Below are positions 1-64,000 of a stretch of 64,000 nucleotides of DNA, piece by piece. Origin of the DNA: Devosia sp. Leaf420 (lineage in GTDB: Bacteria; Pseudomonadota; Alphaproteobacteria; Rhizobiales; Devosiaceae); the NCBI RefSeq assembly GCF_001425445.1, contig NZ_LMQU01000015.1, forward strand, positions 1 through 64,000. The letters are read 5' to 3'. Numbering within the stretch: the first letter of the stretch is position 1; the number at the start of each line of letters is the position of its first letter. The notes under the pieces were generated by a model. It was not told where the DNA came from. It made no database searches and was given only the letters and a program-made list of their open reading frames with translations. A program made the translations under genes and the position numbers.

Positions 1-200
1 AAACCGGGAGGGGATCACGCTCGGGTACGGTCTGATGACCAAGGGCCAATCGATCGCCCTCCCGGAACCAATCTCGCACACTTTCAACAGACAAGGGCCT
101 CTGTGGGAGCCACCAACATCTAGGCTTGTGCGAGCGACCCTCGGGTAAAGCCCGAGGGAAGCGCCGTGGTTGAGGAGAGATAGGTGCAATATCGTGCCAG
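1..200. ncRNA. Candidate structured RNA (family not recognised)
   Basis: No convincing protein gene lies in the first 400 bases. The stretch holds three perfect inverted repeats one after another: a 9-bp stem (4-12 with 57-65), an 8-bp stem (73-80 with 127-134) that encloses a small GC-rich hairpin near 94-110, and an 8-bp hairpin with a 5-nt loop (138-145 with 151-158). Nested and serial stems of this sort are typical of a stable RNA. I do not recognise RNase P RNA, SRP RNA, tmRNA or rRNA signatures; 6S RNA is possible but unproven. The 5' end may lie outside the window and the strand is unknown. Confidence 0.33.
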
Positions 201-403
201 TCTAAGAAGCCTCAGCGGCTTTCATGCCTCTCGACGGCATCCGTCCCATTCCTGAACAAACCCGCACGGCACCCGTCGCCAAAAAGTTTCACTAACTTTC
301 TCGCAAAAACACTGAAACTCGCGAAAACTGATCCGAAAATTCCTCCGTATCTCTCCATGTCCCGACAATGAACGGGAACAGAATTACAGGAAGGAACTTT
401 CAT

Positions 404-970
404 ATGACCATTTCTATTCGTGCTCTCTCGGTTGCAGCCGTTCTCTCGTTTGGCGCTCTCACCGGCACCGCAGCATTTGCGCAGGACAACCCGATGGTTG
501 GCGGCGCAGCAATGTTTGCTGACAAGAACATCGTCGAAAACGCTGTAAACTCTGCTGATCACACGACGCTCGTTGCTGCCGTCAAGGCTGCCGGCCTCGT
601 TGAAACCCTCTCCGGCCCGGGCCCATTCACCGTTCTCGCCCCGACCAACGAAGCATTTGACGCTCTGCCAGCCGGCACTGTCGAAACGCTCCTGAAGCCA
701 GAAAACAAGGATCAGCTCACCAAGATCCTGACCTGCCACGTTATCCCGGCCAAGGCTCTGTCGACCGATATCGTCTCGATGGTTGAAGCTGATGGCGGCG
801 AACATGTCGTCGACACCGTTGGTGGCTGCAAGTTGACCCTCAAGGCTGCTGATGGCAAGGTTACCGTGACCGACGAAAACGGCACCGTTGCCAATGTCAC
901 CATCGCCGACGTGATCCAGTCGAACGGCGTGATCCATGTCATCGACAAGGTTCTCACCCCCAAGATGTAA
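404..970 (+). CDS. Exported fasciclin-domain protein
   Basis: A 188-residue secreted protein with one fasciclin (FAS1) domain, a fold linked to cell-surface adhesion or matrix contacts. Residues 1-26 form a Sec signal peptide ending AFA before QDN. The conserved FAS1 segments are visible: GPFTVLAPTNEAF at about 73-85 and GVIHVIDKVLTP near the C-terminus. The ATG at 404 is chosen over an ATG at 368 because it follows an AGGAAGGAA ribosome site by a few bases and starts exactly at the signal peptide. The gene stands alone with a strong terminator behind it. Small periplasmic fasciclin proteins of this size are common in Hyphomicrobiales; the ligand is unknown. Confidence 0.9.
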   Translation: MTISIRALSVAAVLSFGALTGTAAFAQDNPMVGGAAMFADKNIVENAVNSADHTTLVAAVKAAGLVETLSGPGPFTVLAPTNEAFDALPAGTVETLLKPENKDQLTKILTCHVIPAKALSTDIVSMVEADGGEHVVDTVGGCKLTLKAADGKVTVTDENGTVANVTIADVIQSNGVIHVIDKVLTPKM

Positions 971-1063
971 TCTCAACTGGGTCGAAGGGTGCATTTGGCA
1001 ATGAGTGGCTCCACTCCCCGGCCTGAATGCGTATCCCGTCCACGCCGACCCTAATGAGGTGAC

Positions 1064-1103
1064 GAGGCTTCGCTCCCCCCGGTGCGAAGCCTCTCTATTT
1101 TTT
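1064..1103 (+). terminator. Rho-independent terminator of the fasciclin gene
   Basis: A perfect 10-bp stem (1064-1073 GAGGCTTCGC with 1084-1093), a 10-nt loop and a T-rich tail TCTATTTTTT. Confidence 0.85.
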
Positions 1104-1161
1104 GACGCATCAGCGCCCCTACGATCGGCTAAGATGCGCCTGTGCTCGAAAGGATTTTACC

Positions 1162-1656
1162 ATGCAGATCTCTCGTCGCAGTTTTCTTGCCGCCGGCTCG
1201 GCCATGGCCGCGATTTCGGCGCTGACGCTTTGGCGCACGGGCGATCAGCCGAGCGCTGCCGAAGGCGATTTTCCCTTTAAGCTGACCGATGCGGAATGGA
1301 AGGCCAAGCTTGACCCTGCCGCCTATGACGTTCTCCGTCATGAAGGCACCGAGCGTCCATTCACGTCCCCGCTCAATGACGAGCACGGCACGGGCGTCTT
1401 CCACTGCGCCGGTTGCGATCAGGCTCTGTTCAAGTCCGAAACGAAATTCGACAGTGGCACCGGCTGGCCGAGCTTTTACGATTTCATCCCGGCTGCCATC
1501 GGCTCCACTGAAGACAACAGCTTTGGCATGACGCGCACCGAAGTCCATTGCAGCAATTGCGGTGGTCACCAGGGCCACGTCTTCAACGACGGTCCCGCGC
1601 CGACGGGCCTGCGCTATTGCATCAATGGCGTCTCGCTGAAATTCGTCGCCGCCTGA
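1162..1656 (+). CDS. msrB: Tat-exported peptide-methionine (R)-S-oxide reductase MsrB
   Basis: MsrB (SelR fold, 164 residues) reduces methionine-R-sulfoxide in oxidised proteins. Two zinc pairs are present (Cys82/Cys85 in HCAGC and Cys130/Cys133 in HCSNC), together with GTGWPSF and the catalytic Cys153 in RYCIN. The N-terminus starts [12 protein letters not shown], a twin-arginine signal followed by a hydrophobic stretch, so the enzyme probably acts in the periplasm. The ATG at 1162 is chosen because AAAGGA lies 7 bases upstream and the Tat signal starts there; a further-upstream start would add an unrelated tail. It is a single-gene unit with its own terminator. Confidence 0.93.
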
Positions 1657-1676
1657 TCGGCATGGCTGAGTTGAGC

Positions 1677-1710
1677 GGGCCGGAGTTGCACTTCCGGCCC
1701 GAGCTTTTAT
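1677..1710 (+). terminator. Terminator after msrB
   Basis: The stem GGGCCGGAG/CTTCCGGCCC (1677-1700) is followed by GAGCTTTTAT. Confidence 0.75.
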
Positions 1711-1743
1711 AGGTGGAGCATCCTGTTCAGCCCATTGGCTCCG

Positions 1744-2457
1744 ATGCGCATCACCATCATTGAGACCGGTTACGTCCCCGAAAAGCTCCGTCCCGAGTTC
1801 GGCTCATACCCGAAAATGTTCGAGCGCATGCTGGGCGGCGCTGATGGCGATTTCAGCTTTGACGTCATCGCTGTCGACGATAACGGAATGCTACCCGATC
1901 CGGCGCAGTTGGACGCTATTCTGATCACCGGTTCACCCGCCGGCGTCTACGAAGATCACGCCTGGCTGCCCCCGCTCCGCGATTTCATCCGCCAAGCCTA
2001 CGCCGCTCAAATCCCCATGCTCGGCGTCTGTTTCGGCCACCAGATCATGGCCGATGCCCTAGGCGGAAAAGTCGAGAAATCCCATAAGGGCTGGGGACTT
2101 GGCCGCCACACATACGAGGTCAAAGCCCGCCCCGGCTTCATGCCCGATGCGCCCGAAACCCTCTCTATCGCCTGCTCGCACCAGGATCAGGTCATAGAGG
2201 CGCCAGGCGATGCCGAAGTCATCCTCGGCTCATCCTTTACTCCCAATGCCGGCCTTCATTACAAAACAGGAAAAGCCCTGAGTTTTCAGCCACATCCGGA
2301 GTTTGTGGATAGCTATGCCGAGGCGCTCGTCGATCTCCGCCGCGGCATCGCGCCAGATGAAGTTGTCGAGACGGGTTTCAAGTCATTCGATAAGCAATCC
2401 GACAGTTCTCGGGTTGCCAATTACATTGGCGCTTTCTTCCGCAACAACGCGTCATAA
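1744..2457 (+). CDS. Class I glutamine amidotransferase-like protein
   Basis: A stand-alone type 1 glutamine amidotransferase domain (about 237 residues) of the GMP-synthase-like group. The triad is intact: nucleophile Cys96 in GVCFGHQ, and His184 and Glu186 in QPHPEF. Such free-standing domains take ammonia from glutamine or hydrolyse gamma-glutamyl bonds; the acceptor is unknown. A TTG at 1735 would add three residues (MAP); ATG 1744 is preferred but neither has a strong ribosome site. It lies between msrB and a chemoreceptor with no sign of shared function. Confidence 0.85.
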   Translation: MRITIIETGYVPEKLRPEFGSYPKMFERMLGGADGDFSFDVIAVDDNGMLPDPAQLDAILITGSPAGVYEDHAWLPPLRDFIRQAYAAQIPMLGVCFGHQIMADALGGKVEKSHKGWGLGRHTYEVKARPGFMPDAPETLSIACSHQDQVIEAPGDAEVILGSSFTPNAGLHYKTGKALSFQPHPEFVDSYAEALVDLRRGIAPDEVVETGFKSFDKQSDSSRVANYIGAFFRNNAS

Positions 2458-2529
2458 CTTATGTGAAACAGCGTATTAACTAAGAAGGTTCATCTTTGCA
2501 GGCATGCCCTAGCGTCAAGGTCTGCAAAT

Positions 2530-4470
2530 ATGTTTGGCTTCAATAGCTTATCCATCACCAAAAAGCTCCTCATCGTCTTTATAGGCTTTGGTGTCATCGT
2601 CGCTGCCCTCGGTGGCATGGCTCTTTTCAGCGCCAAATCCCTCGCCGATCGTGGCGACGAAGTCGGCACCAGTTTCGCGCCCCACATCAAGGCGGCGATG
2701 GAAATCAAGCTGAACACGACAGCAGCCCATCTTCAATTCGAAGAGATCATGGGCGGCGACGAAACCGAAGATATTGCAGAGGTTTGGGCCAAACTCGACC
2801 GCGCCGAATTCTATCTGGGCGCTATCCAAAATGGCGCCACGAGCGGCGACGAAACCTACCTCGCCTCGACCGACGAAGGCGTCCAGACGGCCATCACCAA
2901 GGTCGCGGAGGCGCTCAGCGCGTTCCGCGCCGCTGGTGAGCAGCGCTATGCCGCGCGCGGCAATGGCCAAGAGGGCGTTGGATCAGCCGCCGACACGGCA
3001 TTCGACGCAGGCTATGATAGCGTCATCAACGAAGCGACCAGCCTTGAAAGTCTCGTCCATGCGGACTTGCAGGCAGGCCTTGATCGTCTTGAAACCGCTC
3101 AGGTCTTTGCGATCGCAACACTACTGCTCGCGGGGCTTGGCGCAGCGATGGGCTGCCTGACCGTCCTCGTGTTTTTCCAGAAGGTTGTTGCCGCGCGGCT
3201 CGCACAACTCGTTGGCATTACTGCCCAATTGTCCAAAGGCAATACCGACATCGAAATCCCGGCGCAGAAGGTTTCGGACGAGCTCACGGTGATGTTCGAT
3301 GCGTTTTCCAGCTTCCGCGGCGCGCTGATCGAACAGGCTGAACTCGAGCGCAGCGAGCAGGAGCGCAGCACGGAAAGCGGGCACCGCCGCCGTGCCTCCG
3401 ACCGGTTGACCGAAGACCTGCGCGAGACGCTGCAGGCCGTGATGGGTGGTCAGCTCGCCAAGCGCGTTTCTGCCGATTATAGCCAGCCTGAACTCAGCGG
3501 TTTGGCCGGCGAGGTCAACTCTCTCCTCGATGCCGTCGACAACGGCCTTACGGGCACCGGCAAAGTGCTCTCGGCCCTGGCAAAGGCTGACCTGACCAAG
3601 CGTGTAAACGGCGAATTCCGCGGCGCCTTTGCCGAATTGCAGCACAATACCAATGCGGTAGCGGATCGGCTCGGTGAATTGATGGGGCGCCTCAAGGATA
3701 CTTCGCATCTTCTGAAGACGGCCACTGGCGAGATCCTCGCTGGCTCCAATGACCTTGCCGAACGCACCAGCCGCCAGGCGGCCATGGTGCAGCAGACGAC
3801 ATCAACCGTGGCTGGCCTTTCAGGCACCGTGACCGAGAATGCAAAGCGTGCCGTCGAGGCTAATCGCTCCGTCAACGATGCCTCGCGCATTGCGGTTGAA
3901 AGCGGCATTGCGATGGAATCTGCCAATGCCGCCATGCAGCAAATTTCGACTTCGTCTTCCAAGATCTCCAACATCATCGGCATGATCGACGACATCGCCT
4001 TCCAGACCAATCTCCTCGCGCTCAATGCGTCGGTTGAAGCGGCGCGGGCAGGGGAGGCAGGCAAGGGGTTTGCCGTGGTTGCCGTCGAAGTGCGGCGCCT
4101 CGCTCAATCGGCCGCGGAGGCGTCCTCGGAGATCAAGCAACTCATCGAAATCTCTGCCGGCGAGGTCCACGCCGGGACCGAAGTCGTCATGCAGATTGCC
4201 GGCCAGATTGCCTCGCTCAATCTCTCGGTCAAGGAAAGCGCCAAACTGATCGGGGAAATCGCCGAAGCGAGCCGCGCTCAGGCGCAGTCGATCGGTGAGG
4301 TCAGCGTCGCCGTGCGGCAGATGGATGAGATCACCCAGCACAATGCGGCGTTGGTCGAAGAAACGAATGCCGCCATCGAGCAGACCGAGGCACAGGCTGA
4401 AGAACTCGATCAGATCGTCGCGGTGTTCGATATCGGCGATATACGCTCAGCAACGCGCTACGCTGCCTGA
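2530..4470 (+). CDS. Methyl-accepting chemotaxis protein
   Basis: A 646-residue transmembrane chemoreceptor. A short cytoplasmic lead is followed by TM1 (about 12-35), a periplasmic four-helix-type sensor region (36-190), TM2 (about 192-216), HAMP and a second HAMP-like linker, then the signalling coiled coil. The hairpin tip that contacts CheA/CheW is clear at about 486-525 ([20 protein letters not shown]). No NWETF-type C-terminal tether is seen. No che genes are nearby, so it is an orphan receptor that feeds a chemotaxis array encoded elsewhere. The ligand cannot be told from the sequence. Confidence 0.95.
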
Positions 4471-4493
4471 TACCAGGCGCAGCTAACAAGAAG

Positions 4494-4525
4494 GCCCCGC
4501 GGGTCAGAGGACCGGCGGGGCTTTT
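4494..4525 (+). terminator. Terminator between the chemoreceptor and engB
   Basis: The stem GCCCCGC (4494-4500) / GCGGGGC (4515-4521) is followed by TTTT. It sits between convergent genes and mainly serves the plus strand. Confidence 0.75.
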
Positions 4526-4530
4526 GCATG

Positions 4531-5184
4531 TCAGGTGCTGCTGCTCGCGAGCAGCATGGCGATTTCGGTCCGCAATTCCTTGATCCCCGTGCCTTTTTCG
4601 CTTGAGGTAAGCAGCACACGGGGATGCGAGGCGGGGCGCTTAGCGATCGACCAGCGCGTCAATTCCAGCGCCTTTTCGACATCGGCCGAATTCGGCTTAT
4701 CCGCCTTGGTCAGCACGACCTGGTAGCTGACTGCGGCCCGGTCGAGCTCGTTCATGACGCTGAGGTCATTGTCCTTCGGGCCATGGCGGCTATCGATCAG
4801 CACATAGACGCGGCGCAGCGTGGCGCGGCCAACGAGATACTGATGGACCAGCTTGGTCCAGGCCTTCACCTTCGGCTCTGGCGCCTTGGCATAGCCATAG
4901 CCCGGCATGTCGACGATGCGCAGGTTTTCGCTCTGGCTCTCGAAGATGTTGAGTTCCTGCGTGCGGCCGGGCGTGTTCGAGGTGCGTGCGAGGTTCGACG
5001 TGCCGCAAAGCGCATTGATCAGGCTCGATTTGCCGACATTGGAGCGGCCGGCAAAGGCGATTTCCACGCGGTCCATCGGCGGCAGGTCGGCGAGGCTGAC
5101 GCAGCCCTTGGTGAAGAGGATCGGGCGCGCAAACATCAGGCGGCCGCGTTCGATGAGGTCGGTTGGGTAATCGATTTCGGTCAT
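4531..5184 (-). CDS. engB: Ribosome-biogenesis GTPase EngB (YihA/YsxC)
   Basis: A 217-residue TRAFAC GTPase needed for large-subunit assembly. G1 is GRSNVGKSS (46-54), G2 lies around TSNTPGRT (68-75), G3 is DMPG (92-95) and G4 is TKAD (159-162). Length and motif spacing fit the EngB family. It is the last gene of the minus-strand block rpmH-rnpA-yidC-engB, separated from yidC by a 69-base gap holding a strong hairpin, so its expression may be set apart from yidC. Confidence 0.97.
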
Positions 5185-5207
5185 GTGGTCCTCGGCCTCA
5201 AAGACGA

Positions 5208-5233
5208 GGGCCCGCTGGTTTTCCAGCGGGCCC
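5208..5233 (-). terminator. Hairpin in the yidC-engB gap
   Basis: A perfect 11-bp stem (GGGCCCGCTGG, 5208-5218, with 5223-5233) and a 4-nt loop. In the minus-strand transcript it is followed by TCGTCTTTG, a weak U-tract. It is likely a leaky terminator or mRNA-stabilising hairpin between yidC and engB. Confidence 0.6.
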
Positions 5234-5253
5234 CGTATCGTGCGGGAATGTCG

Positions 5254-7095
5254 TTAGCTCTTGGAGTTTTCAGCCGGTTTGGGCTTCTTGCGGAAGGTGT
5301 CGAGGATGTTCCCAAACAGGTTCACCTCGGCGCCATGGCGCTTCATGATCACCCATTGCTGGGTCACCGACAGCGTATTGTTCCAGGCCCAGTAGATCAC
5401 GAGGCCGGCCGGGAAGGCGCCGAGCATGAAGGTGAAGATGATCGGCATCCAGTTGAAGATCATTGCCTGGGTCGGATCCGGCGGCGGCGGATTGAGCTTC
5501 ATCTGCACCCACATGGTAATGCCCATGATCACAGGCCACACACCAAGGTGGAGGAAGGAGCCAACGACCGGAAGAACGGTCGGATTCCAAGGGATCAGGC
5601 CAAAGAGCGTGAAGATGTTGGTCGGATCGGGCGCGGCCAAATCCTGAATCCAGCCGAAGAACGGCGCATGCCGCATTTCGATGGAGATGAAGATAACCGT
5701 GTAGAGCGCGAAGAAGACCGGGATCTGGATCAGGATCGGCCAGCAACCCGAGAGCGGATTGATCTTTTCCTTCTTGTAGAGCTCCATCATCGCCTGCTGC
5801 TGAGCAGCGCGATCTTCCTTGAGACGCTCCTGGATCGCCTTCATTTCCGGCTGCACGCGGCGCATGGCGGCCATGGAGGCATAGGACCGGCTGGCCAGTG
5901 GGAAGAAGATGGCCTTGACGATAATGGTCACGGCGAGAACCGCAAGACCAAAGTTGCCGAGGAGACCATAGAGCGTCACCAGTAGCCAATGCATCGGCTT
6001 GGTGAGGAAGTGGAACCAGCCCCAGTCGATCAGGAGTTCAAGGCGATCAAAGCCATGCTCGGTCTGATAGGCCGAGATGACGTGATCTTCCTTGGCGCCG
6101 GCAAAGACGAAGCTTTCGCTCGATGCGGTGCCACCGGCCGGCACGACGACCGGCTGGGTTTCGACATAGTTGGTCTGGTAGATCGGGGTCGTGCCCTGGG
6201 TCGAATAGGCAAAGCGCGCATTGATGCCGGCACCCGGCTGAGGCAGCACGGCGGTTGCCCAATATTTGTCGGCAATGCCGAGCCAACCCGTGGTCGAGGC
6301 GAAGTCGACCTGCTTGTCGTTCTGCAGATCATGGTATTTGCGCGAGACGTAGTTGTTGTTGCCGAGAACGCCGATCGGGCCTTCATGCTGGATGAAGAAG
6401 TTCTGAACCGGCGGGGTGCCCTGGCGAACGACGCGGGCATAGGGGAACAGCGACACATCGCCCGCACCGGTATTTTCGACCGACTGGGTGATGGTGAAGA
6501 GATAATGCTCGTCGAGCGCAATGGTGCGGCGGAAGATCAGGCCCTGGCCATTGTCCCAAACCAGCGTCACAGGCGTCGCAGCGGTCAGCGTCGTCGCGCC
6601 GTTTTCGACAGCCCAGACGGTATTGGAATCAGGGAGCGCGACGCTGGCGCCGGCTGCAGGAGCCCAGCCATGTTCGACATAATAGCCGCCGGGGGCGCCC
6701 GAGGGGCTCAGGAGCGTGATGATCGGGGATTCGGGATCGACCGTTTCGCGATACTTTTCGAGGCGGAGATCGTCGATGCGCGCGCCGGTCAGGTTGATCG
6801 AACCTGCGAGATCTTCGGTGTCGATGGCGACGCGGGTCGAAGCAGCGAGGGCGCTGGCACGATCGGCAAAGGTCTGAGCGCTGGCGGGCTGAGCGGGCGT
6901 TGCTGCCGACACAGTGCCATCGGGGTTGGCGGCCGGGACGGCCAGCGCTTCCTGTTCGACCTGCTGTTCAGCGGCGATCCGAGCTTGCTGCTGCGCACGC
7001 TCCATTTGCGGTCCGGCAACGAGGAACTGCCAGCCGAACAGCACGAGCATGCTGAGCACGACGGCGAGAATCACATTGCGATTGTCTAGGTTCAT
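5254..7095 (-). CDS. yidC: Membrane protein insertase YidC
   Basis: YidC/Oxa1-type insertase (613 residues), which inserts and folds inner-membrane proteins alone or with SecYEG. It has an N-terminal TM (about 8-27), a long periplasmic beta domain typical of Gram-negative YidC, and a C-terminal insertase domain of about five TMs from residue 370 onward, with the conserved arginine in FPLASRSYAS and the charged cytoplasmic helix RRVQPEMKAIQERLKED. Its ATG overlaps the rnpA stop codon (ATGA), so the two are translationally coupled. No yidD lies between rnpA and yidC. Confidence 0.97.
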   Translation of the reverse strand: MNLDNRNVILAVVLSMLVLFGWQFLVAGPQMERAQQQARIAAEQQVEQEALAVPAANPDGTVSAATPAQPASAQTFADRASALAASTRVAIDTEDLAGSINLTGARIDDLRLEKYRETVDPESPIITLLSPSGAPGGYYVEHGWAPAAGASVALPDSNTVWAVENGATTLTAATPVTLVWDNGQGLIFRRTIALDEHYLFTITQSVENTGAGDVSLFPYARVVRQGTPPVQNFFIQHEGPIGVLGNNNYVSRKYHDLQNDKQVDFASTTGWLGIADKYWATAVLPQPGAGINARFAYSTQGTTPIYQTNYVETQPVVVPAGGTASSESFVFAGAKEDHVISAYQTEHGFDRLELLIDWGWFHFLTKPMHWLLVTLYGLLGNFGLAVLAVTIIVKAIFFPLASRSYASMAAMRRVQPEMKAIQERLKEDRAAQQQAMMELYKKEKINPLSGCWPILIQIPVFFALYTVIFISIEMRHAPFFGWIQDLAAPDPTNIFTLFGLIPWNPTVLPVVGSFLHLGVWPVIMGITMWVQMKLNPPPPDPTQAMIFNWMPIIFTFMLGAFPAGLVIYWAWNNTLSVTQQWVIMKRHGAEVNLFGNILDTFRKKPKPAENSKS

Positions 7096-7496
7096 GATGT
7101 CGATTTCCGTGGGTCGCGCCCGGGCCGTATCCGATTGTCGTCCGCTTCCGTGTCATGCACGCGGGCTATAAGACCGCTAAGGTCGGTGATCATTTTGGCA
7201 AAGGGCCTGCTCAGGGCCTCGCGCCTTGCCAGCAGCACATAGTCGTGTCCGGGCCGAAAGTCATCTGCGCAAGCTGCCGCAGCCGCCCGCAGGCGACGCT
7301 TCATGCGATTGCGCTCCGGGGAATTGCCCACCTTCTTGGTGACGGTGAACCCGACGCCAGGCAGCGCATCCTCGACCGGTGCAACCTGCATTCCAAACGC
7401 AGAGCGCCCGGCGCGATTGCCCCGGGCTGCCCTCAAAAACTGCGAGCGCCGCTTGAGGCGGCGCAATGTCGCTTCCGCTGGAGCGTCGGCCGTCAT
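7092..7496 (-). CDS. rnpA: Ribonuclease P protein component
   Basis: The protein subunit of RNase P (134 residues), which helps the RNA subunit mature the 5' ends of tRNAs. The RNR signature is present (GNSPERNRMKRRLR), as is the N-terminal basic LKRRSQFL. It lies 13 bases after rpmH and overlaps yidC by 4 bases. A C-terminal charged tail of about 20 residues extends past the family core. Confidence 0.95.
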   Translation of the reverse strand: MTADAPAEATLRRLKRRSQFLRAARGNRAGRSAFGMQVAPVEDALPGVGFTVTKKVGNSPERNRMKRRLRAAAAACADDFRPGHDYVLLARREALSRPFAKMITDLSGLIARVHDTEADDNRIRPGRDPRKSTS

Positions 7497-7509
7497 CCGG
7501 CCAACAGCC

Positions 7510-7644
7510 TTAGGCCGAGAGCTTCTTGCGGCCGTCGCGACGGCGGCGGTTCAGAATCGCACGGCCGTCCTTGGTGGCCATGCGGGCGCGGAAACCGTGA
7601 CGGCGAGCACGCACGAGCTTGGAAGGCTGGTAAGTACGCTTCAT
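7510..7644 (-). CDS. rpmH: 50S ribosomal protein L34
   Basis: A 44-residue, strongly basic protein read directly from the minus strand: it starts [18 protein letters not shown] and ends [12 protein letters not shown], the invariant L34 pattern. It is the first gene of the rpmH-rnpA-yidC-engB block. The upstream 200 bases (7645-7860) hold no gene and should contain its promoter; in bacteria this region is often near dnaA/oriC, but I see no DnaA-box cluster here. Confidence 0.98.
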
Positions 7645-7877
7645 GACTTTTAACCGCGCAACCGCACGGTTCCTCTATTGCTGGCGCTTCTCGCGCATAA
7701 AACTTATCCGGCCGGCAGGGCAGAGCGCGCCAGCTTTGTTCGAGGGGTCTATAGGGAAAACCAGCCGCCAAGTCAACGCGGCAAGGCCCGTTCTCTTGCG
7801 CTTTCGGGGCGGTTGTAAAGCCGGGCAGGGAACAGCATAAGTGCAGGCATTATTCAGCCTGCGGCGGAGCTTTGCCC

Positions 7878-9293
7878 GTGTCCACTCCTCCTGATCTTTG
7901 CATCATCGGTGCCGGGAGCCTCGGCGTCGAGCTCGCGCTCTATGCTCGTCGTCTTGGCGCCAATGTGGTTCTGGCCGATCGCGGCGCGCCGGAGCCGGGC
8001 GATGCCGCTCATCTTTCCTTGCGCAAGGCCGCCTTGGCGGAGAGCGCCCGGCGTGTCGAAGATATACGCAGGGCGCCCGATCTCGGCATCGGCGCATCCG
8101 AGTTCAAAGTCTCGCTCAAACAGATCAGCGAGCGTGCTACCAAGCTCGTTGACGACCGTATGCGCGCGACTGCGCCAGAAATTCTGACTGCGCGTGGTGT
8201 CACGGTGATGCGTGGGGATGTCCGGTTCATCGATGCGCGGTCGCTGGTGATCGGCGATATAACGATCAAACCGCGAGCGGTGATCATTGCCATAGGTGGC
8301 TTGCCCGTTTTTCCTGATCTCGAAGGTTTGGCAGATGTTTCCGCCTTCACCACCGATTCCATCCTCGAGAATCAGCGGAAGCTCACGCACCTTGTTATCG
8401 TCGGTGGCGATGCCAGCGCCTTGGAGCAGGCCCAAATCCAGCGCCGGCTTGGCGCCGAGGTGACACTGGTACCGCACGGCGAGCTGCTTCCGGGCTTTGA
8501 TCCCGAGGCTGTATCATTGCTGCTACGCTCGCTCCGGGAAGAAGGCGTTACCATTCGTGATGGGGTGCGCGTTTCCGCAATAAAGAAGCGGTCACAGGGA
8601 ATCGGCGTGGAAATTGCCGGACCAGATGGCGCGACTGACGCACTCGACGCCTCGCACCTGCTGATCTCGATGGGCAAAGAAGTCGATCTCGACGCAATCG
8701 ACATCGCCAAACTGAAGCTCAAGCCGAGCGCAGCGTCGATTGGATTCGTCCGCGGTGCTCTTGGCGCCTCGTCCTCGCGCTTCGTGCGATTTGCCGGCTA
8801 TGCTGCGGGGCGCGCAGAGTGGTCCGAGGCCCTGGCCGAAGGCCGGGCGGCAGTCGAAGCCGCGCTTGGGCGCAGTTCACCGCCCTCTTTGCGCATACCG
8901 CGGACTGTCCTTACCGAGCCCGCAATGGCCGAGATCGCTCCGGCCGGCCTTGGGCGCAAAGGGGGCAATGAAACGATCCTCCGTGAAAACCTCGCGGAAA
9001 ACGACCGCGCCGCAGCGATGGGCCAAGGCTCCGGCCTTCTCAAAGTGAGCGTGAGCGAAAGCGGCCAGATTGGGCGCGCGACTATTCTGGGGCCAGACGC
9101 CGCCGAATTGGCGGGCGTCCTGTCGCTCGTCGCGGATCGTAAAGGTGGTCTTCTCGATCTTGCCCGGTTGCCCGTGCCGCGTCCCAGCCTAATGGAGGTT
9201 CTTTCACGACTTGGAGAGAACTATTTGGCCGCTCAATACGTATCAAAGAGAGGGCAGGGCGGTCGCGCGATCCGTCGTCTGTTCGAGCGGTAG
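7878..9293 (+). CDS. Class I pyridine-nucleotide-disulfide-reductase-like flavoprotein lacking the redox disulfide
   Basis: A 471-residue protein with the lipoamide dehydrogenase/mercuric reductase layout: FAD-binding GAGSLG (11-16), NAD-binding IVGGDASALEQ (about 177), and a C-terminal dimerisation domain. The segment that should read GGTCLNVGCIPSKAL reads PGDAAHLSLRKAAL, so both redox cysteines are missing; the whole protein has a single Cys (residue 8). The C-terminal active-site His-Pro-Thr-x-x-Glu reads RPSLME, so the base is gone too. It probably uses FAD in another way or is a sensor. The GTG at 7878 is chosen because GGAG lies 8 bases upstream. A histidine kinase follows 48 bases later. 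Confidence 0.85.
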   Translation: MSTPPDLCIIGAGSLGVELALYARRLGANVVLADRGAPEPGDAAHLSLRKAALAESARRVEDIRRAPDLGIGASEFKVSLKQISERATKLVDDRMRATAPEILTARGVTVMRGDVRFIDARSLVIGDITIKPRAVIIAIGGLPVFPDLEGLADVSAFTTDSILENQRKLTHLVIVGGDASALEQAQIQRRLGAEVTLVPHGELLPGFDPEAVSLLLRSLREEGVTIRDGVRVSAIKKRSQGIGVEIAGPDGATDALDASHLLISMGKEVDLDAIDIAKLKLKPSAASIGFVRGALGASSSRFVRFAGYAAGRAEWSEALAEGRAAVEAALGRSSPPSLRIPRTVLTEPAMAEIAPAGLGRKGGNETILRENLAENDRAAAMGQGSGLLKVSVSESGQIGRATILGPDAAELAGVLSLVADRKGGLLDLARLPVPRPSLMEVLSRLGENYLAAQYVSKRGQGGRAIRRLFER

Positions 9294-9341
9294 GTTGAGG
9301 GGCTGACGCCCAAGCCCGTCATCTCCTATGATCGAGCTGCG

Positions 9342-10769
9342 ATGACAGACGAATCCAATGTGACACCGGCCCGTTTTTTCGGCCTCTCCAATAAGCTGAT
9401 CGCGACGATCATCGCCGTGATTCTGCTTGTCGAAATCATCATCTATCTGCCCTCGCTCGCCACCTATCGCGCATCTTGGCTCGATGATCGTCTGCGCGTT
9501 GGCATCGTCGCGGCGCGTGTTCTCGACGCTGTGCCCGATGTCATGTCGCTACCGCGCAATCTGACCGATCGCCTCCTAACCTCTGCAGGCGCCAACGCCA
9601 TTGTGTATCGCCGCGAAGGCCAGAGCCAGCTCATCGAACTTGCCGATCCGGTGACCCCTGAGCGCGTGGTTACGGCCGATATGCGCCAGCGAGATCTCCC
9701 GAGCCTTATCGTCGGCGCGCTCGATACGCTCTTTGCCGGCCCCGGACGCACGCTTCGCATCATTGGCGAGGGCGATCTCGAAGAGGCTCAGGTCGAGATC
9801 CTGATGTCGGAGCGGCCACTGCGGGCGGACCTCATCGATTATTCGCGCAATATCGTGCTGGTTTCTCTGGGCATCGCGGCCGTCACCGCTTTCGCGCTCT
9901 ATATGCTCGTGAGCCAGCTTTTCATCCTGCCGGTCCAGCGGTTGACCACCAATATCCTCCGCTTCCGCAAGGCGCCTGAGAACGCAACGCTCATCCTCGA
10001 TCCGACTTCGCGGCGCGATGAAATCGGGGTTCTCGAACACGAACTATCGGCGATGGAGAGCGAGCTTTTCAGCATGCTGCGCCAGCAAAGGCACTTGGCC
10101 GATCTCGGCCTTGCGGTCGCCAAGATCAATCATGACCTGCGCAATACGCTGACCTCCGCTCAGCTTCTGTCCGATCAGGTGGCGACTTTGGACGATCCCA
10201 AGGTCCAGCGTCTCGCGCCACGTCTCGTGACGACGCTCGACCGCGCCATCGGCTTTGCTCAATCGGTGCTCGATTATGGTCGCGAGGCCACCAGCGTGCC
10301 GCAGCCTGCGCCGGTGCAACTCAAGGCGCTGATTGAGGATGCCGCGTTCGAGGCGCACCTCGCGGGTCATCCCACGATTGCTTTCGATCTTGCAGCGCCG
10401 GGTGATGTCTCCGTCTTTCTCGATGCGGGGCAGATGACGCGTGTTTTCGTCAATCTCCTCAAAAACGCCCGCGAGGCTCTGGAAGCGACGCAGCAGACGT
10501 TCGGCCAGAAAATCACCGCGACCGTCACGCTGACCGATACACAGGCGATCGTGCTCATCAGCGACAATGGCCCCGGCCTGCCGCCTCGTGCCAAGGACAA
10601 TCTCTTCGTCGCCTTCGAAGGCTCTGCGCGCGCCGGCGGCACTGGTCTAGGCCTTGCCATCGCTCGTGAACTCACCGAGGCCAATGGCGGCACCTTGCGC
10701 TATGTCGACAGCGCCGAGCCCGGCACCCAGTTCGAGTTGACGCTTCCACGAGATATTCACAGCCTCTGA
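9342..10769 (+). CDS. Sensor histidine kinase (orphan)
   Basis: A 475-residue membrane kinase: TM1 about 20-40, a 130-residue periplasmic region, TM2 about 171-194, HAMP, then a kinase core with H-box INHDLRNTL, N-box NLLKNAREAL, G1 DNGPGLP and G2 GGTGLGLAIA. No response regulator is adjacent. It follows the cysteine-less flavoprotein by 48 bases on the same strand, so the two are probably one transcript, which hints at redox or metabolite sensing. The signal is not known. Confidence 0.93.
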   Translation: MTDESNVTPARFFGLSNKLIATIIAVILLVEIIIYLPSLATYRASWLDDRLRVGIVAARVLDAVPDVMSLPRNLTDRLLTSAGANAIVYRREGQSQLIELADPVTPERVVTADMRQRDLPSLIVGALDTLFAGPGRTLRIIGEGDLEEAQVEILMSERPLRADLIDYSRNIVLVSLGIAAVTAFALYMLVSQLFILPVQRLTTNILRFRKAPENATLILDPTSRRDEIGVLEHELSAMESELFSMLRQQRHLADLGLAVAKINHDLRNTLTSAQLLSDQVATLDDPKVQRLAPRLVTTLDRAIGFAQSVLDYGREATSVPQPAPVQLKALIEDAAFEAHLAGHPTIAFDLAAPGDVSVFLDAGQMTRVFVNLLKNAREALEATQQTFGQKITATVTLTDTQAIVLISDNGPGLPPRAKDNLFVAFEGSARAGGTGLGLAIARELTEANGGTLRYVDSAEPGTQFELTLPRDIHSL

Positions 10770-10800
10770 CAGCTTCACTCAAAAAGTGCGTGTCACACGC

Positions 10801-10834
10801 TTGCAATGCGCAAAGCACCACTATATGGGTTGCC
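10801..10834 (+). promoter_or_regulatory. Likely promoter of tRNA-Arg
   Basis: TTGCAA (10801-10806) and TATATG (10822-10827) with a 15-base spacer (16 if the -35 is read as CTTGCA). This is the only -35/-10-like pair seen between the kinase stop and the tRNA. Confidence 0.4.
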
Positions 10835-10895
10835 TCGCTTTCGGGGAGAGCCAAGTTGCTCCCCACCGAATAGCATCCGCCACCGTGCGGCATGC

Positions 10896-10972
10896 GCGCC
10901 CGTAGCTCAGCTGGATAGAGCACCAGACTACGAATCTGGGGGTCAGGAGTTCGAATCTCTTCGGGCGCGCCA
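10896..10972 (+). tRNA. tRNA-Arg (anticodon ACG)
   Basis: A full 77-nt cloverleaf with encoded CCA. The acceptor GCGCCCG (10896-10902) pairs with CGGGCGC (10962-10968), discriminator G 10969. The D-arm is AGCTCAGCTGGATAGAGC, the anticodon stem CCAGA/TCTGG holds loop CTACGAA with anticodon ACG, and the T-loop is TTCGAAT. ACG is read as ICG and decodes CGU/CGC/CGA. A terminator follows immediately. Confidence 0.98.
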
Positions 10973-10973
10973 T

Positions 10974-11004
10974 TTCCTTGCGCTGTTAGCAAGGAACTTT
11001 TTTT
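10974..11004 (+). terminator. Terminator after tRNA-Arg
   Basis: The stem TTCCTTGC (10974-10981) / GCAAGGAA (10989-10996) is followed by a run of seven T. The rest of the gap to 11,185 holds no gene that I can see. Confidence 0.85.
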
Positions 11005-11186
11005 CAGACACTCTCATCATAAGCTGCGTGTAATATCAGTCCTGCGCGCCAGGCGTGTGACGTAATCACGCGCGAAATGTTACGCCCTCGCAGCTAGGGC
11101 GAGTTTGCGCCAGTTGAGGCGTCTGTCTGGGAATTGCGAACCACGCCTACTCTCCCGCTACCCGGGAAAAACATCTTCGCGACAAT

Positions 11187-11219
11187 CAAAAAGCAGGACT
11201 GGTCACTAACCGTCCTGCT
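11187..11219 (-). terminator. Terminator of the kdgD-uxuA operon
   Basis: An 8-bp stem AGCAGGAC/GTCCTGCT (11192-11199 with 11212-11219); in the minus-strand transcript it is followed by TTTTTG. A second inverted repeat (11235-11242 with 11248-11255) lies between it and the uxuA stop. Confidence 0.75.
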
Positions 11220-11282
11220 CCTTAATGCAAAAGTCCAAGCGGGCTAGCCGCTTGGAGAATGGTGCTGCTGTTGATGGTCGGT

Positions 11283-12305
11283 TTATCGGCCGTAGGGATC
11301 CCAGCCGTTCGCCTGGAACAGGGCGATAATATAGCCATAGCAGAAAGCGAATGCTGTCTCGAATGGCGCCTGCCCATCGATCTCCGGCACATGATCCGGC
11401 ATGATCATGCAGTTGACGCCGGATTCTTTGTACACTCGCAGGCTGTGGGCCATATCCATATCGCCATCGTCCGGAAAAACTTCGGTAAACGAGAAGCGCT
11501 TCCCCTGAATGTTGCGGAAGTGGACGTTGAAAATCTTTCCACGCGTACCGAACCATCGAATGACGTCAGCGATCTCCTCGCGTGGATTTTCGAGGCTCTC
11601 ACCGATCGTGCCCTGGCAGAAGTTCAGCCCGTGATAGGGGCTTTCGGCGATGGACACGAAGCGCTTCAGCCCTTCGACATGTGAGATGACGCTGTCTTCG
11701 ATGCCGCGATAGTTCGGGGGCGTCATCGGGTCATTTGGATGGCACGCAAGGCGAACCTTATTGGCCTCGGCCACTGGAATAACGCGTTCGAGGAAGTAGG
11801 TTATGCGTTCCCAGAATTGGTCCGCCGTCACCCGGCCGGCAGATGTCAGATCGTCGGCATTGGTGATCTGATCAGCGCGGAATGTCGGCACCAGCGCGCC
11901 GCCACGTCCGCGTTCAGATCGCGTTCGGGGGACGCCCAGATAGCTGAAATTGTATTTGGCCGAATGGACACCGAGCGCGGCGAGGTCTTCGATAAGCCGA
12001 CAAATCCCCTCTATCTGACGATCGCGCTCGTCACCCTGTCCAAGGACGATGGCAGGCGAACTCACTTTGTCGATGTTTTGGGTATCGATGTTCAACGAGG
12101 CGAGCGGAAGCTGCACCATGTCCAGCTTGAGGCCGGCGGCATCGACGCGCTCGATGTGGCGCGCCAGCAGGTCACGCGTCCAGTCGCGTGGCGCACCGAT
12201 GGGATCAATGCAGACATGATAGAGCCCAAGCTGGGCAAGCTGGCGCAGATGGGCGTCGCCAAATTCCTCGAGCATGCCGCCGCTTAGCTGGGTGCCAACA
12301 TACAT
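11283..12305 (-). CDS. uxuA: Mannonate dehydratase UxuA, copy 1
   Basis: A 340-residue UxuA-family dehydratase (D-mannonate to 2-keto-3-deoxygluconate, the hexuronate route). The Mn-binding residues of the family are all visible: His in ACHPNDP, Cys in NFCQGT, His in NVHFRN and Asp in MPDH. It is somewhat shorter than enterobacterial UxuA (about 390). It lies 167 bases downstream of kdgD on the same strand and ends at a terminator. A close paralogue is at 52,049-53,056. No uxuB or kdgK is nearby, so the true substrate may be another sugar acid. Confidence 0.93.
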   Translation of the reverse strand: MYVGTQLSGGMLEEFGDAHLRQLAQLGLYHVCIDPIGAPRDWTRDLLARHIERVDAAGLKLDMVQLPLASLNIDTQNIDKVSSPAIVLGQGDERDRQIEGICRLIEDLAALGVHSAKYNFSYLGVPRTRSERGRGGALVPTFRADQITNADDLTSAGRVTADQFWERITYFLERVIPVAEANKVRLACHPNDPMTPPNYRGIEDSVISHVEGLKRFVSIAESPYHGLNFCQGTIGESLENPREEIADVIRWFGTRGKIFNVHFRNIQGKRFSFTEVFPDDGDMDMAHSLRVYKESGVNCMIMPDHVPEIDGQAPFETAFAFCYGYIIALFQANGWDPYGR

Positions 12306-12406
12306 GTTTAGTGTCCTTCAACTATGGAAGTGCGGTCTCGCCACGGCGCCGAGACAGGCTTGATGGCTGTGGCGGCAACACTCGCTTGAGTGGGGCAATT
12401 GCGAGA

Positions 12407-12429
12407 CTCTCCGGCTAAGAGCCAGAGAG
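12407..12429 (-). other. Intercistronic hairpin between kdgD and uxuA
   Basis: An imperfect stem (12407-12416 with 12420-12429, one mismatch, 3-nt loop) in the 167-base gap. It may set mRNA stability or differential expression inside the operon. Confidence 0.4.
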
Positions 12430-12472
12430 CCTGCCCGCGGCTCACAGGGAGGCAAAAGCCGCAGGATGAGGG

Positions 12473-13426
<954 letters not shown>

Positions 13427-13506
13427 TCAGCCGCTTGCAATTCAAGCCTGGAGGAAGAAGGAACAGCGCGACGTGACTGATTGCAAAGTCGCACCCTCAT
13501 TTCGCG

Positions 13507-13644
13507 CTACCGAGTGGAGTTGGGCGTCGGCAGGGCAGGATAGTCGTTGAAGCAATCAGCATTTCGCACGTCAGATCGACGCAGTGGGTGCAGCCAGCGC
13601 GGCCTTTGCGGATGTCTCAAACGCTGCCAAACGGCGAAATCCAT
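13507..13644 (-). CDS. Small ORF with a consensus ribosome site, upstream of kdgD
   Basis: In the 337-base gap between the GntR gene and kdgD, the minus strand has a perfect AGGAGG (13651-13656) 6 bases before ATG 13644, opening a 45-codon frame that starts MDFAVWQRLRHPQ and ends at TAG 13507. It lies just downstream of the putative operator, so it would be the first frame on the kdgD transcript. The peptide resembles nothing I know and codon use is not convincing. It may be a leader peptide or the remains of a decayed gene that kept its start site. Confidence 0.3.
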   Translation of the reverse strand: MDFAVWQRLRHPQRPRWLHPLRRSDVRNADCFNDYPALPTPNSTR

Positions 13645-13662
13645 ATCAACCTCCTGATATGA

Positions 13663-13678
13663 GGTATGACATAATATG
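13663..13678. promoter_or_regulatory. Putative GntR operator upstream of kdgD-uxuA
   Basis: GGTATGACATAATATG. It shares the core GTATGnCrTAnTA with the reverse complement of 14,491-14,505 on the other side of the GntR gene. The short dyad TAT-GAC-ATA fits FadR-subfamily GntR sites. Confidence 0.4.
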
Positions 13679-13712
13679 AATTTATCTATGATGTCGAGAG
13701 GTCGTTGCCAAC

Positions 13713-14420
13713 TTAGCGTGCGAGGCGGCGATACCGCTTCTGACTGCCAAGCAGATGTTCGCGCATGGAGAGCCGCGCAGCATCAGGATCCTGATCGGCA
13801 ATGGCATCGAGGATGCGCTCGTGCTCTGCAACAACGCCGGCGAGATAAGCCGGATCTTTTGCACTTGGCAGGGTAGGGAACTGACTGCGCGGAATCGATG
13901 CAGGCCCGAACCGTTTCAGGCCATCGATGAAAAACCGATTGTTCGTCGCTGCCCCGATCGCGAGGTGAAATGCAAAATCTGCGTCGGTGGTCGGTCGATC
14001 CTCGATCACTCGATTCGCCATGTCATGGTGGGCTGCGCGGATAGCATTTTCTTGTTCGGCTGAGCGGCGATAGGCTGCAATTGCTGCCGCCTCTGTCTCA
14101 ATTGCCATACGGAATTCGAGCATTTCGAGGGTCTGGGGAATGCTCTGAATCTCGCTGGGCGTCAGATCGATCATGGCAGGTCGCGTCTGCTCCGAGACGA
14201 AGATTCCCTTGCCCTGGATTGGGATTACGAGCCCGGATGCGCGCAGCTCGGCGATGGCCTCCCGCACAACGGTGCGGCTCACTTCGAACTGTTGTTCAAG
14301 CTGCGGTTCGGTCGGCAGTTGAGAGCCGACGGGAAGCGCTCCAGAGGCAATTCGACGACGCAATTCGTCCACGACAATCTGCGCCAAGCGCGGGCGGCGC
14401 CGCGTAACCACTTGTTCCAC
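13713..14420 (-). CDS. GntR-family (FadR/FCD) transcriptional regulator of the sugar-acid locus
   Basis: A 235-residue regulator: an N-terminal winged helix (PTEPQLEQQFEVSRTVVREAIAEL) and a C-terminal all-helical FCD ligand domain. GTG 14420 is chosen because AGGGGAG lies about 6 bases upstream; a longer frame to 14,501 would run through the divergent promoter. It sits between kdgD-uxuA (same strand) and an ABC importer (opposite strand), so it most likely represses both until a sugar-acid ligand binds. Confidence 0.92.
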   Translation of the reverse strand: MEQVVTRRRPRLAQIVVDELRRRIASGALPVGSQLPTEPQLEQQFEVSRTVVREAIAELRASGLVIPIQGKGIFVSEQTRPAMIDLTPSEIQSIPQTLEMLEFRMAIETEAAAIAAYRRSAEQENAIRAAHHDMANRVIEDRPTTDADFAFHLAIGAATNNRFFIDGLKRFGPASIPRSQFPTLPSAKDPAYLAGVVAEHERILDAIADQDPDAARLSMREHLLGSQKRYRRLAR

Positions 14421-14490
14421 TTGGTCTCTCCCCTCAACAAACACCGGTATGTGACAGACTATTGCCATCCGCTTGGAAACGCCATAATCA

Positions 14491-14505
14491 TAATACGACA
14501 TACAA
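14491..14505. promoter_or_regulatory. Putative GntR operator in the divergent promoter
   Basis: TAATACGACATACAA; its reverse complement shares 10 of 14 positions with the site at 13,663. It sits between the GntR start (14,420) and the importer start (14,549). Confidence 0.4.
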
Positions 14506-14548
14506 CCGACATGCTATGGCGGATATGGTACAAGACGGAGGAGTCTTT

Positions 14549-16150
14549 ATGAAGCATTTTTCAAAGCATCTGCTGGCAGGTGCCGCATTCGCCCTGATGA
14601 GCGCAGTGTCGCCTCTCGCATTCGCGGCTACCCCCGATGATCAGCTCGTTATCGGTACATCCCTTGCCCAGGTTCTCTCTCTCGACCCGCAGCAGGGTAC
14701 CGAAGTAAAGACCCAGGAAATTCTCGCCAATATCTATGATCGCCTGGTCGAATTCAGCTCGGAGGACAATTATGCCGTTCGTCCTCAGTTGGCAGAAAGC
14801 TGGGACATCGATGATGCCGGGATCACCTTTCATCTGCGGGACGCCAAGTTTACGTCCGGCAATCCGGTGCGTGCCCAGGACGTCGTCTATTCGCTCGTCC
14901 GCCTGATCAAGCTAGACCAGTCTGCTGCCGCGTCATTCAAGAATGCCGGCTACACCGCTGATCGTATCGAGAGCTTGGTCACTGCGGTCGATGACAAGAC
15001 CGTTCGTATCGAAATGACCGACGGCGTCATCCCAGAATCCCTTCTCTACCGCCTGACAATGGGCACGGCGAGTGTCGTCGACAGCGTCGAAGTGCAAAAG
15101 CATGTCGTGAATGACGACTATGGCAACGAGTGGCTGCGGACCAATGCTGCAGGTTCCGGTCCCTTTACCCTCCGCCGTTGGACGCCCAATGACATTGTCC
15201 TCCTCGAAGCGAACGCCGATTATTGGGACGGTGCCCCGGCGATGCGCCGTGTTGCCATGCGTCACGCACCGGAAAGCCAGGCAGCTCGTTTGATGCTTGA
15301 GCGTGGCGATATCGATATCGCCAATGCGTTGACTGCGCCTGACGTGTTGGTCTTTGACGGCAAGGAAGGTTTTGAGATCGGCCAGAGCAAGACTGGTGGA
15401 TTTTATGCCCTGGCGATGAATGCCGGTCGCGAGCCACTCAGCAATCCTCTGGTTCGTCAGGCCATTGCTTACGGCATTGACTACGAAGGCATCGCAAACA
15501 CGATCCTTGGCCCATATGGACGTGCGCGCAATGTGCCGGTGCCAGAAGATTTTGAAGGCGCTATTGCCAATCCCGACTGGTCGTTCCAGCCCGAAAAGGC
15601 GCGCGCCTTGTTGGCCGAAGCCGGCTATCCCAACGGTTTCGACCTCACCATCAAGACCATTTCTCAGACCCCGCGCGTCGATATGGCAACCGCCATCCAG
15701 GCAAGCCTTTCCGAGATCGGCCTCAATGTTCGCGTCCAGCAGGGGAATGGATCAGACATCGTTGCTGCCCACCGTGCGCGCGACTTCGATCTGCTGATCC
15801 CACAGACTGGCGCATTCATGCCAACGGCTTTGGGTTCTATCGACAATTACGTCACCAATCCGGACAACTCGCTTGAAGCGAACAATGCCGGCAATTTTGT
15901 CTGGCGTTCTGACTGGGACATTCCTGAACTCAACGCTCTGCGCAACGAAGCAAATGGCGAGCGTGACGATGCGCGTCGTGCCGAGCTGATCAAGGAAATT
16001 CAGGAACTGTTCCTTGCCTCAAGCCCCGCAGTGATCCCGATGTTCGAACGGTTCGAGCCTTATGTGATCAATGCCAAGGTTCAGGGCTATGAAGGTCATC
16101 CCCTGTCCCTGACACGGCTTGAAGACGTAACAAAAAGCTCCGGCAACTAA
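14549..16150 (+). CDS. Peptide/opine-type ABC transporter substrate-binding protein
   Basis: A 533-residue periplasmic binding protein of the SBP_bac_5 (DppA/OppA) family. The signal peptide MKHFSKHLLAGAAFALMSA ends near AFAA. Family features: LDPQ near the N-terminus, the RDAKFTSGNPVRAQDVVYS segment, and a C-terminal SSPAVIPMFERF. ATG 14549 follows GGAGGAG. It is first of five co-oriented genes with tight overlaps. Binding proteins of this family carry peptides, opines or oligosaccharides; position beside kdgD-uxuA suggests a sugar-acid or oligouronide ligand. Confidence 0.93.
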   Translation: MKHFSKHLLAGAAFALMSAVSPLAFAATPDDQLVIGTSLAQVLSLDPQQGTEVKTQEILANIYDRLVEFSSEDNYAVRPQLAESWDIDDAGITFHLRDAKFTSGNPVRAQDVVYSLVRLIKLDQSAAASFKNAGYTADRIESLVTAVDDKTVRIEMTDGVIPESLLYRLTMGTASVVDSVEVQKHVVNDDYGNEWLRTNAAGSGPFTLRRWTPNDIVLLEANADYWDGAPAMRRVAMRHAPESQAARLMLERGDIDIANALTAPDVLVFDGKEGFEIGQSKTGGFYALAMNAGREPLSNPLVRQAIAYGIDYEGIANTILGPYGRARNVPVPEDFEGAIANPDWSFQPEKARALLAEAGYPNGFDLTIKTISQTPRVDMATAIQASLSEIGLNVRVQQGNGSDIVAAHRARDFDLLIPQTGAFMPTALGSIDNYVTNPDNSLEANNAGNFVWRSDWDIPELNALRNEANGERDDARRAELIKEIQELFLASSPAVIPMFERFEPYVINAKVQGYEGHPLSLTRLEDVTKSSGN

Positions 16151-16167
16151 CGGACGAACGGCCGATC

Positions 16168-17196
16168 ATGAAGGAATTCACTTTTATAGAGTTGGGCCGG
16201 CGCATTGGGCAGTTGCTCCTGAGCCTTTTTGTCCTCCTCCTCGTCACCTTCGTGATCGGCCGCGTGCTGCCCACCGATCCTGTTGGCGCTATTGTCGGCG
16301 AACTTGCCGATCCGGCGACCTATGAAGCCATGCGCCAGCGGTTGGGTCTGGATCTGCCGATCTATCAGCAGTTCTGGATCTATCTGACATCAATGGTTCA
16401 GGGCGATCTCGGAACCGCCATTTTGACCGGCAACCCAGTCGTCAACGACTTGCGCGCCGCTTTTCCGGCAACTCTCGAACTGGCGACCCTTGCTGTCGTT
16501 CTTTCGACCGTGATCGGCGTGCCGCTCGGGATGACGGCAGCGTTCTTTCGGGATAGCTGGTTCGATCAGTTTGCCCGCGTCATCTCGCTTGTCGGCCATT
16601 CCATTCCCGTTTTCTGGTTCGGCATTGTCGGGCTGGTCATCTTTTATGCGACGCTCAACTGGGTTGGTGGTCCTGGTCGTATCGACATCTACCTTGAAGG
16701 TCTCGTTGAACCACAGACCGGCTTGCTGTTGATCGATAGTCTCCTCGTTGGTGACTATGAAGTCTTCTGGAATGCAGTCAGCCACATCATTCTGCCCGCC
16801 TGCATTCTGGCCTATTCGGCTATGGCCTATATCACCCGAATGACCCGGAGCTTCACTCTCGAGCAGCTGAACCAGGACTATGTGATTGCGGCCCGCGCCA
16901 AAGGCGCTTCCAATTGGCGCATCGTCTCGGGACATCTTCTTCCCAATATCGCCGTCCAGCTCGTAACGGTTTTGGCCATTGCCTATGGCGGGCTGCTCGA
17001 AGGGGCCGTCGTGACTGAGGTCGTGTTTTCATGGCCCGGCATCGGCCAGTACATGACCAATGCCCTCATGATCGGCGACATGAACGCCGTCGTGGCGGCA
17101 ACCTTGATCATCGGCATCATCTTCATGGTCCTCAATTTCCTTTCGGATCTCGCTTATCTCGTGCTCGATCCGCGTACTCGTGAGGTGACGACGTGA
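16168..17196 (+). CDS. DppB-type ABC transporter permease
   Basis: A 342-residue inner-membrane permease with about six TMs and the DppB N-terminal pattern GRVLPTDPVGAIVG. The ATPase-coupling (EAA) loop is DYVIAARAKGASNWRIVSGHLLPN in the C-terminal half. It has a longer periplasmic loop (about 165-205) than usual. It is 17 bases after the binding-protein stop and overlaps the next gene by 4 bases (GTGA). Confidence 0.94.
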   Translation: MKEFTFIELGRRIGQLLLSLFVLLLVTFVIGRVLPTDPVGAIVGELADPATYEAMRQRLGLDLPIYQQFWIYLTSMVQGDLGTAILTGNPVVNDLRAAFPATLELATLAVVLSTVIGVPLGMTAAFFRDSWFDQFARVISLVGHSIPVFWFGIVGLVIFYATLNWVGGPGRIDIYLEGLVEPQTGLLLIDSLLVGDYEVFWNAVSHIILPACILAYSAMAYITRMTRSFTLEQLNQDYVIAARAKGASNWRIVSGHLLPNIAVQLVTVLAIAYGGLLEGAVVTEVVFSWPGIGQYMTNALMIGDMNAVVAATLIIGIIFMVLNFLSDLAYLVLDPRTREVTT

Positions 17197-18095
17197 ACGT
17201 TTCCCAGACCGTCCCGCCGCGAACCAAAAGCTTCCTCTCCGCGTCTCGCCTCGGCTCAGGCTTTGGCTCTGCCATAGCCAAGCTCAGCCGCGAACCGCTT
17301 GGCATGTTCGGCTTCATTGTCCTGCTTTTGCTGGTCGTTATTGCCATCTTCGCGCCCTTGATTGCGCCCTACAGCCCGACAGCGCAGAACTTATCCAATG
17401 TTCTCAAGCCGCCCAGCTGGACCCACTGGGCGGGCACCGACGAATTTGGCCGCGACATCCTTTCTCGCCTCATATTCGGCACGCGTATCACCGTGCAAAC
17501 CGTTCTGGCGGTTACGGTCATCGTGGGCCCGCTGGGCATGCTGATCGGTATCGTCGCTGGCTTTGTCGGCGGACGGACAGACGCCATTCTGATGCGGATT
17601 ACAGACATCGTCCTCTCTTTCCCCTCGCTCATTTTGGCACTGGCATTTGCGGCTGCGCTCGGTGCGGGGCTGGAAACAGCGATTATTGCGATCTCACTTA
17701 CCGGTTGGCCCCCAATTGCTCGGCTCGCGCGGGCCGAAACGCTCATCGTACGCAATACCGACTATGTCGCTGCTGCCCGGCTATACGGCGCATCGCCGCT
17801 TCGGCTGCTGTTCCGCTACATCGCGCCCATGTGCATTCCCTCGGTCGTCGTGCGCCTGACTATGAATATGGCTGGCATCATCCTCACCGCAGCCGCGCTC
17901 GGCTTCCTGGGCCTCGGTGCGCAGCCGCCAGCGCCGGAATGGGGTGCCATGATTTCCAGCGGCCGCAAGTTCATGCTCGACAATTGGTGGGTCGCGGTCA
18001 TGCCCGGCATCGCCATCCTCGTCACCAGCCTTGCCTTCAATCTGGCGGGTGATGCTCTCCGCGATATTCTGGATCCGCGCCATGCCCGCTCTTGA
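17193..18095 (+). CDS. DppC-type ABC transporter permease
   Basis: A 300-residue partner permease: a long cytoplasmic N-terminus, TM1 with IFAPLIAPY, HWAGTDEFGRDILSRLIFGTR (the DppC hallmark), an EAA loop NTDYVAAARLYGASPLRLLFR, and PEWGAMISSGRKF near the end. GTG start overlapping the stop of the upstream permease. It forms the channel heterodimer with it. Confidence 0.94.
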   Translation: MNVSQTVPPRTKSFLSASRLGSGFGSAIAKLSREPLGMFGFIVLLLLVVIAIFAPLIAPYSPTAQNLSNVLKPPSWTHWAGTDEFGRDILSRLIFGTRITVQTVLAVTVIVGPLGMLIGIVAGFVGGRTDAILMRITDIVLSFPSLILALAFAAALGAGLETAIIAISLTGWPPIARLARAETLIVRNTDYVAAARLYGASPLRLLFRYIAPMCIPSVVVRLTMNMAGIILTAAALGFLGLGAQPPAPEWGAMISSGRKFMLDNWWVAVMPGIAILVTSLAFNLAGDALRDILDPRHARS

Positions 18096-18924
18096 TCCCA
18101 TTCTCCAAGTCCGCAATCTGTCGGTCCGTTTCGGCCGTGCCTCTGTCAACGCCGTAAACGGGGTCAGCTTCGACCTGGGCGCCGAGCGTCTTGGCGTGGT
18201 TGGCGAGTCAGGCTCCGGCAAGTCCACGGTGGGCCGAGCGCTTATGCGCCTTCTGCCCCCCGTCGCGACAGTCCGTGCAGATCAGCTCGACTTCGAAGGT
18301 GCCCCGCTTCTGACCCGCAGCGAGCGCGTCATGCGCGGATTGCGTGGAAATCAACTGGCTCTGATCATGCAGGATCCGCGCTATTCGCTGAACCCTGTTC
18401 TGCCCGTGGGCAAGCAGGTCGCTGAGGCCGCAACGCTCCATCTCAAGGTCGGGAAGAAGGCCGCCTACGCCCGCGCGGCAGAGATGCTGAGCCGTGTCCG
18501 CATCGCAGATGTTGAACGCACCATGGCGCTTTATCCGCACCAGATCTCAGGTGGCATGGGTCAGCGCGTGATGATCGCCATGATGCTGCTGGCCAAACCG
18601 CGGCTCGTGATTGCCGACGAGCCAACCTCCGCTCTTGATGTCAGCGTGCGCGGCGATGTTTTACGGCTCCTCGACGAAATGGTGCGTGAAAACAATTCGG
18701 GTCTCATGCTTATCAGCCATGACATCCGCATGGTCGCAGCCTTCTGCGAACGTATTTTGGTGATGTACAAGGGCGAGGTCGTCGAGACCCTGACAAAACT
18801 CGAAGATGCGCAGCACCCCTATACGCGGGGACTGATTGCAGCCATGCCCGATCCACGCAAACCGGTTCGGCGCCTGCAAGTGCTCGATCGAAAAGCCATC
18901 GACGCAGCGGGAGTTCAGCCATGA
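18082..18924 (+). CDS. DppD-type ABC transporter ATPase
   Basis: A 280-residue ATPase: Walker [11 protein letters not shown]-loop LIMQDPRYSLNPVLP, signature ISGGMGQRVMIAM (SGGM variant of the DppD group), Walker B LVIADEP, H-loop ISHD. ATG 18082 overlaps the upstream permease by 14 bases; an earlier in-frame ATG at 18031 would add an unrelated leader. The C-terminal HPY extension is short. It overlaps the next ATPase by 4 bases. Confidence 0.93.
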   Translation: MPALDPILQVRNLSVRFGRASVNAVNGVSFDLGAERLGVVGESGSGKSTVGRALMRLLPPVATVRADQLDFEGAPLLTRSERVMRGLRGNQLALIMQDPRYSLNPVLPVGKQVAEAATLHLKVGKKAAYARAAEMLSRVRIADVERTMALYPHQISGGMGQRVMIAMMLLAKPRLVIADEPTSALDVSVRGDVLRLLDEMVRENNSGLMLISHDIRMVAAFCERILVMYKGEVVETLTKLEDAQHPYTRGLIAAMPDPRKPVRRLQVLDRKAIDAAGVQP

Positions 18925-19658
18925 TCGAAGTCAGTGATCTTGCGGTCGCGTTTGGCCAGGGCGATGCGCGTCGCCAGGTGGTGAAATCCGTATCCTTTGC
19001 CGTCGCGAAGGGTGAGACGCTCGGAATTGTCGGCGAATCCGGGTGCGGAAAATCGACCGTGCTCCGCTCGCTCGCCGGACTGGACCGCCATTGGGAAGGC
19101 TCAATCAGCCTCGCCGGCAAACCGGTGAGCAAAGATCGCAGCCGCGAGCAGCTCCTTCTGGCGCAAATGGTATTTCAGGACCCGTTCAGCTCCATTCACC
19201 CGCGTCACCGCATCGAGCGTGTGCTTGTGGAGCCAATTCAAGCCATGAAACGCGGCGGTGGGTGGGACAAGGTCGGATCTGCACTTGAGCAGGTTGGTCT
19301 ACCCAGTAGTTTCGCCGAACGGTTTCCTCACGAGCTTTCCGGCGGCCAGCGCCAACGCGTGGCTATTGCGCGCGCCTTGATGCTCGAGCCGGATATTCTC
19401 TTATTGGACGAACCAACGTCGGCGCTCGACGTGTCTGTCCAGGCCGAAGTCCTCAACCTTTTGAGTGACCTCAAGGAAACCAAGCAACTGACCTACGTCC
19501 TTGTCAGCCACGATCTGGCGGTCATCGCCCACATGTGCGATCGCGTCCTCGTCATGAAAGACGGCACTTTCGTTGATCAACTCGACAAGCAAGATCTTCA
19601 GACTGGCGCAACACATCACGCCTACTCAAAGCAGCTTTTCGAAGCCAGTTATCTCTAG
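18921..19658 (+). CDS. DppF-type ABC transporter ATPase
   Basis: A 245-residue ATPase: Walker A GESGCGKST, MVFQDPFSSIHPRH, signature [15 protein letters not shown], Walker [14 protein letters not shown]-loop SHDL. It is shorter than DppF (about 330) because the HPY tail is nearly absent. It is the last gene of the importer operon. Confidence 0.93.
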   Translation: MIEVSDLAVAFGQGDARRQVVKSVSFAVAKGETLGIVGESGCGKSTVLRSLAGLDRHWEGSISLAGKPVSKDRSREQLLLAQMVFQDPFSSIHPRHRIERVLVEPIQAMKRGGGWDKVGSALEQVGLPSSFAERFPHELSGGQRQRVAIARALMLEPDILLLDEPTSALDVSVQAEVLNLLSDLKETKQLTYVLVSHDLAVIAHMCDRVLVMKDGTFVDQLDKQDLQTGATHHAYSKQLFEASYL

Positions 19659-19826
19659 CTCGCATCTTTGAACTCCTGATCGGGAACGATCATGGGCTGG
19701 ATAGGGGAAGAGAGCATCTGCGGCGATTTAGGTTGTCGGTGCTCCACACCAACTGATCTCTGGCCTTGCAAGCAGTGTAGAGCGTTCCTAAAACCAGTCG
19801 CTGAAGATTGGCTTTGGGAATTGGCA

Positions 19827-20300
19827 ATGGGAGCACATGACATTGAGGTGCATCCTGAGGCCGCTGTTGCGCCCGGCTTCCTGACCACCCACGCCGCACA
19901 GACGTTCAATCGTCTTGCCGACGAGGCCCTGCGGGCCGATGGTCTATCGCTGGCGCTCGTAGCGCCGCTGATGCTGCTTCATTGGAAGGGGCCAATGTTG
20001 CAGCGCGATATCGTGCTGCATTCGGCAGTGCGGCAACCAGCCCTGGTCGCCGTCCTTGGCAAACTCGAACACCTCCATATGATCGAACGGGTGGCCGTTG
20101 CCGCTGACCGACGCGCCGCAATGATCGAACTGACCGCGGCGGGAAAACAGGCAGCGCTGCGGGGCGGGGATATCTTGCGCTCGCTCAACAAGATCGGCCT
20201 TGCCGGGTTTTCGACCGAAGAGATTGCGCAACTGGTCGCGCTCCTTCAACGCTTCAGCGACAATCTCACCAAGGCAGCAGGAACGAAATATCAGAAGTGA
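19827..20300 (+). CDS. MarR-family transcriptional regulator
   Basis: A 157-residue winged-helix regulator: the recognition region RQPALVAVLGKLEHLHMIERV is followed by the wing DRRAAMIELTAAGKQ, the MarR signature D-R-R-x-x-x-x-x-L-T-x-x-G. ATG 19827 follows GGGA by 7 bases; the open frame extends upstream to 19,692 but that part looks non-coding. It is 28 bases ahead of an FAD monooxygenase, which it probably controls. MarR proteins often answer to phenolic compounds. Confidence 0.85.
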   Translation: MGAHDIEVHPEAAVAPGFLTTHAAQTFNRLADEALRADGLSLALVAPLMLLHWKGPMLQRDIVLHSAVRQPALVAVLGKLEHLHMIERVAVAADRRAAMIELTAAGKQAALRGGDILRSLNKIGLAGFSTEEIAQLVALLQRFSDNLTKAAGTKYQK

Positions 20301-20328
20301 TGTTATTGGATCATCGGGAGATGATACC

Positions 20329-21516
20329 ATGAGCAAACGCATTCTGATTTCGGGCGCCAGCATTGCCGGCAATACGGCGGCCTTCTGGCTCGGCAAGCTG
20401 GGCTTTGACGTGACCGTCGTCGAAAAATGGCCGGATTTCCGCAAGGGTGGGCAGAACATCGATGTGCGGGATGTCGGTCGAGAGGTCTTACGGCGCATGG
20501 GACTTGATGAGGCCGCGCTCGATCGGGGTACGAAGGAAGAAGGCACAGCATGGATCGACCATGACGGAGAGGTTGTCGCAGAATTCGTCACCGAAGAACT
20601 CGGCGCCGATGGTCCGACGGCGGAACTCGAGATCCTTCGTGGCGACCTGGCCGAATTGATCTATGACGCGGCCAAGGACCGATGCGACTTCCGCTTTGGA
20701 GACAGTATCGCGGAGTTCATCGATCATGCCGACCGCGTCGAGGTAACGTTCCAGAGCGGCCGCAGCGATAGCTTTGACGCTGTGATCATTGCCGAAGGCG
20801 TCGGCTCCGCCTCGCGTGAACTGGTGTTTCCCGGCGAGAATGAACCACGTTGGATGGACCTCACGATCGCTTATTTCACCATTCCCCGCGCGTCCGATGA
20901 TGACCGCATGTGGCGCTGGTACAATACCACGCATGGCCGCAGCATTTCCCTCCGGCCCGATGATCACGGCACTGCTCGCGCTATGCTATCAATACGCAAG
21001 CCACATGAGGGAGAACAGGACTGGAACGAGGAGCAGCAGCGCGCTTTTCTCCGGGATCAGTTCAAGGACGCCGGCTGGCAGGCCGACCGCGTTCTCGCCG
21101 GGCTTGATCAAACCGACGACTTTTACTTCGATGTGTTACGTCAGGTTCGCCTCGAAAATTGGTCGAAGGGCCGCATAGCCCTCCTTGGCGACGCCGCGTG
21201 GTGTGCGACACCCATGGCCGGCATAGGCGCCACGCTGGCGGTCACCGGCGCCTATGTGCTGGCCCAAGAGCTCGCCCGAAACGCCGATATCGAAACTGCC
21301 TTTTCGCGCTATGAGCAAGCCATGCGCCCAATGGTCGAGGATGGCCAAGGCGTGCCGAAATTTGGCATCAAGATGATGAACCCCCAAACCTCGATCGGTA
21401 TCAAGTTCCTCCACGCCGCCCTTCATCTCGCCAGCACGCCGCCACTCAGAAAGGTGATGGGGACCGCCTTCTCACGAAAGCTAAAAACGCCGGATCTGGA
21501 CGTTTACGCGACGTAA
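20329..21516 (+). CDS. FAD-dependent monooxygenase (aromatic hydroxylase fold)
   Basis: A 395-residue group A flavin monooxygenase. The Rossmann start is ILISGASIAGNTAAFWL (G-x-S-x-x-G), the second FAD contact is GDAAWCATPMAGIGATLAVTGAY (GD motif), and a middle EILRGDLAELI fits the R-x-x-L motif. Relatives hydroxylate phenols, polyketides or tetracyclines; the present sequence cannot be placed more finely. ATG 20329 follows GGGAG. It is co-transcribed with the MarR gene. Confidence 0.9.
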   Translation: MSKRILISGASIAGNTAAFWLGKLGFDVTVVEKWPDFRKGGQNIDVRDVGREVLRRMGLDEAALDRGTKEEGTAWIDHDGEVVAEFVTEELGADGPTAELEILRGDLAELIYDAAKDRCDFRFGDSIAEFIDHADRVEVTFQSGRSDSFDAVIIAEGVGSASRELVFPGENEPRWMDLTIAYFTIPRASDDDRMWRWYNTTHGRSISLRPDDHGTARAMLSIRKPHEGEQDWNEEQQRAFLRDQFKDAGWQADRVLAGLDQTDDFYFDVLRQVRLENWSKGRIALLGDAAWCATPMAGIGATLAVTGAYVLAQELARNADIETAFSRYEQAMRPMVEDGQGVPKFGIKMMNPQTSIGIKFLHAALHLASTPPLRKVMGTAFSRKLKTPDLDVYAT

Positions 21517-21569
21517 CCGGAGGAGCAGCAATATTGGCGACCATCGGCTAAACATCCGACATTCATTGG

Positions 21570-21593
21570 TAGTATCGCACAAATGCAATACTA
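21570..21593. promoter_or_regulatory. Inverted repeat upstream of the Frc-type importer
   Basis: TAGTAT-C-GCA, a CAAA loop, then TGC-A-ATACTA: a 10-position dyad with one mismatch. It lies 147 bases before the binding-protein start. A TTGACT -35-like box is at about 21,646. No regulator gene sits next to this operon. Confidence 0.4.
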
Positions 21594-21739
21594 AACGTCT
21601 GTCGTTTCTTGATAATCATCAGTACCGCATTCAAGAAAACTGTCGTTGACTAAAGTCCAGGAAAATGGAATGTTTGTTTCGTAGCTGAACCATATAGAAC
21701 AAAAATGTCATTTGGTTCCGCTCACATGGGAGGAAATCG

Positions 21740-22690
21740 ATGAACGTTTTGACGAAGGGCCTTGCCGCCCTCGCGCTGGCTGCCATTGTATTGCCGGCAG
21801 TTGCCATCCCCGCTTATGCCGAAGGCGAGCGGTTCGTGCTGGTGTCTCACGCACCGGATTCTGATAGCTGGTGGAACACCATCAAGAACGCCATTGCGCT
21901 CGCTGGCGAGCAGATGGGCGTAACTGTTGAATACCGCAATCCGCCGACCGGCGATCTCGCCGATATGGCGCGCATTATCGAGCAGGCTGCTGCGTCGAAC
22001 CCTGACGGGATCATTTCCACTATTGCCGATTTCGACGTTTTGTCTGGCCCGCTCTCCGATGCCGTGGCGCGTGGTATCCCAGTCATCACCATCAATTCGG
22101 GCACCGAAGAACAGTCCAAGGAAATCGGCGCGCTTCTCCATGTCGGCCAGCCGGAATATGACGCCGGTTTCGGCGCCGGTGAAAAGGCCAAGGCGGCCGG
22201 CGTGACGAGCTTTGTTTGCGTCAATCACTACATCACCAATCCAGCTTCGGTCGAACGCTGCCAGGGCTTTGCCGACGCTCTCGGCGTAGAACTGGGCAAT
22301 CAGATGATCGATGCGGGCCAGGACCCCGCAGAAATCCAGTCCAAGGTTGCCGCTTATCTCCAGACCAATCCCGATACCAATGGCATTCTAACCCTCGGGC
22401 CAACCTCTGCGCACCCAACCATCGCTGCCCTCAATGACAATGGCAAAGCCGGCACGATCTTCTTCGGCACGTTCGACCTGTCGAGCGAAATTGCCGCCGG
22501 TATCAAGGATGGCACGATCAATTTCGCCATCGATCAGCAGCCATTCCTCCAAGGTTATCTGCCCGTCGTCATCCTGACCAATCTTGCGCGCTATGGCGTC
22601 GTCCCGGGCAATTCGATCAATTCCGGCCCGGGCTTCATCACCAAGGACAATATTGCTCTCGTCGAGCAATATGCCGGTCAGTACCGCTGA
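21740..22690 (+). CDS. Sugar ABC transporter substrate-binding protein (FrcB/RbsB-like)
   Basis: A 316-residue periplasmic protein, peripla_BP_4 family. The signal peptide ends AYA before EGERF. The segment SHAPDSDSWWNTIK and the following YRNPPTGDLADMARI match the FrcB-like subgroup. Good AGGAGG-like ribosome site (GGGAGGAAA) before ATG 21740. It starts the operon binding protein-permease-ATPase-dehydrogenase. The ligand is probably a sugar or polyol; not identified. Confidence 0.93.
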   Translation: MNVLTKGLAALALAAIVLPAVAIPAYAEGERFVLVSHAPDSDSWWNTIKNAIALAGEQMGVTVEYRNPPTGDLADMARIIEQAAASNPDGIISTIADFDVLSGPLSDAVARGIPVITINSGTEEQSKEIGALLHVGQPEYDAGFGAGEKAKAAGVTSFVCVNHYITNPASVERCQGFADALGVELGNQMIDAGQDPAEIQSKVAAYLQTNPDTNGILTLGPTSAHPTIAALNDNGKAGTIFFGTFDLSSEIAAGIKDGTINFAIDQQPFLQGYLPVVILTNLARYGVVPGNSINSGPGFITKDNIALVEQYAGQYR

Positions 22691-22699
22691 GTTCTGTGC

Positions 22700-22725
22700 A
22701 ACGGGGCCGTTTCGATGGCCCCGTT
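22700..22725 (+). other. Stable hairpin after the binding-protein gene
   Basis: A perfect 9-bp stem AACGGGGCC/GGCCCCGTT with an 8-nt loop and no U-tract. It lies between the binding-protein and permease genes and probably protects the upstream mRNA, giving excess binding protein. Confidence 0.65.
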
Positions 22726-22750
22726 ACCTCCTTCGGCAAAGGTTTCAAAA

Positions 22751-23875
22751 ATGATTGAGCAGCCTTCGGGCGTAGCGGCCGCAGACGAGCGCGTTCAGCG
22801 CCAGTCGGCCCTGCGCAAGGCCTTCGTGCGTCCCGAATTGGGCGCCATGGCCGGAACAGTCGTCGTCTTCATCTACTTCGCCGTCGTCGCCGGCGGGACC
22901 GGCATGTTCGCGGCCGATGGCATCATGAACTGGGGCGTCGTGTCCGCGCAGTTCGTCATCATCGCGGTCGGCGCCTGCCTCCTGATGATCGCAGGCGAGT
23001 TCGATCTGTCGGTCGGGTCCATGATCGGCTTTGCGGGTATCGTGATCGCGCTTTTAAGCGTGCATCTCGGCTGGCCCATGTGGGCCTCGATCATCGCGGC
23101 CTTCATCGGTGCCATGCTGATCGGCATGATAAACGGCTATCTCGTCATCAAGACCGGCCTGCCATCCTTCATCGTCACCCTCGCTTCGCTTTATATCCTG
23201 CGCGGCTTGACCATCTATTTCTCGATCGCCACCACGCGCCAAACCATCATCAGCGGCGTTCGCGAAGCGGCGGAAGGCGATTGGCTTGCGCCGGTCTTCG
23301 GCGGAAAAGTCCTCGGCTTCTTTTTCACCTGGCTCGCCGATATGGGCCTGATCGCGACCTTCCAGGCCGGCAATAAAGCAGGCCAGCCCGTCGTCGATGG
23401 CATTCCCATGCTGATGGTCTGGGCGCTGATCCTGATCGTTTTCGCCCATATCCTTCTCACCCGCACCCGCTTCGGCAACTGGATTTACGCCGCGGGCGGC
23501 GACGCCAAGGCCGCCCGTTATGTCGGTGTCCCCGTCGATCGGGTAAAGATCGCCATGTTCGTCTTCTCGGCCTTCTGCGCCACGGTCTTCGCCACCTGTC
23601 AGGTCATGGAGTTTGGCTCGGCGGCAGCAGATCGCGGCCTTCTCAAGGAGTTCGAAGCGATCATCGCCGTGGTTATTGGGGGCGCGTTGCTCACCGGGGG
23701 CTATGGCTCTGTCATCGGCGCGGCTTTGGGCGCGCTGATCTTCGGCGTGGTTCAGCAGGGGCTGTTCTTTGCCGGCGTCGAAAGCTCGCTGTTCCGCGTT
23801 TTCCTCGGCGTCATCCTGCTCCTCGCGGTGATCCTCAATACCTATATCCGTCGCCTCATCACGGGGGAGCGCTAG
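22751..23875 (+). CDS. Sugar ABC transporter permease (FrcC/RbsC-like)
   Basis: A 374-residue BPD_transp_2 permease with about 9-10 hydrophobic segments. The family motif GEFDLSVGSMIGFAG follows TM3, and NTYIRRLITGER closes the protein. ATG 22751 is chosen; an upstream in-frame start at 22,715 would begin inside the hairpin. It precedes the ATPase by 3 bases. Confidence 0.93.
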   Translation: MIEQPSGVAAADERVQRQSALRKAFVRPELGAMAGTVVVFIYFAVVAGGTGMFAADGIMNWGVVSAQFVIIAVGACLLMIAGEFDLSVGSMIGFAGIVIALLSVHLGWPMWASIIAAFIGAMLIGMINGYLVIKTGLPSFIVTLASLYILRGLTIYFSIATTRQTIISGVREAAEGDWLAPVFGGKVLGFFFTWLADMGLIATFQAGNKAGQPVVDGIPMLMVWALILIVFAHILLTRTRFGNWIYAAGGDAKAARYVGVPVDRVKIAMFVFSAFCATVFATCQVMEFGSAAADRGLLKEFEAIIAVVIGGALLTGGYGSVIGAALGALIFGVVQQGLFFAGVESSLFRVFLGVILLLAVILNTYIRRLITGER

Positions 23876-23878
23876 ATC

Positions 23879-24661
23879 ATGGCCGATATACCCCTCATCG
23901 AACTTATCGATATCAAGAAGCAGTTCGGCCCCGTCATCGCGCTCAACGGCGTTTCGGTTTCTGTCATGCCCGGTGAATGCCATTGCCTCCTCGGCGACAA
24001 CGGTGCCGGCAAATCGACCTTCATCAAGACCATGGCCGGCGTCCACAAGCCGACCTCGGGCGAAATCCGCATGAATGGCCAGAAGGTCGATTTCGCCAAT
24101 CCGCGCGATGCCATGACCGCAGGCGTTGCCACAGTCTATCAAGACCTGGCGATGATCCCGCTCATGTCCGTCACGCGAAACTTCTGGATGGGGCGCGAGC
24201 CGCGCAAAGGTTGGGGACCGTTTCAGTTCCTCGACATGGACAAGGCCAATCGGGTCACGCTCGAAGAAATGCGCCGCATGGGCATTAGTTTGCGGGAGCC
24301 TGACCAGGCCGTCGGCACGCTCTCAGGCGGCGAACGGCAGACTGTCGCCATCGCCCGCGCCGTCTATTTCGGGGCCAAGGTGCTGATCCTCGATGAGCCG
24401 ACCTCCGCCCTTGGCGTGCGGCAAACCGCCCATGTCCTCGCAACGATCGATCGCGTGCGCAAGACTGGCGTCGGCATCATCTTCATCACCCATAATGTTC
24501 GCCATGCCATGGCCGTGGGCGACCGCTTCACCGTGCTCAATCGCGGCAAGACACTCGGCACTGCCCGCAAGGGCGAACTTCAGCCCGAACAGTTGCAGGA
24601 TATGATGGCCGGCGGCGCCGAACTTGCCGAATTGAGCGGTTCGCTCGGCGGCACAATCTGA
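23879..24661 (+). CDS. Sugar ABC transporter ATPase (FrcA-like, single domain)
   Basis: A 260-residue ATPase with one nucleotide-binding domain, unlike the double RbsA type: Walker [10 protein letters not shown], signature [15 protein letters not shown], Walker B VLILDEP, H-loop ITHN. The three-gene order and single-domain ATPase match the FrcBCA type known from Sinorhizobium fructose uptake; the sugar here need not be fructose. Confidence 0.93.
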
Positions 24662-24715
24662 AGAATAGTCGGGGCGCCGAAAGCGCTCCGCCATCTCGTT
24701 TCTCTCGAGGATATC

Positions 24716-25831
24716 ATGACAGACACGATCGGCGTCGGCCTCATTGGCACCGGCTATATGGGCAAATGCCACGCCTTGGCCTGGAGTTCTGTGAAATCGG
24801 TATTCGGTTCCGGCCCACGGCCGCGCCTCATTCATCTTGCCGAGGCCAATATCGATCTTGCCCGTCAACGCGCCAACGAGTTCGGCTTCGAGCGGGCGAC
24901 GGCGGATTGGCGCGAACTCATCAACAATCCGGATGTGGACGTCGTCTCTATCACCACCCCGAATGCCTTCCATGCCGAGATGGCCATTGCCGGGCTTGAG
25001 GCCGGCAAGCATGTCTGGTGCGAAAAGCCCATGGCGGTGGGCTTTGCCGAAGCGCAGCGCATGGAAGCCGCTGCGCGCGCCAGCGGCAAGGTTGCCATCC
25101 TTGGCTATAATTACATCCAGAACCCGCTCATCCGGCAGATGGAAGAGCTGATCACCTCCGGCGCGATCGGCACGGTCAACCATGTCCGCGTCGAAATGGA
25201 CGAGGACTTCATGGCCGATCCAGAGGCCTTGTTCTACTGGAAGAGCGAAGCGAGTTCCGGCTACGGCGCACTCGACGATTTTGCTGTGCACACTCTGAGC
25301 CTGCTCCAGGTCCTGTTCGGCAATCCGACGCGCGTTTTTGCGCACCAGTCCAAGCCCTATGCCGATCGCCCTCTGAGAGACGGCAGCCGCCGCCCGGTCG
25401 AAACCTTCGATATTGCCAGCGTCCTCTTCGAGATCGACGAGATCAGCGGCGTTCTGTCGGTCAACCGCTCGGCCTGGGGCCGCAAAGGCCGCATAGCGCT
25501 CCAGATCTTCGGCTCCGCCGGCAGCCTCGTTTACGATCAGGAGCGGATGAACGAATTGCAGCTCTACCGCGCCACCGGCCCCTCCACCGCCCAAGGCTAT
25601 CAAACCATCCTCTCGGCCCCCGCCCACAAACCTTATGACCGCTTCATCCCAGCCCCCGGCCACGGCCTCGGCTTCAATGACCTCAAGGTCATCGAATGCC
25701 ACGAGCTTCTCCAAACCATAGGGGGCCAAAAGGGTAGGGTGATCGACTTCGCGAACGGACTGGAAATCGAACGAACAGTCCACGCCATGGCCCAAAGCCA
25801 CGAAGAGGCTGGGTGGGTGACGATCAGGTGA
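24716..25831 (+). CDS. Gfo/Idh/MocA-family NAD(P)-dependent dehydrogenase
   Basis: A 371-residue sugar oxidoreductase. The Rossmann start GLIGTGYMGKCH, the CEKPMAVG motif (Lys in E-K-P) and the C-terminal domain with YGALDDFAVHTL (the D-x-x-x-H catalytic pair) are seen. Family members oxidise inositols, glucose, levoglucosan or related sugars. It is 54 bases after the importer ATPase, so it probably performs the first step on the imported sugar. A fragmentary frame follows in 25,832-26,046, but I see no real gene there. Confidence 0.9.
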   Translation: MTDTIGVGLIGTGYMGKCHALAWSSVKSVFGSGPRPRLIHLAEANIDLARQRANEFGFERATADWRELINNPDVDVVSITTPNAFHAEMAIAGLEAGKHVWCEKPMAVGFAEAQRMEAAARASGKVAILGYNYIQNPLIRQMEELITSGAIGTVNHVRVEMDEDFMADPEALFYWKSEASSGYGALDDFAVHTLSLLQVLFGNPTRVFAHQSKPYADRPLRDGSRRPVETFDIASVLFEIDEISGVLSVNRSAWGRKGRIALQIFGSAGSLVYDQERMNELQLYRATGPSTAQGYQTILSAPAHKPYDRFIPAPGHGLGFNDLKVIECHELLQTIGGQKGRVIDFANGLEIERTVHAMAQSHEEAGWVTIR

Positions 25832-26046
25832 TATCGGACGCGGGCCATCGCCCCCATCCCCATGCTCCTGTTGACCAGCGTTCTGCATCCGTCGCTTTCG
25901 CATGGTAGGCCGCTTGCGGTTAGTCTGCCGCGCTAGTTGCGGGAGCGGTGACCGAGGCCGACAAGGCTCCAAGCGTTATCGTCCCGATCGAGTTTCGGCG
26001 AAAGATAGGCAGCCTGACCACGACGCCATTGCGCATGAAAGCAGTG

Positions 26047-26814
26047 TCAAGGCACACCATCCGTCGTCACAAGATGCACCTCGACATCGAGGCGTCGGTA
26101 CGGCTCTGGGTCGGCCGCTCCAGCTTCTAGCACGAGGTGATCGATGCGCGCCGCGTCGGCCAGTTTGAAGGGCGCGATGGTGCTGAGTTTGTCGGTGGTG
26201 GCGGCGATGGTAAGGAGGCTGCTGCGGGCTATCATGGCGCGCTTGATTTCGGCTTCGCTGGCGTCGAGGGCCGTTACACCGAGCGCTGTGTCTATGCCGC
26301 AGGCGCCGAGGATAAACATGTCCGCAAAGATTTGCTCTGCCTCGCGAATGGTTTGAAGGCCGAGGCAGGCGCCTTTGGACTGATCGTAGAGACCACCAAG
26401 GACCATGATCGTGTGTTTGGGATTTTTCGACAGTGCCGTAGCGATCGCCGGCGCGTTGGTAACGATCATCAGCGTCAGATCTTTCGGCAGGGCCTGCGCA
26501 ATGGCGAGATTGGTTGAGCTGGCATCGATGAAGATCGTCTGTCCATTTCTGACCAGAGCTGCCGTCGCCGTGGCGAGCCGGGCTTTCTGATCGGCCCGGT
26601 CCGTCGTCCGGACTGACAAAGATCCGGTATCGGGGGCGGGGAGCAGAGCACCGCCATAAACCCTGCGGCAATGGCCCAAACGTGCAAGTTCGCGCAAATC
26701 CCGGCGGACCGTGTCATCCGACACCCCAAACTTCGCCGCCAGATCGTTGGCCAGCACCTTACCGTTTTCGCTCAGCAATTGGCGAATAGCGTCGAGCCGT
26801 TCATCAGTTAGCAT
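26047..26814 (-). CDS. DeoR/GlpR-family transcriptional regulator
   Basis: A 255-residue repressor. The N-terminal helix-turn-helix reads LANDLAAKFGVSDDTVRRDLREL and is followed by a RRVYGGA linker, the DeoR signature. The C-terminal DeoRC sensor domain (FIDASSTNLAIAQAL, ILGACGID) binds phosphorylated sugars in known members. It is divergent from two MFS genes and shares with them a 77-base gap full of 10-bp repeats. Confidence 0.93.
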   Translation of the reverse strand: MLTDERLDAIRQLLSENGKVLANDLAAKFGVSDDTVRRDLRELARLGHCRRVYGGALLPAPDTGSLSVRTTDRADQKARLATATAALVRNGQTIFIDASSTNLAIAQALPKDLTLMIVTNAPAIATALSKNPKHTIMVLGGLYDQSKGACLGLQTIREAEQIFADMFILGACGIDTALGVTALDASEAEIKRAMIARSSLLTIAATTDKLSTIAPFKLADAARIDHLVLEAGAADPEPYRRLDVEVHLVTTDGVP

Positions 26815-26830
26815 GGATCTTCTCGTTCAT

Positions 26831-26870
26831 TCATGTTCTTGCATGTTTATGCATCTTTTGTCATAGCGTA
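26831..26870. promoter_or_regulatory. Tandem 10-bp repeats, likely DeoR operator
   Basis: Four contiguous 10-mers starting with NCAT: TCATGTTCTT, GCATGTTTAT, GCATCTTTTG, TCATAGCGTA. Direct repeats in helical phase are typical of DeoR-family sites. They lie 16 bases from the deoR start and 21 bases from the MFS start. Confidence 0.6.
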
Positions 26871-26891
26871 ATTCGCGAGTGGAGAACAAGC

Positions 26892-28040
26892 ATGCATGGC
26901 ACGGGACTGATACGGGGCAACGATCGGATAGCGACAAGGCTCATCTTCGCCTTGGGCGGCATCGTGCTCGGCGCATGGGCGCCACTGGTGCCGCTGGCCA
27001 AGGCTCGGCTCGGCGTCGACGAGGGTGCGTTGGGCCTCCTCCTTTTGTGCATGGGCGTCGGGTCCATTTTAGCCATGCCGATGACAGCCTTTCTCACGTC
27101 GCGGTTCGGGTGCCGGCAAGTCATCACCATCTCCGCCTCGGGCCTCTGCATTGTCCTGCCGCTTTTGGCCACTGTGGACACGGTCTTGCTTATGGCAGCA
27201 ACCCTGGTCGGCTTTGGCGTGGTCATGGGCTGCACGTCCGTGTCGATGAACCTCCAGGCGGTTCTTGTCGAACGCGATGCGGGACTATCGCTGATGTCCG
27301 GCTTTCACGCCATGTTTAGCCTCGGCGGTATTCTGGGGTCTGGTGGCATGGCGGTGTTGCTGAGCGTGGGCGTGCCTGCCTATGCAGCGGCGCTCATTAT
27401 TTCCATTTTTATGCTGGGCCTCCTTGTTGTCGCCCGACCGGGCCTTCTGCCCTATCGTGAAGAGCGCGGGGCCAAGCCCCCGGCGTTTGTCATCCCCAAA
27501 GGCATCGTTTTGGCGATCGGTGCGCTCAGTCTACTTGCCATGCTTGCAGAAGGCGGCGTGCTGGATTGGGGCGCCCTTTTTATCGTCGAAGCCCACGGCG
27601 CCGATATAAGCTTGGCTGGTTTTGCCTACACTGCCTTTGCGATAACGATGACTATCGGCCGACTGTTTGGCGATAGGCTGCGCATGGCATTCGGCGATCT
27701 CGCCCTGCTGGTCGCCAGCGCCATGTTGGCTATGGCTGGGTTTCTCGCCAGTCTGTTCCTGCCCACGGCAGGCGCAGCCCTTGTCGGCTTTCTGCTGGTG
27801 GGCGCCGGCATATCCAACATCGCGCCGATCCTTTTTACCCTCACCGGCCAAACCCGTCATATGCCGGCAAACCTCGCGGTCGCTTCGGTCCTGACCGTTG
27901 GTTATGTGGGCATCATCGCCGGGCCTGCCGCGATCGGGCTGATTGCCCACGCCACGAGCCTGCAAACGGCATTTTTCCTGCTTTGCGCGGCGATGCTGAT
28001 CATCGCTGTCTCTGCCCGCCCCGTCTTCAATCGCGTCTAA
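26892..28040 (+). CDS. MFS transporter, copy 1 (YbjJ-like)
   Basis: A 382-residue major facilitator with 12 predicted TMs. The first helix block reads GGIVLGAWAPLVPLAKARLG and the middle loop PGLLPYREERG. ATG 26892 follows GGAG by 7 bases. The next gene encodes a clear paralogue. Substrate unknown; with a DeoR regulator a sugar or polyol is likely, either import or efflux. Confidence 0.9.
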   Translation: MHGTGLIRGNDRIATRLIFALGGIVLGAWAPLVPLAKARLGVDEGALGLLLLCMGVGSILAMPMTAFLTSRFGCRQVITISASGLCIVLPLLATVDTVLLMAATLVGFGVVMGCTSVSMNLQAVLVERDAGLSLMSGFHAMFSLGGILGSGGMAVLLSVGVPAYAAALIISIFMLGLLVVARPGLLPYREERGAKPPAFVIPKGIVLAIGALSLLAMLAEGGVLDWGALFIVEAHGADISLAGFAYTAFAITMTIGRLFGDRLRMAFGDLALLVASAMLAMAGFLASLFLPTAGAALVGFLLVGAGISNIAPILFTLTGQTRHMPANLAVASVLTVGYVGIIAGPAAIGLIAHATSLQTAFFLLCAAMLIIAVSARPVFNRV

Positions 28041-28069
28041 ACGACGCCAACCGTCACGAGTTAAAAGCC

Positions 28070-29245
28070 ATGTCTGCAACACCTGCCGCGCCAAGCGAAA
28101 CGCATCACGTCCTTTCGGGAACAAGGGAACAATGGGCGACCCGAGCAGTCTTTCTCGTTGCCGGGCTCGCCATGGCGGCCTGGGCGCCGCTCGTCCCCTT
28201 CGCCAAGGCGCGGGTCGGGGTGGAAGACGGCGCGCTTGGCCTGTTGCTCCTGTGTCTGGGATTGGGGTCGATCGTCGCCATGCCGATCACCGGCGTGCTG
28301 GCCAGCCGCTTCGGCTGCCGCGCCATCATCGTCGCGAGCACGATAGCCGTCGCGATCGTCGTGCCGTTCCTCGCCGTGGTTGATACCGTTCCGGGCCTTG
28401 CCATAGCTCTTGCCCTGTTCGGGGCAAGCGTCGGAACAGTGGACGTCGCCATGAATATCCAAGCGGTCATGGTCGAAAAGGACAGCGGACGCAATATGAT
28501 GTCCGGCTTCCATGGCCTCTTCAGCCTTGGCGGCATTGTCGGCGCTGGTGGAGTAAGCCTGCTGCTCGGCTTTGGCGTCAGCCCGCTGGCTGCCACTCTC
28601 GCGATCAGCGCCATGCTTGCAGTTTTGCTGGTCTATTCCTTTTCCGGCCTGTTGCCCTATGGCAACCGTGAAGCCGGCGATACGCCGCTCTTTGTCGTTC
28701 CCAAGGGCATCGTCATCTTCATTGGCCTGCTGTGCTTCCTGGTTTTCCTTGGCGAAGGCGCGATCCTCGATTGGAGTGCTCTCTTTCTCATCGGCACCCA
28801 TCAGGTCGATCCTGTTCAGGCCGGCTTTGGCTACACCATGTTTGCCATTGCCATGACCCTTGGACGGTTAACAGGCGACAAGATCGTCAAGGCCCTTGGC
28901 GGCACCAAAGTCGTCGTTATCGGCGGGCTCCTCGCCGCTGCCGGGTTTCTTCTTGCGGTGTTTGCGCCGGCCCAGCCTCTGGCCTTTGCCGGCTTCCTGC
29001 TCGTTGGCCTGGGTGCGTCCAATATCGTGCCGGTTCTCTTTACCGCTGCGGGCAATCAGACCCGCATGCCGGCGAGCCTTGCCATCGCGGCTATCACGAC
29101 GCTCGGCTATGCCGGTATCTTGGCTGGCCCCGCGGCGATCGGCTTCATTGCCCAACACTGGACCCTCAGTACAGCCTTTATCCTTGTCGCAGTGGGGCTG
29201 GTCTTTGTTGCAGTAAGCTGGCCTCTGACCACGCGCCGTCGCTGA
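28070..29245 (+). CDS. MFS transporter, copy 2 (tandem paralogue)
   Basis: A 391-residue 12-TM facilitator that aligns end to end with copy 1: AWAPLVPFAKARVG, LLLLCLGLGSIVAMPITG, MSGFHGLFSLGGI and VPKGIV have direct counterparts. It has about 20 extra N-terminal residues. Copies are 29 bases apart, so they arose by tandem duplication and are co-transcribed. They may have split substrates or form a pair. Confidence 0.9.
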   Translation: MSATPAAPSETHHVLSGTREQWATRAVFLVAGLAMAAWAPLVPFAKARVGVEDGALGLLLLCLGLGSIVAMPITGVLASRFGCRAIIVASTIAVAIVVPFLAVVDTVPGLAIALALFGASVGTVDVAMNIQAVMVEKDSGRNMMSGFHGLFSLGGIVGAGGVSLLLGFGVSPLAATLAISAMLAVLLVYSFSGLLPYGNREAGDTPLFVVPKGIVIFIGLLCFLVFLGEGAILDWSALFLIGTHQVDPVQAGFGYTMFAIAMTLGRLTGDKIVKALGGTKVVVIGGLLAAAGFLLAVFAPAQPLAFAGFLLVGLGASNIVPVLFTAAGNQTRMPASLAIAAITTLGYAGILAGPAAIGFIAQHWTLSTAFILVAVGLVFVAVSWPLTTRRR

Positions 29246-29260
29246 CGGTGCCGCCCAAAC

Positions 29261-30592
29261 CTAACGAAATTCGAAACGCTCGGTGATGATTTCCTCGCTC
29301 CGCAGCCCCGCTGATTCAAGCTGGGTTTTGAGGTCATCTGTCATCGCGCTCGGCCCACAAAGGAAGACGCGCTGTGTCCGCGGCGCGCCTTCGAGAGCAT
29401 CGACTGCGGCAAGCCTACCTTTGATGGTGCTGTCGTGGATGGTGAAACGGCCATTGGGCAGCGCTGCCATCAGTGCTTCGATTTCAGCTTTGTATATCGC
29501 CTGTTCCTCGCCGCGAACCGACCAGATGAGATGGATAACCTGCTCCGGACGCGTTTTGGATAGGGCCTGCAGGGCGGATAAAAACGGGGTGATGCCTATC
29601 CCGCCGGCGATCCATAACTGGGGCGCGGAGCTCGAGAGAATATCTTCGCCAAAATGCCCATAGGGACCATGGAGAATAGCCTCTTTTCCGGCATCGAGCT
29701 CAGCCAAGCCCTTTGTAAATGGCCCCGCCATTTTGATCGACAGGCGGACACTGCCCTGATCGTCGATGCCGGAGATCGAGAACGGGTGACGGTCTTGACC
29801 CAGTCGGAGCAGCACAAACTTACCGGGCGCGGGGACGAATGACGTGGTGCCTGCAAAGACCAGCTCACGTACATCGCCAAAAGTCTCTGCCGATTGCACA
29901 CTCACTCGGACGCCGCGGCGGGGCTGCAGGAAGACGCTGTCGAACCACGCATAGGTGCCCACGGCGACGGTCAGGATCATATACCAATCCCCCTGCAGCA
30001 TGATCGCATGCACGGTGCCCCCAAGAAACGGGATGATCATCAGCTTGTGGGTTTTGAGCCAACGCCGATAGGGCATCTTCATCCAGATGGTCATGGCTAC
30101 GAGGATCAGAAGGCCAAAGGTGCCAACCATGCCCAGCGTATAGGCCCAGTCACGCCCCGGCAGCATGTAGGTCGCGACGAGGCTCCAGTTCGGAAGGGCC
30201 TGCACCACCAGCGCGCCAGTATGGAGCACGACGAAGGTAAGCGCTGTCTTGCCGGCAAAAGTATGAAGCGCATAGACCCGGCTGGCGCCACCAAAAAGCC
30301 TCTCCATCCAATGCCAGCGCGTCGCGAGAATGAAATTCAGCGCAAAAAGCAAAGCGGCATAAAAGCCAAGGGAACTACCCGCTTCGTAGAGCGGATCGTC
30401 CTTGCTGCCATTTTGGAGGAAATCGCCGGTCGCAAGCCGCAGATCCGTCGCGCCGATCAGTTCGAATGCCGACAGGGCCAATGCGTAAAGCGCCACGGCA
30501 CCGATGGCGATGCCGACGACGTTCTGTCCCTTGAGATTGCCTGGTAGCCGATGCGACAACCAGTTGATCGGTGCGTAGAAATTCATCCCCAA
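29261..30592 (-). CDS. Ferric-reductase-like flavocytochrome (NADPH/FAD/heme)
   Basis: A 443-residue membrane protein: six to seven TMs, then an FAD/NAD(P) domain. Two His pairs spaced 14 and 13 (HTFAGKTALTFVVLH and HKLMIIPFLGGTVH) are the expected ligands of two stacked hemes. FAD-binding HPFSISG, nucleotide-binding GGIGITPF and FLCGPSAM follow. It would pass electrons from NAD(P)H across the membrane to ferric iron, oxygen or another acceptor. It lies 84 bases downstream of a two-component pair on the same strand and has a dyad in its promoter region. Confidence 0.9.
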   Translation of the reverse strand: MGMNFYAPINWLSHRLPGNLKGQNVVGIAIGAVALYALALSAFELIGATDLRLATGDFLQNGSKDDPLYEAGSSLGFYAALLFALNFILATRWHWMERLFGGASRVYALHTFAGKTALTFVVLHTGALVVQALPNWSLVATYMLPGRDWAYTLGMVGTFGLLILVAMTIWMKMPYRRWLKTHKLMIIPFLGGTVHAIMLQGDWYMILTVAVGTYAWFDSVFLQPRRGVRVSVQSAETFGDVRELVFAGTTSFVPAPGKFVLLRLGQDRHPFSISGIDDQGSVRLSIKMAGPFTKGLAELDAGKEAILHGPYGHFGEDILSSSAPQLWIAGGIGITPFLSALQALSKTRPEQVIHLIWSVRGEEQAIYKAEIEALMAALPNGRFTIHDSTIKGRLAAVDALEGAPRTQRVFLCGPSAMTDDLKTQLESAGLRSEEIITERFEFR

Positions 30593-30667
30593 AATTGCCT
30601 CCGGCGCTGTTGCGAGGCATTTGAGGGCAGGGCGCTCTGAGCACCATGGCGAGGCCTGCCGAGGACT

Positions 30668-30683
30668 TCCGTAGTTCTACGGA
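30668..30683. promoter_or_regulatory. Perfect dyad upstream of the flavocytochrome gene
   Basis: TCCGTAG-TT-CTACGGA, a 7-bp perfect inverted repeat with a 2-base centre. It overlaps the stop codon of the response regulator (TAG at 30,677-30,679) and lies 76 bases before the flavocytochrome start, a fitting place for an activator of LuxR/FixJ type. Confidence 0.55.
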
Positions 30684-31285
30684 GTGGCGGCGCCGGCCGC
30701 GTTCCAGACGCGGGTCAATTCGACCACCGAGGTCGTTTCGATCTTGGCGCAAATGGAGGATCGATGGCTTTCGACGGTTCTTGGGGATAGCTCAAGCGCC
30801 AACGCGATGTCCTTGGTCGCGAGACCTTTGGAGATCAAAGCAAGGACGTCGCGCTCACGCGGCGTCAGCCGGTCCAGCAATAGGCGAAATTCGGAATGTT
30901 CGGCGTTCCGCTGCGAGATTTCAGAGAGCACCTCCTGGCCGCGCTGGATCGCCTCGATCAGGTCTTGCTCGTCGACAGGCTTGGTCAAAAAATCCACCGC
31001 GCCGTTTCGAAAGGCACGACGGCACGCATCGATATCGCCATGGCCGGTTATGAGCACCGTCGGCCAGGCAATGTTCCGACTGCGCAATTCCTCTTGCAGT
31101 TTCAGCCCGGACATTACCGGCATGCGCATATCAAGAACGACGACGCCGGCACCGAGATGAGGCAATTGCGCCAGAAAGCTCATTGGGCCTTCAAAGCTGA
31201 AAACCTTCAATCCAACGGTTTCAAGCAGCAGTGCCAGAGCTTTGCGCACGGCAGGGTCGTCATCGATGAGGTGAACGATGTCCAT
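30677..31285 (-). CDS. FixJ-family response regulator
   Basis: A 202-residue regulator: a receiver with acidic pocket LIDDDP, phospho-Asp in VVLDMRMP, a Thr in ITGHGD and Lys in LTKP; then a LuxR-type HTH (LTPRERDVLALISKGLATKDIA, SPRTVESHRS). Its ATG overlaps the kinase stop by one base (TGATG). It is the cognate partner of the kinase and a likely activator of the flavocytochrome gene. Confidence 0.95.
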   Translation of the reverse strand: MDIVHLIDDDPAVRKALALLLETVGLKVFSFEGPMSFLAQLPHLGAGVVVLDMRMPVMSGLKLQEELRSRNIAWPTVLITGHGDIDACRRAFRNGAVDFLTKPVDEQDLIEAIQRGQEVLSEISQRNAEHSEFRLLLDRLTPRERDVLALISKGLATKDIALALELSPRTVESHRSSICAKIETTSVVELTRVWNAAGAATP

Positions 31286-32646
31286 CACTCTGCTCTCCCT
31301 GAAACCGGCAGGACAATCCGGAAGGTAGTGTTTTCGCTCTCGACATAACTCAGACTGCCGCCCATACGCTCGACGAGCCGCTGACACAAAGCCAGCCCGA
31401 GCCCCATGCCGGCAGGTTTGCTGGTTATGAATGGCTCGAACAGATGCGCCTTTACACTGTCGTCCACGCCCCGTCCGGTATCCACGATATCGACTACCGC
31501 CGTCTCGCCATCGCGCCGCGTTGACACGGTGATTGTTCCCCTAGCGTCCGCGATGGCGTCCATGGCGTTGCGCACCAAGTTGAAGATGACCTGTTCCAGT
31601 TGAACCGCGTCGGCCCGAACCGTCAGCAGCGGATCGGCGTGAACCTGCACCAGGTTGATGTGCCGCGCCGCGAGATCGCCCCGCACCAGACTTTCGACAC
31701 TGCTTATCGCGTCAGCCAAGGAGACCACCGCGGACTCATGATTTTCAAGCCGCACCCATTGACGCAGCTTGGCAAGGATTGCCGAGGCGCGCTTGGTTTG
31801 AAGGATAGTCTCGTCCAAGATTGGTTCCAGCACCGCCACGTCGCCGCGCGCCAGCAGGCGGCGCCCCGCCTGCGCCTGACTTAGGATTGCGGTCAGGGGC
31901 TGGGTCAATTCATGCGCAATCCCGCTCGCCATCTCACCCAGTCCATTGACGCGCGAAGCATGTTCAAGACGCGCAAGATTTTCGCCACGAAGCGCGCGGC
32001 GCTCAGCGCGACGGGCCGTATGCCACTGCTGCCAGGCAATGAGAGCGAGGCAGTAAATAACAAGCGTCAATCCGCTCACCGCCAGCGTGGGCCAGATTGG
32101 CAGGAGCGATGTTAGTTCCGGAACAACCGTTGCGGACAGGACCAGCGGTTGGCTCGCGCTTTCCAAGGTCCCCACAAATTCGGGGTCTGCAATTGGCGGT
32201 CCCACCAGCAGCGTGCCACCGGGCAAAGCAAGGTTCGCGACGATATCGCCGAGGTCTTGCGGGAGCAGATCGCCTGCGTCGATCGTCAGGTCGACACCAC
32301 GTCCCTCGCTCACAGTGATGAAACTATACTGCTCTCCCCGCCCGGCTTTGAGCCCACTCGTCTCGGATGACGTGGCCTCGATTGAAATCACACGTGGGTA
32401 AGCGGCCTCGATTGCCTCCGCGGCATCCTGAAACATTTGTCCGTCGCCGGATTGCAGGATAGCGGCCAAGGCCGTCGAGAGGGCGATGTGCTGCTCAACG
32501 AGAGCGGATGCCCGACCCTGAAGAGACAGCGCAGTCGCGTCAAAACTCTCATAGGCATTCGCCAGGTTCCAGATGAGGACGCTGGCCCCCGCGGCGAGAA
32601 CCACCAAAATTCCGGAGATGACGGTGAGGAGACGAGCGCGGATCAT
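31285..32646 (-). CDS. FixL-like sensor histidine kinase
   Basis: A 453-residue kinase: TM1 about 7-26, a periplasmic sensor of about 155 residues, TM2 about 185-208, a short coiled coil (RRAERRALRGENLARLEHA), then a HisKA of the FixL type (GIAHELTQPLTAILSQAQAG), N-box VIFNLVRNAMDA, G1 DTGRGV, G2 GMGLGLALC. No PAS-heme domain, so it does not sense oxygen in the FixL way. The signal is periplasmic or membrane-borne. Confidence 0.94.
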   Translation of the reverse strand: MIRARLLTVISGILVVLAAGASVLIWNLANAYESFDATALSLQGRASALVEQHIALSTALAAILQSGDGQMFQDAAEAIEAAYPRVISIEATSSETSGLKAGRGEQYSFITVSEGRGVDLTIDAGDLLPQDLGDIVANLALPGGTLLVGPPIADPEFVGTLESASQPLVLSATVVPELTSLLPIWPTLAVSGLTLVIYCLALIAWQQWHTARRAERRALRGENLARLEHASRVNGLGEMASGIAHELTQPLTAILSQAQAGRRLLARGDVAVLEPILDETILQTKRASAILAKLRQWVRLENHESAVVSLADAISSVESLVRGDLAARHINLVQVHADPLLTVRADAVQLEQVIFNLVRNAMDAIADARGTITVSTRRDGETAVVDIVDTGRGVDDSVKAHLFEPFITSKPAGMGLGLALCQRLVERMGGSLSYVESENTTFRIVLPVSGRAE

Positions 32647-32741
32647 GAGCCTTCAATAGCCGAGCATCAACCGGACCTAAAGGCAATCCAACGGGATGCA
32701 GACGAGAGCGCGGATTCACGCCTTGCCAAGTCCAGTTCTAT

Positions 32742-32770
32742 TTGTCAGACATATGTCATTAGACCATTGT
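32742..32770 (+). promoter_or_regulatory. Possible promoter/operator of the second peptide-type importer
   Basis: TTGTCA (32742-32747) and CATTGT (32765-32770) with a 17-base spacer, overlapping TTGTCAGACAT, which resembles a GntR half-palindrome (TTGT-n3-ACA). The GntR gene closing this operon is a candidate binder. The rest of 32,647-32,910 holds no gene. Confidence 0.25.
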
Positions 32771-32910
32771 TAAGGAAATCAGATCGCGCGCAGCGCCGGA
32801 CCTGAGGGGGGTTCGGCGTCAAGAGAGCGACCGTCTCTTGCTGGCCAAATGCCTGCACCGACGGCGCATGAGGGAACGTCCATCTGGCTCTGGATTAAGG
32901 AGGGAGCTCT

Positions 32911-34515
32911 ATGAATACACTTGTGAGACTGGCCGGCGTGTTGGTCGCCGCCACGGCGCTTTCAATACCGGCATTCGCCCAAACGACTGTTGTTGCGCCA
33001 AGCGGCAGCACCGCCGGCACCTATATGGACTACATGAAAACGGTCTACGATCGCGGCACCGGCTCTGAACTGCTGCAGATCCCGATCGCGACCTTCGACA
33101 AGGAATTCGAACTGACGCCGATGGCGGCGGAAAGCTGGACCCAGTCGGAAGACGGTCTAACGTGGACGTTTAAACTGCGCTCCGGCCTTGTGTGGTCGGA
33201 CGGCGAGCCGCTGACCGCTGAGGACTTTGTCTTTGCGCTCCAGCACGCCGCGACATCCGGCTACGATTTTGCCTGGTATTGGGACTTCGCCGGCGGCATC
33301 AAGGGTTGGAAGGAAGTCACTGAAGGCACGGCAGACGTGTCGACCCTTGGGCTCAAGGCGGTCGATGATCTCACAATCGAAGTGACGACGGTCGCGCCAA
33401 AGCCCTATCTGCCATCGGTGACGAGCCTTTGGTATCCCGTGCCGAAGCACAAGGTCGATGAACTGGGTGACGATTGGTCGCTCGATGTCTCGACCATCGT
33501 GTCCTCGGGCCCCTTCGAAATCGAGAGCTGGGAAAAGTCGAACAATTCCGTCGTTCTGACCAAGTCCGATACCTATACGGGCCCTTGGTCGCCAATGATC
33601 GACCGGCTCGAACTCGATCCGACGCTCAATGCGCCTGAAGTCGGCCTCCCGGCCTTCCTTGCCGGCGATGCGGACTATTCCTTCCTCAATACCGGACAGG
33701 TGCCCGTCGCAACGTCGCGTTATCCCGACGGCATCCGCAAGAACGCGGTTTTCGCGACCTCGTACATTTCGTACGATCTCGATGCCGCGCCGTTCAACGA
33801 CGTCAATGTCCGCCGTGCCTTCTACTATGCGGTCAACCGCGACGAGCTGACCTCGACGGTCCTCAAGGACATCGCCATTCCGGCCGGCTCGATCCTGCCG
33901 CCCGGCTATCCTGGCTACAATCCCGATATCGCGGCGGAAGCCGTGTTCGATCCGGAAAAGGCCAAGAAATTCCTCGCCGATGCGGGCTTCCCCAATGGCG
34001 AAGGCTTCCCGGATGTCGAAATCTGGTACCGCGACGAGGGCGGATACAACAAGGCGATCGTGCCGGCCATGGCGCAGTATCTGCAGGCCGAGTTCAAGGA
34101 AGTGCTGGGGATCACCCTCAACATCCGCGCTTTGCCAGGGCCCGAATGGATGGATGGTCTTCGCGGCAAGAAGAACAATATCTTCATTGCCCCTTATGAA
34201 TACGACTATCTCGATCCGTCCAACTTCTACGGCATCTTCTACAATGGCGGCCGCCACGGCTATTTCATTCCCGAATATGATGAGATCGTCGCCAAGGCCG
34301 ATAGCGAGAGCGATTGGGACACGCGCTACAAGCTCTATGCGGAAGCCGAGCAGCTCATGATCGACCAGGGCCTCATCGTGCCACTGGTGCATCCGGTGAC
34401 CATTGCGGTGGTGTCCGATCAGTTGACTGGCGATGGCGTACAGCCAAATTCGCTGGGCTTCACTCAGCTCGATCGTCTCGGCCACTACTTCTTCACGCAC
34501 ATCACGAAGCAGTAG
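32911..34515 (+). CDS. Peptide-type ABC transporter substrate-binding protein
   Basis: A 534-residue SBP_bac_5 protein. Signal peptide MNTLVRLAGVLVAATALS, cleavage after AFA. Features: WTFKLRSGLVWSDGEPLTAEDFV, the NVRRAFYYAVNRDEL segment, and the C-terminal LVPLVHPVT. A strong AAGGAGGG site precedes ATG 32911. It starts a six-gene operon with ATPase, two permeases, a class V aminotransferase and a GntR regulator. Confidence 0.94.
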   Translation: MNTLVRLAGVLVAATALSIPAFAQTTVVAPSGSTAGTYMDYMKTVYDRGTGSELLQIPIATFDKEFELTPMAAESWTQSEDGLTWTFKLRSGLVWSDGEPLTAEDFVFALQHAATSGYDFAWYWDFAGGIKGWKEVTEGTADVSTLGLKAVDDLTIEVTTVAPKPYLPSVTSLWYPVPKHKVDELGDDWSLDVSTIVSSGPFEIESWEKSNNSVVLTKSDTYTGPWSPMIDRLELDPTLNAPEVGLPAFLAGDADYSFLNTGQVPVATSRYPDGIRKNAVFATSYISYDLDAAPFNDVNVRRAFYYAVNRDELTSTVLKDIAIPAGSILPPGYPGYNPDIAAEAVFDPEKAKKFLADAGFPNGEGFPDVEIWYRDEGGYNKAIVPAMAQYLQAEFKEVLGITLNIRALPGPEWMDGLRGKKNNIFIAPYEYDYLDPSNFYGIFYNGGRHGYFIPEYDEIVAKADSESDWDTRYKLYAEAEQLMIDQGLIVPLVHPVTIAVVSDQLTGDGVQPNSLGFTQLDRLGHYFFTHITKQ

Positions 34516-34531
34516 TCGCTCCTCGCCCAAC

Positions 34532-34559
34532 GCGCTTCCCGGCTTTGATCGGGAGGCGC
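34532..34559 (+). other. Stable hairpin after the binding-protein gene
   Basis: A 10-bp stem GCGCTTCCCG/CGGGAGGCGC (one G-T pair), 8-nt loop, no U-tract, between binding-protein and ATPase genes. Same placement as the hairpin at 22,700. Confidence 0.6.
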
Positions 34560-34579
34560 CCTCTACCAAGGGCCTATTC

Positions 34580-36337
34580 ATGCCTCTCGTCGAAATCGAA
34601 GGCCTGCGCGTCAGCTTTCGCCAATATGGTGGCCGGGTCGATGCGGTTCGCCATGTCAGCTTCAGCGTCAATGAAGGCGAAAGCGTCGGCATTGTCGGGG
34701 AATCCGGTTCCGGTAAATCCGTGAGCTGTTCAGCGCTGCTGCGGCTGCTGCCCGCGACCGCGGAAGTTGAGGCAATCACGTTGCGGCTCGATGGCGTCGA
34801 TGTCCTCAAGGCAAATAGGGAGGACCTGGCGCGGCTGCGTGGTCGTTCCGCGGCCATGATCTTTCAGGATCCGATGACGGCCTTTGATCCGGTCTTCACC
34901 ATTGGCCATCAGATCGCCGAGACAATTCAGGCGCACCGGAAGATCGGCAAACGCGAGGCTCTGGCGGAAGCCGAGCAGCTTTTGCAGCGGGTCGAAATCA
35001 AGAATGCAGCCGATGTTCTGAAATACTATCCGCATCAATTATCCGGTGGCATGTTGCAGCGCGCCATGATTGCCATGGCACTGTCCTGCCGTCCGAAACT
35101 GCTGATTGCCGACGAGCCGACCACGGCGCTCGACGTCACCATTCAGGCGCAGATCCTGCAGTTGATCAAAAAAGTGCAGGCCGAATTCGGCATGGCTCTC
35201 ATCATGATCACCCACGATCTCGGCGTCATCGCCGAAACAGTTGATCGGGTCGTCGTCATGTATGGCGGCGAGATCATGGAAGAGGGGCCGGTTACCGAAA
35301 TCTTCGAAGCACCCAAGCACGCCTATACCAAGGCGCTGCTGGCGAGCCTTCATTCGCGCTTCGAACCATCCAAGGGCGACCCGGACGCGGTGGCGCCGGC
35401 GCTCGAATTGCGCGGTCTCGCGAAATCCTATCACACGCGCCGCCGCAGCGGTTTTCGCGTCACTCACGGCGAGTTCCAGGCGGTAAAGTCGGTCGATGTG
35501 GTCCTGCCGCGCAACCGGATCGTGGCTCTGGTGGGGGAGTCCGGTTCTGGCAAAACCACAACCGGCCTCATGGCCATGCGCCTGACGGAGCCGAGCAGGG
35601 GCAAGATCCTGGTCGATGGTACCGATATTTCGGGGCTGGACGCAGCGGCACTGATCCCCTTCCGAAAGCGCATGCAGATCGTTTTTCAGGATAGCTATTC
35701 CGCGCTCGATCCGATGATGACGCTGAGCCAGATCATCGCTGAGCCGCTCCATATTCACGGGATCGGTTCATCGCGCGAGCAAACCCAGAAAGCGCTCGCT
35801 TGGCTCGAACGGGTGGGGCTCCCGCGCAATTTTGCCAGCCGCTACCCGCACGAACTGTCCGGCGGCCAGCGCCAGCGCGTCGCCATCGCCCGGGCATTGA
35901 TCCTCGAGCCCACCGTGCTCGTCGCTGATGAACCAACCTCGGCGCTCGACGTGACGGTCAAGGCGCAGATCATCAATCTCCTCAAGGACCTGCAGGCCGA
36001 ACTCGGGCTGTCGATCCTCTTCATCAGCCATGATCTGTCGACGGTCAAATCGCTCACCGACAGTGTCGTCGTCATGTATCGCGGCCGGGTTGTGGAGGAA
36101 GCGCCGACCGCGCGTCTCTTCGCCGATCCGCGACATCCCTATACCCGCGCACTGCTCGATGCGATCCCGGCGACCAATCCGCGCGAAAAGCGGCAACGCA
36201 CATTCCTCACCGCCGAGGAAATCCGCGCCGGCACCCCGCGCTATACCGTCATCCAGACCGGCTCCGCCCCCAGTCCCGATCCGCAACTCGTCACCATCGC
36301 CCCAGGACATCGGGTCGAGGCGATCGTGACCACGTGA
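34580..36337 (+). CDS. Fused DppD-DppF ABC transporter ATPase
   Basis: A 585-residue protein with two nucleotide-binding domains. First: GESGSGKSV, signature [24 protein letters not shown]. Second: [43 protein letters not shown]. The SGGM and SGGQ signatures mark DppD-like and DppF-like halves fused in one chain, as in GsiA/YejF. ATG 34580 follows AAGGG by 7 bases. Confidence 0.95.
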
Positions 36338-36348
36338 GGAGATAAGCG

Positions 36349-37278
36349 ATGCTAGGCCATATCATCCGCCGCGTCCTCTCGGTCGCTTTCACCTTCATCA
36401 TCGTGTCGGTCATCATCTTCCTGATGATGCATTCCGTGCCCGGCGGGCCGTTCGATGCCAATGACATGCCGGTCTCCGAGGCCGTCCGCGCCAAGATGAT
36501 GGCGCAGTGGGGGCTCGATCAGCCGCTGCATGTGCAATATTTCAATTACATGTGGGGCGTCCTGCACCTCGATTTCGGGGTGCCGTTCCAGAGCCCAGGC
36601 GAAACCGTCGTCGAGCTCATTTCCCGCGCCTGGGTGCCAAGCCTAGTCCTTGGCGGGTTGGGTGTGCTGATCGGGGCGCCACTCGGCATTCTGCTCGGCA
36701 TGGCCGCAGCCCTGAACCGCAATTCCTGGATCGATTATGTCGCCTCGACCGTCGCGACCCTTGGGCTCACCATCCCGGTCTTCGTGACCTCGATGCTTCT
36801 TATTTTGATCTTCGCGGTCTGGCTTAACTGGCTTCCGGCAAGCGGCTGGCCGCAGCCCAATCGTTGGATCCTGCCGATCGCCTGCTATGCCGCGATCCCG
36901 CTCGCGACCTATGCGCGATATACGCGCTCGGCGGTGCTCGATACGCTCAATCGCCCCTTCGTCACCGTGCTGCGTGCCAAGGGCCTCAGCGAACGTCGCA
37001 TCATCTTCCAGCACGTCATGCGCAATTCTGCCATTCCGCTGGTTACGGTGTTTCTGCCCATGTTCATCGGTACGGCCACGGGCTCGATCTTTGTCGAAGC
37101 CATGTTCCGCGTCCCGGGTCTCGGCGCTTATTTCGTCTCGTCGATCCAGGTGCGCGATTACACGCTTCAGATGGCGCTGATGCTGCTCATCACCTTTATG
37201 TACTGCATTGCTTATCTCCTCTCCGACATCGCCTATGCGCTCCTCAATCCGCGCATCCGGGTAGGAGGCGCCGAATGA
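36349..37278 (+). CDS. DppB-type ABC transporter permease
   Basis: A 309-residue, six-TM permease with HSVPGGPFD near the N-terminus (the DppB P-G-G-P/D pattern) and EAA loop FVTVLRAKGLSERRIIFQHVMRN. GAGGAG precedes the ATG. Overlaps the next permease by ATGA. Confidence 0.95.
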   Translation: MLGHIIRRVLSVAFTFIIVSVIIFLMMHSVPGGPFDANDMPVSEAVRAKMMAQWGLDQPLHVQYFNYMWGVLHLDFGVPFQSPGETVVELISRAWVPSLVLGGLGVLIGAPLGILLGMAAALNRNSWIDYVASTVATLGLTIPVFVTSMLLILIFAVWLNWLPASGWPQPNRWILPIACYAAIPLATYARYTRSAVLDTLNRPFVTVLRAKGLSERRIIFQHVMRNSAIPLVTVFLPMFIGTATGSIFVEAMFRVPGLGAYFVSSIQVRDYTLQMALMLLITFMYCIAYLLSDIAYALLNPRIRVGGAE

Positions 37279-38159
37279 CCGATATCAGCGCGCCGGTTCC
37301 TGCCGTCCGTATGCGTAGCCCGCTCTGGTTTGCCTGGCGGCGGTTTCTTTCGAATAAGGCCGCCGTCGTTGGCGGCGCGGTGCTCACGGTCCTCATCCTG
37401 ATGGCGATTTTTGCGCCTCTGATCACGCCCTATGACCCGGAGGCACAGAGCTTCCTCACCGAAGCGCTTGCCTTTCCCTCTGCCCAGCATTGGTTTGGCA
37501 TCGACAATCTCGGCCGCGATTTCTATTCGCGCGTCGTCTATGGCGCGCGCGTTTCCCTGACCATCGGCTTCACGGCCGCCCTCTTTAGTGTGCTCGTCGG
37601 CATTCCTCTCGGCGCGCTTGCCGGCTATTTTGGCGGCCGCGTCGATTGGACCATCATGCGGGTCATTGAGATATTCTCGGTGGTTCCGCCTTTGTTGGCA
37701 GCCTTATTGCTCGGCGCGATCACCCGCGGTGGTTATGGCACCATCGTCTTCATCGTTGCACTTTTTGGCTGGGTGCAGGTCTGCCTCCTCGTCCGCGCGC
37801 AGATAAAGGCCTTCCGCGAGAAGGAATTCGTTCGCGCCGCCCAGGCGCTCGGTGCTTCGCCCTGGTATATCATCCGGCGCCATCTCATCCCCAATTCGAT
37901 CAGCCCGATCATCATTGGCTTCGTGCTGTCCATTCCGCTCGCCATGATGCTCGAAGCCAGCCTCAGTTTCCTCGGCGTCGGCGTTCCCCCGCCCACGCCG
38001 ACCTGGGGGCAGATGATCAATGAAGGCATCGACTTCATGTTCTTTTACTGGCACCTGGCCGTCTTCCCGACCGCCGCGCTTGCCATCACCGTGCTCGCGA
38101 CCTCGCTTTTCGGCGATGGCCTGCGCGACGCGCTCGATCCGACCCTGAAAGGCCGCTAA
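37275..38159 (+). CDS. DppC-type ABC transporter permease
   Basis: A 294-residue permease: ITPYDPEAQ after TM1, HWFGIDNLGRDFYSRVVYGAR (DppC hallmark), EAA loop EFVRAAQALGASPWYIIRRHLIPN, and PTWGQMINEG. ATG 37275 overlaps the upstream stop by 4 bases; longer frames upstream are read-through of the other permease. The next gene starts 2 bases after its stop. Confidence 0.95.
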   Translation: MTDISAPVPAVRMRSPLWFAWRRFLSNKAAVVGGAVLTVLILMAIFAPLITPYDPEAQSFLTEALAFPSAQHWFGIDNLGRDFYSRVVYGARVSLTIGFTAALFSVLVGIPLGALAGYFGGRVDWTIMRVIEIFSVVPPLLAALLLGAITRGGYGTIVFIVALFGWVQVCLLVRAQIKAFREKEFVRAAQALGASPWYIIRRHLIPNSISPIIIGFVLSIPLAMMLEASLSFLGVGVPPPTPTWGQMINEGIDFMFFYWHLAVFPTAALAITVLATSLFGDGLRDALDPTLKGR

Positions 38160-38161
38160 CC

Positions 38162-39367
38162 GTGTCCGACAATCTCGCCCGTCAGTTCCTCATCCGCGAG
38201 GACGTGACCTTTCTCAATCACGGCTCTTTCGGTGCCTGCCCGCGTCCGGTGTTTGAAACCTATCAGGCGTTTCAGCTTGAGCTCGAGAGCGAACCGGTGG
38301 AATTCCTCGGTCGCCGCCTCAACGACCTGATGCGCACGCCGCGCGAGGCCGTTGCGGCAGAATTGGGCGCGGCCCCAACCAATATCGCCGCGGTCATGAA
38401 TGCGACAAGCGGCCTCAACGTCGTGGCGCAGTCGCTCCCGCTCAAGCCCGGCGACCAGATCCTGACGACCGACCACGAATATTCAGCGCTCGAAAAGACC
38501 TGGGCTTATGTCTGCCGCAAGACCGGCGCCGAAATCGTCGTCGTAAAAGTGCCGATGCCGCTGGTTTCCGAGGACGCCTTTACCGACGCCATTATCGCCG
38601 GCATGACCGACCGCACCAAGGTCCTGTTTCTCAGCCACATTACCTCGCCAACCGCCTTGGTCTTCCCCATCGCGCGGTCCATTGCCGAGGCGCGTAAGCG
38701 CGGTATTTGGTCGGTCATCGATGGCGCCCATACGCCGGGCCATATTCCACTGTCGCTCGATGCGCTCGGCGCCGATTTCTATTCCGGCAATTGCCATAAG
38801 TGGATGATGACCCCCAAGGGCTCGGCCTTCCTCCACGCCCGCCCCGAAGTGCAGGGCCTGCTCGATCCGCTCGTGATCAGTCACGGCTGGACCAAGGAGT
38901 CCAAGGAGCCCGGCGCGCAGGGCGCCTTCGGCAATTCGCCATTCATCGATGGCATCGAGGTTCAGGGCACGCGTGATCCCTCGGCCTGGCTCACCGTGCC
39001 TGCAGCGATCGCGTTCCGGAAGGAAAACGACTGGCTCTCGATTGCCGATCATTGTCGGCAATTGGCGCAGGACACTGCGCGCCGGCTTGGCGAATTGACG
39101 AGTCTTGCTCCGCTCAGCAGCCCGGAATTTTCGGCCCCGCAAATGGTGGCCATGCCCATCCCCGAATGCGACACAGCCGAAATTCACAAGCTGCTCTTCG
39201 AGCGCTATCGCGTCGAAATTCCAGTGTTCAAATGGCAGGACCATTGCATCGCCCGCCTCTCGGTTCAGGGCTACAATTCCAAGCCGCAAATGGACAAGCT
39301 GATCGACGCCCTCTCCGAGCTTCTCGATCTCGGATCGTTGCGAGGTCGTGCAGCAAGCCAGGGCTGA
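38162..39367 (+). CDS. Class V aminotransferase (isopenicillin-N epimerase-like)
   Basis: A 401-residue PLP enzyme, fold type I. FLNHGSFGACP at the N-terminus is the subgroup hallmark; VIDGAHTPGH holds the Asp that contacts the pyridine nitrogen and SGNCHKWMMTPKG the PLP lysine. Relatives include isopenicillin-N epimerase, ergothioneine C-S lyase EgtE, and cysteine desulfhydrases, so epimerase, lyase or aminotransferase are all possible. GTG start directly after the importer permease, so it probably acts on the imported amino-acid-like compound. Confidence 0.9.
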   Translation: MSDNLARQFLIREDVTFLNHGSFGACPRPVFETYQAFQLELESEPVEFLGRRLNDLMRTPREAVAAELGAAPTNIAAVMNATSGLNVVAQSLPLKPGDQILTTDHEYSALEKTWAYVCRKTGAEIVVVKVPMPLVSEDAFTDAIIAGMTDRTKVLFLSHITSPTALVFPIARSIAEARKRGIWSVIDGAHTPGHIPLSLDALGADFYSGNCHKWMMTPKGSAFLHARPEVQGLLDPLVISHGWTKESKEPGAQGAFGNSPFIDGIEVQGTRDPSAWLTVPAAIAFRKENDWLSIADHCRQLAQDTARRLGELTSLAPLSSPEFSAPQMVAMPIPECDTAEIHKLLFERYRVEIPVFKWQDHCIARLSVQGYNSKPQMDKLIDALSELLDLGSLRGRAASQG

Positions 39368-39423
39368 CAAAGTAGGCAAACTGTGGTGAAAGGTGGCCCG
39401 CGCCGCTGTGAAGGAATGACGCC

Positions 39424-40149
39424 GTGAGCCAGGCAGCACTCGACTATCTCGAGCCGCTCGAAACCCGCACGCGTGGCGTAGCGGTGCTCGATGCGCTTGC
39501 CGATATGGTCGAGAGATCGGGCCTCACGATTGGCGATCGTCTTCCGCCCGAAGTTTCGCTTGCGGCAACTCTCGGCGTCGGCCGTTCCACCATCCGCGAA
39601 GCGCTCAACCGCTGGGAAGGCCTCGGCATCATCCGCCGCCGCCGCGGCGATGGCACCTATCTTTCGGCACGCGTCCAGACCTCGCGCGGCCTCGTCCCCA
39701 CCATGGTGCGGCTTGAAGGCGAAGCGTTGCTGCGCCTCCTTGAAATCCGCCGGACGCTTGAAAACGACGTCGTCCGCAAGGCGACGATAAAAGCGACGCC
39801 GGCCCAGCGCGAAGACATTGGGCGTCTCTGCACGGCGCTGCTCGTCGATGTCGATGCCGGCCTCCCTTGGCGCAAGGCCGACCACGCTTTCCACGGCGCC
39901 ATCTACGACGCTTCCGGCAATCCCATGTATGGCCAGCTTCTGGTCAATCTCGACGATGCCCTCGAGCGTGGCGGCAAGTCACCCTTTTCGGCCGATGCCT
40001 TCGGCCTCGATTCCTTCCCGATCCATCGCGATCTGGCCGACGCAATCCTTGCTCAAAACCCCGATGCCGCCGTGGATGCCATCGGCCGCATCATCGATGT
40101 GGTCGAGCGCGAAGTGCAGGCCATCATCGATGGCGACAAGCTGAGTTGA
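39424..40149 (+). CDS. GntR-family (FadR/FCD) regulator of the peptide-type importer
   Basis: A 241-residue regulator: winged helix (RLPPEVSLAATLGVGRSTIREALNRWEGLGIIRRRRGDGTY) and FCD domain with the metal-ligand-like DHAFHGAIYDASGNP. GTG start at 39,424. It is last in the importer operon, 56 bases after the aminotransferase, so probably autoregulated. Confidence 0.92.
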   Translation: MSQAALDYLEPLETRTRGVAVLDALADMVERSGLTIGDRLPPEVSLAATLGVGRSTIREALNRWEGLGIIRRRRGDGTYLSARVQTSRGLVPTMVRLEGEALLRLLEIRRTLENDVVRKATIKATPAQREDIGRLCTALLVDVDAGLPWRKADHAFHGAIYDASGNPMYGQLLVNLDDALERGGKSPFSADAFGLDSFPIHRDLADAILAQNPDAAVDAIGRIIDVVEREVQAIIDGDKLS

Positions 40150-40165
40150 AGTTCAGCACCATCGG

Positions 40166-41620
40166 CTATCCAAATCGCTGATTGAACGCCCGCAGGTCCT
40201 GATAGAGCGCGCGATAGTGTTCAAAACGGTCGGTATAGAAATTGACGCGTTTAGGATCCGGCTCGAAGCTGCGCTCGAATTGGACGAGCCTGCGCACCGC
40301 ATCCGGCAGCGATGGGAATGCTCCGCTCCCCACGCCCGCGATGATCGCAGCGCCAAGCGCGGCTGCAGCGGGAATGCTGGTGCGAGTCAGGGTTTTTCCC
40401 AGAACGTCGGCGCGGATCTGGCACCAGATATCGGAGCGCGCGCCGCCACCGCTAATGCGGATGCGTTCGGGGCTTATGCCCGCTGAACCTTCCAGCGCCT
40501 GGAACGCCCAGCGCACCGAGTGCGCCACCCCTTCCATCACCGCGAGCGTCAGTTGCTCGGGGCCGGAATTGGTATCGAGCCGCGCGAAAACGCCCCGGGA
40601 TGAGGCGTCCCAAATGGGCGCGCGTTCCCCAGCGAGGTGCGGCAAGAAGATCGGTGTGGTCTCGGTGAGCGTCTCCGTCGAAGCGCGTTCGATCAAGTCT
40701 GCCGGCGAGCGGCCAAGAAGCGTTGCGAGCCAGGTCATCGACGCGCCACCCGATTGGGTTGGCGCGGCATGCATGCGGATACCCTCATAGGGCGGAAACA
40801 GGATTACGCCCGCCGTTGGGATAACCGTATCCGAGACGATACCGGGGATTTCGCTGGTCCCCGATTGATACATGGCATCGCCATTGGCAACGACACCGCA
40901 GCCGAACATGCCTGCCCAGGCATCCATGGCGCCAACCATAACGGGGGTGCCGGCAAAGGGGAGCCCGGCATCCATGCGCCCCACCTGATGATGAAACGGG
41001 TAAAGCGGTGGCAGTTTGGCCGCGGCTGAATCGACGAGGGCGAGGAGCGCATCGACATAGCGCCCAGCCGTATCGACCAGCCCCACGGCCGCGACCGCAT
41101 CGCTCGCCACTTCACCGGTCAGCTTGAGTGCGATGAAATCCTTGGGCAACAGCACATGCCGCGTTGCGTCCCAATTCTGCGGCTCCGTCCGGGCGACGAA
41201 GGCCATGCGGGAGAGGGCGTGACTGGCGTCGATCGGCACCGGTCCGCCAAACCACGCGTTTTTTTGCTCAATGCTCACCTGTCGGTCGAGCTGCGCCGCG
41301 TCGTCCGCCGCCCGCGTGTCCTGCCAGGTGATACCGGGCCGCAGCGTCTCTCCCCGCGCATCGACAAAGACGTGGGAATTGACCTGCGAGGTCAGGCCGA
41401 TGCCTATCAACCGCGACGGTTCTACCATTTCGGCGAAATGTCCAAGTGCGCCGAAAACGCCGCGGAGCCAATCTTCCGGCCTTTGCTCGGCCATGCCGGG
41501 GCTGGTACGAAAGGTGGAATGGGGATGCTCGAAGCTTGCCAATTGCTGACCCAATGCATCGATCAATGTGGCTTTGGTTGCCGTTGTCCCGATGTCGATC
41601 CCGATCAGGCAAAATTCCAT
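40166..41620 (-). CDS. FGGY-family carbohydrate kinase
   Basis: A 484-residue sugar kinase (xylulokinase-like branch). ATP phosphate loop LIGIDIGTTATKATLID, middle AGERAPIWDASSRGVF, and C-terminal ISGGGARSDIWCQIRADVLGK. ATG 41620 follows GGGGGAGAA by a few bases; the frame extends upstream without a ribosome site. It is divergent from an Rbs-type importer and should phosphorylate the imported sugar or polyol. Confidence 0.92.
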   Translation of the reverse strand: MEFCLIGIDIGTTATKATLIDALGQQLASFEHPHSTFRTSPGMAEQRPEDWLRGVFGALGHFAEMVEPSRLIGIGLTSQVNSHVFVDARGETLRPGITWQDTRAADDAAQLDRQVSIEQKNAWFGGPVPIDASHALSRMAFVARTEPQNWDATRHVLLPKDFIALKLTGEVASDAVAAVGLVDTAGRYVDALLALVDSAAAKLPPLYPFHHQVGRMDAGLPFAGTPVMVGAMDAWAGMFGCGVVANGDAMYQSGTSEIPGIVSDTVIPTAGVILFPPYEGIRMHAAPTQSGGASMTWLATLLGRSPADLIERASTETLTETTPIFLPHLAGERAPIWDASSRGVFARLDTNSGPEQLTLAVMEGVAHSVRWAFQALEGSAGISPERIRISGGGARSDIWCQIRADVLGKTLTRTSIPAAAALGAAIIAGVGSGAFPSLPDAVRRLVQFERSFEPDPKRVNFYTDRFEHYRALYQDLRAFNQRFG

Positions 41621-41643
41621 GCCCGTTCTCCCCCGAATCCAGC

Positions 41644-41687
41644 TTGCCGTCCGGCAGGCGCCCCTTATAGTGCCTTGAAGCACAAGG
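41644..41687 (+). promoter_or_regulatory. Promoter and operator of the Rbs-type importer
   Basis: TTGCCG (41644-41649), 16-base spacer, TATAGT (41666-41671); the dyad CCTTG-AAGCA-CAAGG (41673-41687) covers the expected start point, a repressor position. No LacI or DeoR gene is adjacent, so the regulator is unknown. Confidence 0.5.
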
Positions 41688-41737
41688 ATAACAACCGCCC
41701 GCTGCCCCGCTGGCGGAGATAGCAGGAGGGCTGTCTC

Positions 41738-42670
41738 GTGTCGCTCAATAAATCCACCCTGGCTTTAGCCGGTATTCTTCTCGCGACGACCGCTCTTGGC
41801 ACAGGCGCTGCCTTTGCTCAGGCCAAGGTCGCCATCGTCACGCCCTATATGGCTCAGCCCGGCACCCAGTTTTACGTCGAAGCCTTCCAGGCCGTCGCCG
41901 ACGAAAATGACTGGGACGTCAATGTGATCGATACGGCCGGCGATGTTGCCGCCGTCATCAGCCGTATGGAAGATCTCGTCGTCCAGAACGTCGATGCCAT
42001 CGTCATCAATGTCGATCCGACCCAGGTGACCGCTGGTCTCCAGGCCGCCAAGGATGCCGGCATTCCCGTCTTCGGCATGGATGCCGGCGCCGATCCGCTG
42101 CTCGTCACCAATGTGACGTCCAATGGCTATGCCATGGCCGCCGAAACCTCGACCTATGTTGCCGATCGCATCAAGGGCGAAGGCAATGTCGTCATGTTCG
42201 TCTTCGAGGCTTTCCCGCCGGTGCAGGTCCGCGGCGTTGTCGCCGATGCGGTCTTCGGCAACTATCCCGATATCAAGGTGCTCGATCGCGTGACCCCGGA
42301 CGTCGCCGATGGCGGCATTGCCGATAGCCGCGCCAAGATGGAAGCGATCCTCGCCGCCAATCCCGAGCCGGGCAGCATTAAGGCCGTCTGGGCGGCATGG
42401 GATCAGCCAGCTCTCGGCGCGCTGCAGGCCATCGAAGACGCCGGTCGTTCCGGCGAAGGCATCGTCATCACCGGCATCGACGCCAATCCCCAGGCCCGCG
42501 AAGCCATCGCCGCCGGCGGCAATTTCGAAGCCTCCGTCGCCCAGGATTTTTCCGGCATCGGCGCGACCACGGCTGATGCCGTTGCCCGCGTACTGGCTGG
42601 CGAAGAAATCCTGCAGTCGGTCACCTATGTGCCTACCAAGCTGATCACCAAGGCTAACGCCACCGAGTAA
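41738..42670 (+). CDS. Sugar ABC transporter substrate-binding protein (RbsB-like)
   Basis: A 310-residue periplasmic protein. The signal peptide ends GAAFA before QAKVAIV. The fold markers VAIVTPYMAQPGTQFYVE and VDAIVINVDPTQV fit peripla_BP_4 (ribose/xylose-type). GTG start, preceded by AGGAGGG at 41,724. First gene of an SBP-ATPase-permease operon. Confidence 0.93.
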   Translation: MSLNKSTLALAGILLATTALGTGAAFAQAKVAIVTPYMAQPGTQFYVEAFQAVADENDWDVNVIDTAGDVAAVISRMEDLVVQNVDAIVINVDPTQVTAGLQAAKDAGIPVFGMDAGADPLLVTNVTSNGYAMAAETSTYVADRIKGEGNVVMFVFEAFPPVQVRGVVADAVFGNYPDIKVLDRVTPDVADGGIADSRAKMEAILAANPEPGSIKAVWAAWDQPALGALQAIEDAGRSGEGIVITGIDANPQAREAIAAGGNFEASVAQDFSGIGATTADAVARVLAGEEILQSVTYVPTKLITKANATE

Positions 42671-42711
42671 TTGGTCACTTGTCCGAAACAGCTTTAGGGC
42701 AGGGGCCGGCT

Positions 42712-44232
42712 ATGGCCCCTCCCATCCCGCTTCTCTCCGCCACATCCGTCACCAAGGCCTATGCCGGCGTTCCGGCCCTGTCCGGGGCCAGTCTCGTCGT
42801 TGCGCCAGGTGAAATTCACGCCCTTATGGGCGAAAATGGCGCTGGCAAATCGACGCTGATCAAAATCCTCGCCGGTGTCGTCGCTCCGGACACGGCCGAT
42901 ATCGCGATCGACGGCACGCCGGTCAGCATCGAGTCGACCAAGGCTGCATATCGCCTGGGCCTCCGTTTTATCCATCAGGAATTCAACGTCGTCCCAACCC
43001 TGTCTGTCGCCGAAAACATCTTCATGGGCCGCCGCTATCCGCGCCGCGCCGGCATTTTCGTCGATTGGGCGGAGTTGAACCGTCAGGCTCAGCGCGCGCT
43101 GGATCGTTTGGGCATCGACCATATCGACCCGCGTCAGAACCTTGGCACGCTCGGTCTTGGCGATCAGATGCTCGTCCGCATCTCCGCCGCGTTGCTCGAC
43201 GATGCCAAACTCTACGTCATGGACGAGCCCACAGCCGCGCTCACCGCCGACGAGAGCCAACGCTTGTTCCGCGTCCTCCGCGAAATCCGCGCCTCCGGCA
43301 GCTCGGTTCTTTACGTCTCTCACCGCCTCGACGAGGTGATGATGCTTTGCGACAAAGCCACCGTGCTGCGCGACGGACGCTCGATCGATAGCGGCGCCCT
43401 GACCAACATCACCCACGACGATCTCGTCGCCCTGATGATCGGTAGAAAAGTCGAGGAAGCCTATCCCAAGGCCGTCGTCGCGCCGCGCGAGGCCACCGTC
43501 TTTTCAGCCACTAACCTCGTCAGCCCCGGCCTCAAACCCACCAGCTTCTCTCTCCGCGAAGGCGAAGTTCTGGGCATTGCCGGCCTCTCCGGTTCCGGCC
43601 AAAGCGAACTCATCCGCGCCATTTTCGGCGATGCCCGCATGACCGCGGGCACAATGTCCCTCGGCAACGCGCCCTATGCGCCGTTCTCCCCCGCTACTGC
43701 CTGGCAAAGCGGCGTGGCCTATGTCCCGCGCGAACGCCGCGCCGAAGGCCTCATCATGCGCCGGCCGATCTACGAGAACATCACGCTTGCGCACCTCAAG
43801 CGCCAGAGCAGCGCCGGTACCTGGCTGACCCCCAACCGCGAAAAGCGCTTTACCGCCGACCTCGGCGCCAATATGCGCCTCAAAGCCGTCGGTCCGGGTC
43901 AGGACGTCATCGAACTGAGCGGCGGCAATCAGCAAAAGGTCGTCTTCGCCAAGGCGGTCGCGGGCGATCCGCGTTTGTTGCTGCTCGAAGAACCCACCCG
44001 CGGGGTCGATGTCGGCGCCAAATTCGACATCTATTCCATCATCCGCGAGCGCACCGCCAAGGGTTCTGGCGTCATCCTCGTCTCCTCCGATCTCCCCGAA
44101 CTGATCGGCCTTTGCGATCGCATCGCCATCATGCGCGATGGCGCCATCACCACCATTGTCGACGCCGCAGGTCTGCGCGAAGACGATCTCGTCAATCTCT
44201 GTTATGGCCGGACCACCGGCATGGTTGCCTAA
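42712..44232 (+). CDS. Sugar ABC transporter ATPase (RbsA-like, two domains)
   Basis: A 506-residue double ATPase: first domain GENGAGKST, second domain with degenerate P-loop GLSGSGQSE and intact signature LSGGNQQKVVFAKAV, EEPTRGVDVGAKFDIY. The inactive second Walker A is normal for RbsA. ATG 42712 follows AGGGG; a TTG at 42,679 would give 11 more residues. It precedes the permease by 4 bases. Confidence 0.93.
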   Translation: MAPPIPLLSATSVTKAYAGVPALSGASLVVAPGEIHALMGENGAGKSTLIKILAGVVAPDTADIAIDGTPVSIESTKAAYRLGLRFIHQEFNVVPTLSVAENIFMGRRYPRRAGIFVDWAELNRQAQRALDRLGIDHIDPRQNLGTLGLGDQMLVRISAALLDDAKLYVMDEPTAALTADESQRLFRVLREIRASGSSVLYVSHRLDEVMMLCDKATVLRDGRSIDSGALTNITHDDLVALMIGRKVEEAYPKAVVAPREATVFSATNLVSPGLKPTSFSLREGEVLGIAGLSGSGQSELIRAIFGDARMTAGTMSLGNAPYAPFSPATAWQSGVAYVPRERRAEGLIMRRPIYENITLAHLKRQSSAGTWLTPNREKRFTADLGANMRLKAVGPGQDVIELSGGNQQKVVFAKAVAGDPRLLLLEEPTRGVDVGAKFDIYSIIRERTAKGSGVILVSSDLPELIGLCDRIAIMRDGAITTIVDAAGLREDDLVNLCYGRTTGMVA

Positions 44233-44236
44233 GAAC

Positions 44237-45196
44237 ATGGTCTTCATCCGCCGCTATGGCACCCTGATCGGCTTCGTCGCCATCCTCGTTTTCTTCTCCG
44301 TCATGCTCCCCGGCACGTTCCCGACGGCGCGCAACTGGCTCAACATCACCCAGCAGACCTCCATGCTGATGGTCGTCGCGGCCGGCATGACGGTCGTCAT
44401 GGTCATGGGTGATTTCGATCTTTCGGTCGGCTCTGCCGCGAGCCTTGCAGGCATCGTCGCAGCCCTGATGATGGTCGCCGGTCAACCGATCTGGGCCGCC
44501 GTTTCGGTTTCGCTTTTGGTCGGCCTCCTCGGCGGCGCCTTCAATGGCGCCATGGTCAGCCTTGTCGGCATCCTCCCGTTCATCGCGACCCTGGCGACCA
44601 TGACCATGTTTTCGGGCCTCGCCTTTGTTGTCAGCGGCGGCAAGACCATTTCGGGCCGCGCCATCCCCGAGGACTTTGGCAATTTCGCCCGCGCCGGCAT
44701 TCCGCTCGGCGAATGGGGCGGCGTCGCCATCAGCCTCCCCAATCTCTCCATCATCGCTATCGTGGTAATCCTCGCGGTCTGGGTCCTTCTCGAGCAAACC
44801 ACCTTCGGCCGCCGCCTCTACGCCATCGGCGGCAATATGGAAGCCGCTCATCTGAGCGGCATTGCCGTCAAGCGCCTCAGGCTCATCGCCTTCTCGTTGA
44901 CTGGTCTTGCCGCCGCCGCTGGCGGTTTGATGTATGCGAGCCGCGTCGCCTCGGCCAATCCGGTCCAGGGCAGTGGCCTCATGCTCAATGCCATCGCCGC
45001 GGTCTTTCTCGGCACCACCATGAGCCGTCACGGCGAGCCCCGCATTCTCGCCACTGTCGTCGGGGTCATCGTGCTGGGCGTCCTCGACAATGGCCTCACC
45101 CAGATGAGCGTCGATAGCTATATCCGTCAGGTTCTTGTCGGCGCGCTCATTCTCGTCGCCGTCGGCGCCGGCTCAATCGGCCAAAAGCGCCGCTGA
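44237..45196 (+). CDS. Sugar ABC transporter permease (RbsC-like)
   Basis: A 319-residue BPD_transp_2 permease with 8-10 TMs. The family motif GDFDLSVGSAASLAGI follows TM2-3, and GRRLYAIGGNMEAAHLSGI marks the coupling region. ATG 44237 lies just after the ATPase stop. Last gene of the operon. Confidence 0.93.
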   Translation: MVFIRRYGTLIGFVAILVFFSVMLPGTFPTARNWLNITQQTSMLMVVAAGMTVVMVMGDFDLSVGSAASLAGIVAALMMVAGQPIWAAVSVSLLVGLLGGAFNGAMVSLVGILPFIATLATMTMFSGLAFVVSGGKTISGRAIPEDFGNFARAGIPLGEWGGVAISLPNLSIIAIVVILAVWVLLEQTTFGRRLYAIGGNMEAAHLSGIAVKRLRLIAFSLTGLAAAAGGLMYASRVASANPVQGSGLMLNAIAAVFLGTTMSRHGEPRILATVVGVIVLGVLDNGLTQMSVDSYIRQVLVGALILVAVGAGSIGQKRR

Positions 45197-45225
45197 GATC
45201 GGTAGCCATTTGCCATTAAGCGAAA

Positions 45226-45247
45226 CAACCCCGCCGAAGCGGGGTTG
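45226..45247 (-). terminator. Terminator between convergent genes
   Basis: A perfect 9-bp stem CAACCCCGC/GCGGGGTTG with CGAA loop; the minus strand continues TTTCGCTT, so it serves mainly the DoxX-like gene. Confidence 0.65.
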
Positions 45248-45261
45248 CTGGGGTTCAGTGC

Positions 45262-46446
45262 TCAGGGCTGGGGCGAGTGCACCATGCCATGGGGTTGTTC
45301 GGCGTTCGGCATATGCGTCAGGAGTTCGGTATTGGGCGCCAGCGGTTCTGTCCGCACGGCATCGCCGTAGAACACCGTGTGTAGCCCCCAATAGCTTCCC
45401 GCAATGATCACCATGGCAGCGAGGAGACCCGCAGGCACTGCGCCAATTGCCGGCATCAGCGTTTTGAGGCGTGGGCCCGATGGCGTCGGATCGGCAGCTA
45501 TCAGGAACAGCGTGCCCATTATCAGGGCGTGACCGACGAGATCGATACGGCCGAAGGGATAGACCGCGGTGGTGAAAATCACCAGCAGCGCCACGGCCGA
45601 CAGTCGGCGAATCAACGGCGTCCAAAGAAGGCCAAAACCCATGGTGAATTCAGCGACGCCCGCCATGGGAATGAACGTGTCCCGCGGCATGCCGAAGGTC
45701 AGGTAGGGCCGTTCTTCGACAAGCGGATAGAACCATTCGGCATAGGCGAACTTTTCAAGGCTCGACCACATCAGCGCAATGGCGACACCCCAGCGAAGCA
45801 CGGCAAATCGGTGCTTATACCACTTGCTCTCCGGAGCGCTGGCAAGCGCCAGATATCCGGCGACGCCGACGCCAAGCGCCAGATAGTCGAGCAGGTGGAA
45901 GAAGTCATAGTCGCGCAGCGCAATGACCCAGAGCCCGATAATGCCCGCCGCAGCCAGCGGCATGGTCCGGCGCGAGAATACCAGCAGCGCGATCAGCAAT
46001 TGCAGCCACGAGACCCACTCATTGGGCGTTTGCAGGTCTGGCGTCAGATAAACCCCGCCAACGGCAAAGATCGCGACGAAGAAGGCACCGATAATGGCCC
46101 GCATGAAATCGTCCGACCGGGTCCAGAGCGGCGCGCTCGCCCAGTCAAGTCCGCTGCTGACCGCGCTGCCAAACTTGCCTTTTGCAATGACGACCGTTGC
46201 CGCGAAGAAGGCAAGGACCAGCACAATACCGAGCCAGAACCAGCCATTGGCCAGCGTGCTGGTGATCGGGGCAGGCGCAGCGCCCACCACGTAGGGTGCA
46301 AACCATTTGACATGGGCATAAGCGGGCGTTGCGGCGCCGAACCCCGCGAGAAGAACGCCGAGCGGTAGGCCCAGGGAAAGCCGGCGTCCAGCCCCCCTGC
46401 GCAGTGTGGCGACGGTTCCTTGGTGCACTATCACTTGCGACTCCAT
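45262..46446 (-). CDS. DoxX-like multi-spanning membrane protein
   Basis: About 394 residues. An N-terminal signal-like segment ends AYAHVKWFAPY, followed by about ten hydrophobic helices; the C-terminal half (FAYAEWFYPLVEERP, MPRDTFIPMAGVAEFTMGFGLL) resembles DoxX/terminal-oxidase-associated proteins. Function unknown. The ATG at 46,446 is preferred over 46,479 or 46,500 because the FNR box at 46,503 then sits at a normal activator distance. It is divergent from a DUF305 gene, so both may answer to low oxygen or metal stress. Confidence 0.7.
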   Translation of the reverse strand: MESQVIVHQGTVATLRRGAGRRLSLGLPLGVLLAGFGAATPAYAHVKWFAPYVVGAAPAPITSTLANGWFWLGIVLVLAFFAATVVIAKGKFGSAVSSGLDWASAPLWTRSDDFMRAIIGAFFVAIFAVGGVYLTPDLQTPNEWVSWLQLLIALLVFSRRTMPLAAAGIIGLWVIALRDYDFFHLLDYLALGVGVAGYLALASAPESKWYKHRFAVLRWGVAIALMWSSLEKFAYAEWFYPLVEERPYLTFGMPRDTFIPMAGVAEFTMGFGLLWTPLIRRLSAVALLVIFTTAVYPFGRIDLVGHALIMGTLFLIAADPTPSGPRLKTLMPAIGAVPAGLLAAMVIIAGSYWGLHTVFYGDAVRTEPLAPNTELLTHMPNAEQPHGMVHSPQP

Positions 46447-46502
46447 CAGTTCTGCAACGACTGCAGCTGAGGCCGGCATAAACGTGCATCGCCCATGCAT
46501 CC

Positions 46503-46516
46503 TTGATCTCGATCAA
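46503..46516. promoter_or_regulatory. FNR/FixK-type box in a divergent promoter
   Basis: TTGATCTCGATCAA, an exact match to TTGAT-n4-ATCAA. Its centre (46,509.5) is 41.5 bases from a start point near 46,551; the fitting -10 CATAGT is at 46,539-46,544 (DUF305 gene). In the other direction a start near 46,468 has TATGCC at the -10 position (DoxX-like gene). Confidence 0.75.
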
Positions 46517-46577
46517 ACGGCTCGGGAAATGGGCGCGGCATAGTCGGGCTAGCAACGAGGCCCAGGAGTCTGAGAAA

Positions 46578-47024
46578 ATGGACGTGATGAAGTGGGGTGC
46601 GGCAGGAATTCTGGCGGTCGCTTTTGTCGGTGCGCTGTTCGTGCGCGATCAGCCTGCGGAGGCTGCGGCTCAACTCCCTCTGCCGCCCATTTGCGGCGAT
46701 GCCAGTGCCGACCATGGTGGCGCTTCGATGCAGGAGCACATCGACATGATGGCAGCCAATGCCGATCCTGCCCATGCGGCGCTGCTCCAGACCATGGAGC
46801 CGATGCATTCGGATATGATGCGTGGCATGACGCCGACCGATTTTCAGACCGCCTTCGTGTGCAGCATGATCCCGCACCATCAGGGCGCGGTCGCGATGGC
46901 AAGGGTCGCCCAGCAATATGCCAATGATCCCTGGATCAAGATGTTTGCTCAGGAAATCATCACTACGCAGCAGGTGGAAATCCGCCAGATGCAAGCCTGG
47001 CTGGCGCGCTTGCCGGCTCAATAG
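46578..47024 (+). CDS. Exported DUF305 protein (CopM-like)
   Basis: A 148-residue periplasmic helical protein. Signal/anchor 5-25, then the DUF305 core: MQEHIDMM, FVCSMIPHHQGAVAMARVAQ and EIITTQQVEIRQMQAWL, rich in His and Met that can bind copper as in CopM. ATG 46578 follows AGGAG by 9 bases. Probable role: metal handling in the envelope. Its promoter carries the FNR box. Confidence 0.85.
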   Translation: MDVMKWGAAGILAVAFVGALFVRDQPAEAAAQLPLPPICGDASADHGGASMQEHIDMMAANADPAHAALLQTMEPMHSDMMRGMTPTDFQTAFVCSMIPHHQGAVAMARVAQQYANDPWIKMFAQEIITTQQVEIRQMQAWLARLPAQ

Positions 47025-47063
47025 GAAAGGCGAAGGCGACACCTCCTCAAAGTCGCTGTGCGA

Positions 47064-47636
47064 CTAGGCGGCCCATTGCTGAGCGGCCATTTCGGACAGT
47101 GCCTCGAACACTGCTGGGCTCCGCTCGAGCCGCGCGACCGTTCGCGCGCCCTCGAGCGAGGCCACCAGCGCGGCTGCCGCAGACCTTGCCTTCCCGCCAC
47201 TCAGCCCGCACCCCTCGAAATGCCGCCTTATGATCTCGGTCGAGGTCGCAAAGCCTTGGGCCACCCGTTGTGTGAGGTCGGCATCGAGGGCCGGCAGTTC
47301 ATTAGCAAGGTTCTGCATCAGGCATCCATATCGGAAGTCGGAGGCCTTCATGTCGGCGGCGAACGACCCAATCAGCCTTTGCGTAAAGCCCAGCGCATCG
47401 CCTGTTGTCTCCGCCGACACTGCCTGAATAACGGCAATGCGCTGCGCGACATAGCGATCGATCGCCTCTTCTGCCAACTGCACCTTCCCCTTGGGAAAAT
47501 GAAAATAGAACGAACCCTTGGGCGCCCCGCTTTCCTCAAGGATTTGGGTGAGGCCGGTGGCCGTATAGCCCTGAAGACGAAACAGGCGAATAGCTGCAGC
47601 GATGGCATTTTCACGGGCGTCGGTTTTGCGGGTCAT
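47064..47636 (-). CDS. TetR-family repressor (next to epoxide hydrolase)
   Basis: A 190-residue regulator: HTH AIRLFRLQGYTATGLTQILEESGAPKGSFYFHF, then a C-terminal ligand domain with a Cys-containing CLMQNLANEL, close to the LfrR/YxaF group. ATG 47636 follows AGGAC; a longer start at 47,666 would run into the operator. It is divergent from the epoxide hydrolase, and the dyad between them is its likely site. Confidence 0.9.
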   Translation of the reverse strand: MTRKTDARENAIAAAIRLFRLQGYTATGLTQILEESGAPKGSFYFHFPKGKVQLAEEAIDRYVAQRIAVIQAVSAETTGDALGFTQRLIGSFAADMKASDFRYGCLMQNLANELPALDADLTQRVAQGFATSTEIIRRHFEGCGLSGGKARSAAAALVASLEGARTVARLERSPAVFEALSEMAAQQWAA

Positions 47637-47661
47637 ACGGTGTCCTACCACAAGAGCCTTG

Positions 47662-47691
47662 ACCATACTATACCAACCGCCATAGTATGGT
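47662..47691. promoter_or_regulatory. TetR operator: 10-bp perfect inverted repeat
   Basis: ACCATACTAT (47662-47671), 10-base spacer, ATAGTATGGT (47682-47691), between the TetR and epoxide hydrolase genes. Confidence 0.7.
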
Positions 47692-47758
47692 GATCGCCAT
47701 AGTTGTTTGGCTCACGCAACTCGACGCGTTTACCGCCTATGAGAGAGGTGCCGATCAA

Positions 47759-48946
47759 ATGGATTTCACAGATATTCAGGGCGCGCTGCCGGCGGCAATT
47801 CGCTCGCGAATGATCCCAGCGGTAAATGGCCTCGATCTTCATATTCTTGAAGCCGGGCATAAGGAGACCGGACGCCCGCTGGCGCTGCTTCTCCATGGGT
47901 TTCCGGATCTCGCCTATGGTTGGCGCCATGTGATGCCGCTCCTAGCAGAGGCCGGCTACCACGTCGTTGCGCCCGATCAGCGCGGCTATGGTCAAACCAC
48001 GGGATGGTCGGCCGATTATGATGCGCCTCTCGCGCCCTTTGGCATTCTCAACATGGTGCGCGATACACTCGCCCTGGTTGCGGCCTTGGGCTATTCCCAC
48101 ACGTCCATGCTGGTCGGACACGATTTCGGCTCGCCCATCGCGGCCTATTGCGCCATCGCCCGCCCCGATGTGTTTCCTTCAGTCGTCCTGATGAGCGCGC
48201 CCTTTCCCGGCGTGCCGGCCTTTCCCTTCGACACCGCCGACAAAGCCCCGCAGCCCCAGCCAGCACAGTCCCCGGTGCAGCAATTGGCGGCCGGCCTTGC
48301 CGCGCTCGATCCACCGCGAGAGCTTTATCAGCACTATTTCGCATCGCGCAGCGCCAGTGATGATCCGCAAAATGCACCAGAGGGCCTCCGCCAGTTTTTC
48401 AGGACCTTCTTTCACGTCAAAAGCGCCGATTGGGCCGGCAATGCGCCGCATCCGCTCAGCCCCGCAAGTCCTGAAGCATTCGCCGCACTGCCCACCTATT
48501 ATGTGATGGAAAAGGGGAAGACGATGCCCGAGAACGTCGCTCCATTCCGTCCTTCAGACGCAGAGGTTGCCGCCGCCCACTGGCTCACCGAGCCTGAGCT
48601 CGATGTCTATGTCGAGGCATTCTCGCGCACCGGCTTCCAAGGCGCGATGCAAGGCTACCGTGTGCTGTCCGACCCCGCACTCGGCGCCGAGCTGCGTCTC
48701 TTTTCCGGCCGGACGCTCGATGTGCCATCGCTCTTTATTGGCGGCGACAAGGATTGGGCACCCTACATTTCGCCCGGTGCGCTGGACCTAATGCAAACTA
48801 CATCAACGACGCAACTGAGGGATGTCGCGTTCGTTGAAGGTGCGGGGCACTGGATCCAGCAGGAACAGCCCGCACAACTCGCTCGCCTACTGGTCGATTT
48901 CGCGGCCAAAGTTGGAGACGGTGGCCCGAAATCCGAAAAACGCTAG
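47759..48946 (+). CDS. Alpha/beta hydrolase, epoxide hydrolase type
   Basis: A 395-residue hydrolase. Oxyanion HGFP, nucleophile Asp in VGHDFGS (Asp, not Ser, points to epoxide hydrolase or dehalogenase), and catalytic His in GAGHWIQQEQP are clear, with a cap domain between. ATG 47759 follows GAGAGG; a start at 47,687 would lie inside the operator. Epoxide opening by water fits the adjacent GST and TetR genes as a detoxification set. Its stop shares the CTAG with the convergent GST stop. Confidence 0.88.
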   Translation: MDFTDIQGALPAAIRSRMIPAVNGLDLHILEAGHKETGRPLALLLHGFPDLAYGWRHVMPLLAEAGYHVVAPDQRGYGQTTGWSADYDAPLAPFGILNMVRDTLALVAALGYSHTSMLVGHDFGSPIAAYCAIARPDVFPSVVLMSAPFPGVPAFPFDTADKAPQPQPAQSPVQQLAAGLAALDPPRELYQHYFASRSASDDPQNAPEGLRQFFRTFFHVKSADWAGNAPHPLSPASPEAFAALPTYYVMEKGKTMPENVAPFRPSDAEVAAAHWLTEPELDVYVEAFSRTGFQGAMQGYRVLSDPALGAELRLFSGRTLDVPSLFIGGDKDWAPYISPGALDLMQTTSTTQLRDVAFVEGAGHWIQQEQPAQLARLLVDFAAKVGDGGPKSEKR

Positions 48947-49626
48947 GCTGCATCGCTCTCGTTTTGCGGAAACATCGCCTTGCGCGAAGTTGCATCGAGG
49001 TCGGATTTGAATGTGTGAGCCGCTTTCAGCTCCAGCGCCTTTTGCACCGCGGGACGCGACGCCATTTCCGTCATGAACCTTTGGACATTGGGATAGGCCG
49101 AGAGCCCTGCATCGCCAAAGATGAAGCCTGCCGAAGCGGCCCATCCCCAAAGAGCCATGTCAGCGATCGAATAGGTCTCCCCCGCTAGATACTGGGCGCT
49201 GCCAAGGCGGTCGTCGAGCACCTCATAGTGCCGCGCCACTTCCTTGGTATACCGGTTGACGGCGTAGGGCAGGTGCTCGGGAGCGTAATGCATGAAATGG
49301 ATGGCCTGGCCGGAGAAGGGCGAAAGCCCAGTTGCGACCAGCTCGAGCCATGAGAGCATGGCGGCATAGTCGCGCCGGTCTGTCGGCACGAAAGCGCCGT
49401 GCTTGTCGGCCAGATAGAGCAGAATGGCGTGAGAGTCGAAGACGATCGTGTCGCCGTCCACAATCGCCGGCACCTTGCCATTGGCGTTGATCGCCCGAAA
49501 GCCAGGGAGGTGCTGCTCGCCCTTGAAGATGTCCACCGGTTTGACCGAAAAGGGGAGGGCGAGTTCGTGCAGCAACACCGCAACCTTCATCGAATTCGGC
49601 GTCGCGTGAAAATAGAAATCGAGCAT
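48943..49626 (-). CDS. Glutathione S-transferase
   Basis: A 227-residue GST: N-terminal thioredoxin fold (MLDFYFHATPNSMKVAVLLHE, GKVPAIVDGD, FDSHAILLYLADKHG) and helical C-terminal domain (YSIADMALWGWA holds the N-capping Asp). The Ser-Met-Lys region fits theta/beta-like bacterial GSTs. ATG 49626 follows AGGAGA. Likely conjugates electrophiles. Confidence 0.93.
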   Translation of the reverse strand: MLDFYFHATPNSMKVAVLLHELALPFSVKPVDIFKGEQHLPGFRAINANGKVPAIVDGDTIVFDSHAILLYLADKHGAFVPTDRRDYAAMLSWLELVATGLSPFSGQAIHFMHYAPEHLPYAVNRYTKEVARHYEVLDDRLGSAQYLAGETYSIADMALWGWAASAGFIFGDAGLSAYPNVQRFMTEMASRPAVQKALELKAAHTFKSDLDATSRKAMFPQNESDAA

Positions 49627-49716
49627 TGATGTCTCCTGTCTGAGCCGCGGTTTCGGGCTCATCTGCGGCCGAAGATGCCCCCGCGGCGCCTGACCCGGAA
49701 ATCGATACGAAGATTT

Positions 49717-49786
49717 GCAGCTATCGCTGAGATCGATAGCTGCCCCTGCATTTGATCTCAGTAAGCCATCGATTTGATCGATAGCT
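49717..49786. promoter_or_regulatory. Inverted and direct repeats in the GST/SMP-30 divergent region
   Basis: GCAGCTATCG (49717-49726), 7-base spacer, CGATAGCTGC (49734-49743): a perfect 10-bp dyad. The half GATCGATAGCT (49731-49741) recurs at 49,776-49,786, 45 bases on. Likely an operator set for an unknown regulator. Confidence 0.55.
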
Positions 49787-49859
49787 CCAATCGCCGAGCC
49801 GCGTTTCAAGCCTGGCGGAGCGTGTCCTAGATCATGGGCATCATGATCGAAAGGACCGC

Positions 49860-50810
49860 ATGATGATCTCCTGCACTTTGCTCGCCGGCGTTGCAAGCGC
49901 CGCTCTTCTCTCTCTGGCAGTGCCCACCACGGCTGCCGATATCGGCTTCGCCTCGGACCGCTCCTATCCCGAGAGCCTCACCTTTTCGGCCGAACAGGAC
50001 GTATTCCTGCTCGGCTCCGTCACTCAAGGGCTGGTCGCCAAACTCGACCGGACCGGCGCCTACACGCCGTTTATCGCCGACGACAAGCTGGTCTCGACCG
50101 TGGGGCTACTGGTCGATGATCAGACTGATACGCTCTGGGTGACCAATTCCGATCCCGGAGCCGGGGCACGCACCAGCATAGCTACCCAAGGGAAACTCGC
50201 TGGCGTCGCGACATATGACGCCAAATCCGGCACGCCAAAGGACTATTACGATCTCGGCGCGCTCAGCCAAGGCACGCATTTTGCCAACGATATCGCGCTC
50301 GATGCTGCGGGCAATGCCTATGTGACCGACAGCTTCGCGCCGATCATTTACAAGATCGACACATCGGGGAAGGCGTCGATCTTTGCGCAAGACCCACAGT
50401 TCTGGTCCGAAGACGGCTTCAATCTCAACGGCATTGCCGTGCATGAAGACGGCTATCTAATCGTCGGCAAATACAACAGCGGCGAACTGTTCCGGGTGAG
50501 CCTCTCCGATCCAACGGACATTTCGAGTGTGGCCTTGCCCGAGCCACTGCTTGGCGCAGACGGTATTCATCTCCTCGATGGAGAACACCTGCTTGTCGTC
50601 CAGAACCTGGGGTCTGATCGGACAGTCGAACTGACCTCCACCGATGGCTGGAAATCTACGACCATCACGCGCAGCGAAAAGAGTGAACTCTCGATGCCGA
50701 CCGCGGCGGTCGAGGCCGGAAATGGGGTCTACGTCCTCAATTCGCGCCTCGACACCCTCTTCGACCCGAAGTCCGAAAAGGTGGGCGACTACCTGCTTCA
50801 GCAGTTCTGA
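49860..50810 (+). CDS. Exported SMP-30/gluconolactonase-like beta-propeller protein
   Basis: A 316-residue protein with signal peptide (1-25, ending TTAA). Repeated blades such as SYPESLTFSAEQDVFLLGS, HFANDIALDAAGNAYVTDS and LNGIAVHEDGYLIVG fit the SMP-30/NHL propeller; the ND in FANDI is the usual metal contact. It would act in the periplasm, perhaps as a lactonase or binding protein. Not close in sequence to the cytoplasmic SMP-30 at 53,906. Confidence 0.82.
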   Translation: MMISCTLLAGVASAALLSLAVPTTAADIGFASDRSYPESLTFSAEQDVFLLGSVTQGLVAKLDRTGAYTPFIADDKLVSTVGLLVDDQTDTLWVTNSDPGAGARTSIATQGKLAGVATYDAKSGTPKDYYDLGALSQGTHFANDIALDAAGNAYVTDSFAPIIYKIDTSGKASIFAQDPQFWSEDGFNLNGIAVHEDGYLIVGKYNSGELFRVSLSDPTDISSVALPEPLLGADGIHLLDGEHLLVVQNLGSDRTVELTSTDGWKSTTITRSEKSELSMPTAAVEAGNGVYVLNSRLDTLFDPKSEKVGDYLLQQF

Positions 50811-50818
50811 GCCTTACG

Positions 50819-51742
50819 TCAGGGCCAAAGCCCGGCCCTTGCCGTCGAGAGAATTTGCTGGCGTAGCCAGACATGGGCAGCATCCGCGTTCATTCGCGGA
50901 TGCCAAAACATCGTCATTTCGAATGGCGCCAAATCGAGCGGGGTCTCGATGATCTCGAGCATGGACTCAAACCGCTGCAGAAACCGCCGGGGCAGGGTGC
51001 AGATCAGATCGGTGCTGGCCAGCATCAGCGGTGCCAATGCGTAACTTTGCACAGAGACGCTGACCCGCCTTGCCCGACCAAGCTCTGTCAGCGCCTGATC
51101 GATCATCCCTGAAAAGTGCCCACCGCTGGTGGAGATGAGCAGATGATCGAGAGCGCAGAATTCATCGAGCGTCATCGGCCCCGGATTTCGCGGATGGCCA
51201 TGCCGATAGGCGGTCACGAATGCCTCTTCGAACAGTTTGCGCGCCATCAGGCCAGGCGCCGCGTCTTCGTTGACCCCGATGAAGACGTCCACCTCTCCCT
51301 GTTCCAAGTCTTCGGCAATCCGGGCCTTGTTGGGTACAGTAAAGGCAATCCGCGCGTCAGGCGCCGCGCTTCGAATTAGCGGGATAAGGTCGGGCGCCAG
51401 GATCGAAACCGGGTTATCGGTTGCGGCCACGCGAAAGATGCGCCTGCTGACGCTGGGATCAAAGACCCGCGCGGTGCCGATGAAATCGCTGAGCTGTTCC
51501 AGAAGGCTCGCCAGGTCGGGCGCCAAGGCCAATGCATGGGGCGATGCGACCATGCCCCGGCCTGAATTTGATGGAATAAAGAGCGGATCGCCGAGCAATT
51601 GCCTGAGACGCGTCAGCCGTGCCGACAGCGCCGACTGAGTAATGTTAAGCCGTGCCGCAGCATGCGTGACGTTTCGATCCCGAAGCATGGCATCGAAGGT
51701 CAGCAACAGGCCGATATCAAAGTCCGCGAGCAGATGGTTCAA
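50819..51742 (-). CDS. LysR-family transcriptional regulator
   Basis: A 307-residue regulator: HTH VTHAAARLNITQSALSARLTRLRQLLGDPLF and a C-terminal periplasmic-binding-like domain (RIFRVAATDNPVSILAP). Convergent with the SMP-30 gene, 8 bases apart. A T-n11-A type dyad (51,885-51,905) lies upstream. Target genes unknown. Confidence 0.92.
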   Translation of the reverse strand: MNHLLADFDIGLLLTFDAMLRDRNVTHAAARLNITQSALSARLTRLRQLLGDPLFIPSNSGRGMVASPHALALAPDLASLLEQLSDFIGTARVFDPSVSRRIFRVAATDNPVSILAPDLIPLIRSAAPDARIAFTVPNKARIAEDLEQGEVDVFIGVNEDAAPGLMARKLFEEAFVTAYRHGHPRNPGPMTLDEFCALDHLLISTSGGHFSGMIDQALTELGRARRVSVSVQSYALAPLMLASTDLICTLPRRFLQRFESMLEIIETPLDLAPFEMTMFWHPRMNADAAHVWLRQQILSTARAGLWP

Positions 51743-51884
51743 GCTCTTATCCTCCGCTCCTGCGGTGTGCGGCCAGACATACCATCTCTCAACGCCGCGG
51801 TGCTTTGAAATTGCGCACTGCGACCAGCGCTTCAGGGGAATGGCTCCGGGCGATGCGCATCGCCGTCGACCGCATTTGCGATCA

Positions 51885-51905
51885 TACTAATTCCATGAAA
51901 TAGTA
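51885..51905. promoter_or_regulatory. LysR-type dyad upstream of the LysR gene
   Basis: TACTA, 11 bases, TAGTA: the T-n11-A pattern of LysR sites, in a 306-base gap otherwise without a gene. Confidence 0.4.
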
Positions 51906-51993
51906 CTAATCCGACCGCTGGGGTGGTGGCTCCCTGATCCAATGACCGAGTGCACTCGCCGATCTCATCGCGACGCACCACCGCTGATCTACT

Positions 51994-52030
51994 CAGCAAA
52001 AGGCCCGGCATCGCAAGATACCGGGCCTTT
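51994..52030 (-). terminator. Terminator of uxuA copy 2
   Basis: A 10-bp stem AAAGGCCCGG/CCGGGCCTTT with 12-nt loop; the minus strand continues TTTTGC. Confidence 0.75.
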
Positions 52031-52048
52031 CATATCTTTGGTTCTAGA

Positions 52049-53056
52049 TCAATGGCCGTAGGGATCGAGCCCATTGGCCTGGAACAGGGCGATGATGTAG
52101 CCGAACGCGAAGGCAAATGCCGTCTCGAAGGGTGCCTCGCCATCGATCTCCGGCATGTGGTCCGGCATGATCATGCAGTCGACGCCGCTCTCGTGATAGG
52201 CCTTAAAGCTCTGGGCCATGTTCATGTCGCCATCGTCCGGGAAAACCTCGGTGAAGGAATAGCGGCCGCCCTTGATATTGCGGAAATGGACGTTGAAAAT
52301 CTTGCCGCGGCTGCCGAACCAGCGGATCACTTCGTCGATTTCAGCGCGCGGATTTTCCATGCTTTCCGCGATCGTGCCCTGGCAGAAATTGAGCCCATGA
52401 TAGGGGCTTTCCGCAATCTGCACGAAGCGCTTGAGGCCTTCGGCATTGCCCAGCACGCGCTGTTCGACGCCGCGATAGCCCGGCGGGGTCAGCGGATCGT
52501 GCGGGTGGCAGGCGAGGCGGACCTTGGCGGCTTCCGCCACCGGCACGACGCGTTTGAGGAAATAGGTAATCCGCTCCCAGAACTGCTCGGCGCTGACTTT
52601 TCCGGCTTCGGTCAGCTCATCGCTATTGGTCAGTTGCTCATGCCGGAAGGTCGGGACGATAGCGCCGCCGCGGCCGCGCTCGGATGGCGTGCGCGGAATG
52701 CCCAGGAGGTTGAAATTGTATTTGGTCGCGTGGACACCAAGCGCCGCCAGATTTTGAATGATGGTGCACATGCCATCGATCTCGCGGTCGCGCTCGGGCG
52801 AGTTACCCAGCACGACGCCCGGCGATTGGTGGGTCCCGATACCCGAAGACGGCATCGGCAACTGCACCATATCGAGCACGAGCCCGTGCTTGTCGAGCCG
52901 CTCGATATGGCGCGCGATGACATCACGCGTCCATTCATAGGGATTGCCCGGCGGGTCGATGCAGACGTGCTTAAGGCCCAGTTGGCCCAGTTGCCGGAGG
53001 TAGCCGTCGCCGAGACGCTCCACGTCTTTGCCGCTAAGCTGGGTTCCTACATACAT
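52049..53056 (-). CDS. uxuA: Mannonate dehydratase UxuA, copy 2
   Basis: A 335-residue paralogue of the enzyme at 11,283, very similar over its whole length (for instance EIDGEAPFETAFAF against EIDGQAPFETAFAF). The metal ligands are intact: ACHPHDP, NFCQGT, NVHFRN, MPDH. Divergent from a GntR-lactonase pair. Compared with copy 1 it lacks a segment of about 5 residues after MVQLPMP. Its substrate may be an aldonic acid freed by the lactonase. Confidence 0.93.
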   Translation of the reverse strand: MYVGTQLSGKDVERLGDGYLRQLGQLGLKHVCIDPPGNPYEWTRDVIARHIERLDKHGLVLDMVQLPMPSSGIGTHQSPGVVLGNSPERDREIDGMCTIIQNLAALGVHATKYNFNLLGIPRTPSERGRGGAIVPTFRHEQLTNSDELTEAGKVSAEQFWERITYFLKRVVPVAEAAKVRLACHPHDPLTPPGYRGVEQRVLGNAEGLKRFVQIAESPYHGLNFCQGTIAESMENPRAEIDEVIRWFGSRGKIFNVHFRNIKGGRYSFTEVFPDDGDMNMAQSFKAYHESGVDCMIMPDHMPEIDGEAPFETAFAFAFGYIIALFQANGLDPYGH

Positions 53057-53067
53057 CGATGATCCAG

Positions 53068-53098
53068 AGTTGTGTGAACTTTGAAAAAGTTGTATGAA
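53068..53098. promoter_or_regulatory. Direct repeats between uxuA copy 2 and GntR
   Basis: AGTTGTGTGAA (53068-53078) and AGTTGTATGAA (53088-53098), 20 bases apart, two helical turns. Likely operator of the adjacent GntR protein. Confidence 0.5.
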
Positions 53099-53180
53099 AT
53101 ATTTGCCGGTGCTACAAGTTGAATTCGGGCCACCTTCTCTAGGCTGAGGGGCTCGAAGACATCACATTCTGGGTGGGTTG

Positions 53181-53909
53181 ATGATGCGGCAGGGTGCGGC
53201 GCGGCTGACGGATACGGTCAAGGGTGGGCTGATCAGCCTCATCGCGTCCGAAAACTTGCAGCCAGGCGACAAACTGCCGACAGCCGAACAGCTGTGCTTG
53301 AAGTTTGGTGTCAGCCGGACCGTTGTGCGTGAAGCCACTGCTAGCTTGCAGGCAGAGGGCCGGCTCGTCTCGAAGCGCGGTTCGGGCGTCTATGTCAGCG
53401 AAGCGCCGTCGCCGGCTCCCGGCTCGCTCGTGATGCGATCACCCAACGATATTGCCGATGTGATCGAGTTCATGGAATTGCGCATGAGCGTCGAAATCGA
53501 AGCAGCCGGCCTTGCTGCTGAGCGGCGCAACGAAACCGATCTCCTGCGGATCGAACAGGCCATGACGAGCTTTTCTCGGCATATCGAGGACAAGGCTATG
53601 GCGAGCGACGCCGATCGGGCGCTGCACCGCTCGATTGCCCAGGCGACCGGCAATCCGAAATTCGTCGAGTTCGTCGATCAGCTCGGCGAGCGCCTGATCC
53701 CGCGCAAAGCCCTTGGCGCTGCCTTTGCCGATAGCGACGAGCAGATCAGTTTTCTCAAGAAAATCCAGGAAGAACACCGGGCCATCGCCGATGCTATCGC
53801 TGATCGCCAGCCGCAACTGGCGCGCGATAGCATGCGTATCCATCTCGATAATGGCCGCCGGCGCTATCGCAATTGGAACCTTGAACACCAGACGGGTGAA
53901 CCGCGATGA
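53181..53909 (+). CDS. GntR-family (FadR/FCD) regulator of the uxuA-lactonase locus
   Basis: A 242-residue regulator: HTH KLPTAEQLCLKFGVSRTVVREATASLQAEGRLVSKRGSGVY and FCD domain (DADRALHRSIAQATGNPKF with the metal-type Asp and His). Starts at 53,178 (TTG), 53,181 and 53,184 (ATG) are all possible after GGGTGGG. Overlaps the lactonase by 4 bases. Paralogous in layout to the GntR at 13,713. Confidence 0.92.
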   Translation: MMRQGAARLTDTVKGGLISLIASENLQPGDKLPTAEQLCLKFGVSRTVVREATASLQAEGRLVSKRGSGVYVSEAPSPAPGSLVMRSPNDIADVIEFMELRMSVEIEAAGLAAERRNETDLLRIEQAMTSFSRHIEDKAMASDADRALHRSIAQATGNPKFVEFVDQLGERLIPRKALGAAFADSDEQISFLKKIQEEHRAIADAIADRQPQLARDSMRIHLDNGRRRYRNWNLEHQTGEPR

Positions 53910-54772
53910 ACGCTGCAACTGGCCCCGTTGACTTCGTCATCCGTGAGCGCTTCGGGGTAGGCGAAAGCGCAACCTGGAACGCCGCAACCGCCGAGCTTTT
54001 CTGGTGCGACATCCCCGCCGGCAAGATCCACGCTCTTCATATTGAAAGCGGCGCAAGGCGGGAGTGGTCCTTGGGCGACGAGGTTGCCAGCTTTGGCCTC
54101 GCCACAGGCGGGGGGGTCGTCGTCGCCCTATCAAAGAGCGTCATCCTCTTCGACCCCGAGACCGGCACCCGCGAGGTTTTGGCGTCGATCGATCTGCCGC
54201 CCCAAGTCAGCCGCCTCAACGATGGCAAGGTTGGCCCCGATGGCGCCTTTTACGTCGGCAGCATGGATCGCTCGCCTCAGCCGAAGGGCGCACTTTACCG
54301 CGTCGATGCCGCCGGTCGCGTCACCCTCCTTACCGAAGGCTTTTCTACCTCCAATGGTCTGGCTTGGACCAAGGACGGGAAAACCATGTGCCACTCGGAT
54401 TCGCAGGGCGAGATGTTCATCGATCGCTGGGACTTCGATCCGTCCTCCGGCGCCATTTCCAACAAGCGCCGCTTGCGCGAACACGATCTCGCTAACGGGC
54501 GCGCCGATGGCGGCGCCTTCGATATCACCGATATCTATTGGTCAGCCGCGCCCTCCTGCAGCCGCATCAATCGCATCGATCTCGATGGCAATCTGCTCGA
54601 CTGGGTCGATCTGCCCATCGCCAAGCCGACCATGCCCTGCTTTGGCGGACCGGACCTGCGCACCGTCTTCGTCACAAGCCTTGATTCCGGCCTCGCCGCA
54701 CCCGGCCATGACGGCATCGTCAGCTTTCGCGTCGCCACGCCCGGCCTGCCGCCTTATATTTTCGGCAGCTAG
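53906..54772 (+). CDS. SMP-30/gluconolactonase family lactonase
   Basis: A 288-residue cytoplasmic six-blade propeller. Family metal residues are visible: Glu in GESATW, Asn in RLNDGKVGPDG, Asn in SNGLAW and Asp in the RADGGAFD region. It would open an aldonolactone to the aldonic acid, which could feed UxuA encoded divergently. Translationally coupled to GntR. Confidence 0.92.
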   Translation: MNAATGPVDFVIRERFGVGESATWNAATAELFWCDIPAGKIHALHIESGARREWSLGDEVASFGLATGGGVVVALSKSVILFDPETGTREVLASIDLPPQVSRLNDGKVGPDGAFYVGSMDRSPQPKGALYRVDAAGRVTLLTEGFSTSNGLAWTKDGKTMCHSDSQGEMFIDRWDFDPSSGAISNKRRLREHDLANGRADGGAFDITDIYWSAAPSCSRINRIDLDGNLLDWVDLPIAKPTMPCFGGPDLRTVFVTSLDSGLAAPGHDGIVSFRVATPGLPPYIFGS

Positions 54773-54784
54773 TTAAACCCATCA

Positions 54785-54813
54785 AAACAAAAAGGCCGGT
54801 CGCGAGACCGGCC
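54785..54813 (-). terminator. Terminator between convergent lactonase and hydrolase genes
   Basis: An 8-bp stem GGCCGGTC/GACCGGCC with GCGA loop; the minus strand continues TTTTTGTTTTG. Confidence 0.8.
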
Positions 54814-54834
54814 CTTCGTCATTCTGTCCCAGCC

Positions 54835-56538
54835 TCAGCTGACCGGGAACTGCGTTGCTTGCCCCGCGACAATATACCAAGTCACGAAGAGCGAGTTGAT
54901 CAGCGCGCCCGGCAGATAGCTACCGGTCCTCCGATAGGTGAACGTCGAGAGGAACGCGATGATGGCCATCAGCGGCAGGAACTGGATGGCGACAACGGTA
55001 TTGAGCGGCTCGTTGAGGCTCAGGAGGTGTCCGTTGATCAACAACCAGCCATATTGAACGACGAGAAACACGAGGAACCCCATCGCCAGTGCGCCGATAT
55101 TGCTCAGATACTGCTTGGCCCGGCTGTCGCCCGTCACCGTCAGGCCGGTGTGGAGGCCACGCAGGGCCAGCACGAAGAACAGCGTAAACGGCACGAGATA
55201 GACGAGCGCGATCTTGGCCTGCAAGAGGCTCATTGGCTTCAACGCAACGACCCAGAACCGGAAGTCGATCTTGAAGAGGAAATCGGCTGCGATGACGAAG
55301 AGATAGCCGATCCCGACTGTCGCCAGCGCAATCAGGATCGAGCCGAGCACATTGCCCCGCGCCGAAACCTTTTCGCCCCGCAACACGAAGCCGATCAGGA
55401 AGACGATGACGCCATTGAGCACCGCCCAGAAAGCGATCTGGCTGGTGATCGTCTGCGGAAACAGCGCCGAACCCGGCAGAAGCTGGCCGCCCCAATAAAG
55501 GAACAGATAATAGGTCAGCACCGGAATGAAGGCGCTGAGCGCAAACCCGATCCACCACTTGGCCGTGCGGCTGCGATGCGCCGTTGCCACCGGCGCCTGG
55601 CGCAGATGGGCGAAGGTCGCAGTCGACAGCAGCATTTCAAATGTGCCGGCGAGCAAGATGATGAAGCCGACAAAGGCGATCAGCGTGCCGATTTCCTTCC
55701 AGAGCCAGATCTGGTCCGAGGAGGGAATGGGCTTGGCGCCTTCAAGCGTCTGGGCAAACCAGTCGATCGAATAGCCGATGGCTTCGGGCGAGATATGATC
55801 GCCCGGATGGGTCGTGTTCGGGGTCTGCAGCATGCGCGCGGTGCCGGCGGCAATGTCGCCATAGACATTGCCCGGAACCACCGCATCGGTCGTGCCGAAT
55901 ACGGCCTGCAGTTTCGGGCTCGACACGACGTCCTGCGCCCGATCGACGTTCCACATCAGCGGCGAGAATTCGTCGAATTTCGAGAATACGACAGCAAGGT
56001 TGCGCGGCCAGGTGGTCGAGCCTTCCTGCGCAAAGGGCGCGCCGGTGCTGGAGCCTTCGAGAACCACCGCTTTATAATCGTTCGGCATGGCCGCAGCCGC
56101 TGCCAGCACCGTCCAACCACCCATGGAGTGGCCTTCAAGGCCGATATTGTTGGTGTCGACAATGTCGAGACTGCGGAGATACGCGAGACCGGCAGGACCG
56201 CCAAAGCCATTGGCAAAGGCGGGCGCATCGGAATAGCCGTGTCCCGATTGATCGAGCGCCAACACGACATAGCCGCGGCGCGCATATTCGATGGCAAAGC
56301 CCGATTGGGTTTCGCGGCTATTGATGTAGCCATGGACCGCCAGAATGCCGGGTGCCTTGTTTTCCGCGGTCACGCCGGGCGGCACATACAGGAGACCGCT
56401 CAGAACCTGACCATTGGCGCCGTTGAAGCGTATATCGCGAATACTGATGCCGCCGGAGGTCTGGATAAAGTGCGCGAGAAGCGCACCGATAAGGATGACC
56501 ACCCATCCCAGGTGGAACAGGCGAGATTGCTTTTTCAT
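54835..56538 (-). CDS. Membrane-bound alpha/beta hydrolase with C-terminal multi-TM domain
   Basis: A 567-residue protein: TM1 (about 9-27), an alpha/beta hydrolase domain (about 40-265) with VHGYINSRET, ALDQSGHG, nucleophile Ser in LEGHSMGG, an Asp in GTTDAVVP and His in NTTHPGDH, and then 7-8 TM helices (285-560). The hydrolase probably faces the periplasm. I know such fusions mainly from Gram-positive anaerobes, but without a known role. No partner gene is evident. Confidence 0.8.
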   Translation of the reverse strand: MKKQSRLFHLGWVVILIGALLAHFIQTSGGISIRDIRFNGANGQVLSGLLYVPPGVTAENKAPGILAVHGYINSRETQSGFAIEYARRGYVVLALDQSGHGYSDAPAFANGFGGPAGLAYLRSLDIVDTNNIGLEGHSMGGWTVLAAAAAMPNDYKAVVLEGSSTGAPFAQEGSTTWPRNLAVVFSKFDEFSPLMWNVDRAQDVVSSPKLQAVFGTTDAVVPGNVYGDIAAGTARMLQTPNTTHPGDHISPEAIGYSIDWFAQTLEGAKPIPSSDQIWLWKEIGTLIAFVGFIILLAGTFEMLLSTATFAHLRQAPVATAHRSRTAKWWIGFALSAFIPVLTYYLFLYWGGQLLPGSALFPQTITSQIAFWAVLNGVIVFLIGFVLRGEKVSARGNVLGSILIALATVGIGYLFVIAADFLFKIDFRFWVVALKPMSLLQAKIALVYLVPFTLFFVLALRGLHTGLTVTGDSRAKQYLSNIGALAMGFLVFLVVQYGWLLINGHLLSLNEPLNTVVAIQFLPLMAIIAFLSTFTYRRTGSYLPGALINSLFVTWYIVAGQATQFPVS

Positions 56539-56678
56539 TTCAAAATTGCTCCCCAGCCAGCCGCTGCTTGGGCACAGTCATTCGGCCAGCCACTGGAATC
56601 GGTTATAGACCCAATCGAAAGAAAAGCGAACGAAAACGAAAGGCGTCACAGGTTAAGCGAAGAACCTGTTGGCGCTGC

Positions 56679-57146
56679 TTATCCGAGTGATTGCACTCGC
56701 TCGATGACGTTCCGTGCGACCTGGGCCGGCGTCAGTGTGGTCCCGTCGATCGTAAAAATCCCCAGCCGCCGATAAGTCGCCGCATCCTCGATCGCCTCGA
56801 CGATGCCTGGCGCATGTTCGCCGCGCTTTTCAAGGCGGCGCTGGCGCTCGTCATCCGCGCAGTCCAGCAAAGTCCACGTCGCTTCGGGCCAATCAACCAT
56901 CTCGTCCGGCGTTTGGACGCCGAATAACACCACCCGATCCGGCCCCACGCTTTCCACCATGGTGCGCACGAGCGCTGCATAAGTGGTCCAAGTGCTGGGT
57001 GTCGACGGAATATCAGCGCCGGCGAGTAAGCCCGCTGGTTTCATCAGCGCATCCCAGTCCAAGACAACCCACTGTGGTAGCTGGCTCGCAACCAAGGCAA
57101 TGACGGTTGATTTCCCCGGACCCGGCGCTCCAAGGACAATATGCAT
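56679..57146 (-). CDS. Small P-loop NTPase (kinase-like, unknown substrate)
   Basis: A 155-residue protein with Walker A GAPGPGKST at residues 6-14, followed by LDWDALM and a LLDCADDERQRRLEKRG segment typical of nucleoside/small-molecule kinases (the lid arginines). Minus strand, 8 bases downstream of a small membrane protein. Function not known; adenylate-kinase-like repair or antibiotic kinases are possible. Confidence 0.72.
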   Translation of the reverse strand: MHIVLGAPGPGKSTVIALVASQLPQWVVLDWDALMKPAGLLAGADIPSTPSTWTTYAALVRTMVESVGPDRVVLFGVQTPDEMVDWPEATWTLLDCADDERQRRLEKRGEHAPGIVEAIEDAATYRRLGIFTIDGTTLTPAQVARNVIERVQSLG

Positions 57147-57154
57147 GATGCGGC

Positions 57155-57634
57155 CTAAGCTCCGCGTCTCGCGTCAGCAAAAACGCCAAACGCGCGCAAC
57201 AGGGCCCATGCCTGGCTCATGAAGCCGAAAAAACCGACCGTCCCGATCAGCACCCAAACAAGACTTTGGCCGAGGACGCCGTCCATTCCGGGGCTGCCCC
57301 ATGTCCCGGCCAAGGCCGAGAGCCCGCCAAAGCCGCTCGCCAGGCCGAATGCCACGAAAAATGCCGTCACCGGTCCAGCAAGAACCACGGCCGCAAAAAC
57401 AAAGACCATCGCCAACCTTGCCAGAGACGCCGTCTTGCCCCGAAAGGCCAATCCACAGGCCAAAAGACCGCAAACCGCACCAAAGCCGACGACCACCTCC
57501 TGGCTCGCATTGACGCCGAGACGATCGAGAACGAAAGCCGCAATCACGGCGACGCCGATCAGCCCCATGGTTGTGAGAATAAGTTTGCCCTTGTGCAGGT
57601 CGTTGCCCCTTGATGTGCCACGCAATTCTCGCAT
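57155..57634 (-). CDS. Small integral membrane protein, unknown
   Basis: About 159 residues with four to five hydrophobic helices (for instance TMGLIGVAVIAAFVLDRLG and LAMVFVFAAVVLAGPVTA). The start is uncertain: ATG 57634 has no good ribosome site, and the frame is open to 57,739 where it would overlap the SDR. I recognise no family. Confidence 0.6.
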   Translation of the reverse strand: MRELRGTSRGNDLHKGKLILTTMGLIGVAVIAAFVLDRLGVNASQEVVVGFGAVCGLLACGLAFRGKTASLARLAMVFVFAAVVLAGPVTAFFVAFGLASGFGGLSALAGTWGSPGMDGVLGQSLVWVLIGTVGFFGFMSQAWALLRAFGVFADARRGA

Positions 57635-57710
57635 TTGTGCAGGGCTTCGGCCGCGGGCGCAAGTTCGCCGTCCCGGCCGAAGCCGGAACGATGAGCTGCA
57701 ACCGTCCGTC

Positions 57711-58436
57711 CTAGGCCTTGAAGCCGGCAAGCTGCGCATGCAACATCGGATAAAGCTCCTCGGCCTTCATGTTCAGCATGGATTTTAAGCCCCGGGTGTC
57801 GTCGTCGGCCAAAACTTCGAGTGCGCCATTGGCAACGCCGTCATAGCCCTGCGACACGACGCTTGCCGCGCTGACCTTGGGCACATCCCAACGCGCGGAC
57901 ATGGCCGTGTCGATCATGCCGACCAATAGGCCAATCACCTGCGTCTTCTGGTCCTGCAACTGGAAGCGCAGACCGTTGGTCGCTGACCACATGGCGGCCT
58001 TCGAAACGGAATAGCCGGTGCCAAGCCCGATCCAGGATGCGGCCGATAGTACGTTCAAAATGGTGCCGCCGCCATGCGTCGCGAGCACAGGCGCAAAAGC
58101 GTTGGCGACGCGCAGATTGCCGAACAGATTGGTTTCGAGAATGCGCCGGAGGCTTTCTTCGGGACCCGCCAGCGAGTCGTTTTCCGGCGCGATGGCAGCA
58201 TTGTTGACGAGAAGATCGACGTCGGCAGCAACCGTCGCAGCGTCGGTCACGGCCTGCGGATCGTTTATGTCGAGCGCGAAAGGCTGGATACGTGCATCTT
58301 CCCAGTTTCGCGGTTTCCGTGCGGCGGCATAGACTTTTCGCGCACCGCGTTCCAGCGCCTGCAGAACGAACTGCTCGCCTAAACCGCCATTGGCGCCCGT
58401 TACAAACACCGTGCGACCATCAAGTGACTTTTCCAT
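57711..58436 (-). CDS. Short-chain dehydrogenase/reductase
   Basis: A 241-residue classical SDR: TGANGGLG (14-21), NNAAIAPE, catalytic Ser in LSAAS and YSVSK (Tyr-x-x-x-Lys). Divergent from a TetR regulator, with two GGGGA-type dyads between. Substrate unknown; TetR-SDR pairs often serve alcohol/ketone or quinone stress. Confidence 0.92.
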   Translation of the reverse strand: MEKSLDGRTVFVTGANGGLGEQFVLQALERGARKVYAAARKPRNWEDARIQPFALDINDPQAVTDAATVAADVDLLVNNAAIAPENDSLAGPEESLRRILETNLFGNLRVANAFAPVLATHGGGTILNVLSAASWIGLGTGYSVSKAAMWSATNGLRFQLQDQKTQVIGLLVGMIDTAMSARWDVPKVSAASVVSQGYDGVANGALEVLADDDTRGLKSMLNMKAEELYPMLHAQLAGFKA

Positions 58437-58453
58437 GTGAGCTCTCTATATGA

Positions 58454-58497
58454 AGTGGGGACGATCCCCGAAAATTAAATGGGGACACTACCCACTT
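58454..58497. promoter_or_regulatory. Two dyads between SDR and TetR
   Basis: GGGGA-CGA-TCCCC (58457-58469, perfect) and GGGGACACTACCC (58481-58493, imperfect), 24 bases apart, flanked by AAGTGGG and CCCACTT. Likely operators for the TetR protein. Confidence 0.6.
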
Positions 58498-58534
58498 AAG
58501 CAAGGTGGTGTGGCGTTATTTTTAAGAGGCTGAC

Positions 58535-59116
58535 TTGGCGAGCACGGAAAAGGCCCGGAAACCCCGCGCCGATGCGCTCAAAAACCGCGATGCGATTCTG
58601 GCGGCGGCGCGACAGACATTCGAGGCGGAGGGTGTCATGGCCCCGCTCGACGGCATCGCCGCGCTGGCCGGCGTAGGCAATGCCACGCTCTATCGCAATT
58701 TTCCGACGCGCGACGATCTGCTCGTCGAGATCATTCAATCGAGTTTCGAGACGGCGTTGGCAGAGGGCAGGGTGCTTTCCGAAACGCTACCGCCCGGTCA
58801 AGCACTCAGCGCGTGGCTGGTCAGCCTCGCCTGGCAATTGCGCATCTGGCACGATCTGCCCTATTGCCTCGCCTCCGCCCATGCCGAGCCCGGCGGCTCG
58901 CTCAGTGCGTCGAACCAGCCGCTGATCGACGAAACGGATCGCCTGCTTCAACTCGCCTTGGCGGCCGGACAAGCTGCGGAAAATGTCACGGCTGACGAGA
59001 TCTATGAACTGATCCTAGCGCTCTCCTGGGCCATCGACCGTTACGGCGACAATGCCGAAACCGCGCGCCGCCGCGTCCTCATCGCCATCGCGGGCATTTG
59101 CGGAAAGCAGTCTTGA
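58535..59116 (+). CDS. TetR-family repressor (next to SDR)
   Basis: A 193-residue regulator: HTH VMAPLDGIAALAGVGNATLYRNFPTRDDLLVEI and a TetR_C domain of the SBT1/YcnC-like type. TTG start at 58,535 after AAGAGGC. Divergent from the SDR gene; probably represses it and itself. Confidence 0.9.
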   Translation: MASTEKARKPRADALKNRDAILAAARQTFEAEGVMAPLDGIAALAGVGNATLYRNFPTRDDLLVEIIQSSFETALAEGRVLSETLPPGQALSAWLVSLAWQLRIWHDLPYCLASAHAEPGGSLSASNQPLIDETDRLLQLALAAGQAAENVTADEIYELILALSWAIDRYGDNAETARRRVLIAIAGICGKQS

Positions 59117-59191
59117 CGCGGCTCTCTTTCGGCGCCGCGCCTGCCTGTGCTAATCGGAGGTACAACACCCCGAAGCGCGAACCCATTCCCG

Positions 59192-60082
59192 ATGTCCAAG
59201 CTCGGCAAATTGCCGCCGCTCAATGCCCTGGTCGTTTTCGAAGCCGCCTCGCGGCTTGGCAGCTTTTCCCGGGCCGGTCTTGAGCTTGGTCTGACCCAGA
59301 GCGCCGTCAGCCGCCAGATCGGCAAGCTCGAAGCTTTTATCGGCTCAAAGCTTTTTGCCCGTGCCGTCCACGGCGTCCGTCTGACCCCGGTCGGCGAGGC
59401 CTATGCGGCCGACATTTCGCGGGTATTGGGTGAAGTTGCCGCCGTCACCGATGGCGTGCGTACCTGGACGGGCGCTCGCCAGATCACTGTCGCCTGTTCG
59501 CGCGGCATTGCCGATCAGTGGTTCATGCCGCGCCTCACGCGACTGCAGCACGATATTCCCGGGCTCGAACTGCGCCTCAAAGTCACCGACGACATCATGC
59601 ACCTGCGGCTCGACGAGTTCGATCTCGCCGTCTTTTACCGCAGTGAAAAGCCGCTTGGGGTCAACACGATCGTCCTCGGCCGCGAAGAAATCGTCCCCGT
59701 CGCAGCGCCTGGCTTTCTCCCGCTGATGGATGTGCCCGATCCCGTCATCATCGGCATCGAGGAAACCCTGCGCGAATGGCAGGATTGGCCACATTGGTGG
59801 CGCAGCGCCGGCCTCACCGCGCCCACGGATCAACGCCGCTGGCTCCTTGGCGATTATGGCCTCTGCGTCGCCGCCGCCATGCAGGGTGGGGGATATGTGC
59901 TTGGCTGGACCTGGCTCATCCGTGAGCAGCTAGAAGCCGGCACGCTCGTGCCCATGCATGAGCACACGATGAAATCGGAAGGGCGCTTCTATCTCATGCG
60001 CCCCGCCGATCGGCATCAACGTCGCATCACCCGCGAAGTCGCCGATTGGCTCATCGCCAATAACGTCAATAACGAGGCTTAA
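59192..60082 (+). CDS. LysR-family regulator (GcvA-like)
   Basis: A 296-residue regulator: LNALVVFEAASRLGSFSRAGLELGLTQSAVSRQIGKLE is the GcvA/AmpR-type HTH, followed by ARAVHGVRLTPVGEAYA. ATG 59192 is chosen although the ribosome site is poor; an in-frame GTG at 59,147 would add 15 residues. Its stop shares TTAA with the convergent gene. The target may be the importer at 60,661 or genes elsewhere. Confidence 0.9.
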   Translation: MSKLGKLPPLNALVVFEAASRLGSFSRAGLELGLTQSAVSRQIGKLEAFIGSKLFARAVHGVRLTPVGEAYAADISRVLGEVAAVTDGVRTWTGARQITVACSRGIADQWFMPRLTRLQHDIPGLELRLKVTDDIMHLRLDEFDLAVFYRSEKPLGVNTIVLGREEIVPVAAPGFLPLMDVPDPVIIGIEETLREWQDWPHWWRSAGLTAPTDQRRWLLGDYGLCVAAAMQGGGYVLGWTWLIREQLEAGTLVPMHEHTMKSEGRFYLMRPADRHQRRITREVADWLIANNVNNEA

Positions 60083-60393
60083 GCTGCGACCTCGGTCGGC
60101 GGCAGCGTCTCGTCATTGGCCGGCGCCTGAATGGTCGCGGGCTTCGCGCTTTTCCGGCGCTGATGGCGGCTGTGGAGATAGCCGACGACGGTGAAAATCA
60201 GCCAGGCGACCTGGGTCAAAAGCGAGCCAAGGTTGAAATTCCAGATCAGCGAGTATATCAGGGCCACGCCCCCGAGGACGTTGAGCGCCGCATAGCGGCC
60301 GTCATCGATCGAGAGCACGCGCATCTGGATCAACGCATAGCCTGCCAGGTAGGCTACTGCGCCAACGAGCCCTACGGCAGTCGCAAGCTCCAT
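60079..60393 (-). CDS. Small CBU_0592-like membrane protein
   Basis: About 104 residues with three TMs (ATAVGLVGAVAYLAGYALIQ, YAALNVLGGVALIYSLIW, LLTQVAWLIFTVVGYLH), the layout of the CBU_0592-type domain, plus a basic, proline-rich tail. ATG 60393 follows GGAG by 9 bases; frames to 60,525 extend it without support. Function unknown. Confidence 0.7.
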   Translation of the reverse strand: MELATAVGLVGAVAYLAGYALIQMRVLSIDDGRYAALNVLGGVALIYSLIWNFNLGSLLTQVAWLIFTVVGYLHSRHQRRKSAKPATIQAPANDETLPPTEVAA

Positions 60394-60545
60394 CTCAAAT
60401 GCTCCAAAATGCGCCAGGGGCGGCGCTGCAGTGCTGATCATGAATCCGGGACGATAGGCGCCGTTTTGCGCTGCGCCATCCTCCCCAAACAGAGGGGCAT
60501 TTAGCCTCGAACCCGACCAAACCATGCACGCCGGATTCTGATAGG

Positions 60546-60566
60546 GGTATGATTTTATATCATGCC
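60546..60566. promoter_or_regulatory. AT-rich dyad upstream of the third importer
   Basis: GGTATGAT, TTTAT, ATCATGCC: an 8-bp dyad with one mismatch, 95 bases before the binding-protein start. A possible operator. Confidence 0.4.
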
Positions 60567-60660
60567 GGGCGCCATCATTTGCCCACTAGTATTCCGGCCA
60601 TGGGGACGCCTCTGCTGCCCTGGCAGAACGGCGGAAGTCAAACAACAACAAGGTAGGAAT

Positions 60661-62232
60661 ATGTCGAACAACCAGTCGCCGTTCGCGCTGAGCCGCCGCC
60701 AGTTCATGGCCGGCGCCGCCGGGCTCGGTCTCACCACTCTGGCCAGCGGTCTCATCGTGCCGCAGGCCTTTGCGCAGGAAGCAACCCCCAAGCGCGGTGG
60801 CGTCCTGAAACTGGGCATCGGCGGCGGCTCGACCACCGACACGTTCGACATTCGCGTGCTCAATGATTGGGTGCCGGTCAACCAGGCCTATATGACCTTC
60901 AACGGCCTCGTCGAAATCGACAAGGACAACCAGGTCCAGCCCGAGCTCTTCGAAAGCTGGGAGCCCTCGGCCGATGCGAAAGAGTGGACCTTCAAGATCC
61001 GCCAGGGCGTCACCTTCCATGATGGCAAGACGCTCACCGCCGAAGATATCCTCTATTCGCTGAACCTCCATCGCGGCGAAGCCTCGACCTCCGCGGCCCG
61101 TTCCACCGCCGGCCAGTTCGCCGATGTGGTCAAGGTTTCGGATACCGAGATCAAGATCGTCCTCGATAGCGGCAATGCCGATCTGCCCTATATCCTGTCG
61201 GATTATCACTTCCTGATCGTCCCCGAGGGCTTTGAAGACTGGACCAAGCCGATCGGCACCGGCCCCTTCAAGCTCGAAAGCTATGAGCCCGGCGTGCGAG
61301 CCCGCTTCACGCGCAATGAAAGCTACTGGAAGCCCAACACCGCCTGGGTCGATGCCGTCGAAGTCATCGTCATCAACGATATCGCGGCCCGCACCAATGC
61401 GATGATGAGCGGCCAGGTCCACGCCATCAACCAGCTCGACTTCAAGACCGTTGATCTTTTGAAGCGCAATCCCAACCTTGAAGTCGTGCAGTCCGCCGGC
61501 GGCCAGCACTTCACTTTCCTCATGGATTGCACCCAGGGCCCCTATACGGACAACAATGTCCGCATGGCGATCAAATACGCCATCGATCGCGAGCAGCTCC
61601 TCACCACCGCCCTTCGTGGTTATGGCAAGCTCGGCAACGATCACCCGATCCCAGTCACCGATCCGTTCTATGCCGCCGACCTGCCGCAGCGCGCTTACGA
61701 TCCGGAAAAGTCGAAATTTTATCTCAAGGAAGCGGGCCTCGATTCCCTCGATATCGAGCTCTCCGCCTCTGATGCTGCCTTCTCCGGCGCCGTCGATGCG
61801 GCTGCGATCTTCCAGTCTTCGGCTGCGGCCTCGGGCATCAATCTCTCGATCAAGCGTGAGCCAAGCGATGGCTACTGGTCCAATGTCTGGATGAAGGCGC
61901 CGTTCTCGATGGGATATTGGGGCGGCCGTCCGACGGCGGACCAGATGCTCACTATCGCTTACTCCTCGACCTCCGCGCAGAACGACACGCATTGGAAGAA
62001 CGAGACGTTCGACGCCAAGCTCGTCGAAGCCCGCGCGCTTCTCGACAATGCGAAGCGCAAGGAAATCTACGCTGAGCTCCAGCAGCTGATCTCAGACGAT
62101 GGTGGCGCGATGATCCCGATGTTCGGCGATTATCTCGATGCCGTCTCCACCAAGCTCGGCGGCGTCACCACTCACCCGATGTTCAACTTCATGGGCGCGC
62201 GCCTCGCTGAAAAGGTTTGGCTCGAAGCATAA
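60661..62232 (+). CDS. Peptide-type ABC transporter substrate-binding protein (Tat signal)
   Basis: A 523-residue SBP_bac_5 protein. Unlike the other two, it has a twin-arginine signal (SRRQFMAGAAGLG), cleavage near AFAQ. Features: ESWEPSADAKEWTFKIRQGVTFHD, AEDILYSLNLHR, NVRMAIKYAIDREQL. AAGGTAGGA precedes ATG 60661. First gene of an importer operon; its stop overlaps the permease start (TAATG). Confidence 0.94.
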   Translation: MSNNQSPFALSRRQFMAGAAGLGLTTLASGLIVPQAFAQEATPKRGGVLKLGIGGGSTTDTFDIRVLNDWVPVNQAYMTFNGLVEIDKDNQVQPELFESWEPSADAKEWTFKIRQGVTFHDGKTLTAEDILYSLNLHRGEASTSAARSTAGQFADVVKVSDTEIKIVLDSGNADLPYILSDYHFLIVPEGFEDWTKPIGTGPFKLESYEPGVRARFTRNESYWKPNTAWVDAVEVIVINDIAARTNAMMSGQVHAINQLDFKTVDLLKRNPNLEVVQSAGGQHFTFLMDCTQGPYTDNNVRMAIKYAIDREQLLTTALRGYGKLGNDHPIPVTDPFYAADLPQRAYDPEKSKFYLKEAGLDSLDIELSASDAAFSGAVDAAAIFQSSAAASGINLSIKREPSDGYWSNVWMKAPFSMGYWGGRPTADQMLTIAYSSTSAQNDTHWKNETFDAKLVEARALLDNAKRKEIYAELQQLISDDGGAMIPMFGDYLDAVSTKLGGVTTHPMFNFMGARLAEKVWLEA

Positions 62233-63179
62233 TGATCGAACTCATCCTTAAGCGTGTCGCGCTGGGGATCCTGACGCTTCTGCTGGTGTCCGCGTTGATT
62301 TTCGCGGGCACCCAGCTCCTGCCGGGTGACGTCGCCTCGGCAATTCTCGGACAGAATGCAACGCCGCAATCGCTTGCGGCGCTCCGACAGGACCTCGGCC
62401 TCGATCTGCCTGCGTGGCAGCGTTACCTCACCTGGCTCCAGGGCTTCGCCACGGGCGATCTCGGCATGTCGCTGGCCAATCGCCAGCCCGTCGCCGATCT
62501 CCTCTGGCCCCGCTTTGGCAATACCATGGCGCTTGCCGCCTATGCTGCCATTGTCTCGGTGCCGATTGCCGTCCTTCTCGGTCTTGCCGCTGCGGTCCGC
62601 CGCGGCGGCATTTTCGATCGCGGCATCAACATCGTCGCGCTCGCCTTCGTGTCGCTGCCCGAATACTTCTTGGGCCTGTTGCTCATTCTCTTCCTGTCGG
62701 TGCAGTTCAACCTCTTGCCGAGCCTTGCCGATACCTATGCGGGCATGAGCTTTCCCGATTGGCTTCGCGCCACGACCCTGCCGGCCCTGACGCTGGTTCT
62801 GGTCACCGTGGCACAGATGATGCGCATGACGCGTACCGCCGTGCTCTCGGTCATGGATCAGGCCTATGTGGAAACTGCATTCCTCAAGGGCCTCCGCACC
62901 AAGCGGGTCGTCCTTCGGCACGCACTGCCCAATGCCGCCGCGCCCATCGTCAATGTGGTGGCGTTCAACATCGCCTACCTCATCACCGGCGTCGTGCTCG
63001 TCGAAGCGATCTTCAATTATAACGGGCTCGGGCGCTTCATGGTCGATGCCGTCGCCAAGCGCGATCTGCCGCTGGTGCAGGCTGCGGCCATGGTTTTTGG
63101 GGCGGCCTATGTCATCCTCAATTCCATTGCCGATATCGCCGCCATCGCCCTCAATCCGCGTCTGAGGCATCCACGATGA
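62232..63179 (+). CDS. DppB-type ABC transporter permease
   Basis: A 315-residue, six-TM permease: LLPGDVASAILG near the N-terminus, EAA loop AYVETAFLKGLRTKRVVLRHALPN. ATG 62232 overlaps the upstream stop by one base and its own stop overlaps the next gene (ATGA). Confidence 0.95.
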   Translation: MIELILKRVALGILTLLLVSALIFAGTQLLPGDVASAILGQNATPQSLAALRQDLGLDLPAWQRYLTWLQGFATGDLGMSLANRQPVADLLWPRFGNTMALAAYAAIVSVPIAVLLGLAAAVRRGGIFDRGINIVALAFVSLPEYFLGLLLILFLSVQFNLLPSLADTYAGMSFPDWLRATTLPALTLVLVTVAQMMRMTRTAVLSVMDQAYVETAFLKGLRTKRVVLRHALPNAAAPIVNVVAFNIAYLITGVVLVEAIFNYNGLGRFMVDAVAKRDLPLVQAAAMVFGAAYVILNSIADIAAIALNPRLRHPR

Positions 63180-64000
63180 CAGCCAAACTCAAGGCAATCC
63201 CCATCTCCGCCTGGCTGGGCCTCGCCATCGTGACGCTCAACCTCCTCGTCTTCATCCTTGGGCCGATCCTCGCGCCCTATGGGCAGAACGAAATCGTCGG
63301 CGCGCCATTCGATCCACCATCGGCCCAGTTCTGGTTCGGTCTCGATCAAAACGGCCGCGACATGTTCTCTCGGCTTCTGGCCGGCGCGCAGATGTCCATC
63401 GGCGTTTCGCTCGCCGCCTCGCTGATCTCCTTTTCGATCGGGATACCGCTCGGCTTCATCGCCGCGCTTTTCGGCGGCTGGGTCGATACGGTGCTGTCGC
63501 GCATCGTCGATACCGTCATGTGCATTCCGGTGCTGATCTCGGCTCTGGTGGTGTTGCAGGCGCTCGGCTCATCCGTGCCGGTGCTGATCTTCACCATCGC
63601 GCTGCTCGACAGCACCCGCGTGTTCCGTCTCGCCCGTGTCGTCGCCCAGGGCATTTCAGTCCTCGAATATGCCGAAACTGCGCGTCTCCGCGGTGAAAGC
63701 CTTTTCTGGCTGATCACTCGCGAAATCCTGCCCAATGCCCTGCCGCCGCTCATCGCCGAATTCGGCATGCGCTTCTGCTTCACCTTCCTCTTCGTCGCCG
63801 GCCTTTCTTTCCTCGGCCTCGGTATCCAGCCGCCCTTCGCGGATTGGGGTGGCATGGTGAAGGATAATCAGCAGGCCATTTTGTACGGCCTCTACGCGCC
63901 GCTCTTCCCGGCCGCCGCCATTGCGCTTCTCACCATCGGGGTCAATCTCGTGGTCGATTGGCTGCTCAATTCCGGCGCCGCAGTTCAGGGAGCCGATCGT
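63176..64000 (+). CDS. DppC-type ABC transporter permease (cut by window edge)
   Basis: 275 codons are open to the end of the window with no stop; the family is about 280-300 long, so only the tail is missing. Visible: LAPYGQNEIVG, QFWFGLDQNGRDMFSRLLAGAQ (DppC hallmark), EAA loop EYAETARLRGESLFWLITREILPN, and PFADWGGMVKDN. The ATPase genes are expected beyond the edge. Confidence 0.95.
   Translation, partial: MTAKLKAIPISAWLGLAIVTLNLLVFILGPILAPYGQNEIVGAPFDPPSAQFWFGLDQNGRDMFSRLLAGAQMSIGVSLAASLISFSIGIPLGFIAALFGGWVDTVLSRIVDTVMCIPVLISALVVLQALGSSVPVLIFTIALLDSTRVFRLARVVAQGISVLEYAETARLRGESLFWLITREILPNALPPLIAEFGMRFCFTFLFVAGLSFLGLGIQPPFADWGGMVKDNQQAILYGLYAPLFPAAAIALLTIGVNLVVDWLLNSGAAVQGADR

Follow-up and report, generated by a model that had tools for sequence, protein, structure and literature searches.

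The question raised by this Devosia locus is what controls two divergent genes, one for a membrane protein that is DoxX-like and one for a DUF305 protein of the periplasm, between which lies a symmetric FNR-type site. Inspection of the window, by which we mean the whole stretch of 64,000 nucleotides that was analysed, placed the site and the two genes as follows:

45262–46434, minus strand: doxX-like gene, 390 aa from the proposed GTG start at 46434, with a likely signal peptide followed by HVKWF.
46578–47024, plus strand: DUF305 gene, 148 aa, CopM-like, with an N-terminal membrane anchor or signal as judged by eye.
46503–46516, no strand assigned: FNR/FnrL-type box TTGATCTCGATCAA, dyad centre at 46509.5, common to both predicted promoters.

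A preliminary description of this DNA had connected the two genes with oxygen limitation through a perfect FNR/FixK site; the sequence, coordinates and symmetry that it gave for the site are all correct. Here we propose, with a probability of about 0.7, that the intergenic region is a bidirectional FnrL promoter that was ancestrally also under NsrR control, that nsrR was lost in the window's lineage and that the gene pair encodes a membrane–periplasm unit linked to nitric oxide (NO) and low oxygen. This reading is built on sequence comparison, from which we infer the binding, the activation, the signal, the order of gain and loss and the biochemical role.

The preliminary assignment of the two proteins, a DUF305 protein of the CopM type and a DoxX-like membrane protein, was borne out, whereas the copper handling that had been attributed to the former is suggested by its membership of the DUF305 family. 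The protein matched DUF305 (PF03713) with a score of 69.4 against a cut-off of 27. It resembles the CopM/DUF305 copper-binding proteins in that it matches CopM structures (PDB 5fej, 5ffa and 7vw0) over 62–81 residues, and in its conserved methionine and histidine positions: in an alignment of 19 rows, M97, H100, H101, M107 and M138 were invariant and M76, H77 and M80 nearly so. It differs from CopM in that its score to the NCBIfam CopM model (NF049983), 84.4 bits, falls under the cut-off of 90, and in its association with a DoxX-like membrane protein, as a separate partner or in a fusion. For its partner, 'DoxX-like' is a description only, because the window protein did not match DoxX (PF07681) or any other Pfam family; DoxX itself was matched by 1 of 41 members of the doxX-like family (E 0.0028). 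A likeness to the DoxX/MauE families is seen in weak matches of 19 of the 41 members to the MauE model (best E 1.1e-5). HVKWF is invariant in the family and, by eye, appears to follow directly on a signal peptide. The predicted structure of the doxX-like protein (mean pLDDT 74) gave no Foldseek match under E 0.001 (best E 0.19). In VIA-align it aligned best with the membrane domain of the vitamin K-dependent carboxylase (GGCX), with Z about 10 (8.4–10.2 for 14 GGCX rows, against 5.4 for the next row), which is middling for a helical bundle; the closeness of the predicted fold to GGCX is suggestive only, and no function is transferable from it.

To weigh the box itself, we counted its pattern and compared it among relatives. 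Within the window, TTGATCTCGATCAA is the only perfect TTGAT-N4-ATCAA site; the scan gave one perfect and two one-mismatch matches, a number that is not unusual, since at least three were obtained in 25 of 100 shuffles. The whole genome contains seven perfect sites, against none for a reversed-pattern control and about 0.9 expected from the base composition of the window. Six of the seven lie inside predicted ORFs, called with a simple script (one of the six, L079, is a weak ORF of 101 aa), and TTGATCTCGATCAA is the only one outside. With six other perfect sites within ORFs, the genome counts alone would not prove that the box functions, and the same six sites speak for a chance palindrome, the seventh of a set without function. 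We consider such a coincidence very improbable, because the position and spacing of the box are conserved across the genus and changes in its half-sites stay within TTGAY/RTCAA in 15 of 16 loci. It is this conservation across the loci of the genus, and not the counts, that supports a function of the box.

The conservation was followed from a search for the doxX-like protein in 101 genomes, 61 of them from the same genus, which revealed the protein in 19, all among the 61. We then compared the intergenic regions of 16 Devosia-type loci in which the doxX-like gene faces a DUF305 gene, near relatives included (L058/L060 and L066/L067). Co-occurrence of both genes and the box in relatives, a check proposed in the preliminary description, was found in these loci: TTGA-N6-TCAA is present in 16 of 16 intergenic regions and TTGAY-N4-RTCAA in 15, and variants such as TTGACCTGGGTCAA have both half-sites altered. 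Mean information was 1.85 bits in the ten core columns of the box, of which those of TTGA and TCAA could not vary, because the alignment was anchored on TTGA-N6-TCAA; it was 1.27 bits in the adjoining 23 columns, the NsrR stretch discussed below, and 0.38 bits elsewhere. The anchoring used neither the NsrR stretch nor the -10 positions. At L069, one of the 16, the DUF305 frame is broken downstream of the box, and the box and the doxX-like gene are kept; at two further loci, L065 and L068, both are present without DUF305, and an aldo-keto-reductase-like gene takes its place. The fused-type loci of the genus (L071–L073) have no box upstream of the doxX-like gene. Scanning of 86 doxX-like loci revealed an FNR-type box in 20, 12 of which belong to this genus, against 0.4 matches expected from shuffles; in the other 66 the scanned stretch held no FNR box. 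A second doxX-like copy, in two frames and probably decaying, lies beside a DUF305 gene at G001:C1:11785-12752 (L059).

Around the box, the comparison pointed to the following predicted elements:

46475–46480, minus strand: TATGCC, a -10-like hexamer for the doxX-like gene, with its first base at a distance of 29.5 bp from the centre of the box.
46539–46544, plus strand: CATAGT, a -10-like hexamer for the DUF305 gene, with its first base likewise at 29.5 bp from the centre of the box.
46441–46444, minus strand: Shine–Dalgarno sequence GGAG of the doxX-like gene, followed in 16 of 16 loci by a start codon after 6 bases.

Both hexamers are weak in sequence, and a consensus scan of 46380–46640 returned no sigma-70 promoter and no terminator. 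On the doxX-like side, TA stands at +29.5 in 14 of the 16 loci and one base nearer in the other two; on the DUF305 side, A2 and T6 occur together at +29.5 in 11 loci, and in five the pair is not at the exact place. A spacing of 29.5 bp both ways fits an activator at -41.5 of both genes, with transcription predicted to start near 46468 (doxX-like) and near 46551 (DUF305), and so supports the placement of the box at about -41.5 in both directions that had been put forward earlier. The start codon chosen there for the doxX-like gene, ATG at 46446, is probably off by 12 bases: GGAG-N6-[GAT]TG occurs in 16 of 16 loci, whereas an ATG at the 46446 position, ahead of GGAG, occurs in 10 of 16 and would overlap the ribosome-binding site, so that the gene more likely starts at GTG 46434. 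A longer frame from 46500 would be excluded if transcription starts near 46468.

Which protein could occupy the box was approached through the CRP/FNR proteins of the window's genome. The HTH_Crp_2 model revealed seven proteins over the cut-off, of which five are strong; the remaining two are weak and look like helix-turn-helix proteins of other kinds. By eye, a single strong protein, G000:C9:394269, combines four FNR-type cysteines with an E-x2-SR helix (ETVSR); the helices of the other four are VHVNRT (in two proteins), VHANRT and, in a protein (L020) with two N-terminal cysteines, VHTNKT, which is not of the FNR type. The best model for G000:C9:394269 is FnrL, at 202 bits and under the cut-off of 300, against 118 bits to FixK. 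FixK, an option named in the preliminary description, is not supported by these scores and was rejected as the named regulator; the activator is likely an FnrL-type protein. The core of the box is also found in the DNR consensus CTTGATnnnnATCAAG (PMC1274295), as would suit another sensor of the CRP/FNR family, for example of the NO-sensing DNR type, in place of the oxygen sensor FnrL. We judge such a sensor improbable, given that the alphaproteobacterial NnrR motif in the same source, TTTGCG-N4-CGCAAA, differs, that only one of the five strong proteins has the FNR-type helix, together with the four cysteines, and that L020, which carries N-terminal cysteines, has another helix.

The wider pattern TTGAY-N4-RTCAA revealed a possible second site for the FnrL-type protein. 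It has 20 matches in the genome, against five for the reversed-pattern control, and four of the 20 lie outside the script-called ORFs: the doxX-like/DUF305 box, a box upstream of hemA, a site 111.5 bases upstream of an ORF that by eye resembles rplM, and a site 96.5 bases upstream of an ORF without an NCBIfam match at E 1e-10. The hemA box, TTGACATAGGTCAA (G000:C9:150130-150143, L238), is of the FNR type and lies 48.5 bases from the called start of hemA and 90.5 from a likelier start, and hemA is a probable second FnrL target in this genome. In Rhodobacter sphaeroides, FnrL binds upstream of hemA, and, in the results of that study drawn on here, the hemA transcript was unchanged in an fnrL mutant (PMC4263372). 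Genes for cbb3 oxidase and NorB were considered as a positive control for FnrL and set aside: the four COX1-family matches were CtaD, CyoB, CtaD and one weak partial match, and the window's genome yielded no identifiable NorB or cbb3 subunit.

Taken from sequence, the link of the gene pair to low oxygen is strong, and the earlier proposal of oxygen limitation holds in so far as an FNR-type site is common to both genes. It covers only half of the control that we propose, because an NsrR-type operator, and with it the association of the family with NO detoxification and NsrR-like genes, had not been spotted:

46480–46504, no strand assigned: NsrR-type palindrome AAACGTGCATCGCCCATGCATCCTT, two mismatches to RATGYAT-N5-ATRCATY.

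This palindrome lies between the box and the -10 of the doxX-like gene and touches the edge of the box. In hcp promoters, the NsrR motif gATGyAT-N5-ATrCATc has been reported on the downstream side of FNR sites (PMC1274295). Relatives carry AAAGATGCATTTCAGATGCATCTTT and similar sequences, and the palindrome of the best relative (G027) shares 21 of 23 bases with the ytfE site of E. coli CFT073, a ChIP-supported NsrR site (PMC5320621). Exact ATGYAT-N5-ATRCAT was matched seven times in 23 chosen genomes, four times at the doxX-like promoter, twice inside ORFs and once between ORFs elsewhere. When one mismatch was allowed in the 86 doxX-like loci, five loci matched, against 0.8 matches expected; two are from Devosia, and in the others (L138, L157 and L161) the match falls between divergent Rrf2 and truncated-hemoglobin-like genes.

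A candidate regulator is encoded nearby in relatives, where an Rrf2 gene, NsrR-like, follows the doxX-like gene in 12 genomes of the genus. For the three linked proteins tested, the best subfamily model was NsrR (NF008240), at 117–123 bits and under the cut-off of 182, with RirA second by 12–27 bits, and for that reason we call them NsrR-like only; the name is also tentative because a 2005 survey, in the part drawn on here, gives NsrR in alphaproteobacteria only for R. capsulatus E1F1 (PMC1274295). When a score above 105 bits against the G027 protein was taken to define NsrR-like, a threshold chosen once the gap was known, 16 of the 61 genomes of the genus had such genes: 12 of the 19 with a doxX-like gene and 4 of the 42 that lack one (Fisher p 2.9e-5, with no correction for kinship). 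In the window's genome, three Rrf2 proteins exceeded the cut-off and none was NsrR-like: one is RirA (216 bits, cut-off 193), and the best model for the other two is CymR, at 73 and 87 bits (cut-off 195).

In a tree built from 31 doxX-like proteins, with ambiguous deep branches, the box-bearing genus type formed one well-supported group of 18, comprising 12 with a linked nsrR and six without. Linkage of nsrR required 4 changes on the tree, against 8.6 in shuffles (3 of 500 were as low), and the simplest interpretation is that the window's line lost nsrR. The state of the operator varies with the linkage: mismatches to the NsrR motif number 0–3 in the 12 loci with linked nsrR, against 2, 4, 4, 5, 9 and 10 in the six without (one-sided p 0.003), the window being the one with 2. 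In the second copy of D. crocina the operator is degraded although NsrR is encoded elsewhere in that genome. Because the search of the window's genome turned up no NsrR, the NsrR-type operator there looks orphaned and is probably a relic of a lost regulator.

The surroundings of doxX-like genes were surveyed within 3 kb in the best 80 of 206 named loci. There, DUF305 was fused to the doxX-like protein in 34 (for example, L049:5905-7392 and L050:5923-7380; fusion is seen in many lineages), divergent in 10, otherwise placed in one and not found in 35. An Rrf2 gene was a neighbour in 28 of these 80 loci, a truncated hemoglobin, Hmp or NnrS gene in 34, and one or the other in 45; in the remaining 35, genes of both kinds were absent from the 3 kb. 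Among 60 control loci from the window's genome, with Rrf2 loci left out, there was no match to Rrf2, truncated hemoglobin or NnrS and two to Hmp. The doxX-like gene stands beside trHb-NnrS-Rrf2 on a Comamonas plasmid and beside Hmp-Rrf2 on an Agrobacterium plasmid; other examples have no such neighbour.

These data also bear on a simpler account, in which a copper-handling pair is controlled purely by low oxygen, without any link to NO, and the palindrome is a site for another factor or the core promoter of the doxX-like gene. Such an account would suit a genome in which neither NsrR nor a full-length Hmp was found (matches were only to the reductase part of Hmp), a DUF305 protein that matches CopM structures, and the occurrence of Cu-ATPase-like matches in 11 and multicopper-oxidase matches in 3 of 107 loci scanned (duplicates included). 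We nevertheless think it unlikely: the palindrome fits both the NsrR consensus and the E. coli site, it is more intact where nsrR is linked, an nsrR-like gene follows the doxX-like gene in those 12 genomes, and the window's genome has one truncated hemoglobin, the sole one found (G000:C10:31293-31586, L248), although not at the doxX-like locus. The link to NO is good for the family but weak for the window's genome, and in the reading that we prefer, FnrL activation with ancestral NsrR control, the least secure element is a role in NO for that genome.

Under FnrL activation with ancestral NsrR control, the intergenic region would be a bidirectional class-II promoter of the FNR type. At low oxygen, the [Fe-S] FnrL-type protein would bind the box at -41.5 of both genes and would switch on the two of them jointly, one for the DoxX-like protein of the membrane and one for the DUF305 protein of the periplasm. 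Ancestrally in the genus, a repressor of the NsrR type, with its gene directly behind the doxX-like gene, would bind the palindrome between the box and the doxX-like -10, so that full expression would require NO as well as low oxygen. The lineage of the window would have lost nsrR and kept an operator without its regulator, and FnrL is probably the only control that is left there. The two proteins would most likely act as a redox or metal-handling unit of the membrane and periplasm in the response to NO and low oxygen.

The arrangement resembles the enterobacterial hcp-hcr promoter, in which an FNR site is accompanied by gATGyAT-N5-ATrCATc on the gene side (Rodionov 2005, PMC1274295). Compared with hcp-hcr as presented there, the Devosia box is common to two divergent genes and is abutted by the palindrome, the targets are the doxX-like and DUF305 genes, and the window's genome yielded no NsrR. 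A single box that serves divergent promoters is likewise found at the FnrL/Dnr sites of Dinoroseobacter shibae (hemA3/dnrE and nirS/nosR2), with the hemA3/dnrE box at 41.5 and 39.5 bp (PMC5398030). The D. shibae sites described in that source differ in the genes that they serve and in the second regulator, which is a Dnr protein there and would be a repressor of the Rrf2 type here.

A further-reaching reading, which we hold as a possibility at somewhat less than even odds, is that DoxX-like/DUF305 constitutes an undescribed NO/low-oxygen module, controlled by FnrL and an operon-encoded NsrR and perhaps quinol-fed and copper-dependent, and that the window represents the state after loss of the repressor, a shift from NO-plus-oxygen to oxygen-only control. 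The idea of copper and quinol draws on the invariant histidine at the predicted mature N terminus and on the conserved methionines and histidines of DUF305. The word 'undescribed' reflects literature searches that revealed no paper joining DoxX with DUF305, none on Devosia with FnrL and, for DoxX with nitric oxide and NsrR, nothing on this gene pair; in a broader search, neither DUF305 nor CopM was among the matches listed. For these membrane proteins, a family without a name in which fusion to DUF305 is frequent, the locus offers a testable physiological context, low oxygen and NO, and relatives with and without NsrR provide a natural series for tracing what becomes of an operator once its regulator is gone.

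Outside the genus, 16 Microvirga loci (L120, L122, L124–L130, L132–L137 and L173) have the doxX-like gene followed by a truncated-hemoglobin-like gene, with no Rrf2 within 3 kb. In the window itself, a TetR gene occupies 47064–47666, and a palindrome noticed by eye beside its start, ACCATACTAT...ATAGTATGGT (47662–47691), is perhaps its own operator.
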